Part shown: positions 1-64,000 of the stretch, piece after piece
Position numbering within the stretch: the first letter of the stretch is position 1
How the letters are laid out: every line of letters begins with the position of its first letter
Translations under genes and position numbers: made by a program
Origin: Gracilaria domingensis
Taxonomy: Eukaryota > Rhodophyta > Florideophyceae > Gracilariales > Gracilariaceae
Reading direction: 5' to 3'
Assembly: GCA_022539475.1 (NCBI GenBank)
Contig: VCMS01000018.1
Location: forward strand, 186,001-250,000
DNA: 64,000 nucleotides
The notes under the pieces: model-generated
Database searches by the model: none
What the model was told of the DNA's origin: nothing
The model's input: the letters and a program-made list of their open reading frames with translations, nothing else

Positions 1-640
1 TGCCATGGCACTTTCTTGACTTCTCCAGTGCAACACTATCCACATCTAGTGTACACTTCACGCCGGCCGCAAAGTATGGGCTCAAAAAAAAATTAGGAAT
101 GTTTTCAGTTTTTCACACTTTCTTCCCTCCTCGATGTACCCATATCATATCGTGAGGTACGTAAACCATCACGTGCATGGCGCCGATTCGACTCTCCCTA
201 AATTCTCCCCCACACGGTATGGCAACAATTTCTTCCAAGTTGCAACTACAAGTTGCAACACTGCACCTTAGACCTCCGCTCTTCACCTCCAACGTTCCAA
301 CCAACCGCCTCCTCCCCCCCTCCCCCCATCTCCCCGCCCTATTGCATCATATACATATGTTGCTTCTCCCGCTGCGCCTTTCACACAGACTCTATCGTCT
401 CCCTTGCGTAACATCAGAAACGATGCAGGCACCGGCATGACCCAAACCTTTTTCTCACTCCTGCTGCCCCCCCCGGTTCCCTCTTCCCCCCCGAACGAAA
501 CGTCGCCGACTCAGCAGTACCAAACCCCCTCTCTCTTCTCCCTCCAACCGCCCCTCCGATAATGTAGCACTCGCCACTGACGAACCGCATGAAGAACAGC
601 AGCTCTCTCTCTCCGTATGTTCTTCTGACGCAGCTCATCT
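1..640. other. non-coding or unrecognised flank, pyrimidine-rich
   Basis: No gene could be recognised here. The + strand is strongly pyrimidine-rich with C and T runs around 310-340 and 465-545. It may be the degraded 5' end of the transposase gene that becomes recognisable at about 0.7 kb, but nothing in it is diagnostic. Confidence 0.4.
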
Positions 641-699
641 AGCTACACCATAATCCCCATTCAATTCCCAGTCCCTGTCGGTAGGTTCCGGTCATGCCC

Positions 700-3600
700 T
701 CTCTCCGCCCGCTCCAACTGATGACTTTCACAATCTCGTCAAATACATTTCCTTCATCGCCACGAAACTTGGAAAGCGCTCCGCAGACGAGCTTTTCAAC
801 ATTCTCAGGCAGTCCAACTTCCCCCCCTCTCTTTTCCAACCTCCATCACCTCCGCTTCTGAGTGTCTCAAACTACACTCCAAAATCTTTGAAGATACCGT
901 GAGCTCCATCGGCTTCACCTCCACCACCATTCACGATAACGACCGTCAGTTCTCTGCCACCCTCTATGTCAAGGACCCCATTCAAGTCCTTCAACAACAA
1001 CTTCGGCTAGCATCCCATGAGGACTCCTTCTTTCACCAAATTCACCACGCCTCCCGCGCAGAAACCGACGCATTCGCGCATCCCATGGCCTCCAAACTCG
1101 GACATGACGTCGTTCTCGCTCTGAAAAAGCACATCGCACATTCTCTAAACCCAGGAATCATCTGGCATGATCCCACCATTACTGGTATAGACTAGGGGTT
1201 TATTCGGACGGATATTATCCATATAGGCTCTGAAGTACGATGCATAATAAACAACTAGAAACAAGAATGGCGTGTAGAAATTCCGGACATAATCGGATAT
1301 GAATTTGAGAAAAACTACAACAAACCAATATGGATCGTAAAGAATGATTTCTGCAGACTTTCAAGCAGTAACGGATGCCACGGTTTTGATATATGTGTTC
1401 TTCCAAAAACTAACAGTATTCGTTTTCGTTAAGTAACCAAATTTTTCTAAACGAGAAATTATATTCATTGCTAACCAAATAATTCCAAATAACTACACGT
1501 AGCTTTCAAAATTGAACTAAGCTATCTCAAAGAACTGTAATTCCTTTTCTGAGTCTTTATAAGTGTCAACTATATATTTATTGTGAAAACATTGAGTTCT
1601 TTTGTCAATAAGCCGTTCCTGGGGTATTGATTTCAGGTCTGAACATAAAACCTTTCGTTGCCTGCTGTGTTTATACAGTGTTCTAGCATATACTTACAAA
1701 GAAACTGCATATAAAAAGGCAACAAGAAGTTTTTCATCTTATCAGACTAAATGATTATGAACTTAAACGGAGTTCAAATCTTCAAAGCAGTTTTGCAAAT
1801 AGAAAACATCGGATACAATCCGTTTAGAAATTTTTACTATTTCGGATTATCCATAATCGCAGACGTATTGGTTTTTTCCGGAACCGATAAGATCATAAAT
1901 GTTTGGACTCGGTTGTTTTGCGAAAACAGTTTTTATAATGTGGGCGAAGACGGATAAATTAAAATGTAGTTTTCGATTTTCCAAATTCGTCCAGGGCAAT
2001 TTTGGATGGGTTTGCAACGGGTGCATTCAAACGGCTAGCCGTCCGGATAAATGCCTAGTATAGACTTCTTCATGGGCATGCTTCAACTCTACTCCGATAC
2101 GTCCTCCACCACGCTAAAACGCTCCTCTGTCACATCATACCCCCTCCATATTACGTTTCTCAACTTCAAGGACTCTTTCCGCAGAAAATGTATCACACAC
2201 CACCACAATCTTGTCGGCTACATTCCCACTTACTTTACATCCTTCTCCCCCGATTATTCCTCCACCGACACCGACTCTTTGGAAATTGGCCCCTTGTTGT
2301 CGAACATAACTCGCGTTGTGCGCATGGAGCTCGTCCAGAAGTCCTTGGAAACTATCCTCAAACCTCTGTACGACATATGCAAAAAAAGGCCTCCCCTTCA
2401 GAGACGCCAAGGAAGTCCTTCGTCAGTGCCATCCCATCATCGTTAACTATAGCGCTGACATTCCCGAAGCAAAGGACATTCTCGCTGTTCTCCACGGCAC
2501 GAAACCAAACAAGCCCTGTCATAGATGCCTTATCCCTCGTTCACAACTCAACGTCTATCAAGCCATTCTCAAGGAGCGAACTGTATCCCACACCTCTGCA
2601 ACGAGAAAGAACCACCAAGATCTACTTGCCGGCGCTGAACAGGCTCTGCTTTCCCGCAGACCTCGAGTGGCAAGGACCCTGAAAAATGAAGCTGTTCAAC
2701 TACTCCAAACCACCTCCTTATCCACTTACAAGTTCTTTCTCGAATCATTCTCTATGCTCAATGTCTCCGAACTGCTCAATACTTACTCAATCTTCTCCTT
2801 CGAGCCCCTTCATAACTTTCATCTCGGAATCTCCAAACTCATCAAACTCGCCTCGATCGAATGCCTCAAGTCCGATTCGCTTCACATTTCTGTTGGTTCT
2901 CAGCGAAACCTGAGGTCTTTCAAGACTGTTCGAACTTCTATTCTAAGCCACGCCAACGCCATTCTCGCCGACATTGAGCGCTTCTATCCGGCACCCGGAC
3001 TTCACATCGACTTCTCCACATCCGGAAAAGGAAAATCTCTCAACGGTTTCTTCACGACAGACGGCATCAGGGGTATGTTAGAAGCCAAGGACTACCGTTC
3101 CCTTGATATGGTCTTCCCTTTCATTAGCGCTTTCTTTGACCGCTGTTGTGGTGAGGAATCCTCCGCCCCTACTACCACCGTTTTCACATCCTACGTTGAC
3201 CTTGTCAACAACGTCCTTCGATACAATACCACTCCAGAATGGACGGAGCATCGCATAGATGCGTTGGAAACTATGATCAAGAACTTCAAGTTTTACACAG
3301 TCTCCATTCTCGGCCCGTACCAAGCCTCCAACTTTCGTACTCTTAAGCTCCACCTCCTTGATCACATCATTCCGGACATACAGCGATACGGAGGCCTGCA
3401 CCTCGGCGATGCAGGCGTGTACGAACATGCTCATCTTTTCTTCAAGAACCACTATCGTCGAACTTCTCGAAGGCGAACCACAGCTCATAAGGAAACGGTG
3501 AACGCCATTCAAGAGTCGCAGGACTATTTGCAATCCCTTTCGGTCAGAAGTCACTTCTCTGTCTCTTCGAACTCTCGCACCCCTTCCATCAACCGCTTTC

Positions 3601-4439
3601 CGGCCTTGGTTCGCGACGGTAACTCCTTCTCACTCTTTGACATCATCACAGCTGACAAGTACCTACGATCGCATCCACATGTATCTTCTTCGGCTCTGGC
3701 AGAACTTTTCTCGACAACCACACTGCAGTTCATCAACCAAATATCTCGCGAAGCTCTCACCTCTTTCCGCACCATTTGTGTAGAAACTATTCAACAGCTG
3801 AAGAACCCTCACTACATCAAACTCACTGTCGGTAATTCTGCATACGTTCTTAGCGGCTTCTGCCGCTCTCTCGATGATCACGATCGGGATCTTCGATGCA
3901 TAAGACTGAGAAGGCCCGATGTACAACTATGTGAACGCATTTTCGCTACGACCGCCTTCGGACCTTCCCAGTTGCCTACGTTCTCCACGGTTCTGGTGCA
4001 CGGAACACCCCCCTCCCCCCCCCACTGTACTTTTTCCACAGCCTGGGTATGCAAAGTATTTGCATTGCTTCGCGTCAGGGACAAGACCTTAGACAACTCT
4101 GAATCGGAGCTCGCTTTCGTTCGTTTCTTCGAAGTGATAGAGCCCTTGGATAACGTTGATGAAACTCTGAACTGTATATCACTCCGTTGGGCCACCGACG
4201 ACGAGCATGATCACACCGTGCATCCAAGTACGTCAAGGATGAAACCTCGTTCTGCTACGGTCTCTCCTTGGTTCGGGCTTATCCCGTTCTCTTCAATCAA
4301 AGGCTCCATACACGTCATTCGCCAAAACTACCCTGCCCGACCATTTTTCCCTCCCCTTCACTGGAAATTCCATCGTTTCTACATTAACAGATTCTATCGT
4401 AACCCTCGAGCCCATATTCATCATACTCGTTCTACGTAA
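700..4439 (+). pseudogene. CACTA/Plavaka-like (tnp2-type) transposase, interrupted by a hAT insertion
   Basis: Transposase of a large DNA transposon; it would act in the nucleus on the element's ends. The best open stretch is 2,316-4,439 (707 codons). Recognisable parts in order: a segment near 750-830 containing DELFNILRQSNFPPSLF, continuation at about 850-1,192, then after the insertion SDTSSTTLKRSSVTSYPLHI (about 2,093-2,150), the typical D..E.....C..CL block DIPEAKDILAVLH...KPCHRCLIPR (about 2,455-2,540), EPLHNFHLGISK (about 2,800), and a C-terminal YRRTSRRRT segment. These resemble the KDZ/Plavaka and CACTA tnp2 transposases of fungi and algae. Breaks: the 865-bp hAT insertion at 1,193, a frame change in the C-run near 820, and one in the seven-A run at 2,381-2,387. 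It is convergent with the minus-strand gene ending at 4,468. Family placement (Plavaka versus CACTA) rests on motif memory and needs a profile search. Confidence 0.7.
1193..2057. mobile_element. non-autonomous hAT-like transposon, 865 bp
   Basis: The terminal inverted repeats are TAGGGGTTTATTCGGACGG at 1,193-1,211 and CCGTCCGGATAAATGCCTA at 2,039-2,057; 16 of 19 positions match. They are flanked by an exact 8-bp target duplication, GTATAGAC, at 1,185-1,192 and 2,058-2,065. An 8-bp duplication and a TAGGG terminus are hallmarks of the hAT superfamily (Ac/Ds). The inside is AT-rich, has CGGA/TCCG subterminal motifs and no transposase frame, so it is a Ds-like passenger. It interrupts the transposase gene, and element plus duplication (873 bp) is a multiple of three. 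Confidence 0.88.
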
Positions 4440-4467
4440 CATTCTTAACATAAACTGTTCATGTACT

Positions 4468-5556
4468 TTAGATATTCTCCTCCTCGTCTTCCATCTCGTG
4501 CTCATCGTCCACGCCTCCCCCGTCTCGTTCCCTACCTTGTTCCCAGACATTCGGATTACAATCGATCACATTATTATCTCGGATTTCATCGATTGCTCTT
4601 ATAGGGGAGTATACGCGATTCCGTGGGTCACAATACCCAATATAGCAATCCAATACGGCTCCAAGATGTTCCGTAATCTCTTCCATGAATAAATCTTCTC
4701 GAACAGCTAGATATAGCTTCTTCTTAGACTGTATCCAGTATGCTACAGTTTCCACACGGTCATCATTTCCATGGGGTGGATCTTGAGCCATTGAGTCGTT
4801 CCTGAACTCCGTTCCAAACTTCTGCTCCATTTTCATTCGTACAGACTTCAGTATACTTTCCAACGCCTGTGCAACATACTTTCCGAGTAGGTTGGAGAAC
4901 AACACCTGCCTTTTTCTCCCCCGCTCTGCTTCAAACTCTGTAGCTCGAACAACTGACGCGATCCAAGCGTCTAGACGCGCCAACTGCACTATTGTGCCAT
5001 CCACTGGGTCTTTGTCTCCCGCATTTCTTGAATCCTTTTGGTTCACATCGTAACCCAGAAACTCCCGTAAGACCTGTAGGCCTAGAACGTTTCTAAACAG
5101 CAAGTCTTGCGGCTTGTTCTCTTCGCCACGCATTTTGAACCCGGAAAATGATATGTCCTCTCTTTTGCATGTTCTCCATGTGGAGAGAATCTCACACCCT
5201 TTTGCATCCAGCGGCAGAAGCTTCTCCCGTAGTTCCTCCGCTTGTTTTAGGTATATGCTCCTCTCCCTCTCATGAGATGGTGTCTTCACCAACATTTCAT
5301 ACCTTAGCCCCACCAACAACTTCTCCTTCGCATGGCGTTTTCGAACCCCCACCGCATCGCTCAAGGCCTGCTTCAACCTCTTCCGTAAGCACATGTCGCT
5401 GGTCAGCTGTCTGATGCAGTCGTATTCCATCTTCATCTCCTGGATGGATTCCCAACGAGGTTTCATTACCTCCATCTCCACGATTTGCATCAGCAAGTTA
5501 TGACCCGTACCAAGAATCGATGGAGTATACGCCCTCATCCCCATCGCGACCTCCAT
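4468..5556 (-). CDS. hypothetical protein of the large transposon
   Basis: Uninterrupted 362-codon frame starting at an ATG (5,556) and ending in TAA at 4,468, only 29 bp past the end of the convergent transposase frame. No family is recognised. The first two thirds are charged and helical, with Lys/Arg/Glu-rich stretches. The middle holds a hydrophobic segment LLFRNVLGLQVLREFLGYDV. The C-terminus is strongly acidic (DDEHEMEDEEEN). The position between the transposase and the coiled-coil gene suggests an accessory gene of the same element, possibly a DNA- or partner-binding factor; that is inference. The start is uncertain because the frame could have been joined to the gene upstream before decay. 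Confidence 0.5.
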   Translation of the reverse strand: MEVAMGMRAYTPSILGTGHNLLMQIVEMEVMKPRWESIQEMKMEYDCIRQLTSDMCLRKRLKQALSDAVGVRKRHAKEKLLVGLRYEMLVKTPSHERERSIYLKQAEELREKLLPLDAKGCEILSTWRTCKREDISFSGFKMRGEENKPQDLLFRNVLGLQVLREFLGYDVNQKDSRNAGDKDPVDGTIVQLARLDAWIASVVRATEFEAERGRKRQVLFSNLLGKYVAQALESILKSVRMKMEQKFGTEFRNDSMAQDPPHGNDDRVETVAYWIQSKKKLYLAVREDLFMEEITEHLGAVLDCYIGYCDPRNRVYSPIRAIDEIRDNNVIDCNPNVWEQGRERDGGGVDDEHEMEDEEENI

Positions 5557-5675
5557 CGGACAGCGTGGAAAAATTCTTTCCCATCAACGACCAGGACACT
5601 GTACTCAGTCTCAGGTCCGAGTGTCTCACTTCGATTCCCCCAGTTTCTCGCCGGTGAACTCATCTCGACGTACTA

Positions 5676-6770
5676 TTACCTTGTCTCGTGTTTCGCGTAT
5701 CGCAGTATGGACTTGTATACTGTCTTCGCTACCGCTACATACGCGTCGTTAACATCAATCTCGTATCTTTTCCTTCCCTTGTGCGAATCACGCTCCCTCC
5801 GTTTTTCCCCTCGCTTCAGTGCCTCTCGAAGTGATTGTATTAGAACATCTTGCTCCTTCACCTTTAGCTCTAGTTCTGTCACGTTTTTCTGTGCTATTCT
5901 TACGCTCATCTTCAGACTTTGATTATCCTCGGTTATTCGAAAGAGATCCGCTTTTAAGTCTCTAATCTTGTCCAACAGCTCGTAGTGTGGCGTTAGGCTT
6001 TCATCTTCTTCACCTTCTTCCTCTACAGCAGCAAGAGCACGAGATGGAAGCGTACGGTTAATTTTCCGGCGACCTGCCACATTTCGACCCCTTTCGTTCC
6101 ATGTCTCTCTTGGTATTTCTGACCCCACCTCTGTCCGTTCCCTACGCATCTCGCCAAAGGAGACCGAGGTCGAACCCTTCCTTCTCATTTGGTTGAAGCT
6201 ATTCTGCAATGGTACGACTGTACGAAGAGCAGGCTCTGTCTCGTCGACGTCTTCGTCCTTACGACGTAGAGGTTGAATGGAATCGTTTGTAGTGCGCCTC
6301 GTCCTACCAGGTGCGATTGCTCTTTCATGTCTGTCCAACTCTTCTTCGATGACATTGTTTCCCAAATTTCTTGTTCGTGTTCCTTTCGCTCTCGTACGTC
6401 TCTCGGCACCATTCTCTTTCACATTCGCATCATCGATTATTCTTGGCACTTCCTCTGCAGCCATGTGTCGTGTAACCCGCCCTCCCACTGAGCTGTGATG
6501 TGGTAACACTACTTCGCTCTCTGTCACTTCCGTTGAGGTCGTACTAACACCCACCTTCGGTTTCGGTTTTGCCTTCGAAGCCCGGAGTGCTGACTTCGAA
6601 CCAGACTTCTTCCCAGTAAGCCCGACAGGGGGAGCTCGTCGTCCAGTACTTCTTCGGGTCGCGGCAGGCGGAGGTTTCTTGCGCTTAGCGACGCCAATAC
6701 CATATCACGGGATTGTTTGGGATCCCTTCGTCTCCTGGTCGTCCGCGTTGCTGGACTTTTGTGGAGCCAT
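5676..6770 (-). pseudogene. hypothetical basic/coiled-coil protein with one in-frame TGA
   Basis: A frame of about 365 codons starts at the ATG at 6,768-6,770 (MAPQKSSNADDQET...) and ends in TAA at 5,676. It is broken only by TGA at 6,705-6,707, after codon 21. After the TGA comes a Lys/Pro/Arg-rich tail-like region (AKRKKPPPAATRRS) resembling disordered nuclear proteins. A long Arg/Glu-rich middle follows, then a probable coiled coil from about 6,000 to 5,800 (LLDKIRDLKADLFRITEDNQ and onward), ending in a basic segment. No family recognised. The coiled coil suggests oligomerisation or protein binding. A CGA-to-TGA change would explain the stop. It is on the same strand as its two neighbours and probably belongs to the same large element. 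Confidence 0.5.
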
Positions 6771-7317
6771 GATTGCGCTTCAGAATCGTGTGAAAAAGAA
6801 GGGATTATGTTCGGATTATGGAATGGGTAAACGGAAGCTTCTGGAGTTCTGCTCGTAATGTGGGGTGAAAAAGCGGAACGGGGGAAGCTTTTGAACCCTT
6901 TGCAGCAGGTGATGGAGACCTTCAGTGGTTCTTGAGCCCTGAGGGAGCTGGTCCATTCCTGTGGCAGACATTCATACCAATTTTCCACATTTCCCATGGC
7001 CGTATTTTTCATTGGCTATGTTCTATGTGCCAGGTCCGTCTGTTGGTCCCTTCATGATGAAGGTGCTCTGTTCCTTGATCCAACCTCCTGGGGGTGAGGT
7101 GTTAGTTCTGAGGTGTTACTTTTGAGGTAGTAGTTCTCATCGCTGTGGAGTATTCTTAGTAGCTCTTTGCTTAGCACGACAATGCGTCTTTGTGCCACGT
7201 TGTCGATTCCTGCAATAATAGGTTTACTGGAATGATGAATGCATTCAATAAATGGCGCAGTAGTTATAAAATACACTACAACAGTTTGTACTACTCAAAC
7301 TAGAAAGCTTGGGAGAG
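6771..7317. other. intergenic, likely promoter side of the coiled-coil gene
   Basis: About 550 bp without a gene that I can support. It lies upstream of the minus-strand ATG at 6,770 and downstream of the SET-domain coding region, so it should hold the promoter of the former and the 3' end of the latter. No distinct motif was recognised. Confidence 0.4.
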
Positions 7318-10300
7318 TTACAAATACCTCTCCCGTGGATAGCTGGGTCCATAGTCTACGTACAGTTCGTCGTGTTCATGAATATCCCTTGTAGCCGTCA
7401 CCAACAGTGGTCTATAGCTTGCGAGTGTACCCAATGTGGTAGCTTGATGCTCGGAGGGCTGTCGAATAATAACGTTTGGTAAGCGGTCTTGGTAAGGCTC
7501 CATCTCGGCCCGATCCTCTCTCTTCGTCCCCATCCCGGTACGAAGCATCATTGATGTAGCCCGCTATACAGAAAAGAGCGGGTACTACCCAGGCAATCGC
7601 ATTATTGATTTCGGAATCATAGTGAGGAAGCGTGCTGTACATCTGCCCTTTCAGCTTCACTTCCATGCAATACCTCCTGAAACGGGAAACGGTGGCACCG
7701 AGCACTCCGCTTCCGTATTTCATCTGTTTTGAAATTGCGTCGGCTTATGTCATGATATACCAATGTCCCATAGAAGTACCCAGCAACCTCTCCTTCCGAG
7801 AACGATCTACTACTGAACACTCCATCTCCACTTATGGGGTGTTTGATATTTGATTTATTCCTGTACAACCATAAACCTGCTGCTTCAGTGGGGAGCAAAC
7901 TCTCTACATCCATCGTCTCCAATGTGCCCTGGAGATTCAGAGGCCACTCGTGCACCGGTTTCTCCTTGTGTTGCGCAATGAGAGTTGGTTCTCTGCAAAA
8001 CGTTGCGATGTAAGGATTGATATGAAACGGGAAACATTGGTATGGCGGGAATCCTTTCGGTGCGGTCCATATACGCGAGGTTCTTTTCTTCCCTTCCGGG
8101 AACTTTGTCCGTACTAAATACGAGGCTTGAACGACCTCATTACTGACAGTTATTCTTGCGTTGAACTCGTTACCCCAAACCTTCCTCTCATACATCACTA
8201 CAGCATTGTGTTCGGCATGAGCGAAGCACTGCTCATCCCTCACATCCAATGAAGCGTCGGGGCTCTTCCATGCGCATGCACGACAAGGCACCGGAAAATG
8301 TTCCACTATAGAGATCAACCACAACGTCCTCGGGATTTGAAAACCTGACAATGAGTTCCTTTTAGCAGCGCCCTCGGTTTCTGTTCGAGGCGAACCTGAA
8401 CCGAGTGTATTTTGGAACGCTTCTTTTCCCTCCAACGGAGTCCTTCAGGTTCACCAACACCTTCTGCTCCTCGTACGCGTTTCCATTCCGAACTCCGTGC
8501 ACGTATACTCGGTTGCAGAGAACAACCGTGTTGTGTTCCTTCCGGGGTTCTTCAAAGTGTGCGTACGAGAGCGAATGAACTGCATCGGTATGGAGTCGAC
8601 TAAGAACGAAGCACTTTTCCTCCCGACTGCATTCTCCGATTTGTGCTCACGTAGAATCTCCTCCCAGTCCGCAAACTGTTCGATAGTACAGAACATTATA
8701 AAATGACCGCCAGGGCGAAGCATTGAGGCCATCATTTCTGCAGTATTAACCATAACTTCGTCGAGAAGCTCATCATGCTCACTGTCACGTATACCATAAG
8801 AGAGGTCTGTGAGTACGAGTTGAACATTGCCCTCTAGGGAATTATCGGAAGGCAACAGTGTACTATGAGCCTCCACTAACTCTTCATAACCAACTCAATG
8901 CATAGAGAACTGTTGCTCCATGTTCTTTTTGACCATTACGAGAGCCTTCGTCGTCCTTACATTGCCAAAGTCGTGAGGTGGAAGAACACCATCAGGAACA
9001 TTAGAAAGGGGATGCGCTCCACTGTCATCATCATCCGTGTCGTCTATGACAATGACATCCACCGGACCCGGGTCTGCACCGGATGTTTTACCAGATGTTT
9101 TACCCACCGCCCTAGCCATTGGCCTGGAGGAAATGGTTCTCTGTGCCGTAACCGTATCCTCAATCTTCACCATGACCGTGTTGCTTCCTTCCTGACGTCC
9201 TGACATAGTGGCGCGGGATGGCTGCTGGGAAGGTCTCAGGTTCAGCTGGACAATAGCGGTACGAAGAGTATCCAAATACTCATCGGAGAAAGCATCAAAA
9301 CGAGATGGAAAACGTGTCGGAAGTTTCCTTCGAAAGCTTTCCAGCAGTTGCCACTTGGTAGTAGCGGACATTTTGTAAAGAAATCCGTTTAAGACAACCT
9401 TGTTCAAATCGGACAGGAACTCTTTTGACAAATCCCTTAGTTTGGTATCGATATCATCCGAAAGGGTTTGAACCCAAGGCACAGTAGCGTTGACCTCTGT
9501 GGTTGGCTCCACTTCGATCCCCAATGTTTTAAACACCGATGTTGGGCTGTATCCGGAAGAACGGGACTCAATTGCGCTGAAAGAAAGAGTCGCTTTCTCC
9601 ATGGCAAGAAACGGTAACAGCATTTGTTCTGCGTCACGAAATCCAAGACAAGAAGCAAAGGAATCCCATCCTAGACATACCATTTGCACAGCATAACCCA
9701 TCCGCCTTATGTGCGCTTGGTTTGACATGACGAAACCATCCACAAACGGCACATGTCTCCGAGAGCCAGTTGTAGTCCTCGCCTTCTTCGCGACTGGGAG
9801 TCGCCTCTCCATAGTGATACGCTTCACTAGGGATAGATAGAGCAACTGCTGAAAACGAGTAGCAGGCTCAATCCGGAAGGTAGTTTTCTTCGTCTGCTTG
9901 GATCCGGGACCATGCTCTTTGAATAAGTCATTCCAGAACACACGCTCCATAAAAGAATTCGCGCCATCCACATTCTTATCCAAACTTCATTCGAAAAGAT
10001 CCCTCACCCGACGATCCTGACTCCAGACATCTACGTCAATGATACGGACATACTTGTAGACCCGACTTATGAACCTAACATCGGTACTTATCTTCACCAG
10101 CTCCCGCCGCGTATAGTTTGCGTACGTGCTCTTCGTAACATCCGTGAGCAATTTCCGTGCACAAGCCAGACTGGCACGGTTTGCGACAGAGTACTCAACC
10201 AGAGCCGTGTATCCAACTTGACGAGAGGAACCAATGCCGCCTCGAGACGCCGCAAACGAGTCTCTCAGCTGGAGAAGTATGCTGAACAAACGAAGGAACC

Positions 10301-10418
10301 ACGTCGCCATAATATCCTTCTCACCGGAGCTAGACTCCGTAGATGCCACGGAAGATGCGATAATCGACATCGCTCTGCTGTTAAGACCATAGGAGGGTTT
10401 GTTTTCGACCGGCGCCAT
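7318..10418 (-). pseudogene. DNA methyltransferase-like / SET-domain fusion protein of the large transposon, decayed
   Basis: A long minus-strand reading frame starts at the ATG at 10,418 (MAPVENKPSYG...). One frame runs to 7,617 and is broken only by TGA codons (9,987, 8,895, 8,451, 8,445, ending at TGA 7,617). The rest of the SET domain continues in other frames to 7,318, so at least two frameshifts are present. Parts: about 500 residues with no recognised fold; an acidic linker (IVIDDTDDDD) near 9,050; a methyltransferase-like domain at about 8,560-8,830 with NVQLVLTDLSYGI (a DPPY-type motif IV position) and MLRPGGHFIMF; then a SET domain at about 7,320-7,860, with SGDGVFSSRSFSEGE near 7,820 and RPLLVTATRDIHEHDELYVDYG near 7,350. 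SET domains methylate protein lysines; DPPY-type enzymes methylate amino groups of DNA bases. One protein carrying both would mark DNA and chromatin. The motif reads DLSY rather than DPPY, so activity is doubtful in this copy. Confidence 0.62.
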
Positions 10419-10651
10419 GTAACTCTCGCAAGAACTCGCGAAAGCGGAATAGACGTTGGCGATGAAACTCGCTGGAGGAGTTCTCGAAAGAGTAGTAGAC
10501 GGCGGTGATGAACCGTTATTATAAATTCGTATTTGAGCTGGTGTTAGTCGTACACAGGAGGGTGTGAACAGGGTTTTGAGAGCGAATGTACTACGCAGAC
10601 TTGTGTAGAATCACCTAGTAATAACCCCCCTGGTGGCCGGATGCGCCGTCT

Positions 10652-10754
10652 TTAGACCACGGTCTGGACCGCGGTAAGCCGAGTTCATAGCCGAGATCAT
10701 GGCCATGATCTCGGCTATGAACTCTGCTGACCGCGGTCCAGACCGCGGTCTGAA
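10652..10754. repeat. large palindrome with a perfect 44-bp core
   Basis: Positions 10,681-10,724 form a perfect palindrome centred on ATGG/CCAT. After a five-base mismatch on each side the arms continue with ACCGCGGTCCAGACC-type sequence, giving a hairpin of about 100 bp. It contains the GACCGCGGTC unit also found in the palindrome at 11,784-11,851. Confidence 0.85.
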
Positions 10755-11783
10755 CACGTTGGAAGCAGGTATCAGGCCACGTGTAGAGGGGGTTGTGGCG
10801 CGCATGGGGCAGATGAGATATGCTCTTATACCACTCAGAATCGCCGTCCTCCGCCACCGACCGGCCCCCCCACATCATTATGTGCATCATCATCATAGCC
10901 GCCATCATGGGGCTGCATACAAATCTCCTGTACACTCTCCGCCTCTATTCTCGCCGCTTGCGCTCCAACGCCGACGCACACCGAAAGAGCGGTTGCATTT
11001 CTCAGGCGCAAGACGTTCAGACGCCATTGTTATCGCAACCTTTGACCACCGCATCCGTCGCACTCAACAACAAGAGCGTCCGGAACAACATGCAGCTTAG
11101 GTCTTTCCACTCCCAGTACTGGTAATACCAATGTAGTAACGAGCATGACGTTTTACGGCGCTCACATTCCTTTTCGCCAGGCGTCCGCCGCTCCTTTCAT
11201 GTAATAAAGACGACCGTCGCAAGGCGCAAACACCCATAATAGCGCTGCTTTGACGACTGCAGCCGCCGTGGCCGCAGCTGCTGATCTCGGTATGCCTAAT
11301 GACTGCGCTACACACCCCCCGCCGGGCTGGATGTCTGTCTCAGGCGCTCAGTTTGATAGGAGCTAGCGCATATTGCGTGGATTGCACTTTCTGGCTCACA
11401 CCGTGTTGATGATGCAGCCCCAACACACTTCTTAGCACCCACACCAAGAGCAGAACACGTCAATGACACGATCTGTACAGTCGCCGCCCGCCACTGAACG
11501 TGAGGAGGGTCCTTCTGAGAGTGCTTTCACAACAAAAAGCCATGATCATAATACCCGTACAATTGCGATTGGTGCTGCCATCACTACTCTCATTCTCGAA
11601 TGGCTCTGCTCTTCGGCATTCAAACTCAACATCGAATAAACTAAATCCGCCGCGAAATTGTTTCTTGTCTCTGTGTAGATACGTATAAACTGCGATGTGA
11701 AACGACAAATGTGCTCTGGGTAGCTCTACTCAGCTCTACGTTGTACCCTACAACCGGCTTTTCCACCCTCCGTAGGGTGGCTG

Positions 11784-11851
11784 GGTGGCCGGATGCGACG
11801 TGTTCAGACCGCGGTCCAGACCGCGGTCTGAACACGTCGCATCTGGCCACC
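11784..11851. repeat. near-perfect 33-bp-arm palindrome
   Basis: The arms 11,784-11,816 and 11,819-11,851 are inverted copies with a single mismatch and a two-base centre. The arm holds GGTGGCCGGATGCGACGTG and two GACCGCGGTC units. The arm sequence recurs at 10,632-10,650, linking the two palindromes to one repeat family. Confidence 0.88.
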
Positions 11852-12169
11852 ACAGGAGGGTACCAGGGGGGAACCGTGAGGGTTGATCACGCTGTCTGGT
11901 ATGCACCTAAGCCTTCTACACCCTCTCTAACCGCCTGTACCACTCTTTCAAAGTGACGCGAATGTTCACGCGAGCATTTTCGTGAGCTGCACTACAAATC
12001 TGCGATACGAACGGGTGCGACACTTCAACCGACAGCGAAGCGTGTACCGTGTTCAAACCGAGCGGGTGCGCCGTTTGCTCACGTTATCAGAGAATTATAC
12101 GATTACTGCTTTGTTCTGTATTCAATCTTTATAGGTGTTTGACGAAGCTAAATTCAAACAGGTTATATA

Positions 12170-15162
12170 ATGGAGCCAAGAGGATTGGGTAACCGGCAGA
12201 TGTGGCGCTCCCGAAAGCCGCGGAAAGCTTGCAACCCCATGGGGCCGCACCTTTGAAGTGCGAAGAAGACAAAAGAAGAATGGAGGAAGAGTAATGAGGA
12301 AGCACAGAATCCGGAGACGAGTATGAGATCTAACCCGGGGAAAGCGAAACCAGCACCGGGGGACAAAGTGACGATTCTTATCGCGGGGAATGGAGGAGAC
12401 AAGGTCCCAATTGGCACCGCTGATGTGGTGGCCATCGAGTCTGCCGGCGACGGCAAAGACTATCGAAGAGAAATGCATGGTCACACACTGCAAGGGAAGC
12501 CAGGAGAGGATATAGTCGGTATATGGCGAGCTGATGTATCGAAGGAGCTCCATATACCGTACCCGTATCTCTTTAAGTGTACGGATGAAGACTCCATTCC
12601 GAAGACCGTTGTGGACTTACACAAGATGGGTTTCTATGCTTGGGACTTGAACTTCATGGCTTCGGGCGAGACCGTTCAGAACACCACGCCTCAGGTGCCC
12701 AGTAAGGAATCAGGGCATACCAATGCGGCGTCCACGACAGGAGGAAAACGAGTGCGTATGGCGGACACACCGAAACCCCCGCGTACACCGAGTGGGAAGC
12801 AGTTGCAACCTCAGGTAGCCCAGGCCAAAACACCAGACAAACAACAGAAAAACAAAGGGGGGAAGGAAGTACCGCCCCGAGCGCCTGGGCCTGTGCCTAA
12901 AACTTCATCTAAGCAAGACCAGGATGGTACAGAGGTAGGAACTGCACAATTTGACCACAACTCCAGAGAGTGCGGTCTCTGCATTACGGAAGCAACCAGC
13001 GATGAATGTGCAGTCTCGCTCGTCCAGAAATAGCACTGCTGAAGCGATTGCAATGGCTGGCAGTCGCAGTGGAGCTAGGATAGAAGTTTTGGATGTGGAT
13101 GAAGTGGATGGTGATGACGTTGTCTTGGTGAAGGAGAGCTTGGCTGGAAACTTCAATGAACTATTCGACGAAGGTGATGAATTACCTTCGGATGACGTGG
13201 ATATGAGTCTGGCGTCGCTCAAGTTCACCCTGGACCATTATGAGTACGAGTCCGTGAAGGTAGACATCGACCTAATCGAAATCCCGGACTCACCTGTTAG
13301 AGGGACAGTTCGGGAGCATGTTGAAGCTCTGAAGGCGGAGATTCGAAGGAAAGGGGTTCTTCAGGCCCTTGGAACGATGAGTGTTGTTATTTTGATCACG
13401 GGTAAGTCCGAGAAGGAGATGGTGGAGATCAATCGCGTGAAATTTACGTGTATCCTCATAGATGGGGCTCATCGTCTTGTGGCACTCAAGGAACTATGTG
13501 AGGAGGATGCAAAGATAAGGATGGAAACTGTGTAAAGGACTTACCGTTTCCTTATGGAGGAGGAAGGATGGACCAAAGATGAAAACGAGGGGGCTTCTGA
13601 GCCTAGGTAATGCTTTGAACGATGGACTGAGGCAGGTCCGACTTATGAACTTCGCCGACAAGGTTTATTCCATTGTACCCTTTACAACCGCGATGGTTGA
13701 AGAGGAGAAGAAACTGTTGAACAACATGAGAAGGATCGCTGTAGCGGGTGCCTTAAGCGTATGCGGAATCATAGGTCAGTATCAGATCAGGCATCTATCG
13801 AGGTTTGGGGAGATGGGTTTGAAGATGGCTAAGAGTCCTCGATTGCTGAAGCATTTGGAAAGTGTGTGTCGGGAGTATAATGAAATTTGTATTACATGTA
13901 TCTCCAGTGATGAGTTCTTTTCCATGGATGTGGACACAACTGATTTCACCCTGGACGCCCTGGCAGCATATTTTGCGAGGAGACGAGAGTCCAAACTGAA
14001 GGGCCGCTTTGAAGATATACGAAAGTATTTCTTTATATGCTGCCGGTCCCTAAATGAGCTGGCCGTTGAAGTATCGAAAAGAAAGAGACTGTCTCTGAAG
14101 GAAGTGTACGAGATGCAGATTGAAGTCATTAGGTTTGAGAAACTCAGCCTTCGTGAGTATCTTGCCACACAGGCCGCACGCCTGGAAACTGCAGCGACAA
14201 AGAAGCTTTTGGACGGAAAGATATCGAGAAGGGTGGCTTATGCTCGTGAAAAGCTGAAGAGGTCCGTCGGGGTGGATTTCAATTCGACTGTGGGGCCGTC
14301 TGCTACGGCGGGAAGGGGAAACGCGACCACGCCTAGGACCCAAGTAACTAAACCGGATACTCGGGCGTCGCGTTCTAAACTTGTTAAGGCAAAGAATGCC
14401 GGGGAAGACGTTCAGGAAGTGGTAAGCGACGTGGTTTTAGTGGAGCGAAGTGGTGCGGAGTTGAGATGGAGCACCGAAAGAAGTCGTCGACGAAGGAAGA
14501 TGAAGAGCAAAAACAACCCCAGGGCTCAGAAGAAGGCGAAAGTAAGCGAAGTGCCCCAAGATGAAACATTAGTCATCAATCATCTGCGTTAGCTCGGAGG
14601 GAAAGGGGTCAGAAGCTTCCTCAAAGCTCATCAAATCTGCTTCAGCAGCGACACGGACTCTGATTCAGCGCCGAATGGTGAGACGCGAGGAGACGACACG
14701 GATCCTTTCGACGACACAGTCCCGGAAATTCCACCCCCGAGGCTGAAGAAAGCAGACGAAGGACCTAACGAGGATGGGGATTCGTGGTTGAAATTGTTGA
14801 AAGCAGTTCCTACCAAGTGGCTTGCTGGAGTGGACGGGATTAAGTCGGTTTATCCGTGGATGGAAGCGATACATCTCCGGAAGGAGCACTGAGGCCATTT
14901 GCTCTAGCCGAAGGACTTTAAAGAAGTACATCATGCTGTGTTTCGGCATGCTGCGTATCAGGGTCAGAAGCTTCTCAACGAGGCGGTAGGAGAAGGGGAG
15001 GTTGATGATGGGACCCTATGGGCGGAGGCAGTGAAGAACGATTCCGTCGCGTATATGTATTTTTTGAAAAAGAAGGCTGAGTGGCCCAAACTGGTACAGG
15101 CTCATCTGCAACGCTCAATATTGTACTTCCTGATTCTTCACAGGAGGAAGAAAGTGTTTTAA
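12170..15162 (+). pseudogene. ParB-like domain protein of the large transposon, decayed
   Basis: Coding signal runs on + from the ATG at 12,170 (MEPRGLGNRQ...), through an in-frame TGA at 12,254-12,256, to TAG at 13,031-13,033. It continues in shifted frames at 12,951-13,535 and 13,579-14,592, and again at 14,594-15,162. The recognisable part is at about 13,290-13,520: VREHVEALKAEIRRKGVLQA and later CILIDGAHRLVALKEL. This matches the layout of a ParB/sulfiredoxin-fold domain with its G.HR.A motif. In phages and some eukaryotic elements such domains sit beside DNA methyltransferases. Before it comes an acidic, low-complexity linker; after it about 330 residues of helical sequence with a basic C-terminus (RRRRKMKSKNNPRAQKK). 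It is divergent from the methyltransferase/SET gene, so the two probably served one element. At least three frame changes plus TGA and TAG stops show it is dead. Confidence 0.55.
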
Positions 15163-16915
15163 ACTCGCGTGCCATGTGTAACAGTTCCAATGAATCAAGT
15201 GTCCGAACAGTACGAAATGAAGGCAGTTCAGCTCGTATGGCAGGATTGCAAGGGCACACGATCAGTCATAAGTGTGTGTTACAACCAATTCTGTAAGAAA
15301 ATTTCCATGTTGGAAGAACGCACATCCCTTCTACAGAAGAAGAGGACGAAATATTGCCTGGAAGAGCGCTGCAAGACGTAGCCCGCAGTTTTTTTCTCGG
15401 AACTCTCACACGGAACAAATTAGTCTCAGCACCACGTCATGAACGCGTCGATAGCTCCGACAATGTTCTGGGAATTAAACCTGTTCCTAGACGCCAAACG
15501 GGAAGAGGAACATACCAGGTGAATCGTTCATTGGGTCTAAGGAGTATCACGTTACGCTCGCGTGGCTTTATTACGAAGAAGAATGTAGGTAAGCGTTGAA
15601 GATAATCGGTTTCGAACGGAATATATATTACTTACAGTGTCCTATAACGTTTGGCGATTTGAAGAAAACAATTTCGTATCGTGTGATGTCCATATATTAC
15701 TCAACCATTTAAGTCGTATGTTAGTCACTGCGGCTCATTATAAGTGTATTGTTCTACACAGAGCACAAGAAATCTGGATTTTCCTCATTGACAATAAATG
15801 CCTAACGTTTGCAGAATTTCGAAAACATACTAGTTCATTATTACATATGGGAATTATGTCGGCCGATGTCAGAATGAGATTGGAGCTTTTCATATAGACT
15901 TAGCGTAAGATTAGTTATACCCATAGTGCTGAAAAACAGTTCAGGATGTCACCGTTTAGAGTAAGCAGAGAAATAAAGAACAAAATGTTGTTCGAGCATG
16001 ACTTAACTTTTTATTTTTCCCAAATTATTGCATCGATAAGGAACAGACTTTGTGACGACGAGAAGCTGTTACCAGCAAGCACCGCGCTATCACGGGCATT
16101 TCTTTCGACCTCTAGATCGCAGAAATCAACCTGAAAAAGCTCATATCGCGTTCGTTTGTAGTATTTCTAACCATATTGACATCAAATTGCAGCCATCTCT
16201 TCTTTCCAGTAATGGTTTTGCGGCTGCTTTATGCTCTTCATGCGTGCTATAAATATACAATAATTACCCAAGGTACCAGAGGAAGGTAGAGGTCCAAGAA
16301 TATCCTCCAGAGCTCATTAAAGCTGTCCACTGCTAAGGCGGACACGTTGTTCAAAGTTGTAACATTTGCTATAGAAATAAAAATACCATGTTGGGTTGTC
16401 TCCGTTCTTCTATGGCACAGATTCTTTAGAACGATGCAAAGAAAGCGTAAAAGACCATTCTGTACGAATTGGTATCTTACCTTCACTTTGTACAAAATCT
16501 CTCGAGAGTTTGGCAACTAGGAGCGGCCAACGACCACTTACTGCAGTGAAAAGCTAATGACGCATTTGCCACCTCCTCTTGGGACTGAAAAGGTGATTGC
16601 AGCATTTGTATGTCATGTCATCATCTGAAAATGGGCGATATGATGCTTTGCTGAGCACTGTTCCACACATACAAATTGATAATTGTCGCTACTCTGTGCT
16701 TTCTCTCCACATAAAACGTGATCATACAATTCGTCATCCTTGCATGTTTCATCTGGTTTACTGCACGTGTCACCAAAATATTGTCGAAAGCAGTGTCAAT
16801 AAGAATGACCCGGAGCTAAGGAGCCAAAGCGTCCATCTAAACACAAAGCTGCAAGATGCGGTGGCGAACATAGAGGCGCACATCCATCTGCGGAGAAAAC
16901 ACTGCACGCGCGCAG
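15163..16915. other. unrecognised, possibly decayed sequence
   Basis: Short open stretches occur (15,081-15,296, 15,169-15,381, 15,637-15,897, 15,946-16,134, 16,597-16,935) but none resembles a known family or is long enough to trust. The transition from GC-balanced coding-like sequence to AT-rich sequence near 15.6 kb may mark the right end of the large transposon. No terminal repeat was found by eye. Confidence 0.35.
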
Positions 16916-16916
16916 T

Positions 16917-17906
16917 CCCAGGCAAAACTCGTTAAGGAAAAAGTAAAAGGGTTCTCAGTAGACTTGCAGACAAGATGACTGGTGTAGCAAGGTAAAATGA
17001 CTAAAGTCATTGAAAAATAAGTAAGTTATTCTTTCACTGACATTTCCATGAGTGTGATTTTTTGAAAAAATTAAATTCCTCGAAAGTGCTCTTACATTCT
17101 ATTGAAAGGCATCAATTTCATTTACCGCCGCATGATGATTCAATGACAATGGTGTAGTACAATGCCTGGGAGCAGGAAACACCACGAAGATGTTCGGGAT
17201 CTTCCTCTACTGAGGGGAACCCAGTGAACAGAGCCTCTCTGGACTGGCGCGACTAGCCGGGTGTAAGACCGGGGCCAGACCGTCGAGACGGGGCGTTGAG
17301 AGTTGAGTAAGTAAAGGTGACTCACGCGTGAGTGTAGCATCCTCGAAAGAGGGACGAAACCACGGAGTGGGGAAAGGAAAAGGGAGTGAAAGAAAGAGAG
17401 GGATAAGAGAGGTACGGCGTAACGCCGGGGTATTCCCTATACAGAGTCGAACACAAACAACAAAGGTGAAACACTCCCAAAGTTGGGTTCTGCGGGGACG
17501 CAGGGTGGATAGCCGCACCGTGACAACGGGGAGTCCCTCCGATAAGGAGTTGTGCACCGCCGAAGGCGAGAGTGGCTAGAGACAAGATGCTTCAAGTAGG
17601 ATCACCCTGGTTGGGGCACTTTACTGGTGCGACGGCGGCGACGCCGTCGCACTAAGTAGTGTCCTCACTAAAATTAATAAATAATATTAACTAAACATCC
17701 CACTAATCGTGGCAAGCGCCCAAGTGTAGTGGCCAACCTCTGATCAGCTCCACCGTGTCCCACCTGTCCAAACCATCTCGATGGCAACCACTAGTTACTA
17801 CTAGTCATATACTGGTGTGTACCAAACAAACCCGTGAACGGGAATTTTGACTAAGTCCAGCGAAATTCCTCATACAAGAGCGTTGCACTACAAATGGGTT
17901 TTGCTA
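16917..17906 (-). mobile_element. CCCAGG-family MITE copy, split by a solo LTR
   Basis: This is a reverse-oriented copy of the roughly 250-bp element found twice at 42,344-42,863. It starts CCCAGGCAAAACTCGTTAAG at 16,918, contains GAGTGTGATTTTTTGAAAAA near 17,050 and the ATCATGCGG region near 17,130. Its far end, ATGGGTTTTGCTAG, is displaced to about 17,894-17,905 by a 740-bp insertion. The ends form an imperfect inverted repeat (CCAGGCAAAACTC / CTAGCAAAACCCA). There is no coding capacity. Confidence 0.8.
17153..17892. mobile_element. solo LTR, 740 bp
   Basis: The sequence runs from TGTAGTACAATGC to GCGTTGCACTACA, so it has TG...CA termini with a short inverted repeat. It is flanked by an exact 5-bp duplication, AATGG, at 17,148-17,152 and 17,893-17,897. 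That combination is what recombination between the two LTRs of a retrotransposon leaves behind. It is unrelated by eye to the LTRs at 26-38 kb. A GC-rich hairpin lies at 17,627-17,652 (11-bp stem, loop GCGA). The inside is purine-rich and non-coding. Confidence 0.85.
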
Positions 17907-19548
17907 GGGAGTGTGCACGCGATACAAATCCCACTAATTCTGTGAAAAAATTCAAAGTGCACGATGCGGCCAGATATAGCCTGCTTCACGCGTGATAATT
18001 CGTGTCCGCTCTGCCCCTCCCATTCTTTTTCGTTTGCGCAACTGCTTCAGAGCTTCACTGCGTCTTTTATCATGTTTCTACGTTTGTCCTGATTTTGTCG
18101 CCTCTTTGTCAGAATCTTACTACCTTCTTTGACTATCCTGCGACCCCGCATCGCAAATTGCCACGGCCTTCAATTTTTGGCGCGCTTTCTTCTCGCATCG
18201 GGCACCCGCAAACCGACCCGCGATTCATACCTAACAGGCGCCCTTTTTGAATTTCTCCAGAATTTTCGCGTTCCTATCTTTGATACGGTTGTGTTCGACG
18301 GATACGTGCGCCATGACTCAACCACTTCCATCTTAGAACTGCCTTCGTCATCCGCGATAGCCAGCATCCAATCTCCTTTGCCGGACGTGTCAACCTCGTC
18401 GAGACAACGGTCGCCATCCTGTCACGAAGGCGCTAGTAACACCGAGAATCATAACATTACCACGTGAAACGATGTCCGAACCCTATGATCATATGAAATG
18501 GCCCAATTTGTTCTGAAATGTGGTCTAAATTGTGCCGAAACGTTCTTCTCTATTTTAACCCCAAACTAGTCCAAAACAGTGCCGAAATAAGGCCCAAGTA
18601 ATGCCATTAATTAAGGGACGAAATAATGCCAACTTACGTAAGGACGACTACAGTGTCAGCTATGGCCGAATGAACCGAACAAAAACGTGACGAGTTTCGG
18701 ACAAGTGTGGATCACTATATGGCTTAGAAAAGATGTTTTCTAGAATCTATATAGCACCAGATTCAAACCTTCTGCAGTCGAAAATGGTACAACTGTGACC
18801 AGATATCAGTCCAGATATCAGTATAAAACCAGACGTGGTTTAGACGATACTTGCACCGACATGTAGATCAAATAGGTCTCGACGTGATCGCTGTTGCTTC
18901 CGCATAGGACCGAACTTGCCACAAGGATAAATTAGAGACGCCCTCAATTTGGCCACATCTGTTGGCCCTCAGAAGGTCCAGATTCGGGACTTTCTGAGGA
19001 CAGAAGTATTACGAGAGCATTTTCATCATACTACGAAAAGGGTACCAAGTTTGCCTTTATTGAATGAAGCAAAGAGCAGGCATATGCTCTGATATGTTGC
19101 ACTTCGTAGATATCGCTGCGGAAATTGAGATTTACATCACACCACATCATGGTAATCCAGTCGGATGGACCATATGGAGATGGAACTGTTGCAAGAATCA
19201 ACGACGTTTGGAAACGGTTCCACTAAAGAGGTGGTGACGAAACAACCCAGCCTATCTTGAGATAAAATTGTGTACCTATTTTGAACGCACACCACGATAA
19301 AGACGTTGGAGACATAGTCAAAGCACAGGACGAAGCAACAAACTTTGAAGCCCATTCCGTAGGCTTCATCAAGAAGAGATGTTCACATGATCGTACATAA
19401 ATGTTAGACCCATTATACTCGCCCTTCACAGACAGATTTGACTTGTTGGACAACGTACTGTGCATCGTGACGCAAGAATGGGGGTCTCAAGGGAAGACAT
19501 AGAAACAAACGACGAACGATGAAGACAATAACAGTTCTGAATGGACAT
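17907..19548. other. non-coding region with short GTGCCGAAAT-like subrepeats
   Basis: No gene recognised. Between about 18,490 and 18,640 a short degenerate motif (GTGCCGAAA, GGCCCAA, ATGCC) recurs several times. Such subterminal motif clusters are common at the ends of CACTA-type transposons, and this stretch lies outside the second transposase region. Small open stretches at 18,002-18,467 have no recognised homology. Confidence 0.35.
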
Positions 19549-20731
19549 TTACTTTCTGGTGGGGCCAACGCGACGCTGCGTCCTGGGCTCCGTCTTTGCA
19601 ACTTTGCGCTTTAGAGGCATAGGCGCCTCATCTTCATGGTTTCTATAGACATTCTGAGAGGAACCTGATGAGGGCTGGTAGCTCGAACTCTGGTTAGAAA
19701 TCTGACGAGTTCTCTTCCTACAAGCCAAGGCGTGCGAGTCATTTCGATTACGAATAGCCAGACTGCAATCTAGATCGTCTGCTGCTCTTCGCTGCAGATG
19801 AGACGGTCTGTCGTCGCAAGTCTGATCGCCCTCGATCTGGCTGTGTCCTTCGGGCGACACTCCATGAATACCTTCATGTTCTCTTATCTCATTCCCCACA
19901 TTTTCGTTGTCATCAGCGGAAGATCGCGTCCCGCGCTTCTGGTACTGATGGGCTGCGACGCTTCCCGCACCAGCCTGATCTTTATTTTTCTTCTCCCCTT
20001 CCCGCACTGCAACAGCTTGTGGTACGTTGCTCTCATCTGCCTCCTTTGACGATCTTGTCTGATTCTTTCTCTTCTTAGATGCATCAGCAATGGCCTTTTT
20101 GTCTCCTTGATGAATTCAGTAACGGCCCAAAGATTCTGAGCGGCCCCTGAGACCGTAAATTCTTCAACCACCTCTCTCTTGGGACCAGCCAAATGCGAAC
20201 CGAACTCAGAACAGACCGATGAGTGGGTGCGGGCGCCCTTTTTCAAACCGATCATGTCGTAGAAATACTCCGTCATCTTATCCTTCACCGCATTTGCAAG
20301 AGTAGGATACACTGGAAAGTTGTCGTCTAGAGGCTTATTCTTTTCCATTCGTTCTTGGTAGAGGCGATTGAAAACGATTCTAACAGAGATAACCGTACCA
20401 GTAAGTACCCCGGGTTTGTCGTTTGCATGCATTCTGAGCTTGTGCATAACGGTTAAGATACAGACAAAACCAGGGGGAAGCAACGCACCATTTCATGAGT
20501 AGAATTGCTTCCGGTCACGACTTCTCGGTGCAGCCAGCCTTTGTTGCTTGCATCACCAAAGCTCTTGGATTCATATGAGTATCTGGGACGACGTTTTTCA
20601 TAACACGGAAACTCATAGTCTGCAGCCGTTCTCCACCGGACGCATTGGTAAAAAACCATGAACCGTTTAGAGACAGAGTTGAAATCAACGGGGATGCTTC
20701 GCAATGACTGGGACAACGAGACGAGAAACAC
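19549..20731 (-). pseudogene. unknown decayed protein, possible second gene of the CACTA-like element
   Basis: Three open stretches on - follow each other with frame changes: 20,731-20,453, 20,483-19,884 and 20,007-19,549. The middle one (199 codons) has a helical region containing NAVKDKMTEYFYDMIGLKKG and then a basic segment RERIRQDRQRRQMRATYHK. The last is hydrophilic, Gln/Ser/Arg-rich and probably disordered, ending in a basic tail. No family recognised. It is divergent from the + strand frame at 21,164, an arrangement seen in two-gene CACTA elements, but the link is inference. Confidence 0.35.
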
Positions 20732-21163
20732 GTACTTTGCATACTGAGATTGATTGTTGGCAGGCTAGCGTCGAAGTTGCAGTGCATGAACGGCTCGTAG
20801 TTTGCTAAAATGTTGATCCGAACTAGATAGAGATATCTCAAATGCTCTCCTCGTCGATGGAAAGCGATTTCGAATGTTGATGTCGAGTCTGCTGGATGAA
20901 AACGAAGCGATGGGAAGACATGAGGATGATGATGTAGAATGAGTATAGGTAGCAGCGGGAGCAAATCTGAAAGTAAAGAGAATACCTGAACTGAAAAGTT
21001 CGTAAAAGTTTAGCTCAATATTAAACTTTTCGGAATAAGCCAAAATTTTGAGGTTTCCATGAACAGTTAGAGATCTTGCAGAAACCACTGAAATTGTTCG
21101 ACCGACGATAGTTGTATCTATATTGCTTTTCCGAGATATTGTAAGCCTCAAAGCAGATGTAAG

Positions 21164-21775
21164 ATGAGCAATTGGCCTCGTTCAAGAAGGAAGCGTTGGG
21201 AGCTTTCTGATACTCGGTTTTTCAACCATGAGAACTTGGAGTTAAGTGTCAATGAGGACCAGAATGCACTTGACTCATTTGTTGATGACGACTCAGTATC
21301 GGAAAGGCCTCCACTACAGCGGCGTAGATTCCGTTGGCAACGAGATATACAAAGAGTATCTAATGGAGGCGTACCGTGGCGAAAAAAAGCAGTGCAACCC
21401 GCCTCTGACCGAAATACGGTGGAAGATGAGTCAGTCGACAATGCCGCAAACTTTCAATTTTTCCCAGACGAAGATGACGTTGAGAAGATGAGAAGCTCTC
21501 CTTCCTTTCGTGGTACTACAGCTGGAAACGATGATGAAGAAGAAGTGTACAATTCGCAATTGCCTGAAATGGGTAAAGACACAGAGAGAGACGATGATGA
21601 TGATGAAGCTGAAGGCGACCAAATGCATGACATGGGTGAAGAGGACGCGATGCGCAACAAAAAACAACTAAACTTCAGGCTGTCACAGAAGAGCAATGAC
21701 CTTTCATTAATCTCTTCAACTCCAGAGCAGTTCAGAAGCTCACCGACCGGTGGCATTACAAGTGAAGATGAATAG
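21164..21775 (+). CDS. acidic hypothetical protein or N-terminal part of the second transposase
   Basis: A 203-codon open frame from ATG to TAG. It starts with a basic stretch (RSRRKRW) and continues with many Asp/Glu clusters, including ERDDDDDEAEGD near codon 145. No family recognised. Acidic, disordered N-terminal regions are usual in tnp2-type transposases. The clearer transposase motifs begin about 200 bp downstream on the same strand, so this may be its broken N-terminus rather than a separate gene. Confidence 0.4.
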   Translation: MSNWPRSRRKRWELSDTRFFNHENLELSVNEDQNALDSFVDDDSVSERPPLQRRRFRWQRDIQRVSNGGVPWRKKAVQPASDRNTVEDESVDNAANFQFFPDEDDVEKMRSSPSFRGTTAGNDDEEEVYNSQLPEMGKDTERDDDDDEAEGDQMHDMGEEDAMRNKKQLNFRLSQKSNDLSLISSTPEQFRSSPTGGITSEDE

Positions 21776-21959
21776 AGATACAGTGTGCGAAATCGCAAGA
21801 AGTTTTACGTTTGGGTTCCTTCCTGTAGGGCGCAGAGTTTCCTAATGTGTCTCAACGAACGATAGAGACACTTGTGAAGATGAATCCAATAAACGCAAAA
21901 CCATCTTACAGAAGCATATATCAACGGCTGTAGAGAACTCTCTGATCAAGAAATCTCAT

Positions 21960-24295
21960 GTGAACATGTGTCGTAATGAACACGTCATTTGCCATGGGAA
22001 GCCGAATTCGGCGGGTAAATGTCCCGTATGTGATCAATCATTGGTGGAAGGAGCAAGTAAATTCTGGTTCCTCAAACCATCTTCTGCATTCACAGGAATT
22101 TGCAACTCCCGACAATCGTCGAAATCCATAATGGATGGCTGCGTTCGGGCAAAAGAATGTTCAAGTTCTTCCCCAAATATGCATTTCCATGACAACTTCC
22201 ATAGCAGAATGTTCAGACGCATGCATGGCTCAAGACTGGAAAGGTTGACAACGGACTCTAGAGAGATATTAAAATTCGTCACTTTTTCGACAGACGGCTT
22301 CGACTGCAAACGGAATAGGAAAGGAGAACCACTTTCTTGATGGCCAATTTTGTCAACTGTGCTTAATGTTAGGCCCGAGGAGAGTATTAAGGCTTCAAAC
22401 TCGATAGTTCACGCCGTAGTTACTGGGGAACATGACACGCAACACTTTGACACTTTCTTGGACACCTTATTTTTGGACTTGAAAATACTTTAGCGTGGGA
22501 TACAAATTCCATGCGTTGATGTAGTGATCAGAACGTTGAGGGTGTTTGTGGTGTTCTTTACTGCCGATTGGCGGGCAGCATCGAAGGTCTTGGGGTATGT
22601 CGGGCATAATGGTACCACATCCTGTAGATTCTGTCACAAGAAAACTAGCTATCTGCAAGAGTTAAGATGCACATGTGTTCTACCATTACTTCAAGCTCAA
22701 AAAGGTATGAGATCCAGAGAAAACCCAATTCGGTATCAAGAAGGGGAAGTGATTAAAATAGAATGTCCAAGGCCAAGGAGCAGCCCTAAAGTACGAGACA
22801 TTTGGAACAGAATTGGAAGTGATTCGCTGGATTTGAACGATGGCAGAACGCTTGCAAGATCTAGTGCTATTAAGAGATCATCCAGCCTTTCTCTTTTGTC
22901 GCTGGACTGTGTTATGTCCTTCTCATACGACGTCATGAATTTGCTTCTCTTTCGGTTAACCAAACATATTCTCAAATTGATTACTGGGACACATCCTAGG
23001 CATCAAAGAATGAGTTCCAAACCTGGCTATTACCTTTCCACTTCCATTATGGAAAAGATGAATGAGTCCATGGATGACGCTTTGAAGGGAATAACAACTT
23101 CGTGAGGCAGACTCCCTTTGTGTCTGAAGAACTATCTAACTACAAAGCTGAAGACTTCAAAAGGCATGGGGAACTATACTTTCTTCCATATCTTCACCGG
23201 TACAAAGTAGACGAAAATTTGGTCTGCTTGTGGGCGCTGACCTCGCAAATGCTGAGGCTCAGCTTCGAATATGACTGCAGTTCGGAACAAGTGCGACAAT
23301 TGCAGGCCATCGAAGAAGAACTGTTTCTTTTGTTCATACAGACGTTTTACCATGACAATAATACGGCCTTCTGCCTAACCCCGACATTTCATGCTATCCT
23401 TCAGTACCAAGACTACTGGGAGAATGTGGATCACTTCCCGTGACATCCCAGTTTCTTGTTGAGCGGCTCTTGGGAGAGATCGGAACCAGGGTCCAAAATC
23501 TTCAATTCTTCCAACGCATATATTCAATAAGAACTTTCGGTTGTTAGCTATACGTTTGTTTCACGGTGATGGACTGACATTGTTGTCGGAAGTGCAGGAA
23601 AAGCCGTTGTCCTCACTAATGCCCGTAGTTGTAGACAACAATTCTTCAATCGGAATTACGAATGTCAGTGAATATCATCGTATGAAAGAGCTCATGGGTG
23701 AGACCGAAGTTCGTGGCAAACGCCTTCCTCTTACTTTTCTTTCAGACCAGCAACAACATTCTATTCGCAGGATTATGGCTCCCAAGTTTCCCCAACACGT
23801 GAGTGAATACGAAATACGTGGAGCCTCGTCTTTCCCAACAGCGCGGATTAAGGAGAGGCTGGGCAAAGCCAAATTTGCTATTGAAACGTTTCCGTCATTT
23901 CGTCTACAGTCCAAAAGCAGTAAGAACGCCCGTCACAATCCCAATCAGAACTGGCGTCTCAATCGAATGAGACCAGTACAATATTGCTCGATGTGTATTA
24001 TGGAACGGTGTTAAGGATCATCGAAGTCGACATTGATCTGGGGCCTCGATTGATAAAGCATGTGTTCCTTGATATTCTGTAGCAGTATGGACTCAAGCAT
24101 GACGTCGAACTAGACCTTGTATATGTGGAGGGTACGCGGCAGACAATGAGACCCACTGATTCTTTCGAGTGTGTGGATCGTCTGGTTGGGTTTCTGGACA
24201 TATCTGGGACAAGATACGTTTTGGATAGAAGCAGAAATCGAATCCTTTCCGACGGTGACATTCTCGGAGGTGTGACGAGTGAGAGGTGAGTTACG
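21960..24295 (+). pseudogene. CACTA-like tnp2 transposase, heavily decayed
   Basis: Ordered tnp2-like blocks remain on + in shifting frames. MCRNEHVICHGKP...CPVCDQ (about 21,970-22,040) matches the cysteine segment near the front of tnp2 proteins. ADWRAASKVLGYVGHNGTTS with CRFCHKK (about 22,563-22,645) matches the D..A..K..G...H......C..C block. SNYKAEDFKRHGELYFLPYL (about 23,138) and the WENVDHFP region (about 23,420) follow. RPVQYCSMCIMERC (about 23,972) and VLRIIEVDIDLGPRLIKHVF (about 24,011) form the C-terminal part. There are at least four frame changes and several stops. Decay is deeper than in the transposase at 0.7-4.4 kb, so it looks older and is not a duplicate by eye. Confidence 0.65.
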
Positions 24296-24299
24296 GATG

Positions 24300-26057
24300 A
24301 CGTCGATAATCGAAGCAAGTACTGAATATGTGCTCTGAATTCAAGTCTGAATAATGAGCGCTGTGTTACGAGTTTGATTAACGAGACGGAGTTCCCCAGC
24401 ACTTGATGTTGAGTAATGACGAGAAAGCTTTGAGTAGATGATATTTCTGGGCTTTTTCGTAGCCATTGCAGAAAGGCCCATGATCGGAATGATCGGGTCC
24501 CGTTAGTCTAGACCTAACAAACTTTTCCCTGCAGGTACTCGAAGGTCCTCTTCGAATTGCGGAACACGAGTGACGGAGACTTCAAATGTCATGAAAAGAA
24601 CGAATCATCAGTTTGTAGTAACCGAAACAGCACTGCACTGCATTTAGGACAGGCCGGATATCCGGTATGCTCCAGAAAAACACTTGCTTGCACTAGAACC
24701 AGATGCCCGAAGGTTAACATGCTCGAAAGGAGTTGTAGGGCCTTGAGAATGAGAAGGTGATCATGATTGTGGTGAGCTGTGATTAATCCAGGTGATCATC
24801 GTCATGGATTCGAAAGCTTGATGTGTTCATGTTCCGGCACTGAAAGTACTCCAAAATGTCACCACTACAAGTACATATATGACAAAAGTAGCCAATCACA
24901 TGTCAAAAAAAAGTAGAAACAGATTCTGTGTCGCCGAGATAAGCATATCCCAGGAAGCGGAACATGTTACAAGTTACAAACACCAAGTACGCTATCAGCA
25001 CATTCAACGATTTTGTCGTTACGTCTGTTCGAACATGTCATCCATGGTTTCATCTCACCCATATAAGAAGTTGCTGCTTCCGGAAGATCTTCATTGCCAA
25101 CTGCAGAATTGGGTCCCCCGTCATGCCACACTTAAAGCGTTCCGCTGTTGTTCAAATAGGACAGATCCTTCCGTAAGACATGAGGTCACACACGCGAGAA
25201 CAGAGAACCCTCAAAACGTTGCAAAACCTCCAAAGAATGATTTGGTTATGAAGCGTAGATGGAGGCAAAACAGCAAAAACTTTGCTGCGGAGAACGAAAA
25301 GCAGCGACTCAGATATAAGCGAAACAGAAAAGCAGAATCCCCACATGCACGTAGCCTTCGACCACAAAAACGTCGGAACTGGTACGCCAGGAAAAAACTT
25401 GGTAGAAATTAACATGCAGAAGACTCGCCGGATACTGGTGGTTTGAAAGCTTTTGCTCACGACTCGTCGGCAAGTAGTTCTTGAGATGATGATACTTACA
25501 GCCCCCGTCTACATCAGAGTCAAGCAGTACTGATACGAGTTTAGCTGCAGAAAATGAAACGTCGAACAATGTTTTGGAAGCTCAGAACGACACATTCTTG
25601 GAGCAGGGCCAAGCCAGTAATTCGGTATCGGAACTACCACAAAAGGTTCTCTATGAAATTGATGTCGAGCGATACAACTTTACTGCCCATGGCCTCCTAC
25701 TTCTTCCAATTGAAGAACTATCGCAGGCAAATGCAACGGTAATAAAAGTCATGGACGCCAGCGATCAAACAATGTCAGAAGATAGTTTTGGTTCAAATGA
25801 AACTGTGCAGTAAATCTCATGGCCGTGTTCTTTTATTTTCGCAAAACTTATAATGCTGACTTCCTTGTCGACCCTCTCCTAGAGATGGCTCAACATTATG
25901 TTCTCAAGTCTACCTTTGGTTTCCGTAGCCAATCTTCCTCACAAGATCATCAGAATGACTGGATGCAGTGGTTGAAACAGAAGGGCCATCCGATAGACTG
26001 GAATAATTAAGAGGTCGCTGTGGTGAAAAGCGTTGAGCACGCCCCGTAGGCTCGGAC
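24300..26057. other. decayed tail of the second transposon; small open stretches
   Basis: Open stretches at 24,557-24,760, 24,879-25,412 (177 codons, Lys/Arg-rich), 25,574-25,813 and 25,819-26,010 have no recognised homology. CACTACAAGTACATATATG at about 24,863 resembles a CACTA terminus, but no matching inverted end was found, so I do not call a boundary. The LTR element is inserted at the right edge of this stretch. Confidence 0.35.
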
Positions 26058-26062
26058 AACTA

Positions 26063-27049
26063 TGTGGAGCAACGGCTTTCCACTATCGGATGCATCACGG
26101 TTCTCATAATGAGATGGTACCGATGGCCGGTGACGTGGCTAAGTTATGAAAACTCCCTTTAATTTTGGGTATTGTTGGGATGGTTTGGTTGGACCCTTAA
26201 TAGGTGGACCCTGCATGGGAAGTGCCTAGTAGGTGTGATAGTAGGCCACGTGGTGGAGCTGGCTAGTTAGATATTTGTGCCACGCCCGTTGGGGAATACC
26301 CTGCACCCTGACAGTGGTTCGTCCACGTGTATGACCCTCGGGAGGTGTGCATTGTAGATACCGTAGTAGTAATAGTATATATGCTCGGGGGATCTCACCC
26401 TGGAGCCTCCAAGTGAATGGACAACTGAGTCGCGTCCTGTTGAGGATCGGGCTATAGTAGACAGCTGCCTACGTAGGTTTACCACTCCCTTCGGAGAGTA
26501 ACCACGATTGGTTTCGGCGCTACTACCCCTCAGGGTCACTTAGGAAGCTCGCATCTTGCCATCTCTGGAATCTTTGTTATATCTACCGTTGTATCGGTCC
26601 ATTGTTGTTGTCATTGTATTTTGTTGTGTACTTTCGTGACTGTTGTTGTCACCCGTTCACCTGGTTCAGGTATTGCTTCCGCCCCAGTATTGGGTATATT
26701 TTTGGCACGCCTTTGTGCGTCGCTCCACTATCGGACCTGTTCCCGCCGGTTGGCACGGTCGTAGCTTCGCTCTGGTGGGTTGCACTGTGAGCTTTCCCCC
26801 GTTGACACAGTTCCCTTTTTCTCCATCTCTCCAGGTTCGGATCACACTTCACCTCTGGATCTACGCCGTTCTTTGCATCTCACCTCTGTAGGTATATCCA
26901 GTCACCGTCTGCGGTCTTACACCCCGCTTGTCTCGCGACTCGAGCACGGACAGAGGGTTCTACCGCTGTTTCTATCCCATCCAGTGAGTAGGACTCGGAC
27001 ATCCTAGTGGAGATTCCCCATCGCGCCTAGCGCAGGGTTTTGCTATACA
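26063..27049 (+). repeat. 5' LTR
   Basis: Starts TGTGGAGCAACGG and aligns along its length with 37,303-38,290. A purine/pyrimidine-balanced interior carries TATATATG-like sequence near 26,375, which may be promoter. A candidate primer-binding site beginning TGGTCTCTCGATTAG follows about 4 bp after the LTR, at about 27,053. The priming tRNA was not identified. Confidence 0.92.
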
Positions 27050-27259
27050 TTTTGGTCTCTCGATTAGAACGGTGGAGGACCATAACTGGGTTTGCTGTGT
27101 CGCTTGGAATATGGGCACTTGGAATTCCCTTTTTGGGAGATTGAAGGTCGCGGCCCCGTTCACAGATTTGTGACACAGGATCTCTCAGCCCTTTTGGCTG
27201 CAGTTCGGAAGTCTCGCACTTGTTCGCGTAATAACACCCGAGTTCGGTTGGCAAGCTGC

Positions 27260-29170
27260 AGTATGCCACGCCGAGCTACATCCTCGAAAGGAAGATCGGT
27301 TACCTCGAATGCCCCAGCGCGGTCAGGTGGTACCCGCTCGAGAATATCGGTCCCTGGATCGGGAAGTAATCGTGACAACTCCGAGAACCGGAATGCATCC
27401 GTTTATGGACAGGAGATTATAGAACTCCCGCCGCAGGCAGTACCACAACCTGAAGAGGAAGTTCCAGTCGTGGAGACACCCTCTGCCGCACCGCCGGAAA
27501 GACTTGACTCTCAGGAGTACAGTAATCTGGGCACTCGCCTTAGCATTGCTAACGCTGCCCCTATGTCTCTCATTGAGTCAGTCGAGGAACTCCGTCGACA
27601 GGTTTATAAACTCCTAGATAAGGACGTCTGAGGAGAGGTGCGTATCCTGAGGCAGGAGATGAATTCACTCATGGAGTGCTTCGGCTCTCCAAGGACTTAT
27701 GTGGAGGAAAACCGCCTCGTACGAGAGGATACTCAAGCGGCCATGGAACGGATCCACGCACGCTTGGACACCCTCGAAGCCACCATTCGGATGGAAGAGG
27801 AAGCAGAAGCCGCCGAGCGGAATCGTTCGGAGGACGAAAGTTCAGTTCGCCAATCCACTAGGAGAAGCCGTCGTAGGTCCATGAAGGATTCCCGTAATTA
27901 CTCGGATGTGTCTGACCCCGACTCCGGAAGTAGTTCGGACAGTTCGTCCTCGTCGTCGTCCTCCAACTCTTCGGATGATAGCCGACGCCGGCGTCCCCGT
28001 TCATCGAAGTCACGGTCCAAGGCTACTTTTACCTCTCAGGGAGCAATTCGCACCCGGAAGGAGGGGAAGAAGCACCCTAGCCTGAAGGAATTGAAGCCAT
28101 CTAATCCGCTGTATCGGAAGTGGCTTTCATATCGCTATTATCGACTTAAGGATACCTCCGAAGTTCGGACCTCAAGGGGAACCGGAAAGGTCCGGGACTA
28201 CATCCGAAAACTCGGCGTTACTCTGAATAAGAGAGAGTTTGCAGGAGAGGACCGTATTCTGGTCCTGGACTTCCTCGCAAGGTTTGTTCAAGAAGCCGAT
28301 ATACTCGGAATGAGCCAGGGCCAGGCCTATATAGCCCTCCCGTATTACCTCAAAGATTTGGCAGAAGATCAGTCTAATTCCGACCGCGGATCGTCAAGAG
28401 CCTCGGAAGGGGGAGTTACATGTTGGCCCGAAGCGGTACACTACCTCCTAAGGTCATACGCTACTGGTCATGCCATCCAAAAGGCGACCTCCGCCTTAAG
28501 GGATACGAAGCAACGTCCGGGAGAAACAGAAACACCTTATTCAACGCACCTGAATAAGGCTTTTCACCGCTGCGGTAATGTACATTCCTCTGGAGAGAGA
28601 TGTTCGCTGTTTGTGGATGGGCTGGATCCCCAAATACGGGCACTTGTCGCCCGACATCGGGAGAATAATAGGAAGATGACCTACCTGGAATTAGTACAGT
28701 ATGCTCAAGCCGAAAGGGACACGCTCCGAGCTACGCGTCCTTCCAGGACCAAACCTCGTAAGGTACTCTTCGCCGAAGAATCGGATTATTCTTCTGCCCA
28801 CGTTGATGGGAATGGTTCCAATCTGGATCACGATAACGTTAACCTCGTGGGTAGCAACCCCGACTCTATGGGTACTTCTGACCTCCCGTCCACTTCTGTT
28901 CCGTCTTCGGAAACGGATCCCGCATTCTATGCGCGAGGACACCGGGTTCCGGCAGCGCCAATTCCCTATGGAGGTCGTGGCACGAGGTTTACTCTCCCAG
29001 GATGGAGGGATAAGACCCCGCAGGGTCGTGTGGATAGACCTGTAGATAGAGGTCCACAGGACTATTCGACCCCAGTTATCTATTACGAGTGTTACTAGTA
29101 TGGGCATATCTCAACGCAGTGTACGCTCCCTTCGCGGGAAAGGTCGAAAATTATCGCGCAGTTCGAATCT
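27260..29170 (+). mobile_element. gag region of the LTR element
   Basis: Structural region of the element. It opens with a Pro/Ser/Arg-rich part and a coiled-coil-like segment (VEELRRQVYKLLDKD). A Ser-rich, Arg-rich linker follows near 27,930-28,010. Next is a capsid-like domain at about 28,080-28,740 ending in LVQYAQAERDTLRA, as in chromovirus gag. A CCHC zinc-knuckle-like pattern lies near 29,085-29,120. It is a fossil, not intact throughout. Confidence 0.7.
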
Positions 29171-29389
29171 CTCTCCCCAGAGAACCAAGCTCGTGTGCCG
29201 AGAACTTCTTACGAAGGCGCAAAGCAGGCAATGGCAGTCCATTTGAGTGGTGGATCTATGGCGAATCAAGCCGCTCCTGTGGTAGCCCAGAATATGGAGG
29301 GAAGAGTTGAACCCGCGAACGGTCACCAAATTGGTGTCCAGGACGGGAATCGGCCCCGACAGGCTGGTCCTGCTCCGAAAAACTAGACT

Positions 29390-30174
29390 TGGGAGTCTCC
29401 CCTATGGGAGGGACGTCTTCTGAGGCGAAGCTGAAGACGCCCGAGGCGCCTCCGCCTCACTCCCCGGCTGTTGGAATCCTAACAAGGAAGATGGCTGCCA
29501 CTGACGTGGATTCGGAACACTGTGGTGTTCTTCGTCGCCTGTGGGTATGGCCCCGAAATTTCCGTGCTTCGGATAGAATCCTGGTAATGGCCAACAGGAA
29601 TTACAAGGTGTATGCCGACCTTGGCCTGTCCACCCAATTCATGGTTAGGCACTTAGCTGTCCTGGATACAGGAGCTGCCCCCAACTTGATCAACAAGAAG
29701 CTAATCCCGCCCACTCTTCGGGAGACAATCCGTTTCGGCCCTGCTCTAAATCTCGCCGATGCGAACAATAATCTGTTGAGAACGCCTGGTTATATTACAC
29801 TCCTTGTACGATTAGGAACTTGTTTGGTACAACTTGATTTTGTCGTCTGTGACTCATTGGCTGCCCCGATTATTTTCGGTTTTGACTTCTGCGATCGGTT
29901 CGTGAAAGCAATCCGTCCGCGGAAACGCCAAGTGGAAATGGAAGACGGGTCGATACTGCCGTTTGTTCGGAAACCGTTGCGAGCCGCTACGCGGATGCAT
30001 GTGCCGCTGCCGGCCGCGCCACAAGCCTCCAACGATGGCATGGTGTCGACAAAACTACACGTCACGAAGTCCGTGCAGTTGCCACCGAAGTCCCAGGTAT
30101 GGGTCGACGTCAACGCCAAACAATGGGGTCTTCACACGATACAACCGTTACCGGCTTTATATAAACAGCGCTAA
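29390..30174 (+). mobile_element. aspartic protease region of the LTR element
   Basis: The retropepsin active-site segment AVLDTGAAPNLINKK lies at about 29,660-29,700, and a second flap/core strand (LAAPIIFGFDFCDRF) at about 29,860. The position between gag and reverse transcriptase is the normal one for Ty3/gypsy elements. Confidence 0.85.
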
Positions 30175-30192
30175 ATCGCTCTCGCTAATGTA

Positions 30193-32124
30193 GTGGTCAC
30201 TATCCAACCAGATCAACCCTTCAAGGTCATGGTCGCCAACTTTGGAAAATCCACTCAGTGGCTCGTAAAGAACCAAGTGATTGGTACTGTGCTGCCACAC
30301 CCGACTGCGGTGGTTCCGACGAAGATACCTATCGCCAAGGTTCTCGGAGTGTCTGACCCTAAGGAGGGGGAAAAGAGCGCCGAATCGCAAGTTGTTGAAG
30401 CCGTGGATACGGAAGAAGCCCAAGAAGACTCGGGTTCAGACAATCCGAGACCTCTAGATGTTAGTCCTGTGCCACCTGGCAGTGATTTGAAGGATCCTGT
30501 TGAGGAATTGATGAAGCTTGATTTGGAGCATGTACCGGAATCCCATCGGGAGAAGTTTCGCGAGATGCTGCGGGAATTCACTCCCATGTGGGACGGAACT
30601 CTAGGAACGATTGGAGTAACTGAGCATTGCATTGACTTGCTTCCGAGTACTCGGCCGATTGCGCAACACCCCTATCGGGCCGGACCGAAGGCTCGGGAGG
30701 AAGAGAAGTCTCAAGTTGAGAAGATGTTGCGGGCTGGCGTTATTGAGTCCGCTCAATCCCCTTGGGCGTCACCAGTAGTGCTAGTTCCGAAACAGGATGG
30801 ATCGTGGAGATTTTGTATCGATTACCGAAAGTTGAATGCGGTGACAGCGAAAGATGTATATCCGATACCCCGGATGGACGAATATATCGATTCTCTTGGG
30901 AGCACGAACGTGTTCACCACCCTTGACGCTAACTGGGGATACTGGCAGGTTGTCATCAGGGAGAAAGAACGGGATAAGACGGCGTTCGTATGCCATCAAG
31001 GCCTATACCGTTTCCGGAGAATGCCCTTTGGGTTAACTAATGCACCCGCTACATTCCAGCGTGCGGTCGATATCCTACTGGCGCGATTTAAGTGGACCAC
31101 ACGTTTGGTGTATCTGGACGATATGGTCGTTTTTTCCAACAATCTGCATGATCATCTAGCCCATGTGCGGGACGTTATGAGAGTACTGCGCGACGCAGGG
31201 ATCACATTGAAACTCAAGAAGTGCGAGTTCTTCACCGAATCGGTCAAGTATCTGGGTCACATAATCCGTCCCGGAAAGCTTTCAGTCGATGAATTGTGGG
31301 TCAAATCCTTGAAGGAGGCGAAACACCCGAGAACTCAAACAGAGCTGCGATCCTTCTTAGGACTGTGTAACGTATACCGACGTTTCGTGCCGAACTTTGC
31401 GGACATTGTTTCACCGTTGAACAAGCTCCTAACGAAAGGAAAACCTGTTGAATTGGACTCCTTTCGAGGTGAAGAGGCCTCCGCGTTCGCTGCATTGGTT
31501 AAAGTCGTGACGTCTCCGCCAATTCTGGGGCTCCCCAAACCTGGGTTACCCTATGAGGTCGACACTGACGCTAGCGCAAACCAGGTTGGGTGCGTTTTGT
31601 TTCAAACCGATGAGACCGGGGAACGACACCCTATTGGGTACTGGTCGAGATCGCTAAACGTCCATGAGCGGAATTACTCAGTTTCCGAGAAGGAATGTCT
31701 TGCCGTAGTCTGGGCATTATCGACACTCAGACCATATTTGATGGGAACCCACTTTCGTGTACACACAGACTACAAGTGCCTTCGCTGGCTGATGGAAATC
31801 ACTGAACCATCTGGACGCCTGATGCGTTGGAGACCCCGACTGTCGGAATTCGACTTCGAAGTAGTGTACAAGAAAGGCTCCCTTAACCTCCAGGCGGACG
31901 CCCTATCCCCTTTGGGCACAGCAGCTGAAGCCGAGCCTACCGAGGACGCCGACATCCCATGTTTTATGGTTGGTGACCTCGAGGGGAGTATGGAAATTGT
32001 GACGGATGACGTGTGTGACGATATACTCGCCACACAAACCGCTGAACCGGGTACCGGATCCCTTCTGTACACAGGTACGAGCCCGTCTGAACGGTGGATA
32101 CCACTTGCCCTTTCAGGTGAATAA
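30193..32124 (+). mobile_element. reverse transcriptase and RNase H region
   Basis: The reverse transcriptase runs from the SPWASPVVLVPKQDGSWRFC block (about 30,760) through FTTLDANWGYWQV, the FRRMPFGLTNAPATFQRAVD block and the catalytic YLDDMVVFS motif (about 31,110). RNase H follows with YEVDTDASANQVGCVLFQ (about 31,551) and the HTDYKCLRWLM segment (about 31,765). Order and motifs are typical of Ty3/gypsy pol. Confidence 0.93.
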
Positions 32125-32129
32125 TCAAG

Positions 32130-33247
32130 GCTACCTAATAAGAAAGATGTCAACGAACCCACAAATAGTGGTGTCGCACTCCTTACAGAGTCTAGTTCTT
32201 CACCTCTCTCACTATGTGAAGTTGGGAGCCCATCCGGGAGGAAGAAAGTTGTATCTCACATTGAGAAAGGATTTTTACTGGCCGGCAATGGCATTCGACT
32301 GCTATGCAGTACGTCGATCCTGTCAGGAATGTGCCAAGAACGACATCAAGCTGAGGAAGCATTCAAAGAAGTTGAAGCTATTCCCTGCAAGGGCGCCGCT
32401 AGAGTCTGTCGCCATTGACATTCTTGGCGAATTGATCAAAACCTCGCAAGGGAATCAATACCTCTTGGTGATCACCGATCGCTTCTCAAAGCTGGTACGG
32501 ACTGTGCCGCTCAAGCGGATAACTGCTGCCGCTGTGGCTCAGGCGTTTGTTACCCACTGGGTCTTTGTCTATGGACCACCGGTACACTTACTCTCCGACA
32601 ACGGCTCCCAGGTCACGTCGGAATTCTTTCAAGACGTTTGTCACATCCTCGACATTAGGAATCTGTTTACAACAACGTATCACCCCCAAACTAATGGTAA
32701 TGCAGAGAGATTTAAGCGAACCATTCTTGGTGCATTGAGATCCTACGTTGCGGAACACCCCAAGACTTGGGATTTGTACACAGACGCCATTACATACGCG
32801 TACAACACCCAGGTACATCGGGTAACGTCGTTGCCCCCTTTCGAGTTAGTCCTGTCAAGGAGACCACCTCCTCTTCCCATTCAGGCACAGACAACCATGG
32901 ACGAGTATTCGACACCGAGGCTACACCGCGAAGCGTGGAAGAAATGGTTAACCACGATGGTGCCTATTGCTAAGCGCTCTATGGAGAAAGCTCAACTCGC
33001 CTACAAGCGCAATTTCGATAGCCGAATCCGTAGGCCGCTACCGCAGCTGCGGGTTGGTGATTATGTGTTCCTCAGGAAGGAGTACTACAATCCTGAGAAG
33101 GAGAAGCGCCATAAGCTCTCTCCAATCGCCAGTGGCCCCTATCGGGTTGTATCCGTACAGGAGACTACCGTCGTGCTTGGTATCGATAATCAGCACGAGC
33201 GGGTATCGCGAGATCGCATATATCGTGCACCGAGCCCTATACAGTAA
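32130..33247 (+). mobile_element. integrase region
   Basis: The zinc-binding HHCC domain is present (LSHYVKLGAHPGGRKLYLTL then CQECAK, about 32,205-32,340). The DDE core contains DILGELI and VITDRFSKL, LLSDNGSQVTSEFF (about 32,590) and HPQTNGNAERFKRTI (about 32,680). The C-terminal SH3-like part (LRVGDYVFLRKEYY) is also visible. Confidence 0.92.
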
Positions 33248-34539
33248 GTTATCGCAGCGCCGGGTACCGAAACCGGTCCATCGTCGCATCAAGTTACCGA
33301 ACAGTCGGGTACTGCAGCAAACCGTCCATCAGTTTTGCCCCCCCCGCAACGCGGTCTCTCTAACTTGCCTGAAACAACAGAGTTGCTCAAGGATAACCCC
33401 GGACTCTCACGGGTTACACCTACACCCTCTACTGAGTTGCATGAGATTCACCCCCCGTCTACGGTATTGGCGCGAAATGCGGAAGCCGTAGCGCACCCTA
33501 AGGAGGAAGAGGACAGTGTAAATCGCGCTCCGGTTGCTCCGGCATCCTCTGGACCTGACCGAGGTGCAGAATCTCAGAATGAGACGGAATCCCTCGCTGG
33601 GAATGGTCGCATTGGTGCTGATTTACGCGAAGCCGAGAGCTCGGCGAGGAAGGACGTCAGAAGAAGTGAAGAATCCCCTGCTGGGAGTGCTGCTCCTAAG
33701 AAAGTTAGTAGCCCCATTGGGTTGCAATCCACGTCTTTGGAGCGTGCCGTATCTCGCTCGCGCGAACGCACAGTCTCCGCCGATCCCTTTGTGGGACGAA
33801 GCGACATGGAGAGCGATGCATAACCCCCCTTGGAACAGCCCGTAGCGAGAGGAGAAAGAAGAGAAGAATCCTTGCAGATTACTTTGGAAGGCCTGAAGAA
33901 GGAAGTGGGGAAGCCCCTCTTAAGAGTGTCATGAAGAACACGGAACGCTACCACGCGTGGGACCCGTAATCACGGTAAACGGCACTGCCGATAGTGTGCA
34001 TGCGCAGCCCGCTGGCGGGAGATTTGAGATTACACGCTGTAATCGAGCACCATTGCTGGAGAGTCGTGCACGCCACTTGGCAACCGTCGGCCGGGGTCTG
34101 ACACCGTAGATACCGTTCACGGGACGTGTGGCGCACACGCGTGCACGCCCGCGCCCTACTATCCAATGAAAATGGAGTGCACGGCAGGTCACGCGCCGTG
34201 GCGCGACGTTCCGCTGCTCTGCACAGTGAGTGCTGTGCACCGCTTCTCCGCCCCAACGGCTCCTCCGCGGCCAAAGCGAAAGTAGCTCCGCAGCACGGAC
34301 GCTGCCGTTCGTCGGTTACTCGCCCGTCTGGGATAGAAAAGAGTTTGCCGGAATCCGGAGATCGAGAGCTTTCGATTGAGCTCACTTGTGAGGCAATTGG
34401 ACGCCCGTTTCGGGAGTTAGCGCACTCCGTCGCGACGGCTGGAGGACACGACAGTTCACCCGTCCTCCGCCCCGAGAACCGGTTCAGAGCCCGAAGGAAC
34501 TACTACCCCGCTTGGGTTTTGCTAATTGTCACTCCCCGA

Positions 34540-34790
34540 TGTCAGGAAAGGACAAGGAAGAAGCCGAAGATGGCGTATACCCACAAGAATTCGTGGTAGA
34601 TCGTATCGTGGAGCACGAGGAAAGCCCCGAAGGGAAACTACTATATGGAGTCCGTTGGTACGGCTATCCCCCTGACGAGGACACTTAGGAGCCAATTAAA
34701 CACCTCCGTAGGTCCAAGGTGATGTCGTATCATTGCCGTACTCAGACGCCATTGCCTCCAACATTGGATAACGCGATGGTCGGGTAGCCC
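34540..34790 (+). mobile_element. chromodomain-like segment of the LTR element
   Basis: FVVDRIVEHEESPEGKLLYG followed by VRWYGYPPDED reads as the start and core of a chromodomain, the chromatin-binding module that gives chromoviruses their name. It is separated from the integrase by a long Pro/Arg/Ser-rich, GC-rich stretch of about 1.3 kb that I could not assign. Confidence 0.75.
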
Positions 34791-35178
34791 ACTTACCGGT
34801 GTGCTTTACAGTACTCATGCCCGCCGTGCGGTAAGAAGTCCGAAGAAGGATGCTCAGAAGAGAAGAAGAAGAGAAAGAAGTAGGAAGAGATCCTCTGTAT
34901 CATAGGAGAGATGTAGTAGAATTAACGAATTATCGGGAAACTTCCGTATTACGGAAAAGTAGAAACTGCCTAAAAAGAAATGAAGACATCTGCACTACGT
35001 GGCCAGGAACTGGAAGAGAAGTGGAAGAGGACAGATCCTGTTGAGGAAGAAGGAAGAGGAAGAAGCTCGTCGCCGAGAAGCATACCTCGACGAGGGTAAG
35101 GGAAAATTTGCCACTAGCTGGCTTTAATTGAAAACTATCACAAGACACTCTAAGATTGGAGGAAGACCTCATGAGGGA

Positions 35179-37239
35179 CTAACCGTCTGTGGAGGGAGCA
35201 CCGCTTCCCGTGTTAGGATTTTGCGCGAAGTACTCGCTCGCGAGAGCCGCGAGCCCCGCAACGGTGTTCACTCCCGGGGGGATCGGAATGCCATGAGCCT
35301 GGAGGTCAGCACGAAGGAAAGCCACACTCTCCCAGCCCAATTGGCAGGCTGAGTAGTGGGAGCGATCAAGGACCATCCCGCAGGGACTTAAAACGCCCTC
35401 TGTTGGGACCGCTGCCGCGTTAGGATCCAAGTTCGGAACTCTTGTCAGCTGTGCTGGCCCGGCTACGGTGGCAATCTCATCATCGTCCAACATTGGATCA
35501 GGTGCATCCGACGGAACGGCGTAATCCTCGGGGAACACGAACCCTACTGGGTGACCGACCGGCATTGCGCGGGGCATAACCGCCATTGCAGTCGCTTGCT
35601 CCTCGGAGATGAACTGTTGCTCCCACGGGTCGTAGTACACCCAGACCCCGGAACGGGTGGAAATTCGCCCCGGTGATCGGTCGCGGAAACGCTGTCGCCT
35701 GTTAGGCTGCCAAGCTACCGGAACTCGGTCCCAATCGACCCTGTCGATGACATCCAACAACTCCCCAACCTCTTCCTGGTTAGCCTCGGAACCCAAGGGG
35801 GTAACGAGATCAATCCTTCGAAGGAGCCACCTCAAATTTGGAGGGAGATACCACAAGCGGTAGTGATCATAGACATCCCACAGAAGGTGAACCGCGACGC
35901 GGGCAGCCCACTCGGCGAGTTCCAACGACCAATAGCCCGAGTCGAGATTGTCTATCAACCGCGAGCCGATATAGTAGATGCTCGGCGGGAGTTCAGCGAA
36001 ACACCCCGCAGGAACCTCTACCCGACTCCACCACGATGGAAGGCCCACGTATCGGGACGGTAAGGCATCGAAGCGCAAACGATCAACCTCCAAATTTGGA
36101 TACGGAATCAGAAGTCCCCGACGGGAGCGCGCATTCTGCTCGAACCGGACCCTGCTCTCGAAATCATAGAGATCACGGTTGTGACGCTTACTCCGTGACA
36201 GGTATCGGAACTCTGCCCTCAGCAAGGGACGACTCCACAGGAGGATATCAGGATCCACTTCACCAAAGTGATACCGATGCTCCGGTTCCGGAAACTCCGC
36301 CAACGCGTTGCCATATGAAACCTCCCCGTAGGTACGGTAGTGCGACACGTCGAAGTCGAATTCTGTCGGAATGGGATGATCATATCGCAACCTTCCAACC
36401 CCGGAATAAGCCAAACGAGCCATCTCCCAACGCGCTTGGTCAAGGGACTCTCCACGTTCACATCGGAGCAAGTGAGGTTCCACCGCAATGCGGGTTCGCC
36501 ACTCGCGGGAGCGTACTGCATCTCGGGGGATCCCACCTGGGAGCATTCCGTTCACGGCGTAAGAATCGATGAGAGCCTCATCGGCAACCGCTGTCGGGTG
36601 GAACCACGGCGCGCGGGAGAAGATAAGGCCCTCGCGGCGTATATCCCGATTCACGAGGGACTCACGACTAATCTACCCACGGGGGTTCACCGTCAACGGG
36701 ACAGCCTGCTCGGCATTCCAAGCAATGGCGTTAGGATCGAAAGCCTGCTGTGTAGAAGCAACTGGAGGAGCCGGAGGCATCGGAAGAGGAGCACCCGGAT
36801 GGGGATACGCCTCGTAGAAGCTGAAAGGAGCCACCGCTTGCGGGACCGGAGCTTGCGCCTGAGAAGGGAAGAACCCGAGATGGTTGTACCCCGCATAAGG
36901 TTGATTGAACGGACCACCGTACGGAATCCCTTGAGGGAGAGGAGCTGACTGAAACCCACCAAAGTATTGGGAAGGGCCTTGAGGAGGATGTCTTTGTTGT
37001 GGCGCACTGCCCGAGGGCACCTCAGACGCCGCTTGCGGAGCTGACGACGAGTTCCCCGGGAGAGGGTTGGTATGGAGCGGGTTCGGATTCATTCCTGTCA
37101 AAGGAGAAGAAGGAGCAGTAGGCACTGGTAGCGAACGCCGAGGTATCGGAGGAGAAGAAGGAGTTATATCCGAGGTCGAAGGCGAAAGCCGCTTGCGTGG
37201 AAGAACCAAGTGGTCGGTAGAACCCTGAGGGGACGTCAT
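35179..37239 (-). mobile_element. antisense extra coding region within the LTR element
   Basis: Between the chromodomain segment and the 3' LTR, the opposite strand is open over about 2 kb. The side nearest the 3' LTR encodes a Pro/Gln/Ala-rich protein region. The rest encodes a charged Arg/Tyr/Trp-rich region with phrases such as YDHYRLWYLPPNLRWLLRRI. No family is recognised. Antisense frames in this position are known in some plant Tat/Ogre/Retand gypsy elements, but this one shows no similarity that I can see. The reading is supported by length and by non-random composition. Confidence 0.6.
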
Positions 37240-37302
37240 ATTTATACTCCCGATGTCGGTACTTCGCCGTCGCGCTCGCGCTCGAACCTAAAGAGGGAGA
37301 GA

Positions 37303-38290
37303 TATGGAGCAACGGCTTTCCACTATCGGATGCATCACGGTTCTCATAATGAGATGGTACCGATGGCCGGTGACGTGGATAAGTTATGAAAACTCCCTTT
37401 AATTTTGGGTATTGTTGGGATGGTTTGGTTGGACCCTTAATAGGTGGACCCTGCATGGGAAGTGCCTAGTAGGTGTGATAGTAGGCCACGTGGTGGAGCT
37501 GGCTAGTTAGATATTTGTGCCACGCCCGTTGGGGAATACCCTGCACCCTGACAGTGGTTCGTCCACGTGTATGACCCTCGGGAGGTGTGCATTGTAGATA
37601 CCGTAGTAGTAATAGTATATATGCTCGGGGGATCTCACCCTGGAGCCTCCAAGTGAATGGACAACTGAGTCGCGTCCTGTTGAGGATCGGGCTATAGTAG
37701 ACAGCTGCCTACGTAGGTTTACCACTCCCCTCGGAGAGTAACCACGATTGGTTTCGGCGCTACTACCCCTCAGGGTCACTTAGGAAGCTTGCATCTTGCC
37801 ATCTCTGGAATCTTTGTTATATCTACCGTTGTATCGGTCCATTGTTGTTGTCATTGTATTTTGTTGTGTACTTTCGTGACTGTTGTTGTCACCCGTTCAC
37901 CTGGTTCAGGTATTGCTTCCGCCCCAGTATTGGGTATATTTTTGGCACGCCTTTGTGCGTCGCTCCACTATCGGACCTGTTCCCGCCGGTTGGCACGGTC
38001 GTAGCTTCGCTCTGGTGGGTTGCACTGTGAGCTTTCCCCCGTTGACACAGTTCCCTTTTTCTCCATCTCTCCAGGTTCGGATCACACTTCACCTCTGGAT
38101 CTACACCGTTCTTTGCATCTCACCTCTGTAGGTATATCCAGTCACCGTCTGCGGTCTTACACCCCGCTTGTCTCGCGACTTGAGCACGGACAGAGGGTTC
38201 TACCGCTGTTTCTATCCCATCCAGTGAGTAGGACTCGGACATCCTAGTGGAGATTCCCCATCGCGCCTAGCGCAGGGTTTTTGCTCCACA
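37303..38290 (+). repeat. 3' LTR
   Basis: Ends TTTTTGCTCCACA, the inverse of the 5' LTR start TGTGGAGC. It is directly preceded by a polypurine tract, AAAGAGGGAGAGA at about 37,290-37,302, the usual plus-strand primer site. It matches the 5' LTR except at about half a dozen to ten positions, including the terminal bases. Confidence 0.92.
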
Positions 38291-38295
38291 AACTA

Positions 38296-38989
38296 CCACA
38301 GACGATGATGGTAAGCAAGACGTCGTTCTCGCCGCCTGAGAGCTCTCTATCCATTCTTCTTCTTCTCTGAGCCTTCTCTTGTGTAGCTTGCACGTTGAAA
38401 ACCAACATCCTCATTATAATCTCGTCTCGCAGGCAGTTTCCGTCGGCGTGAGTATACATCTGTTCAATTTGAGCGTAGTTGCTTGCGATGTTAACAACTC
38501 ATATTGCGGCTTGACTGTTTGAGCGTGTTTAGGACTAAAATAACATGTTAATTGTGCTCGGGACATCGCACTTGCAATGCATCTAATATAGCATTGCATA
38601 ATGTCTAGGTTGTGCGAGGACAGCACATCTTCGGAGCCGCTCGTAGCGGAGAGGTGTTCTATGGGAGACTCAGAAATTCATGTGCCAGAATCTGAATGAA
38701 AACGGAAAACAGTGGGCCCATACGGTGTCCTTGCATCATTCTTGACCATCGCTGAAGGGTGCTAGATGCGGCGGAATATAGCACTCGATTGTTCTAGCTG
38801 CGTGGCAATACTCCGATGCCTATATTCGAGCAGCTAAATCCAGCTAGGCATTGCGACAGAGTTACATTACCAGGCAGGACGGCAGAAGACTACCTTTGCA
38901 GCTGTCGAGTTTTGACATCAGCACCTCGCAAAGGGTATACCATACTTGACGGAATGCGGCGATGAGATGGACTAATGTGTTTGAGGAAC
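38296..38989. other. no gene recognised; right flank of the LTR element
   Basis: This was contiguous with about 26,057 before the LTR element inserted. It contains no open frame of note and no recognised repeat. Confidence 0.4.
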
Positions 38990-39616
38990 CTATTTCTTTC
39001 AAAGTTGACGGAGCATATGTAGAAATATGGAGGGGCCAAAGTACATATACATCACTACAACCATTTGATTTCAGATCCCGTAATGAAATGCAAAGTTGAA
39101 GCTGTTCGGTAAGGAGATACAATAAAGTCTATGTGTGTCGATGTAGCAGAGCGTCAGGTAGCACATCACCCACACTCAGCGGCAATACCTAATGGGTATA
39201 GAACGAGAAAAAGAGAATACCTCATCCAGAGAAAGAAGAGAAACATGGCGGACAACGGTAGAAATATAGAACGCGTATCGCATCAGATCAGCTAGAACCC
39301 AAGAAACCAGAAGAAGAATCGTAACAATACTATCTTGATTATGATCGACACTGTCTACCACAAAGAAAAGCACAACAAAGCGACCAAGATGTTGGACAAA
39401 TGCCGTAGGAACCGTCCCGCCAAGACCTATAATTGCATAAATTACTTTCACCCATGCCAAGGACTTGGCAGTCATCGCGAATGGTGCAGCAGCTTCACGC
39501 ATACGATAATAACTTTCTGTCGTCTTTGTTGAAAGAATGAGCCGGACACCCGTGACTACCCATAGGTTGAAGTGTACGACATTGTAGGCCAGCAAGTACG
39601 AACGTTTCCATGACAT
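38990..39616 (-). pseudogene. 3-hydroxyacyl-CoA dehydratase (PHS1/HACD/PASTICCINO2 family), decayed
   Basis: PHS1 enzymes are multipass ER membrane proteins that dehydrate 3-hydroxyacyl-CoA in very-long-chain fatty acid elongation. The frame starts at the ATG at 39,616 (MSWKRSYLLAYNVVHFNLW) and runs through IYAIIGLGGTVPTAFVQHLG and VSWVLADLMRYAFYISTV, all family landmarks. After a frame change near 39,240 it reads LWMRYSLFLVLYPLGIAAE, keeping the Tyr and Glu that correspond to the catalytic pair (YP..G...E). After another disturbance, SLPNSFNFAFHYG and a final MYMYFGPSIFLHML continue the family pattern. In-frame TGA codons and frame changes at three or more places show it is broken, though all parts are present. 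No intron explains the shifts convincingly. Confidence 0.82.
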
Positions 39617-40400
39617 GTGAAAACAAGGACAATGCTTTCGATAGGAGCACGGGAGAATTTCTCTCAATAAGCTTCAAGCGCAAGAGCGAGAAAGAAATGA
39701 GCATCAGTTGATGCAGGGATGGATCCTTGTTACTCTTGTATTGGGGAGGTAGAAGGTGCTCAAAAGTGATCAAAATAGAAGCTGAAGATGAAGCATTAGC
39801 CATCTCAAACGTCAAATCGGGTTGGAGCGTACAAAGTTGTAGCTTCTATGATTCTGAATGGTGTCAACTTGGCGAATGGATGAAGGAGTCCTTGTACCCT
39901 TCGTATGTGCAGAGCACTACAGCTGTTCGTTCCGTGCCGAGTCAGACTTCATAGTAACTTGCATTTTATACGAATGACCGTGCGTGCGATAATCAAAAGA
40001 GTATATGATATTCGGCATTATCCCAAAGGAACGGAAAATGAAGCAGCGAGAAAGATCCGTGCCGATGAAAGGCGAAAAGCCGGTCGAGAGGCTTTGAGAG
40101 AGCGGGATATTCTAAAAGGATAACTTGGATGCCCAGGAGCGGTAATTCATCCATATGGTTCAGTGGAGCGTGCGGATGCGCAATAGCAATCAAGAGCAAA
40201 GTATATTGCAGTTAAACCGAGAACGAGTGAGGCTCATTTCCGATACACTAGTTTCCATTCCGGCGGAAAGTTTCACATGATAACTGAGCGATTGAAAGCT
40301 CAGTTGCTAGAAGGAGTTTAATATGAATTCTGGGTAGGGCAGTGAGACTTAATCAGGATATTTGGTTCTTGTAAAATAACCTTATTGGCGAGATAAAGCT
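39617..40400. other. spacer, possibly with the degraded N-terminus of the ligase
   Basis: Open stretches at 39,727-39,954 and 39,905-40,123 on + have no clear match. The second is Arg/Lys-rich. An NAD+-ligase N-terminal Ia domain would be expected just upstream of 40,400, but I could not recognise it. Confidence 0.35.
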
Positions 40401-42343
40401 CTGTGACGAAGTGTACTACGCGGACGACGCAAAAACTCGCCTACCTTACCAAGAGTACGATGAACTCGTTCTCTATCTTCTTGAGCTCGAGAGATGGTTT
40501 CCAGAAATCATTCGACACCATTCACCAAGTCAAACAGTCGGTCATGGAGCAGTCACCCGTTCAACAAAACTTGCTTTCGAAAACGAAGTGGCCGAAGGCG
40601 ACTATGTTGACGCTCAAGACTCTGCCGTTGCAACCGTGTCAGTGACAGTGAAGTGGGTCGCACAGTGCACACATAATGCCCTAATGCTGTCTTTAGACAA
40701 CGCATATACCCATGCGACCCTAACCCCTCTTGTCATTCGATCGTTAGCGGTTCAATCTGAGGTATTTGCGGAGCTCAAGATTAACGGCGTTGCACTATCG
40801 CTCGAATACCATAATCGAGAGCTCTTTCTAGCATTGACAAGGGGAAACGGAAGACTTGGTAATGACATAACTGGGCATGTTAAACAATCTCTTCTAGGAT
40901 GCGGAATTGTGCATAGCATTCCGGAATCTAACGCCCCAGACTTTCTAATTGTCGGTGGCGAGGTGTATATGACAAAAGAAGACAAGTGAACAATTGCCTT
41001 CAAAGAGCATACAGCAATCAACGAAACGCGGTCGCTGATGCCCTAAAGCACAAGAATGCTCACGAGGGAAAGCAAAGGCGGCTTTGATTTATTGCGTATG
41101 AGTGCTTGACAGGAAACCATGGCGACGAAAGAGCAGAAAGAGATAATCAAGTCACTTTGGTGCTGCACTAAGTACAAAAAACCTTTGCTAGTCACTCTGG
41201 GACATTTTCCCAGCTCTTAGGGTGGAGCTTTGGTGAAATGCCCAGGTGGGAAACTTGCGCCGACTTAGGTGAGGCGGAAGCATTTGCGATTCGAATAGAA
41301 GAAGAAAGACCGCAGTTGTCCTCGGAAGTCGACGGGATCGTTTACAAGTTCAGCGACCCACGAGCCTACGAAAAGGATGGTCACACCGCTCGCGCACCTA
41401 GGGGAGCAATCGCATATAAATTTGCTGCTCAGTCTAGAGTCACAATGCTTAACGATGTGGTAACGCAAGTTTTGCGTGGAGGACTTATAACTCCAGTTTC
41501 CATTCTTGAACCTGTTAGAATTGCAGGTTCACTAATGTCCAGAGCGATTCTTCATAATTTCGACGAAGTGAAGAGATTGGGAGTCGCAGTCGGGGATATG
41601 GTTCGTATAGAAAGATGCGTTGACGTCATCCCAAAAGTGCTCCAAGTTGAAAAATGGCTTAACGGTCTTACCCGTACGGAAGTAGTAGCTTCGTCTCGAT
41701 TCCTGTCTTGGGGATCAGAACTTAAACCTGTTTGAGCAAAGAGGACAGTGGCTACACTCATCGGATGCTCAAATGATGAAAACTGTACATCACAGGTTTT
41801 GGGAGGCTAATCTATTTCTGCAGTCGAGACTCAATGGATATTAGAGGCCTCGGCAAGAAGACCGCTGAGAAGCTAGTGGAGTCTGGGGTCGTTGTCTTCT
41901 TGACGGACGTGTTCAGACTGACCCTCGACGATCTTCTCAACCTTGAAGATTTTGCCAAGAAGACTGCCTCACAGCTGTACGAGAACATCCAGGAGACTTC
42001 GTCGTCCAGAAGCTTTGAAAGACTCATCTTGGGGCTAGGATTTCCTGATGTAGGCCGCACGGGAGCGAGGGGTCTAGCCTTGAAGATAGAGTCTTTTTCG
42101 AATTTGATTAATGTAGCCAGAAGAGAGGACGCTGCCGAAACGCTTATGACAGTCGCGAACTTTGCAAAGAAAACGGTTGAAGGTCTTCTAGAACATCTAA
42201 GAAAGAAAAGAACACTGGATGAACTCGATACCATGAAGGCGTTGGTAAGCCCAAGTCGCATCGTTGACGAAGATGAAATAACCCGAAAGCACAAAGAATG
42301 CAGCAATCGCCGACCGTAATTTCGTCTTCATGGGAAACTTTCG

Positions 42344-42590
42344 CTAGCAAAACCCATTGTCATTGAATCATCATGCGGCGGTAAACGAAATTGATGCCTT
42401 TCAATAAACTGTAAGGGCACTTTCGAAGAATTTAGTTTTTTCAAAAAATCACACTCATGGAAATGTCAGTGGGACAAGACTTACTTATCTTTCACTGAAG
42501 TTGGTCATAATACCTTACTAGACCAGTCATTTTGTCTGCAGGTCTACTGAAAACCCTTTTAGGCTTCCCCTTAACGAGTTTTGCCTGGGT
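42344..42590 (+). mobile_element. CCCAGG-family MITE, copy 1
   Basis: Runs CTAGCAAAACCCATTGTC to GAGTTTTGCCTGGG, about 247 bp, with imperfect inverted ends and no coding capacity. It is near-identical to copy 2 (42,616-42,863) and to the inverted copy at 16,917-17,906. The pair lies inside the BRCT domain of the ligase pseudogene. Confidence 0.85.
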
Positions 42591-42615
42591 TTATTACTGT
42601 CAACCTTCCTGATCC

Positions 42616-42863
42616 CTAGCAAAACCCATTGTCATTGAATCATCATGCGACGGTAAATGAAATTGATGCCTTTCAATAAAATGTAAGGGCCCTTTCGAGG
42701 AATTTAATTTTTTCAAAAAATCACACTCATGGAAATGTCAGTGAAACAAAATCTTACTTAAATTTTCAATGACGTTGGTCGTATCACCTTACTTCTTCAG
42801 TCATCTTGTCCGCAAGTCTACTGAAAACCCTTTTAGTTTCCCCTTAACCAGTTTTGCCTGGGG
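42616..42863 (+). mobile_element. CCCAGG-family MITE, copy 2
   Basis: Second, same-orientation copy 25 bp after copy 1, ending GTTTTGCCTGGG at about 42,862. Its differences from copy 1 are scattered substitutions. The head-to-tail pair may come from two insertions or from a local duplication. Confidence 0.85.
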
Positions 42864-43093
42864 GTGCGATGAATTGGATTCGAAGGACTGGAGGATTCGT
42901 AAAGAGTTCCGTAACACACAAGGCGGACTACGTCATTTATGGATTAGAACCAGGTCAGGAGCTTTCCCAGGCGCGGAGAAGAAAGGTTCAGATTATTCCA
43001 GAAGAAGAGTTCTTCTCTATGTTTCAAGTGAGTCCTGCAGAGCAAAAAGATCTTTCGAAAGAAAGGCTGGATGAGCATAAGAATCTTCAATAA

Positions 43094-44032
43094 GTAGTAC
43101 ATGATCTAAGCTGGTACGTGACGATTAATGGTCGGCTGTGTATAGCATAATGGTGCGAGGCGGTCTCCATCGCTGGCAGCAGCAAGTTAGCAGTTTACTT
43201 TACACTTCCCCGTTCCTTCGAGTCCTTCTGGAATAGCCATGGAAGCATTCTGAACTTTCTCGATGTTGGTACAAGGGTTCGTCGTTTGCTCTGACATTAG
43301 GGAACTTATTGTGTTACTCTTTGTATGCTACTTTAAATTTTGTACTCCAGGCGAAGTTATTACATTTACTAAAGGAAAGATCTTGGCGCTCATCTTCGTT
43401 GAGTTTCGTTTTCACTACAGATTCACTCTATGCATCGGCTCTTCCGGTCCATCTACGCACCGCAATGGACGTAATAAGTGCCGTACATGAAAGAGAGATG
43501 ATAGTTGCTAACACCATCGAGTAGTGAACATTACGAATGTACGTGCAGCGGAACGTACTTCTTCTTCGGCATAATACCACTGGTAGCAGCTTCAGCAGAC
43601 GATTAAAATCCCACAACTATTGTTTTGTGCAGCAAACGAACAAACGGCTCAAGAGGAGACGCGGGAGAATGATATTAAGCGATGTCTATTTCGGTGGTGC
43701 AAGATGTGGCCACATGACTGACAGGGCACTCCACGATTTTGAATGTCAGTGTCTCAGCTTTTCTGGACATATCACTGACCCTCTTCGGGATACAAATTAA
43801 TACTTCGGCCATTCATTGACCTTTCTTGAGACTCGCCTACTTGCGTGAAATCGTCAGTGGTCTACTGAAGTTCACTACACTGCCAGCAAAATATTTTTTG
43901 GCAATAATTACGGACTGTAATTGGCCAATATTTAGCCCAAGCTGATGTTCATAGGGCGTAGGACCGCAGCAGCAAACAATTTTTGCGATGCCTTAACCTA
44001 GGAATCACCCCCTGGCAGAATATTTACCCGAG
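43094..44032. other. no supported gene
   Basis: Short open stretches at 43,263-43,524 and 43,537-43,800 have no recognised homology. One frame (43,309-43,524) is rather hydrophobic and may be a remnant of a membrane protein. No repeats noted. Confidence 0.35.
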
Positions 44033-46168
44033 ATGAGCAAGCGACACTACTATGACGAATGGCTACGTGCTAATGTAAATGACTTACGCCATTGTTCAAT
44101 GACCACGTCAAATCCACCGCCGAGCAACTTAATTAGAGCTTTACTGCGACCCGAAATGACCAGTTTACATCAAGATCTGCAACACGAAACCGCCAGTCTT
44201 GACCCAGCTGTGGCGCGCGCTGTCGAAGGAATCATTATCAATGCCATGTCTGCCTTGCTTAATTTACATCCCCGACCACGACGTGCTTCTTACACCCGAG
44301 ATGGCGCTGTGCGTAAGCCTAAGCACCCTTTTAACATCATTCGCAAGCCGAGAGTGCGACCCTTTCGCCGACCAACTGGATTCGTACACGTACCGAGAGC
44401 AACGTCAGCCTCAGCGCTTCTACTTATTTCCGGAGCAGACAAGCAGCAACGCTTGCAGCGTCACATCTTGCTCACAGCGCGCACAATGTCATCGCAGCAG
44501 CCCACAGTGGTTCCAAATTAGCAATCTTTTATCAATGCTCTGCCTAATTCTACTTCTGCTTCTAATCCCGCCGCATCGCGATCCAAACCTGAACCTAATC
44601 TTGCGAACGGTATCAAACCTGGAGAACACGGGTTCGCAAATATCCGCAATCCTAACAAACCTGCTCATCCATGGCGGTTTTCAGTTCCGACAAAGGCATT
44701 TTTGCACACTGCTAATCAGAATCCCTCAAGTCGAAGAAGGCTTTTGGCTTGTCTGGGCAAGCGGCTGTGCAGCAACAGCATGAAGTTCTTATGCTTCCCG
44801 AGAGAGTGTGTACCGTGCGGTTTACCGTACCGGAAGCCGATGTTGCTGCTGATTATGTCCAGACTAGGACGTTGTGCGAGCATGCCGTGCGATTGGGCTG
44901 TCGTCTTGGAGAAGGAGAAGACCCAACTGGTCGTTCAGACCAACAAAGTTAACAAGGGGAGCATGCTCGAGATGGCTTTGCAGTTGCTTCGCTCTGTGGA
45001 GGATTCGTTAGAAATCTTATACATTTGGTCCTCCTTGGAGGACAAGAAATGTGATTATTATTGCACCATTGTGGCCAATGTCGAAGAAGGTCATCTCTTC
45101 ATAAAGCAACTCAAATCTTTTGTTGGTCGGGAAGGATATTTTTGCACCAAAGATTATCGCCAAGAGGAGATGCTTTAAAACCAGAAACAGAAACGATTGA
45201 ATCAAATCATCCAGAACTGACAAGCAGCTACAGCTCCAACTGCTGATGCGCAGAACCCACAAGTTCCGCGTCTCGCGTATACATCAAAGCCTCTGCAGGA
45301 GCAGTTCGAAAACGGAGTGGCTGCCCAGGTTGCAGGTGATGCTCATAAGAATTCAGTGGTCGACGTTACGCAAGCTCATGGCCGCGACACGCAGTCGCAG
45401 GCGAGGATCATGAAAGAGAGCCAGAAGCTAATACAGAAAAGCGAGCAAATGCAGAAATGCAGACAGCACCAGGAACTGCATCATCAACATCAGCAGGAAC
45501 AAATACGTTGGCAACAACGGCATCAAAGTTTGAGGGAGCAGATTCAACGAAAAAAGCATCTACATCCGATGATGGAAGAGCAACAACCCACGAGCCGTAC
45601 CAAAACTCACGTACCTCAGATTGGAAGGATGGACAGAACCGGATGAACAATTATCGACCCGCCGCGTCGACCACGAATCGAGTGCAGGCTATGGTATCCA
45701 AAGGTGTTGGGCAGCCGGGAAGCAATTTGCAGATATTGCAAGGTTTGATTGAATCGATGGGATTGCACAATGCAAACATAGCCAACTTAGGCATATCGAC
45801 GAATGTGCATCACTCGTAAATGTTCCCTTCGCAACAACTTCAGCAGCTACAACAGCAATTGCGACAACCACAACTGCAGCAGCGGCAGAAGCCTGATGGG
45901 ACACGTCAGTCAGGCACCGAACTCGTATGGTCGTGGGGCGAACCTGAACGCGAATGTCGCGCAAAACCCTCAGTCGCGTGTTTTGTCCGGAGAGTGGTGT
46001 GGCGCAGCTCGTTTTGGTGGTGCAGCAGCCGCAGATGCGGGGAAAGGGGTTGCAGCGATATGTTTGGTAGGAGGAACTGGGGTAAATGAAGCGAGATTAC
46101 AGGCTCAGGTCACCAGCCAGAATATCGATCATTTATCTCTTGGAAAGAGGTACTTGTACGCAGTTTAA
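44033..46168 (+). pseudogene. unknown, Gln-rich decayed gene
   Basis: Coding-like sequence continues on + through several frames: 44,033-44,521, about 44,640-44,950, 44,900-45,178, 45,317-45,646, 45,457-45,819 and 45,803-46,168. Its middle contains MLPERVCTVRFTVPEADVAA and MLEMALQLLRSVEDSLEILY, which look like a folded domain. The 45.4-45.9 kb part has Gln-rich tracts (QQLQQLQQQLRQPQLQQRQ) in the style of transcription or chromatin co-factors. I do not recognise the family. Frame changes every few hundred bases suggest a broken host gene like its neighbours on either side. Confidence 0.4.
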
Positions 46169-46841
46169 ATATTCTCGGGAAAAAACGATGTAAGCCACTC
46201 TAAAAGGGGCTTTGAGGTTGGGATAAGATGATGTCATACTAGCATGAGATTATTAAGCACAAGGTGCATTGGAGAGTATAAGGTGAATAATGATGATGCT
46301 CCCACGCGTTAAAAAGCTACTAGTGGCGTTAAAAGCAAATTGCAAACAAGATCTGTTAGGGTCGCGGCTCAGAAATGAAAAGTAAGGGCCACCTTTGTAA
46401 CTTACAATGCTTTGATCATAAACCATATTGCCGTGTCGAACTTCTTGTTTCTATGTACAGGAATGCTTCAACTGTGACATATCTGCGTCTTATTCTTTAT
46501 AAGGCTCCGTTTAAACTCGAAGAGGCATACCGTGTGTGGAAGAATGCCACGCACTTGCTATCAATGCGAGCGAACAAGGAGAGCCTGCAGGTTGAACACC
46601 TGAGCATCCCGGTTCAGCAAGAACTATAAAAAATAACGACAAAAAGCTCTCTTTTGGTGCTTGCCATCGTTAACATGAACGAATTGACGTCGTATCTACG
46701 CGAGTCTCGCAACTGCTCCATTTCCAGCTTGTAGTATCCTAGCCTTACCATCCTCCGTCTGGGACTACGCGCGCATCTTCAATGATTTTCGTCCGAAGAA
46801 CGAAGGCATTGAAAGGGGCTTAGACCCCGCTAAGCAGGATC
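46169..46841. other. spacer between pseudogenes
   Basis: One 84-codon open stretch (46,375-46,629) without recognised homology. It should include the former promoter of the NOL10-like gene. No motif identified. Confidence 0.35.
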
Positions 46842-48944
46842 ATGGTGCGACGCGATCCAGGAGCGTACGACGCCAAAGTCTATGAAATATCAGGTCAGCG
46901 AGCAATTTCGCTGCAGATGAATCTTTCGATATATGCCCGCGCCACGGCTGCACAGAAGAGGGATCGTCGGAAGCTCGAGCTGCAAGAAACTAACAATGAT
47001 CTTATTCAGGTCTTAGCGTTACCGAAAGTTTCTCAACAAATCAAGGCTTCGGCAGATGGAATATACATTTTGGCTTCAGGAACCTATCCTCCTCAGATTC
47101 ATGTATACGACACAGAGGAGCTATCGCTCAAGTTTAAGCGCCATGTTAACACAGATATTGTGGGTTTTCAAATTCTTGAATCAGACTGGCGAACGTTTGC
47201 GCTATAGACGTCTGACGGATACATTGACTTGCAATCACCGTTCGGCAGCCATTACGAGACGCGCGTTCTGCGTTTCGGTCGCTATTTGAAGTTGCATGAG
47301 GGGAGCTGTGATCTTTTTGTGTGCGGCGACGATGGCGATGTATGGCGATGGAACCTGGAGCAAGGGCGCCTTTTAACACTAAAAACGCACAGTGTCTGGC
47401 GCAAATGGCGGCAACAACGGATGTGGCATAAACCCTGCGAACGCCTCGCTTGAATTTGGTAGTGAAAACGGATTGCTCGACATCTGGGATTCTCGAACTG
47501 TAGGAATGACACAAAAACAGAACGGCACGCTGGACGTATCCGCCGCTCTTCGACAGCATGAGCCATATGAACGAGACGATTTGCAGATTTCAGGCGTTCG
47601 ATTTGATGAATCCGACGGTGTTTCGTTCTCCGTTGGGTGCAGCACCAGCTACACTTTGCTGTTGTACTTGCGCTCATCACGGACTACATTGGTGGGAGAT
47701 CAGGTAAATGGGCTACCTGTCCACATCATACGACTTCATGAAGACGGGAAGCATTGCGTGACGGCAGATGCACAAAGTGTGAAAGTTTGGAACAGGAAGA
47801 ATGGCATGAACATGGTGGCGATCGAACTGGATTCAGACGTGAACCCCGTTTGCGTCAAAGTCGGCTCCGGCGTGATCTGCACGGCGTTAGAGACGAAACG
47901 CATGAAGACGTACTACATGCGAGCGCTGGGCACGGCGCCAAAATGGTGCGCGTTCCTCGACCGGTTCACGGAAGAACAGGAAGACATGCAGGACGTGAGA
48001 GAGAGCTCCACTCTGAACGGCGGCTACATGGGAGAAGTGTACGAGAATTACAAGACGAAGTAGAATGCGCAGAGTTAGGTCACCTGATTGGCACAGAACT
48101 GCTCAAGCCGTACATGCATGGATACTTTGTGCATCAGAAACTGTACAGAAGGGCGATAGAAGTGTCTGAACCGTTCGCGTACGAGAAGTATCGAAAGGAG
48201 AAGGCGAGAGAAAAGGTGGAGGCAGAACGACAGAACCGAATCAGCAAGGGAAGACGAAGAGGGCGAAGAAGGTGGAGGTGAACCAAGCGATGGCGGAATC
48301 GTGGAGGGCGCAAGGTAGCGGGAATAAAACGGAACGCAGACGGTCTGGGCTGAAGGACGAGCGCTTCAAGGCCATGTTCAACAACAAGAATTATGCGGCG
48401 GATGAGGAGGCGGAGCGATTCCACTTCCTCAACCTGTCTGGACTGCGGCACGGCGGCAGAGCGAGAGAGGAGCAGGGGAAGTAGGACGAAAGCGATTCTG
48501 ACGAACAACCTCTGGAACAATCTGACCTAGTGGAGGATGGAACAGAACAAGGCGGGCAGCTTCGGAGAGAGGATGAGGAGGAGCAGGAAGAGCAGTAGCA
48601 GGAGGAAGACGAAGAGAAAATTTGCAGCTCGAAGAGACGGAGAGGTTCCAAAGGCGGACCAAGAATGTACGACATCGGCGCAGTGGGAAGGGGAGGGGAA
48701 CGGTGAGCGGGCACAAGGGTATGAGCAAGCGCGGCAACGGCAGCAACTCAGCAGAAAGAATCGCGAGCAGGTGAGCCTGAGCGCGCACGTGGCACACAAA
48801 CAACAATACGAACGAAGAGAGGGGTTGTTGAGAGGCGTGGAAAAGCGCACGTTGCGGGAACTAATAGACACACATGATCAAAAGCCTACTTGCGGGTGTG
48901 CTGTTTCTTCGTGCGCATGTTGCGCGTCAACGTGCGCGTCGTGA
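46842..48944 (+). pseudogene. NOL10/ENP2-like nucleolar WD40 protein, decayed
   Basis: NOL10 (yeast Enp2) is a nucleolar beta-propeller protein needed for small ribosomal subunit assembly. The match runs the whole length: ASADGIYILASGTYPPQIHV then YDTEELSLKFKRH (about 47,040-47,140), CDLFVCGDDGDVWRWNLEQG (about 47,310), LDIWDSRTVG (about 47,480), VKVWNRKNG (about 47,780), YYMRALGTAPKWCAFLDRFT (about 47,913), LIGTELLKPYMHGYFVHQKL (about 48,085), EPFAYEKYRKEKAREKVEAE (about 48,167), KDERFKAMFNNKNYAADEEA (about 48,355), and MYDIGA with a basic C-terminal tail (48,660-48,890). TAG replaces a probable CAG at 47,206 and another TAG lies at 48,482. Frame changes occur near 47,390, 48,055 and 48,250. 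All domains are in order, so it was a full-length copy before decay. Confidence 0.9.
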
Positions 48945-50090
48945 GGGTGCAGTTCTGGCTTGAGCGCCTGCGCCTGCCCGGTGTTCTCGTTCTAAGTGTC
49001 CTCAACGATGACGTGCAGGTCTTGCGCCAACTGTTTGAGCTTCTGTGTATACTAATTCGCATCAATGCAGGCCACCTTATTTCCCTTCCGAAGCCAAAAT
49101 GCATTACGCGATGGGGGAGCATATCCAGAACCTAAACTCATCTCGACGGCTACCTGGCAGCAAGGAGAGCTAAAAAGCGTCAAATAAATGGCAGGGATAT
49201 GTTTGTGACAGCCAGAGAACATCAAAAGAGGCAAGAAATAGCAGCATTAAAAAAATGTGTGACCTCGCATGACAGGAAAGTATTTCTCAAAAGATACCAC
49301 TGGCGGATAAAACTATGGATAAATAAAGAAAAACAGCCGACTTCGCTATGCACAGCACGTCCACCTCACTACTAGGATGTCAGGCGCGCATCATTATCGT
49401 ACAGAAGGCGTCAAACGGATATCCAAAATGGACAAATAAATGCGGGAAAATATTTTGAGCCATCTTGCGTTTATCACGGGCATATCCAGAAAATCTACTG
49501 TACATGTTCTGTATATCTCTACTATATCCAATGGGTATCTATATGCTTGTCCGGGCAGTGAAATCTGCTCATCTTTTCTAGCTATTCCCAAAACGTACCT
49601 GAACAGGCCGCAAGCGATGACAATGAACCAAGATGTAGTGAACCAACCTGTAAATACATGTATAAAGGGAAAAAATACCTTTAGTGAACAATAAGAAACC
49701 GTTCCCAAATTGTGTCAGACATACGAGGTATCTCCATGAAAGCGAATAGTAAGATTATGAACCAAATATAAAGAAGAGCATTCAATAAAGATCAAGAATC
49801 CTCCCCGAATCGGGATGGAAGACAAAGACCTTTTCTGCTGAAAAGATTTCTTCAGAAAATACATCTCCTGCCTCATGACTATGAATCTTTTTTGAAACAA
49901 AAGAGAAATGCCTCAGGGTTGAGCTGTGCACGGCAACTGACCTAACGTGACATTACATTTCATCTCGCACACGTGATATGACGCTTCGAGCCTACTCATG
50001 CCCTACTTTCGAGATTTTACGTCCATATTATGAGTACATCAGTTGCCGTGCACCACGAGTAGCGCAACTTTTCGCGCATGCTTTCCTTCC
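48945..50090. other. no gene recognised
   Basis: AT content rises through this stretch. Open stretches are short and random-looking. It leads into the MITE nest at 50.09 kb. Confidence 0.4.
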
Positions 50091-50093
50091 GCC

Positions 50094-53045
50094 CCCAGGA
50101 AAAATTCGTTAAAGGGAAAGGGCACAGGTGCGCTTTCCGTCCTCGAATATTCATTTACTTTTCTGTATCCAAGTTTTTTAGATATTCAAGGAGTTAGCAA
50201 TAGATGAAATTTTTTAGAAAACTTTCGTTCAGTAGAGAGCCAGGAGATTATGATGCAATGAGGAGACAATGACGCACGACTTGGTCTATTGAAAACTGAC
50301 CGAACAAAGTTAAAAATCCAATGATACTCAAATTAAATTTGATTGCACAATTTTTCGCTAGGATAGGAGGGTTTCCAGTGAATGTGCATATAAGATGAAT
50401 CCTGTTGTAATGGGAGCAGTATCAAGGTCATTTCATAGTAAGAAAGCTTTTGTTTCACTGACGTTCGCATGAGTGCGATTTTTTGAAAAACATTTACTTC
50501 CACAGAAGTGCATTGACATTTCAATGACTAGGGTCATTTTCATTTATCGCACCATGAATCTTCAACGAAGACGTGTTTTGTTAGGGGCTCTGAGAGCCTG
50601 TATACGATGCTGCTTCTACGTCACACAGACTAGCGCGGCTACCCAGGGTAAAACTTTCTGTCACAGAATATTTATTTAAATCTCTGTATTTAAGCAAAAT
50701 TTTGTAGTTGTTCAAGCAATATTCAGTGGATGAAGCTTCTTAGGAAACTGTTCGCAGTAGAATCCCAGTAGGATTTGATACAATGGAGACATAATGAAGA
50801 CAAAATGACGCACGACCTGCCTGAATGAAAAATGACCGAACAAAAAATGAAAATCCTTTGATATTCCAATTAAATTTGATTGCATGAGTTTCCGCTGGCA
50901 ACGGGACGTGTTCCACAGCGCGATTCTCTTACGCTATCCAAGAGGTCGACAGGATTTTGAAAAAAATGTCGTACTACCGACGCATAGGTCGCTTGTGCCC
51001 AGCGAAAATTCGGGCAATCAAGTTTAATTCGAATATGGTACGGTTTTCAATTCTTGCAATGCCAATTTTCATTCTGCCAAGTCGTGCGTCATTATGTTTT
51101 TATTGCTTCAAAAACTAACGAATTTCTATGGAACAAAAATTGTCTCAGTTTGACTCCGTCAATACTCGCAGGCTTTCTTGTAATCCCTACGGTGTGAAAA
51201 CCAGTGCAATCAAATTTAATTCGGATATCAGAGGATTTTCATTTTTTGTTCGGTCAGTTTTCGTGAACCATAGTCATGCGTCATTACGTCCTCATGGCAT
51301 CAAAATCTACTGACGTTCTACTGAAAGCAAATTTTCTAAAATTTTTCATCCATTGGAAATGCCTTGAAGATCTACAGAAACGAGCTTAGATACAGAACAG
51401 TAAATGAATACTCAATGACGGAAAGTCTTGCCTGGGAGTATGAGGCGTCAGTAAACTCCAAAAGAACTCTTTCTCGCCGTCTGATGCAGACTTTCCTCTC
51501 CATACTTCGCGTCAAACCAGAGATTGTAATGCGACTTTACACTATCTTCTGACCTTGAGCGGAGCTGCTATTCATGTTTTCGTCCAAAAGTTTTTCATAT
51601 GAAGTTAAGCGGCAACTATGCTTTCTAAACCGTCCCAAGCCCAGTGAAAACTCGTCCAACCGAAACGAATTCGAATTTCAAGCGATCTTCAGCTGATGTT
51701 CGTTTAACGTTCAGTACACAAAGTCGTACGTCATTGGGTTCTCAGTATATCAATATGCAATTAAAATCTATTGAATTTAAAATTTCTACAAAATTCAATG
51801 CAATGAAAATCGCTTGAGAATATAAAAGAAAAGCCTTAGTTACCGAGAACTATATTCAGATTATATAACGGAAAGTTCTGCCTTGGATGACGTAGACGTA
51901 CCCAGAAGAGCCCAGAACCTTACGAGAGGCGGACAATAAACCTTGAAATCTGGCTCATTGGTGGTCTATAATCGTACGGTATGTCGAACGACTGACGTAC
52001 AATTTTGGCCTTCCACGCCATTTGTACCAGAGTTGGTGGAGGTCCCCAGCGAAAACTCGGGCAAACAAAATTAATTCGAATATCATAGGATTTTCATTTT
52101 TTGTTTCGTCAATTTGCAGTAAGCCGAGTCGTGCGTCATTATTTAATCATTGCATCAAAATCTACGGAGATTCTCCTGAAAGCAAGTTTTCTAAAACGTT
52201 TCATCCTTTGAAAATGCCTTGAAACCCTACAAAAGTTTGCTTACATACAGAAAAATAATGAATATTCAATGACGGAAAGTTTTACATGGGTTCGCAAAAG
52301 ACGTACGTTTGTTGAGCTTACGTTGTTCGGCAGTAGTTACTGTACTTAATTCTATTGTTGGCGTTCAACTGGATAGAAGCCCAAATTTGTACGCCAATCT
52401 TTCGAGCTAATGTATGGATGTAGACTGCCAATGAGCCAGATTTCAATGTTTATTGTACGCCATTTCGGGCAAAACTCGTGCAGTAAAATTTAGTTCGAAT
52501 TTCATACGATTTTCAATTTTTTTTCGTCAATTTTAATTTGCCGAAGTCGTTCTTCATTATGAATTCATTGCTTCAAAACCCAACGAAATTCTATTGAGAG
52601 TATTTGTTCGGAAAAATTCATTCCATTGAAAATACCTTCCCTAGAAGAACTCAAACGCTACGAGTGGCGTACAAAAAACCTTGAAATGTGGCTCATTGGC
52701 GTTCTATAGGCGTACAATTTTGGGCTTCTACGCCACTTGCACGCCAATAATAGAGTAAGATACAATAATTACACTACGGGCGTACAACGCATGTTTACCA
52801 TACGTATGCCTTTCGTGACCTATACGACCCATGGCGCACAAATGACGCAGTCGGCCAAAATTGTACGCCAATCTCTCGACCTAACGTACGCCTGTAGAAC
52901 GCCAATGAGCCAAATTTCAACGTTTTTTGTACGCCATTCGTAGCGTTCCAGTTCTTCTAGGGCTTGAGCATCTAAGGAAAATTGCTGAGATACAGTAGAA
53001 GAAATGAATATTCGATGACGAAAGATTTTACCTAGGCACTCGTAG
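50094..53045. repeat. nest of CCCAGG-family MITEs (several copies, both orientations)
   Basis: Related units recur at about 50,094-50,596, 50,641-50,905, 50,997-51,190, 51,200-51,440, 51,640-51,895, 52,045-52,300 and 52,470-53,040. Shared blocks are CCCAG(G/C)GAAAACTCG ends, AATTCGAATATCATAGG, TTTTCATTTTTTGTTCGGTC, GTCGTGCGTCATTA, and GAATATTCAATGACGGAAAG with TT(T/G)ACCTGGG at the far end. Unit length is about 250-400 bp. None has coding capacity. The copies are diverged from each other, so the nest is old. The copy at 50,094 also contains GAGTGCGATTTTTTGAAAAA, linking it to the MITEs at 17 kb and 42 kb. Confidence 0.75.
52639..52962. mobile_element. GTACGCC-rich foldback MITE, nested copy with 3-bp duplication
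   Basis: Runs from CCCTAGAAGAACT to AGTTCTTCTAGGG, with inverted repeats of about 75 bp that include AACGCTACGA(G)TGGCGTAC and GGCTCATTGGCGTTCTA. It interrupts a CCCAGG-family copy between AATAC and GAGCATCT. CTT is present on both sides, a 3-bp target duplication. A 3-bp duplication is used by CACTA and Harbinger elements. Confidence 0.8.
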
Positions 53046-53061
53046 CCTTTGAGTTCTTCTA

Positions 53062-53448
53062 CCCTAGGAGAAAAATTCATAACTACTGGCGTACTATCAA
53101 TTTCAATTTGTAACAACTGGCGCTCTAATGGCGTGCAACTCTTTCGACAACTGGCGTACAATTTCGAGCTTGTGCGCCATTTGTTTGCCATTTGTAGCCA
53201 AGAGTACGGCCTTCGTAGCGTTTTGCACGAAACCTACACAACTGGCGTACTCTTCTAGTTCAGAGTTTGTACGCCAATTGTAGTAAATGCATTAAATGTC
53301 GTACTTCTGGCTACAAATGGCGAACAACTGGCGGACAAGCCTAAAATTGTACGCCACTTCTCAGAAAAACTGTACGTCCTTAGAACGAAACTCGTCAAAA
53401 ATACAGAGGTGTTAGTACGCCAGTTGCGTCAAAGTTTTTCTTCTAGGG
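53062..53448. mobile_element. GTACGCC-rich MITE, second type copy
   Basis: Runs from CCCTAGGAGAAAAATTC to TTTTTCTTCTAGGG, about 387 bp, flanked by CTA on both sides (53,059-53,061 and 53,449-53,451). It carries many copies of GTACGCC or GGCGTAC. Very similar copies lie at 58,047-58,439 and 58,687-59,074. Confidence 0.82.
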
Positions 53449-53755
53449 CTATAGACTGCAACTGAGCCAGAATTCAGCGGTAATTGTACGCCACTCGTAG
53501 CGTTTGAGTTCTTTTAGGGATTTGTACAATAGATGTCGAATATGTCACAAATGGCGTACATATTGCAAGCAGGCATCGTATGCCATTACCTTAGTTACTT
53601 TCTCTAGTGTTATTACTGGGGTACAAGTAGCGTAGATTCTAAAATTTGTACGCCAATCTTTCAACCGAAAGTTCCTCTATAGGCCACCAATGAGCCTCAT
53701 TTCGAGGTTAAGTATACGCCATTAGTGCCCCTTGTGTTGTCCTAGGGAAATCTAT
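53449..53755. repeat. further GTACGCC-rich repeat fragments
   Basis: It contains GTACGCCACTCGTAGCG, TTTGTACGCCAATC and an end-like TCCTAGGG at about 53,745. After that, CCCAGG-family sequence (GAGCATCTAAGAGAAA) resumes, so this too looks like a nested insertion, more degraded. Confidence 0.6.
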
Positions 53756-54399
53756 GAGCATCTAAGAGAAAGCGCCCAGACAGGGCTAAATAGATGAAAC
53801 TCGAATAAACAAATCTTTGTCTGGCATTTATATCTTCAAAACCTGACATACCTTAACATATAATTTCATTAAAACCTTATCATTGAAGTTCTTGTGTAAA
53901 ACACCGGTCTTTTGTGAAATGAAAGATTTACTAGCTTGAAGTTCCTCAATAGGCAAAATTAGTTTCATAATAATTTATTACTCTACAATTATATTATCCA
54001 TAAATGAAATCGAAGGCATTATACTCCCAAAACAGAAAAGAACTCGAGTTTCATATGATCTTGAAATTATCAGTTTAAACTCGAAGTTTAACGATCTCCA
54101 GGAGCGAATGGAATTCAGTATTCAAGAAAATAGTGGAATTGATTTACTAAGTATCATTACTTAGATAGTCCAGTTTAAATGAAAATCCCACGAGGTTTAC
54201 AGAAAGACAAAGCTTCCACAATCTCTTTTATTTGATTAATAAATGTAACAGTCTCTCAAGTGGAGTGATCTACACCTGCTGAGGTCCGAGTGAAATACCA
54301 CATTGTAGAGAGAGTTGTTTAAGTTTTCACCCGAACAAGGGAAAGTAACTCATTCACGAATTTCTGAGAGAGCCCTTTCAAGGACTAAATATATAGCAA
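53756..54399. promoter_or_regulatory. AT-rich upstream region of the methyltransferase-like gene
   Basis: AT-rich non-coding sequence without recognised repeats. TAAATATATAG lies just upstream of the start at 54,400 and includes an in-frame TAG two codons before the ATG, which limits the coding start to 54,400 or later. It probably includes the promoter. Confidence 0.4.
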
Positions 54400-55347
54400 A
54401 TGGGCATTGGGGCTGTTCCAGTTTTGATTTCGAAAAGAATGAAGGAGCAAGGGATTAAGACAGTTTCACGACGTACGGCATTTAAAATTACAATTTGTTC
54501 TATTATTTTGGTGTTCGCTTTATCATTTGAACTAAAGTCTTTCTCTAAAGTGGAGTTGACTTTGGGTCAGGAAGAAATTCTTAATTCGCTTTCAAAAACT
54601 TATCCTCGATATGCAACCGAGCTTTTAGCAGTGCATCAGCTTGCAGATATTTACTGTCAGAAGCCAGATATTCAATGTTTATCAGACGATATAGAAGTAG
54701 AAGTAACCTATATGAGAATCCGCGAGACAAAACCAAAAGTTATTTGGGAAATATCTCCATCTCATGGGTATTCTACGTTGTGGATTATGGAAGCTTTAAA
54801 AGGCAATAAAAATAATGGTGAACTTTACTCTTTCGACATACAAAGCCTAGTAGAAGACTTTGCTCCAGAAGAATGGAAAGAGAATGGATGGAATTTTGTG
54901 CTTGGGGACTTCAAAGAGAAGTTTTCAACTTTCGTAGATCTCTACCCTACTCCAGACTATCTTTTCCTTGACAGTCTCCATACAGAAGAGTTTGGTAGAT
55001 TTTATATTTCAGAGCTTTTCCCCATGCTTTTGAAGCACAAGAAGAAGATTTTTGCATCCTTGCACGATGTATACAATCCAACGTTTTGGACTGATGGCCC
55101 GCGGAGCCAACTTAGAAAAGAAGCAAATCTTCCAGAATGGCTTCCAAACGAGGAAGGACAGGTTGTTCTAGACTGGATCGTGTACCATCCAAAGTGCACT
55201 AATGGAATTTTCACAGTTGCTCCATCTCATGATCAAGACTTATTCCAGAACGTATCAAAACTACGTGCTCTCAGTATGCCTACAAGTAACCCAAACAGTA
55301 GCCCAAATCCAACAGTGTATTTCAATCTCCTTCAAAGCTGCATATAA
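54400..55347 (+). CDS. membrane-anchored class I methyltransferase-like protein (Methyltransf_24 type), intact
   Basis: Intact 315-codon frame, ATG to TAA, with an in-frame TAG just before the start. A short basic N-terminus (residues 12-29, KRMKEQGIK...SRR) precedes one hydrophobic segment (about 28-44, FKITICSIILVFALSF), so a single-pass signal-anchor protein is likely, with the catalytic part in the lumen or outside. Residues 112-225 look like a SAM-binding Rossmann fold: VIWEISPSHGYSTLWIMEAL (glycine-rich motif I), GELYSFDIQ (acidic end of strand 2), FVLGDF, then PTPDYLFLDSLHTEEFGR (the D.LF.D..H pattern) and FASLHDVY. Related proteins carry the E.GP..G.ST..I and D..H motifs of small-molecule or sugar O-methyltransferases; the substrate is unknown. 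It is AT-rich like its surroundings, unlike the GC-balanced pseudogenes, and is the only clearly intact non-transposon gene in the window. Confidence 0.75.
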   Translation: MGIGAVPVLISKRMKEQGIKTVSRRTAFKITICSIILVFALSFELKSFSKVELTLGQEEILNSLSKTYPRYATELLAVHQLADIYCQKPDIQCLSDDIEVEVTYMRIRETKPKVIWEISPSHGYSTLWIMEALKGNKNNGELYSFDIQSLVEDFAPEEWKENGWNFVLGDFKEKFSTFVDLYPTPDYLFLDSLHTEEFGRFYISELFPMLLKHKKKIFASLHDVYNPTFWTDGPRSQLRKEANLPEWLPNEEGQVVLDWIVYHPKCTNGIFTVAPSHDQDLFQNVSKLRALSMPTSNPNSSPNPTVYFNLLQSCI

Positions 55348-58046
55348 GTTGCAAAATATTCAGATGCTATTATCTTGTTTCCTTTGAAAACAAATTAAGA
55401 AAACACTTTTATTCAAACTAAACCTTTCGCTATCTTTTCCAATTTTGGTGCAGTTTTGTGCTCGAGAGAATATGGAGACCATCTACAGATGAGAGAGAAG
55501 CGCCGTTGCTTTGAAAAATACAAAAAATTAGAATATGTTGTACAGGAGAAAAAAGCATGTCTCAGATCCAGGTTCACTACATTCCTTGACACTGGGATTT
55601 GAAGCATCGTATTTTAATCGTTGTACCCATCTAGCATGAAGGGACTACAGGAAAAGATCTTCGGGTACCGTGGAAAATTGAATGTCACCAAATCTTTTAT
55701 CCGTTCGTTCTAAAAACTACTTAGTAAGCTTCTATCTCCATTTTCGCAGATACTCGAATACTGGGGAACTGGTCCTGATGAGCGTATTAAACTTGAAACT
55801 TAGATATATATAGAAATAAATATGTTGTAACTGAGAACGACTTGACAACGTACAAACTGGAAATATATTACTTAAATTGCCTATTTATGTATACAATCTG
55901 TTGAGAAGAAATGCACATCTGTCTTTTGTGGGCAGGAACCTTTATAGTGAAGAAGGACTAAATATTTTTTGAGATAGAAACTAAGATCACATTTTGAATC
56001 GAAACTAGCTTCTCTGAAAAAGGAGTACACGATAGCTGTTAGAGATGAGAACTCGGTGATAAAAACTTTCCTTGAAGCACGCCAAAAACTTTATGCCACT
56101 CTTAAAGCATTTTATTTCCAGGCTGTTGAAAGTTTGTTGTGGTCGGGAATCGCCATATCTCATATTTTTACTGAGATAGTGCCTTAAAATTTTGATACCA
56201 ATGAAAGAACTTCTTTGTTTGCATTTTAGCACTTTTATATATAACGGCAATAACAGAACCAGATATAATCAGGCGAAGATGTTGAGGGAAGAAGGTTTGC
56301 TTCCCAAAACGCATTTCAAAAAATGTTTCCGAAATATACTTGTTCGTTTCGTTTCTCAGAGAGAGTGAGGAACGTTTGCCTCCAATATCTAGGTGCCGCA
56401 TAGCTTAAAAAAACATCCTGAACAAGAAGAACATTTTGATTGTGCCTGGTTCCTAACATATTCAGAAAGAGAAAATTGCTGCGCTTTACTGAGCTAGAAC
56501 TTTAGCTGATATTTTCCATTCCATATAATCTTATGTTGTGAAAGATCTAGGAAAAGCTTTTATTGATATCTTATTGCTTAGCAATCAAGGCTTAATCATT
56601 TTTTTCGTCATATTTGTTTCATGGTCTACGCAGCACTCCGGTTGTTACAGGCAACGAAGAGAAAAAAGATATTCCTCACCGGTAGTCATTCGTTTCAGTA
56701 CATAAATGTTCTTACAATTTAAAGACGCAGGTGTCCTCATTAAACTCCAAACTATACGGAGTATTTTTCCTGAGTTTTGAATCATGACGAAACAAACAAA
56801 AATTTAACTCAAATCAAAGTTAATGTGATTAAACGAAATACAAGGCCCACACGAATCAGTATGCCATCGCTCTGGATCAGAGACACAGTTCGTTGTCGAA
56901 GATTAAATCTTGCTTCGTTGATATGCGACTGTATAAAGAATACGGCTGAGATGATGAGTAGATCTTCTTCTGAACAAGAAGACATATCTGCACTGACACG
57001 AGAGCATCTCTACCAATGTCTCCCGATGCTTCTTCTCTCCCGAATTCGGTTTCAGGAGAGCAAACATCAAATATTTCGTTCCCCAAATAGTTCGTCGTAA
57101 GAACTCCGACAAACAATTCTCACTCTTTAACCTTATTAACAAACTCCGCATCAAGATCCGAACAGAGCCGACTCCGAGCCCAATTTTCGAATTTTCTTGA
57201 CCAACAACCATAGAGCGTATGTTCCCACTCCGGTATTACAAATTACCGCTGGCTCTAGTCCAACGTACATCGCCTCTAAGGCCCTCCTCCAATATTAACA
57301 TTTTTCAAGGACAACATAATCCAATCTTCAAGAAAGCTAGTAAACACTGCAAAAACCACTTCTACAACGAAAATTGTTGATTCTAAGGCGTGATAAGGTT
57401 TTTAAAGACGGAACATAATGTTTTGTTCGTTTAACTAAAAGTGGATATGCCCATAATAGTAGAAGTGGCTCTGGAGGAGGACGTCTGGTTACATCGTTAG
57501 TATCAACCGTAGGTCAGAGTTTATTGGATGAGTTCAAGCGCAGTGGTAGAGCATGAATGAAACATACCGCAGGTCTGTTGCGCCCGCTTGTATTAAAGCC
57601 TGTAAGAAAGCAAGCGCAAGTACTATGTGAAGTAGAAGCACTGCGATCTGCACTTATTGGGCCCTTATGGATTATTTTAAATTATAACTATGCGCGTAAT
57701 ATTCATACCTGTTCGTGCAGCAGAGAGCTGAACATGACTTCGAACTCTTGGATTGCTCGAGCGCAGCTCAAGATGTATCACAAAAACCAATGGGAACACT
57801 TTGTACTTAGATTTTGCTTACTTCTGTACATATAGACTACTACTGATCTTAGTGACTATATTGGTATATATGTACAGAGGTAGCCTCTACCTTTGACCAT
57901 GTGGCCACCACGAAGCAACTCTGGGTGGGCCGTGAAGCGATCAAAGCAAAACGGGTCGGCATTAATGCCCAGATGACGGAAGCAAACAGAGAAATGCACA
58001 AAGAGAATCAGTGTGTAATGGATAACGAATTTTTCTTGTAGGTTAT
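55348..58046. other. AT-rich intergenic, no supported gene
   Basis: About 2.7 kb with only short open stretches (56,777-57,100; 57,557-57,835) that match nothing I know. A tRNA-like fragment, AAGCGCAGTGGTAGAGC, occurs at about 57,537-57,553 without the matching T-arm. Confidence 0.45.
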
Positions 58047-58439
58047 CCCAGGAGAAAACTTTCCTTACTACTGGCGTACTATTAATTTTAATTCATAACA
58101 GGTGGCGCTCTAATGGCGTACAATTCTTTAGACAACTGTCGAATAATTTCGAGCTTGTGTGCAATTTGTTCGCCATTCGTAGATAAGAGTGCGATGCTGA
58201 TAGTATTTTGTACTAAAGCTACACAACTGGAGTACTTCTGTAGTTCAGAGTTTGTGCGCCATTTATAACAAATACAGCAAATGTCGTACTTCTGTTTGTA
58301 GCGCTACAAATCGTGGACAACCGGCGGGCAGTGCTAAAATTGTACGCCAATCATCAGAAGAACCCTACGCCATGGGAAACACATTCGTTAAAACTCCAAA
58401 CGCGTTAGAACGACAGATATCAAAGTTTTTCTTCTAGGG
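58047..58439. mobile_element. GTACGCC-rich MITE copy
   Basis: Starts CCCAGGAGAAAACTTTCC and ends TTTTTCTTCTAGGG, about 393 bp. The interior matches 53,062-53,448 with ACTGGCGTACTATTAATTT, TGGCGCTCTAATGGCGTAC and TTGTACGCCAATCATCAGAA. Confidence 0.8.
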
Positions 58440-58686
58440 TGTTCGTGCATCATTTCTGTATCATTTACAACTCGTGCTGGAAGTGCCGTACTTCTCTCTT
58501 TGTCCCTAAGAGAACAAAAAATATAAATGGCGAACAAATGAGGTACAAATATTGCGAACAAAACTGTTCCCATAGGTAAGCTATGTTGATGTCAACTGGT
58601 TCGGAAACTATCAATTGGCTGCGAATTTGAACCACGGGCGCTTGCGCGCAGTAGCTCAGATTGCGATTCTAAGGTCACAAGGACAA

Positions 58687-59074
58687 CTCTAGGAGAAAAA
58701 ATTCATTAGTACTGGCGTACTATTAATTTTAATTTTCAACAGGTGGCGCTGTAATGGGATTCAATTTTTTCGACAACTGGCGTACAATTTAGAGCCTGTA
58801 CGCTATTTCAACGCGATTTGTAGCGCAGAGTACGCCATTGGTAGCACGTTGCAGGAAATCTACAGAGCTGGCGCATTACTGTAGTTCAGATTCTGTACTC
58901 TATTCGTAGTAAATACAACAAATGGCGTACTTTGGGCTAAAAAACACGAACAACTGGCAAACAAGCCAAAAATTGTACGCCGCTCATCAGAAGAACTGTG
59001 AGCTATGAGAACGCCATTTATCAAAATTTTATAGGTGGTAGTACGCCAGCTGCATCATGTTTTTTCTTCTGGGG
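58687..59074. mobile_element. GTACGCC-rich MITE copy abutting the pyrimidine pseudogene
   Basis: Starts CTCTAGGAGAAAAAATTC and ends TTTTTTCTTCTGGGG, about 388 bp, same family as 53,062-53,448. The recognisable carbamoyl-phosphate synthase sequence begins directly after its end. This copy therefore marks the point where the gene is truncated or interrupted. Confidence 0.8.
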
Positions 59075-62000
59075 AGACAAAGACGAGAGCGACAGACTTT
59101 ATTCTGAAGAACTTTCCTCTGAGCGAATTCTTCATATCTATGACATTGAAAGAAGCTCTGTTATCATTGTCTCACTGGGAGGACAAATGGCGAAAAACAT
59201 CACCATGGGGCTACATCAGCAGTCTGCTCGAACACTTGGAACTGCGACAGAGATGATTGAAAATGCAGAGAACAGATACAAGTTCACTCGCACATGTGAC
59301 AAAAACGGTGTGAATCAATCGAAGTGGAAAGAGCTTTCATCAATAGCGGATGCTAAAGCGTTCTGCACCGGTGCTGGGTAGTCGGTATTTGTCGCCCTTC
59401 TTACGTGCTGTCTGGTGCTGCTATGACTGTTGCTTACAAGGCTGAAGGTTCTGAGACATACCTGACAGAGGCTTCGACAGTATCCAACGATTGTACCGTC
59501 GTTATCTTCAAGTTCATTTTAGAGGCCAAGGAGATTGAGGTTGATGCCATGGCAAACAAAGGAGAACTCGTCATGCATGTCATTTCCGAACATGTCGAGG
59601 ATGCAGGAGTTCATTCCGGATATGCGACATTGGTGCTGCCACTGCAGTATACGGGTGAAATCACAGTACAAAAAGTTGAGGAAGCGACGGCAAAGGAGCA
59701 CGCGCTTTAAACGATACTGGACCAATGAACATTCAGTTAATTGCCAAGAAGAACGCTATCAAGGTTATTGAGTGTAATCTTCGGGCTTCCCGTTCTTTTC
59801 GTCAATCTCAAAGACATCATCTCAGAGATAATTGGTCTCGATTTGCCAAAACTCGCGACAAAGATCATGCTTGGTAAACCAGTGCTTCCGTCTCTTGTTG
59901 ATCTAAGCAAGATCCGGGTCGTGGTGTCCAAGTTGCACAGTTTTCGTGTACAAGATTGCTCGATGCCGATCTTAACATTAGGGATGAGATGGGCTTTACT
60001 GGAGAAGTTGCGTGCTTTCTTGTTTTTCAAGAAGAAGCGTATATGAAGGGCCTGATGGCTACATCTCGTCATCTCCCTTCCAAATCTGTTGCTGTTCCAA
60101 TCGGAGCTTATAAGGATAGGCTCGAGTTATTACTGGCCTCGGCATAGAGCTTGAAGGAACCTGGCTACAGGCTGGTTTCAACCTCTGGAAGAGCGCACTT
60201 CTTCCAGGAATACGGTGTACATGCAGATGTGGGTATATGGACCATCAAAAACGGGTACTCAGAATCTGAGGTTGAAAACACTGAAGAGAATATGTTTCGC
60301 GCTGGACGAGTAAAGTTCTTCATTAACACTCCGTCCAATAGCAAGTACAGATGTCTTGCATCTTTCGAGCCTCCAGGGTACAGGTCCCGCGGTGCAGCTG
60401 TTGATTTCAGTACACTACTGCTGACAGACATCAATTGTGCAAAGCTGTTTGTCAAGGTGTTAGGTCTTTTGGGAAGGAACTACCCCTCAGCCCATATGGG
60501 CTCAGAGGTAGTTCCTTCGTCGAGGAAATGAAACAATTTTCAAATGAACCGGTTCGGCTTTGTAGGGTGGTTTCTCTACCCAATGACACATTTGTCTCAT
60601 GATCGATGCCAATCACCGGAACATTTTGAAATGGTTATGAATGATTCGGTTTCCCATGCACTTTTCAATTTCATCGTTTCGGCGAACGCGAGACCCGGTA
60701 ATGTGGCTGTTATTACTCGCCTAGGAGGGATCGCAGGTGGTCTTATCATCCAAGCAGCTGCAACGGACTACATATGTTTTGCATGCATAAGATTACTTAA
60801 CAATGACATAGATATTTGGATGGAGCACCTCTCACAGTGGGCACAGGAATCTCATGTTATTGTTCACCCTTCTGGAAGATTCCTTACCGCTTTGCTCTTT
60901 CGCTGTGCTGCGGTCGTTAGTACCAAAGAGGTTCATGTTGCGGAGGTCAAAAAGAAAGAAGATATCTTTCTCATTCAGGCAAGCAAATCTATTGGGCTAA
61001 GCATCACATGCGATGTCAATGTTCTTGATTTGTACGGCACAGAGAATAGCGGTAGAATATCGCGGGAAGAACAGGAAGCTCTCTGAGAAAATCTTGACGC
61101 CGTCTATGCCATTACATGTCCACCGTCATTGATCGTTACATTGTTATTCGATTCTGTTGTCAGTGGTATAATTGCACGGGAATGAGTACGGTCACGTATT
61201 TGCGTTGGCCGTAGTCGAATATTCTGGGTTTCCGTGTCCTCTGAAGAATCAACTGTGGAAGTTGATATTGACGAGATTTGTGAAGGACATTCTGCCTCAA
61301 ACGTATCCGGAGAAGAACGTCGAAGCTACGTGATGAGAGAGATGAGCAACGGGTTGGTAGCATATTTCGATGGTAAGATTTGGCAAAAATGTAGTTCTGG
61401 AGAGACAGCCCGACCTGAAGATCAGGCCCTGAAGACCAGTCCATGGACAAGACGGCTCCCTGTGTGTCCCTTCAAGCTTAATGATGTGAGCAGCATATAT
61501 GACAGCGATGAGGTCCAAGAACATCTTCCAAACTCGTTTCTAAATCGCGCTAGTGGTGCACGTGCTTCTCGGGTAGATGATTGATCAAAACTTCCTCAAG
61601 CGGCTTCATCCAAACTATCATTAAGGCAAGAAGTGCAAAGTATGTGAAATTCTCAGTTTAATGTAACCATCCGAAGTCCGTTTATTTCTTCTGTTCCTAA
61701 AGAACCGGAGCTACCGGAAGTGGGTCCTGAACTTACTAAAAGGCTTTGATTCAATCATGTCAAATTGTGTTGCTCCAACTAAGGGGATGGTTTTTGCACG
61801 GACTGGGTACCGCGGACTCAAGGAGGCTCGTCCGGGATATGGTTCAGACTGGTGGGCTGGTTGGCATAAATTTTTTGTTTCTAAATTCTCGAAAAACGAA
61901 TGGCACAGTTTGTTTGAAGGAACCCAAGAAATGAGAGTTATGGTGTGCCGAATAGGGGACTATGAGCTTCTCAGAGGCACATTTATGGCTTCATTGTTTT

Positions 62001-62800
62001 ATGAGCCATTGAAAAGAACGTCTTGTTCGTTTCAGGCAGCCATGCAACGTCTGGGTGGGAGAGTGTTGAGTATTCAAGATGTCGGAGGCTCGTCTGTTGC
62101 GAAAGTTGAAAGCCTGAGGGATACCATGAGAATTTTATTTCGTTACTATGACATCATTGTGTTGAGACATCCTGCCGTTGGGGCGACACAGCAAGCAGCA
62201 TATCATTCGAAGGAGCCTGCTGCAAATGCCAGTAATAGGATAGGAAAAAATCCTACTCACGCTTTGTTGGACATTTTCACGATACGCGAGGAGCTGGGAA
62301 CTGTCAACAACGCTACTATAACGTTCGTGGGTCACCTCAGGAACGGAAGTACAGTACAATCTTTGGCTCGTGTTTTGGCATTGTACTCGGTACCGTTATG
62401 TATATATCCCCGGAATTGCTGCGAATGCCTCATGATCTATTGGAAGACATGTCTGAGAGATATCTGATGGCGTTAAATATGAACTTATGAATTTTGGGCT
62501 CACGCAAGAGATACTCATGTGTTATGCAAGAGTTCGGGGTTCATCTGCGGAAAAATGTGTGCCATTTTCCTTCACGTTTCTCTCCCTCGTCCGCGCCGCT
62601 TCAATAGATACCTCAGTCGCATTGATTCTGTTTCAAAATGCTACTGTAGCGTGTGTACATCCAGCAAAGCATTGCTTTCGTATTCGTTTTACAGTGATGA
62701 TGTCAATGTTGTGGTGGATTCTATACCCAGTATGTGCATCTTAGTCGTGCCGCTTTTTGTTTGCCCGGATATGCAGTTGCTTTCTGAGTAAAGTAAAGCC
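59075..62800 (+). pseudogene. URA2/CAD-like CPSase-dihydroorotase-aspartate carbamoyltransferase, 5'-truncated and decayed
   Basis: This protein family carries out the first steps of pyrimidine synthesis in the cytosol. The CPSase large-subunit C-half is present: DESDRLYSEELSSERILHIY, then [61 protein letters not shown] (59,075-59,800), the TGEVACF segment (about 60,000), and the regulatory MGS-like domain ending PPGYRSRGAAVDFS...CAKLF (about 60,370-60,460). A dihydroorotase-like domain follows (60,544-61,300): RLGGIAGGLIIQAAATDYIC, HLSQWAQESHVIVHP, VHVAEVKKKEDIFLIQASKS. Then comes ATCase (61,757-62,800): MVCRIGDYELLRGTFMASLF, YEPLKRTSCSFQAAMQRLGG, VLRHPAVGATQQAAYHSK, NPTHALLDIFTIREELGTVN. 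The catalytic S-T-R-T-S loop reads LKRTS here. Many stops and frameshifts are present. The N-terminal glutaminase and first CPS half are missing. Confidence 0.9.
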
Positions 62801-64000
62801 CTGCTACGCATCGTCAGGCCTGATAATGATTGCGTTCGAAGCATTCAACGATTAAGAGCATACCGAAGTGATATGAAATGCGGGGACGGTTCTTTCGGAT
62901 CTGAGTTTGGCTTGTCTAACATGATGCGTTGACGTTTCATGCGCTTCTTTGGAGCTGTGATCTAAGAGAAGACGAATAATTTCTATTCCTTTCTCGAGGA
63001 GTTCATGTGGCAGGCATACTATTTCGATACATGTTATATTGTCAAAGAAGACTCCCAGGCCCGTCATTTCCTCAAAGTCGCGCAAAATCGAAGATTACAC
63101 CGGCATCGATTACCGGTCTAAAGACGCAAAGATCATCGAATGCATGTTCGTTACCGCTTTCAACGTAAGTACTGTTCTTGAAAACGAACCTAGATTTTCA
63201 TTCTCCTTAGGATTGGATGTTTAGCTTCAAATTACTGCATTGGGATGCTTTAATGGGTGTCGAGATTGGAGCCGAAGACGAAGGCAGTGCCTCTAATCTA
63301 ATTGAAGTCTCGTTGGGACGTTTTCGACGCGCTCAATGGCGGCAGTGATCACGCGCTCGCAGAGCATGTGGCATGCACCTGAACGACGTGAACAAAGCGA
63401 CACGACCGGAAGAACGATAACTTGGAGGCCATCGCCAGTCACGAGGGTAAGAAAGCCATAAAACGATGCGCTTCTGTGCCGTGCAACAGCCCTTTCTGGT
63501 GAAGAGTGGTCGGTCGATCACGACGGCGACTTCTGAAACGGAGCTTGCCAAGCTTTAGAGCATCATCAGGATCGACGAATCATCTCTATGCTAATTCTTG
63601 AGACTCTGTGTTGCAAGCTTCCAGGACGATGCTGAGGCGATGGTATGGCTCGCAACGGAAGGTTGGCAAAGATGCGCGCTACGTGAAGTCAATGAGCGTC
63701 AAAACCAGAGAGCAATGTGCTGAAGAAGTGATGTACCGCGGCTTTGGATATGGCTTCAGGTCACGCGCTCATTAGGGTGGCGTGTAGGGGCCGCGGCGCA
63801 CGCTGAGACACGAACACGCGCTGCGGTGCTCATCTACCTTCGATATGCTAGAACCTGTCAGTTGACCATTTTCATGAGCACGGAAGCATTGTAATTGTTT
63901 CATTTTCGCTGCGCCCACTCTATGGCATGAATATTGTTGAAGTGCTCAAATGGCGACCAGAAGTACTGCAGACCAGTTTAGCCACAAATGGCACACTATT
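62801..64000. other. no gene recognised
   Basis: Downstream of the ATCase remnant. Small open stretches (63,039-63,224; 63,333-63,551 on -) have no recognised homology. The 63.7-63.85 kb part is GC-rich with CGCG motifs. Nothing further can be supported. Confidence 0.4.

Follow-up and report, generated by a model that had tools for sequence, protein, structure and literature searches.

A large Plavaka-type DNA transposon with divergent methyltransferase-SET and ParB-like cargo genes in the red alga Gracilaria domingensis

A 64,000-nucleotide stretch of the Gracilaria domingensis genome (the window) was found to hold one copy, broken and cut short on its right side, of a large Plavaka-type DNA transposon that occurs in high copy number. 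We consider it near certain that the element is one large transposon with divergent cargo genes, one encoding an N6/N4 DNA methyltransferase-SET fusion and the other a ParB-like protein, which runs on into a probable dioxygenase domain in siblings of this copy. From the sequence we infer that the cargo serves in anti-silencing or self-marking. For the whole statement, the element with this cargo together with an anti-silencing mechanism, we see the chances as evenly balanced.

The copy in the window

Using tblastn, Pfam and open reading frames, we found five gene regions at about the coordinates and strands of the original prediction. The predicted element span of 700 to 15162 did not hold, as the left end of the element lies at C18:184285 (about window position -1715), outside the window, and the right side of the copy is cut at about 15081, inside the ParB-like gene. 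Positions 1–348 (+ strand) belong to the 5' part of the element, whose left terminus outside the window, CGTCTGTGTT..., is common to subfamily B. The broken Plavaka transposase occupies 349–4424 (+ strand) in pieces at 349–495, 483–839, 833–1192, 2054–2413 and 2385–4424, as detected by Pfam (PF18759, E = 7.7e-7) and by tblastn with the subfamily B transposase. It is interrupted at 1193–2057 by a nested insertion of 865 bp with an 8-bp duplication, GTATAGAC, at 1185–1192 and 2058–2065 (by eye); the insertion point is uninterrupted in sibling loci, and the window transposase carries frame changes besides this insertion. Two element proteins of unknown function follow on the - strand. The first, hyp1 (4471–5583; subfamily B counterpart L062:6326-7393, 64.5% identity), gave no Pfam match, and the second, hyp2 (5679–6704; counterpart L062:7348-9015, 50% identity), gave weak Pfam matches, all under cut-off. 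The C-terminal side of hyp2 appears coiled-coil-like by eye.

The methyltransferase-SET gene is also broken. It lies at 7327–10419 (- strand, upper limit approximate), where tblastn with the subfamily B protein recovered residues 36–1049 of 1051 in five pieces, with two in-frame stops (8895–8897 and 9987–9989) and at least four frame changes. The methyltransferase domain was mapped by hand to approximately 8190–8830 (- strand; L030 residues 524–755), and the SET domain to approximately 7348–7829 (- strand; L030 residues 883–1042). The truncated ParB-like gene lies at 12164–15081 (+ strand), where tblastn with a 1327-aa sibling matched residues 43–1002 in three pieces, and its ParB-like domain lies at 13191–13532 (+ strand). 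The dioxygenase-like domain of siblings has been lost from the window copy.

Ends, copies and classification of the element

In sibling copies, all 11 end pairs read had inverted ends that match perfectly over 15 bp, with termini CGTCTG..CAGACG; inverted ends starting at TGT were ruled out, the ends being read from CGTCTG. A 2-bp target duplication was present at six of these 11 pairs, and no matching duplication was found at the other five. The spacing between ends was 13–23 kb in 11 of the 12 pairs found and 38.5 kb in one, and matches to all three genes (transposase, methyltransferase and ParB) lay inside six of the 12. In C277 and C96, the genes were enclosed by inverted ends with target duplications, unless the ends are misplaced. 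Among methyltransferase matches, 71 of 81 had the transposase, the ParB gene or both at the side and strand expected of them, and none had either on the wrong side or strand. These results bear out the proposal of a single giant DNA transposon with a transposase, a methyltransferase/SET fusion and a ParB-like protein. That separate repeats came to lie together by chance in a region rich in repeats would fit the fact that related elements do sit within one another, as well as the five end pairs without target duplications. However, the order, spacing and strand of the genes recur in those 71 matches and are never reversed, and ends enclose the genes; we therefore rejected this explanation as extremely improbable. 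Across 21 subfamily B loci, C>T was the commonest change, and the dinucleotide preference was not strong.

Pfam Plavaka (PF18759, cut-off 26.3 bits) scored 29.1 bits in the window, 85.3 bits in subfamily B and 66.6 bits in subfamily C, and reached 6.1e-24 in the C12 copy. The 2-bp target duplications (6/11 end pairs) fit the Plavaka criterion of 2 or 3 bp. The ends match neither PlavakaA (TGT..ACA) nor PlavakaB (CATCA..TGATG), so the element is Plavaka by its transposase and neither PlavakaA nor PlavakaB by its ends. Of the Plavaka motifs C(2)C and H(3-4)H, the transposase offers one CxxC (CHRC at residue 470) and several H..H spacings, none of them assigned to a motif. Plavaka is grouped with EnSpm-like elements by Kojima (2025, PMC12730594) in the available text. 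The KDZ elements first offered as a comparison are less apt than Plavaka; the KDZ domain (PF18758) had no match in the genome, though control genomes gave no match either.

Three subfamilies showed linkage of transposase and methyltransferase, at transposase identities as low as 48%; in the third and diverged one, subfamily C, a Plavaka transposase lay at the predicted distance and strand (one copy examined). Between subfamilies A and B, dN/dS was 0.09 for methyltransferase-SET, 0.09 for the transposase and 0.21 for the ParB gene, with dS near saturation, two of the four A-B comparisons in one set giving no dS and the decayed window copy being used in the other set. Third codon positions were the most diverged. 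These ratios, the divergence at third positions and the linkage across subfamilies argue against the reading, which we consider improbable, that the genes are captured passengers with no part in transposition. In its favour, 32 of 63 transposase matches had no methyltransferase match at the expected place among the matches listed, and C202 and C120 had neither cargo gene among the matches used. Such transposases without their neighbours go partly against the original prediction. Three of the 32 (C25, C120 and C202) lie between inverted ends flanked by target duplications, so some elements are deletion derivatives or variants that have no methyltransferase; the other cases may reflect contig ends or neighbours beyond the matches listed.

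Cargo proteins and their known counterparts

In sibling copies, the methyltransferase gene forms a single frame. Pfam detected both N6_N4_Mtase (PF01555, 1.3e-14) and a full SET domain (2.3e-6, spanning model positions 1–105 of 105) in the C12 copy of subfamily B, confirming in siblings, together with the transposase, the domains first read from motifs. N6_N4_Mtase reached 2e-15 in subfamily C and was above cut-off in four of four relatives, and SET (PF00856) scored 28.4 bits in subfamily B and 35.5 bits in subfamily C, with three of the four relatives above the cut-off of 22.4 and P0001 under it at 20.5. In the subfamily C copy read, the two domains lie in different frames. The relatives outside the genome were four methyltransferase-SET proteins. 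DPPY and a later D..G-T were invariant in five of five aligned sequences, in line with the DPPY/F ahead of a D-x-x-x-G-T motif in N6/N4 DNA methyltransferases of the beta class. Among the 30 longest frames listed, those of 15 loci contain DPPY or DPPF; the broken window gene reads DLSY at this position. An NH pair is typical of SET domains; the corresponding position here reads ND.

In siblings, the ParB-like gene is a single frame of 1327 aa, the last part of which probably encodes a 2-oxoglutarate dioxygenase domain. The ParB-dioxygenase protein had at least 42 matches in the genome, several of them full-length (35 of 1016 candidates scored), and one relative outside it; a profile search for further ParB-dioxygenase proteins found none. 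The predicted ParB-like identity is supported by PHROG 3264 (3.6e-6 for the window slice, one of three slices, the subfamily B and P0005 slices giving no support) and by hhalign to phage ParB-like proteins (probability 91.9, against maxima of 2.7 in 12 shuffles and 0.6 in nine other slices), but not by Pfam ParB_N (PF02195), which matched 11 of 14 control genomes and nothing in this genome at E<=1. Pfam and NCBIfam searches gave no ParB or dioxygenase assignment, and PDB sequence searches with the two parts returned chance matches only. SbnI, which we take to be a ParB/sulfiredoxin-fold protein, was among the PDB matches of the ParB-like part (E 0.95). By eye, DGxHR is common to the ParB-like domain and ParB proteins.

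From motifs alone, the last domain is probably an Fe(II)/2-oxoglutarate dioxygenase. In a search for the HxD...H facial triad and the 2OG-binding R/K, CKRQxLHTDF and PPxSxFxGRGDxxHAGAS were invariant in three relatives; the 2OG residue is uncertain, an arginine common to two relatives being leucine in L064. The domain had no Pfam match. Tet_JBP (PF12851) had no match in the genome, a search with a weak control (1 of 14 genomes matched, none above cut-off). A PE-type TET was ruled out, as its HxE hallmark is absent and HxD is present here.

DNA transposons with a TET/JBP or SET gene are already known (PMC12730594, available text). The TET+ Plavaka transposons of Agaricus bisporus and Gymnopus confluens described there (Kojima 2025) share with the present element a Plavaka transposase, 2-bp (or 3-bp) target duplications and dioxygenase cargo. 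They differ in their ends (TGT..ACA or CATCA..TGATG, versus CGTCTG..CAGACG here) and in the HxE of their PE-type dioxygenases, and the element here adds the N6/N4 methyltransferase-SET fusion and the ParB-like domain, "ParB" and "adenine" having no occurrence in the main text of that paper. The HarbingerS and MuDR transposons of Phytophthora, as cited in the same text, also carry a SET lysine methyltransferase gene, but belong to other superfamilies, whereas SET is fused to a DNA methyltransferase here. Bdelloid rotifer N4CMT likewise joins a eukaryotic N6_N4_MTase domain to a chromatin-acting domain; in the available text (PMC8885841), that domain is a chromodomain (a histone reader) tied to transposon silencing, in contrast to the transposon-encoded SET (a writer) here. 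The giant repeats of Amoebidium (up to 50 kb) also have a Plavaka transposase, but their cargo consists of repetitive genes, many of them tyrosine recombinases, and "ParB" and "SET domain" do not occur in the available text (PMC11244446). Phage ParB-like proteins (PHROG 3264) and phage DNA methyltransferases (PHROG 67) were the nearest non-eukaryotic relatives seen of the two domains. The methyltransferase showed 23–27% identity to the 25 of 146 phage records listed, and the tblastn match of the ParB-like part to phages was non-significant (E 4). We rejected an origin of the complete fusions in viruses or phages: viral contigs, phages and plasmids gave no ParB-dioxygenase match, and viral contigs no methyltransferase-SET profile match at that sensitivity. 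The literature search found no report of the methyltransferase-SET and ParB-dioxygenase combination on a transposon.

The divergent spacer and possible roles of the cargo

The two cargo genes are transcribed divergently from a common spacer that holds a palindrome, a candidate ParB site. In the window, it lies at 10677–10728, with the core GAGTTCATAGCCGAGATCAT and its inverse, and GACCGCGGTC occurs at 10729 and 10741. A second palindrome at 11792–11843, with GACCGCGGTC at 11807 and 11819, is without the 20-base core. GACCGCGGTC is not conserved in subfamily B, where GAACCGCGGTTC stands instead. The half-site had 182 exact copies in the genome, and the reversed-pattern control had 0. Of the 100 copies listed, 87 lay within 4.5 kb of a cargo gene, a zone that makes up no more than about 1.2% of the genome, and five of the other 13 lay in the C120 and C202 intervals. 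The palindrome is thus largely element-specific; it could also be a fold-back insertion and not a binding site.

Among several readings of the cargo, an anti-silencing mechanism seems the likeliest, and we hold it tentatively, at somewhat less than an even chance. The ParB-like domain would bind element DNA, most likely at the spacer palindromes, and may spread from them as ParB clamps do. It would deliver the fused dioxygenase onto the element, where host silencing methylation would be oxidised. The methyltransferase-SET protein would set marks of the element's own (DNA 6mA or 4mC, histone lysine methylation), and the joint effect would be to keep the transposase gene expressed or to set its expression level. 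A more elaborate version, which we find doubtful, is a ParABS-like, self-targeting epigenome editor, in which a ParB-type clamp would load at an element-borne, centromere-like palindrome, spread and carry the fused DNA dioxygenase, while methyltransferase-SET would couple DNA N-methylation to histone methylation, so that the element, independently of the host, would both write and erase the state of its chromatin.

The divergence of a writer and a putative eraser gene across a single spacer would also suit self-restraint, in which methyltransferase-SET puts repressive marks on the element's own copies and limits copy number, and ParB-dioxygenase resets the marks only in a short active window. 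N4CMT (PMC8885841, available text) lends this reading a precedent, as a eukaryotic case of a bacterial amino-methyltransferase coupled to silencing chromatin. However, the subfamily B transposase loci are 97.8–99.9% identical, and so many near-identical copies are unlike tight restraint; we judge self-restraint unlikely. Self-recognition, in which copies of the element are labelled by a DNA mark and by ParB binding, so that transposition avoids them (target immunity) or favours particular chromatin, is quite unlikely, even though the cargo is about as strongly conserved as the transposase and the palindrome persists in two intervals where neither cargo gene has a match. Against it, the C12 and C233 copies end on the right within a related dioxygenase gene, so the element does insert into relatives or recombine with them.

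Such cargo suggests that the transposon can alter the chemical marks by which cells keep it silent. A review (PMC13297926) names, in its available text, a single bacterial-type 6mA writer, and the element supplies candidate 6mA or 4mC enzymes, together with a ParB-like domain that may have been put to use in a eukaryote. With a DNA-methylation writer fused to SET, a linked ParB-dioxygenase and a common palindrome, it makes an old question, the escape from, or exploitation of, host silencing by mobile elements, testable.

Gene content and gene order

All gene regions of the original prediction at 700-15162 were present in the window, namely a Plavaka/tnp2-like transposase (Pfam Plavaka, 29.1 bits against a cut-off of 26.3), two unknown proteins, a protein with DPPY-methyltransferase and SET parts, and a ParB-like protein in divergent orientation. 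The window copy is decayed: by eye, an 865-bp insertion (1193-2057) with TAGGGGTTTATTCGGACGG-type inverted ends and an 8-bp duplication (GTATAGAC) splits the transposase, and sibling loci are continuous across this site. From these ends and this duplication, we take the insertion to be hAT-like. Two in-frame stops interrupt the methyltransferase-SET gene, in which the frame also changes at least four times; the ParB gene breaks off at ~15081, and the left end of the copy lies 1.7 kb beyond the window. Upstream of the transposase, the element's 5' part also contains short repeated blocks (TACCTCTCCATGTCTTCCAG-type, by eye; L061:1700-3000, on the stretch carrying the left end).

We searched the 77.9-Mb assembly, in which the window belongs to contig C18, with the window proteins. 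The searches returned at least 150 matches for the methyltransferase, 69 for the transposase and 118 for the ParB gene; these counts are lower bounds, as scoring covered 150 of 390, 63 of 1335 and 114 of 466 candidates, respectively. A scripted gene-order count took in 81 methyltransferase, 63 transposase and 116 ParB-gene matches. The results showed that 71 of the 81 methyltransferase matches had a transposase and/or ParB gene at the expected side and strand (transposase, 31; ParB gene, 54; both, 14; neither, 10), with no wrong-side or wrong-strand neighbour among the 81, which bears out the prediction that the genes form one transposon. Neighbour midpoints lay 4.9-8.3 kb (transposase, mostly ~5.5 kb) and 1.6-6.7 kb (ParB gene, mostly ~4.7 kb) from the methyltransferase. 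Viewed from the transposase, the association held in part: a methyltransferase neighbour accompanied 31 of the 63 transposases but was absent for 32.

Subfamilies and termini

Transposase loci of subfamily A, which includes the window copy, shared 91.7-95.0% mutual identity (7 loci, 21 pairs). Those of subfamily B shared 97.8-99.9% (21 loci, 210 pairs), indicating that subfamily B moved recently. A third group, subfamily C, had methyltransferase matches of ~41% identity, many of equal score. In one subfamily C copy, a methyltransferase region (2e-15) was followed by a SET region (1.5e-8) in a different frame, and 2.2 kb at the site predicted from A and B contained, on the strand expected, an open frame of 732 aa with 48% identity to the B transposase and a Pfam Plavaka match of 3e-18 (one copy).

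The termini of subfamily B were located by A-B comparison and an inverted match within the copy on contig C12, and the genome was searched with each end (best 40 of 100 left and best 40 of 41 right candidates). Left-end matches started at query bases 5-9 in 37 of 40 cases, and right-end matches stopped at 164-167 in 33 of 40. A perfect 15-bp inverted repeat, CGTCTGTGTTTCCGG, was common to eleven end pairs (10 fetched, plus C12). Additionally, the same two bases flanked both ends in 6 of the 11 pairs, giving 2-bp target duplications in C25 (aa), C96 (ta), C277 (tt), C266 (ta), C120 (cg) and C202 (at); by hand calculation, the chance of at least 6 matching flanks in 11 is ~2e-5 at 1/16 per pair. 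The flanking bases did not match in the other five pairs (C12, C233, C140, C293 and C469). C12 and C233 have their right flank in common, and it forms part of another dioxygenase gene; therefore, some end pairs are rearranged, and this flank shows insertion or recombination between related elements.

Twelve left-right pairs lay less than 40 kb apart, with a spacing of 13-23 kb in 11 and 38.5 kb in C61. Using selected transposase, methyltransferase-SET and ParB-gene match rows, we found matches to all three genes inside 6 of the 12. Among the target-duplicated intervals, C96 and C277 held all three genes, C266 the transposase and methyltransferase-SET, and C25 the transposase and ParB gene. The shorter intervals C202:60634-74250 and C120:105751-118981 had the inverted ends, the palindrome described below and the transposase, with no match to either cargo gene among the rows used. 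In the flanking DNA, the right-flank segment of C12 and C233 (L065:823-1392) belongs to a diverged dioxygenase gene of the same kind, and the left flank of the C12 copy (L062:364-897, minus strand) resembles, by eye, a Harbinger/PIF transposase fragment.

Proteins encoded by the cargo genes

In C12, the subfamily B methyltransferase-SET gene forms a single, uninterrupted 1118-aa frame. The predicted domains were recovered in this sibling copy, whose protein L030 (1051 aa) matched Pfam N6_N4_Mtase at 1.3e-14 and SET at 2.3e-6 across the whole model. A match to PHROG 67 (DNA methyltransferase) reached 1.5e-25. With the alignment profile, one part matched DpnA, CcrM, RsrI and MboIIA (1e-14 to 1e-4), and the other weakly matched KMT5A and EZH2 (~0.001). 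Scoring of 7991 candidates yielded four relatives, of which all four exceeded the Pfam cut-off for the methyltransferase and three that for SET; DPPY was invariant in all five aligned sequences.

The second cargo gene in C61 is a single 1327-aa open frame encoding a ParB-like domain and a probable dioxygenase, with at least 42 matches in the genome, several of them full-length; one, in C231 (62% identity), groups with subfamily A by place. Outside the genome, P0005 has the same layout (26% identity over 95%), and profile search found no further such protein. The predicted ParB-like fold had no Pfam match but gained support elsewhere: the window slice matched PHROG 3264 at 3.6e-6 (two other slices gave no match), and hhalign against six phage ParB-like proteins returned a probability of 91.9, compared with 12 column shuffles that gave no more than 2.7 and 9 other slices that gave no more than 0.6. 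The terminal part is a probable 2-oxoglutarate dioxygenase, as read from the motifs CKRQxLHTDF and PPxSxFxGRGDxxHAGAS, invariant across three relatives; it had no Pfam match, and a PDB sequence search gave chance matches only. A PE-type identity was rejected by the criterion of Kojima 2025 (PMC12730594), in which HxE is the hallmark of that type; the motif here reads HxD. To the right of this gene lie two extra frames in the C61 and C12 copies, with no Pfam match above cut-off. By eye, one (L064:4412-5134, minus strand, on the ParB-dioxygenase copy) encodes a hydrophobic, probably multi-pass membrane protein, and the other (L064:6195-6998, plus strand) a charged, helical-looking protein.

Selection, the spacer palindrome and a possible role for the cargo

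Between subfamilies A and B, methyltransferase-SET dN/dS was 0.093 and 0.095 in the two of four comparisons yielding dS (2.7 and 2.4, saturated). The corresponding ratios of the transposase and the ParB gene were 0.094 and 0.21; of the two unknown proteins, the first yielded no dS and the second a saturated value. Third codon positions were the most diverged in all four comparisons made. These low ratios and this codon pattern suggest that the cargo has been maintained along with the transposase. Within subfamily A, methyltransferase-SET dN/dS was 0.57-0.90 (five pairs), a range in keeping with dead copies.

The spacer between the divergent cargo genes is hardly alignable between A and B except for a palindrome, both keeping GAGTTCATAGCCGAGATCAT opposite its inverse with ACCGCGGT adjoining. 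In the window, GACCGCGGTC occurs four times, always in this spacer (0.03 expected). No more than 2 of 94 loci contain it, and only the palindrome core is common to A and B because the B copy has GAACCGCGGTTC in its place. The 20-base half-site has 182 genome copies (reversed control, 0). Among 100 listed half-sites, 87 were no more than 4.5 kb from a match to the methyltransferase-SET or ParB gene, and none fell inside such a match; the remaining 13 comprised 5 within the C120 and C202 intervals and 8 elsewhere. The palindrome could alternatively be a fold-back insertion passed down within the family; the half-site distribution is the pattern expected of a cis-acting site, for which the palindrome is a candidate.

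Among the papers searched, none names both ParB and Plavaka, although Iyer et al. 2014 or the supplements of Kojima 2025 could list the combination. In the available portion of a review on 5mC and 6mA in fungi (2026, PMC13297926), neither term occurs, and the 6mA writers named there are enzymes of the MT-A70 kind and one with PF02384. In the proposed model, a single element-encoded protein would act as writer of both DNA N-methylation and lysine methylation, and the dioxygenase would be a probable eraser, tethered to a ParB-like binder. Such cargo might serve self-restraint or self-recognition; anti-silencing appears the most likely role, since escape from methylation-based silencing has been proposed for other transposon-borne dioxygenases (PMC12730594).
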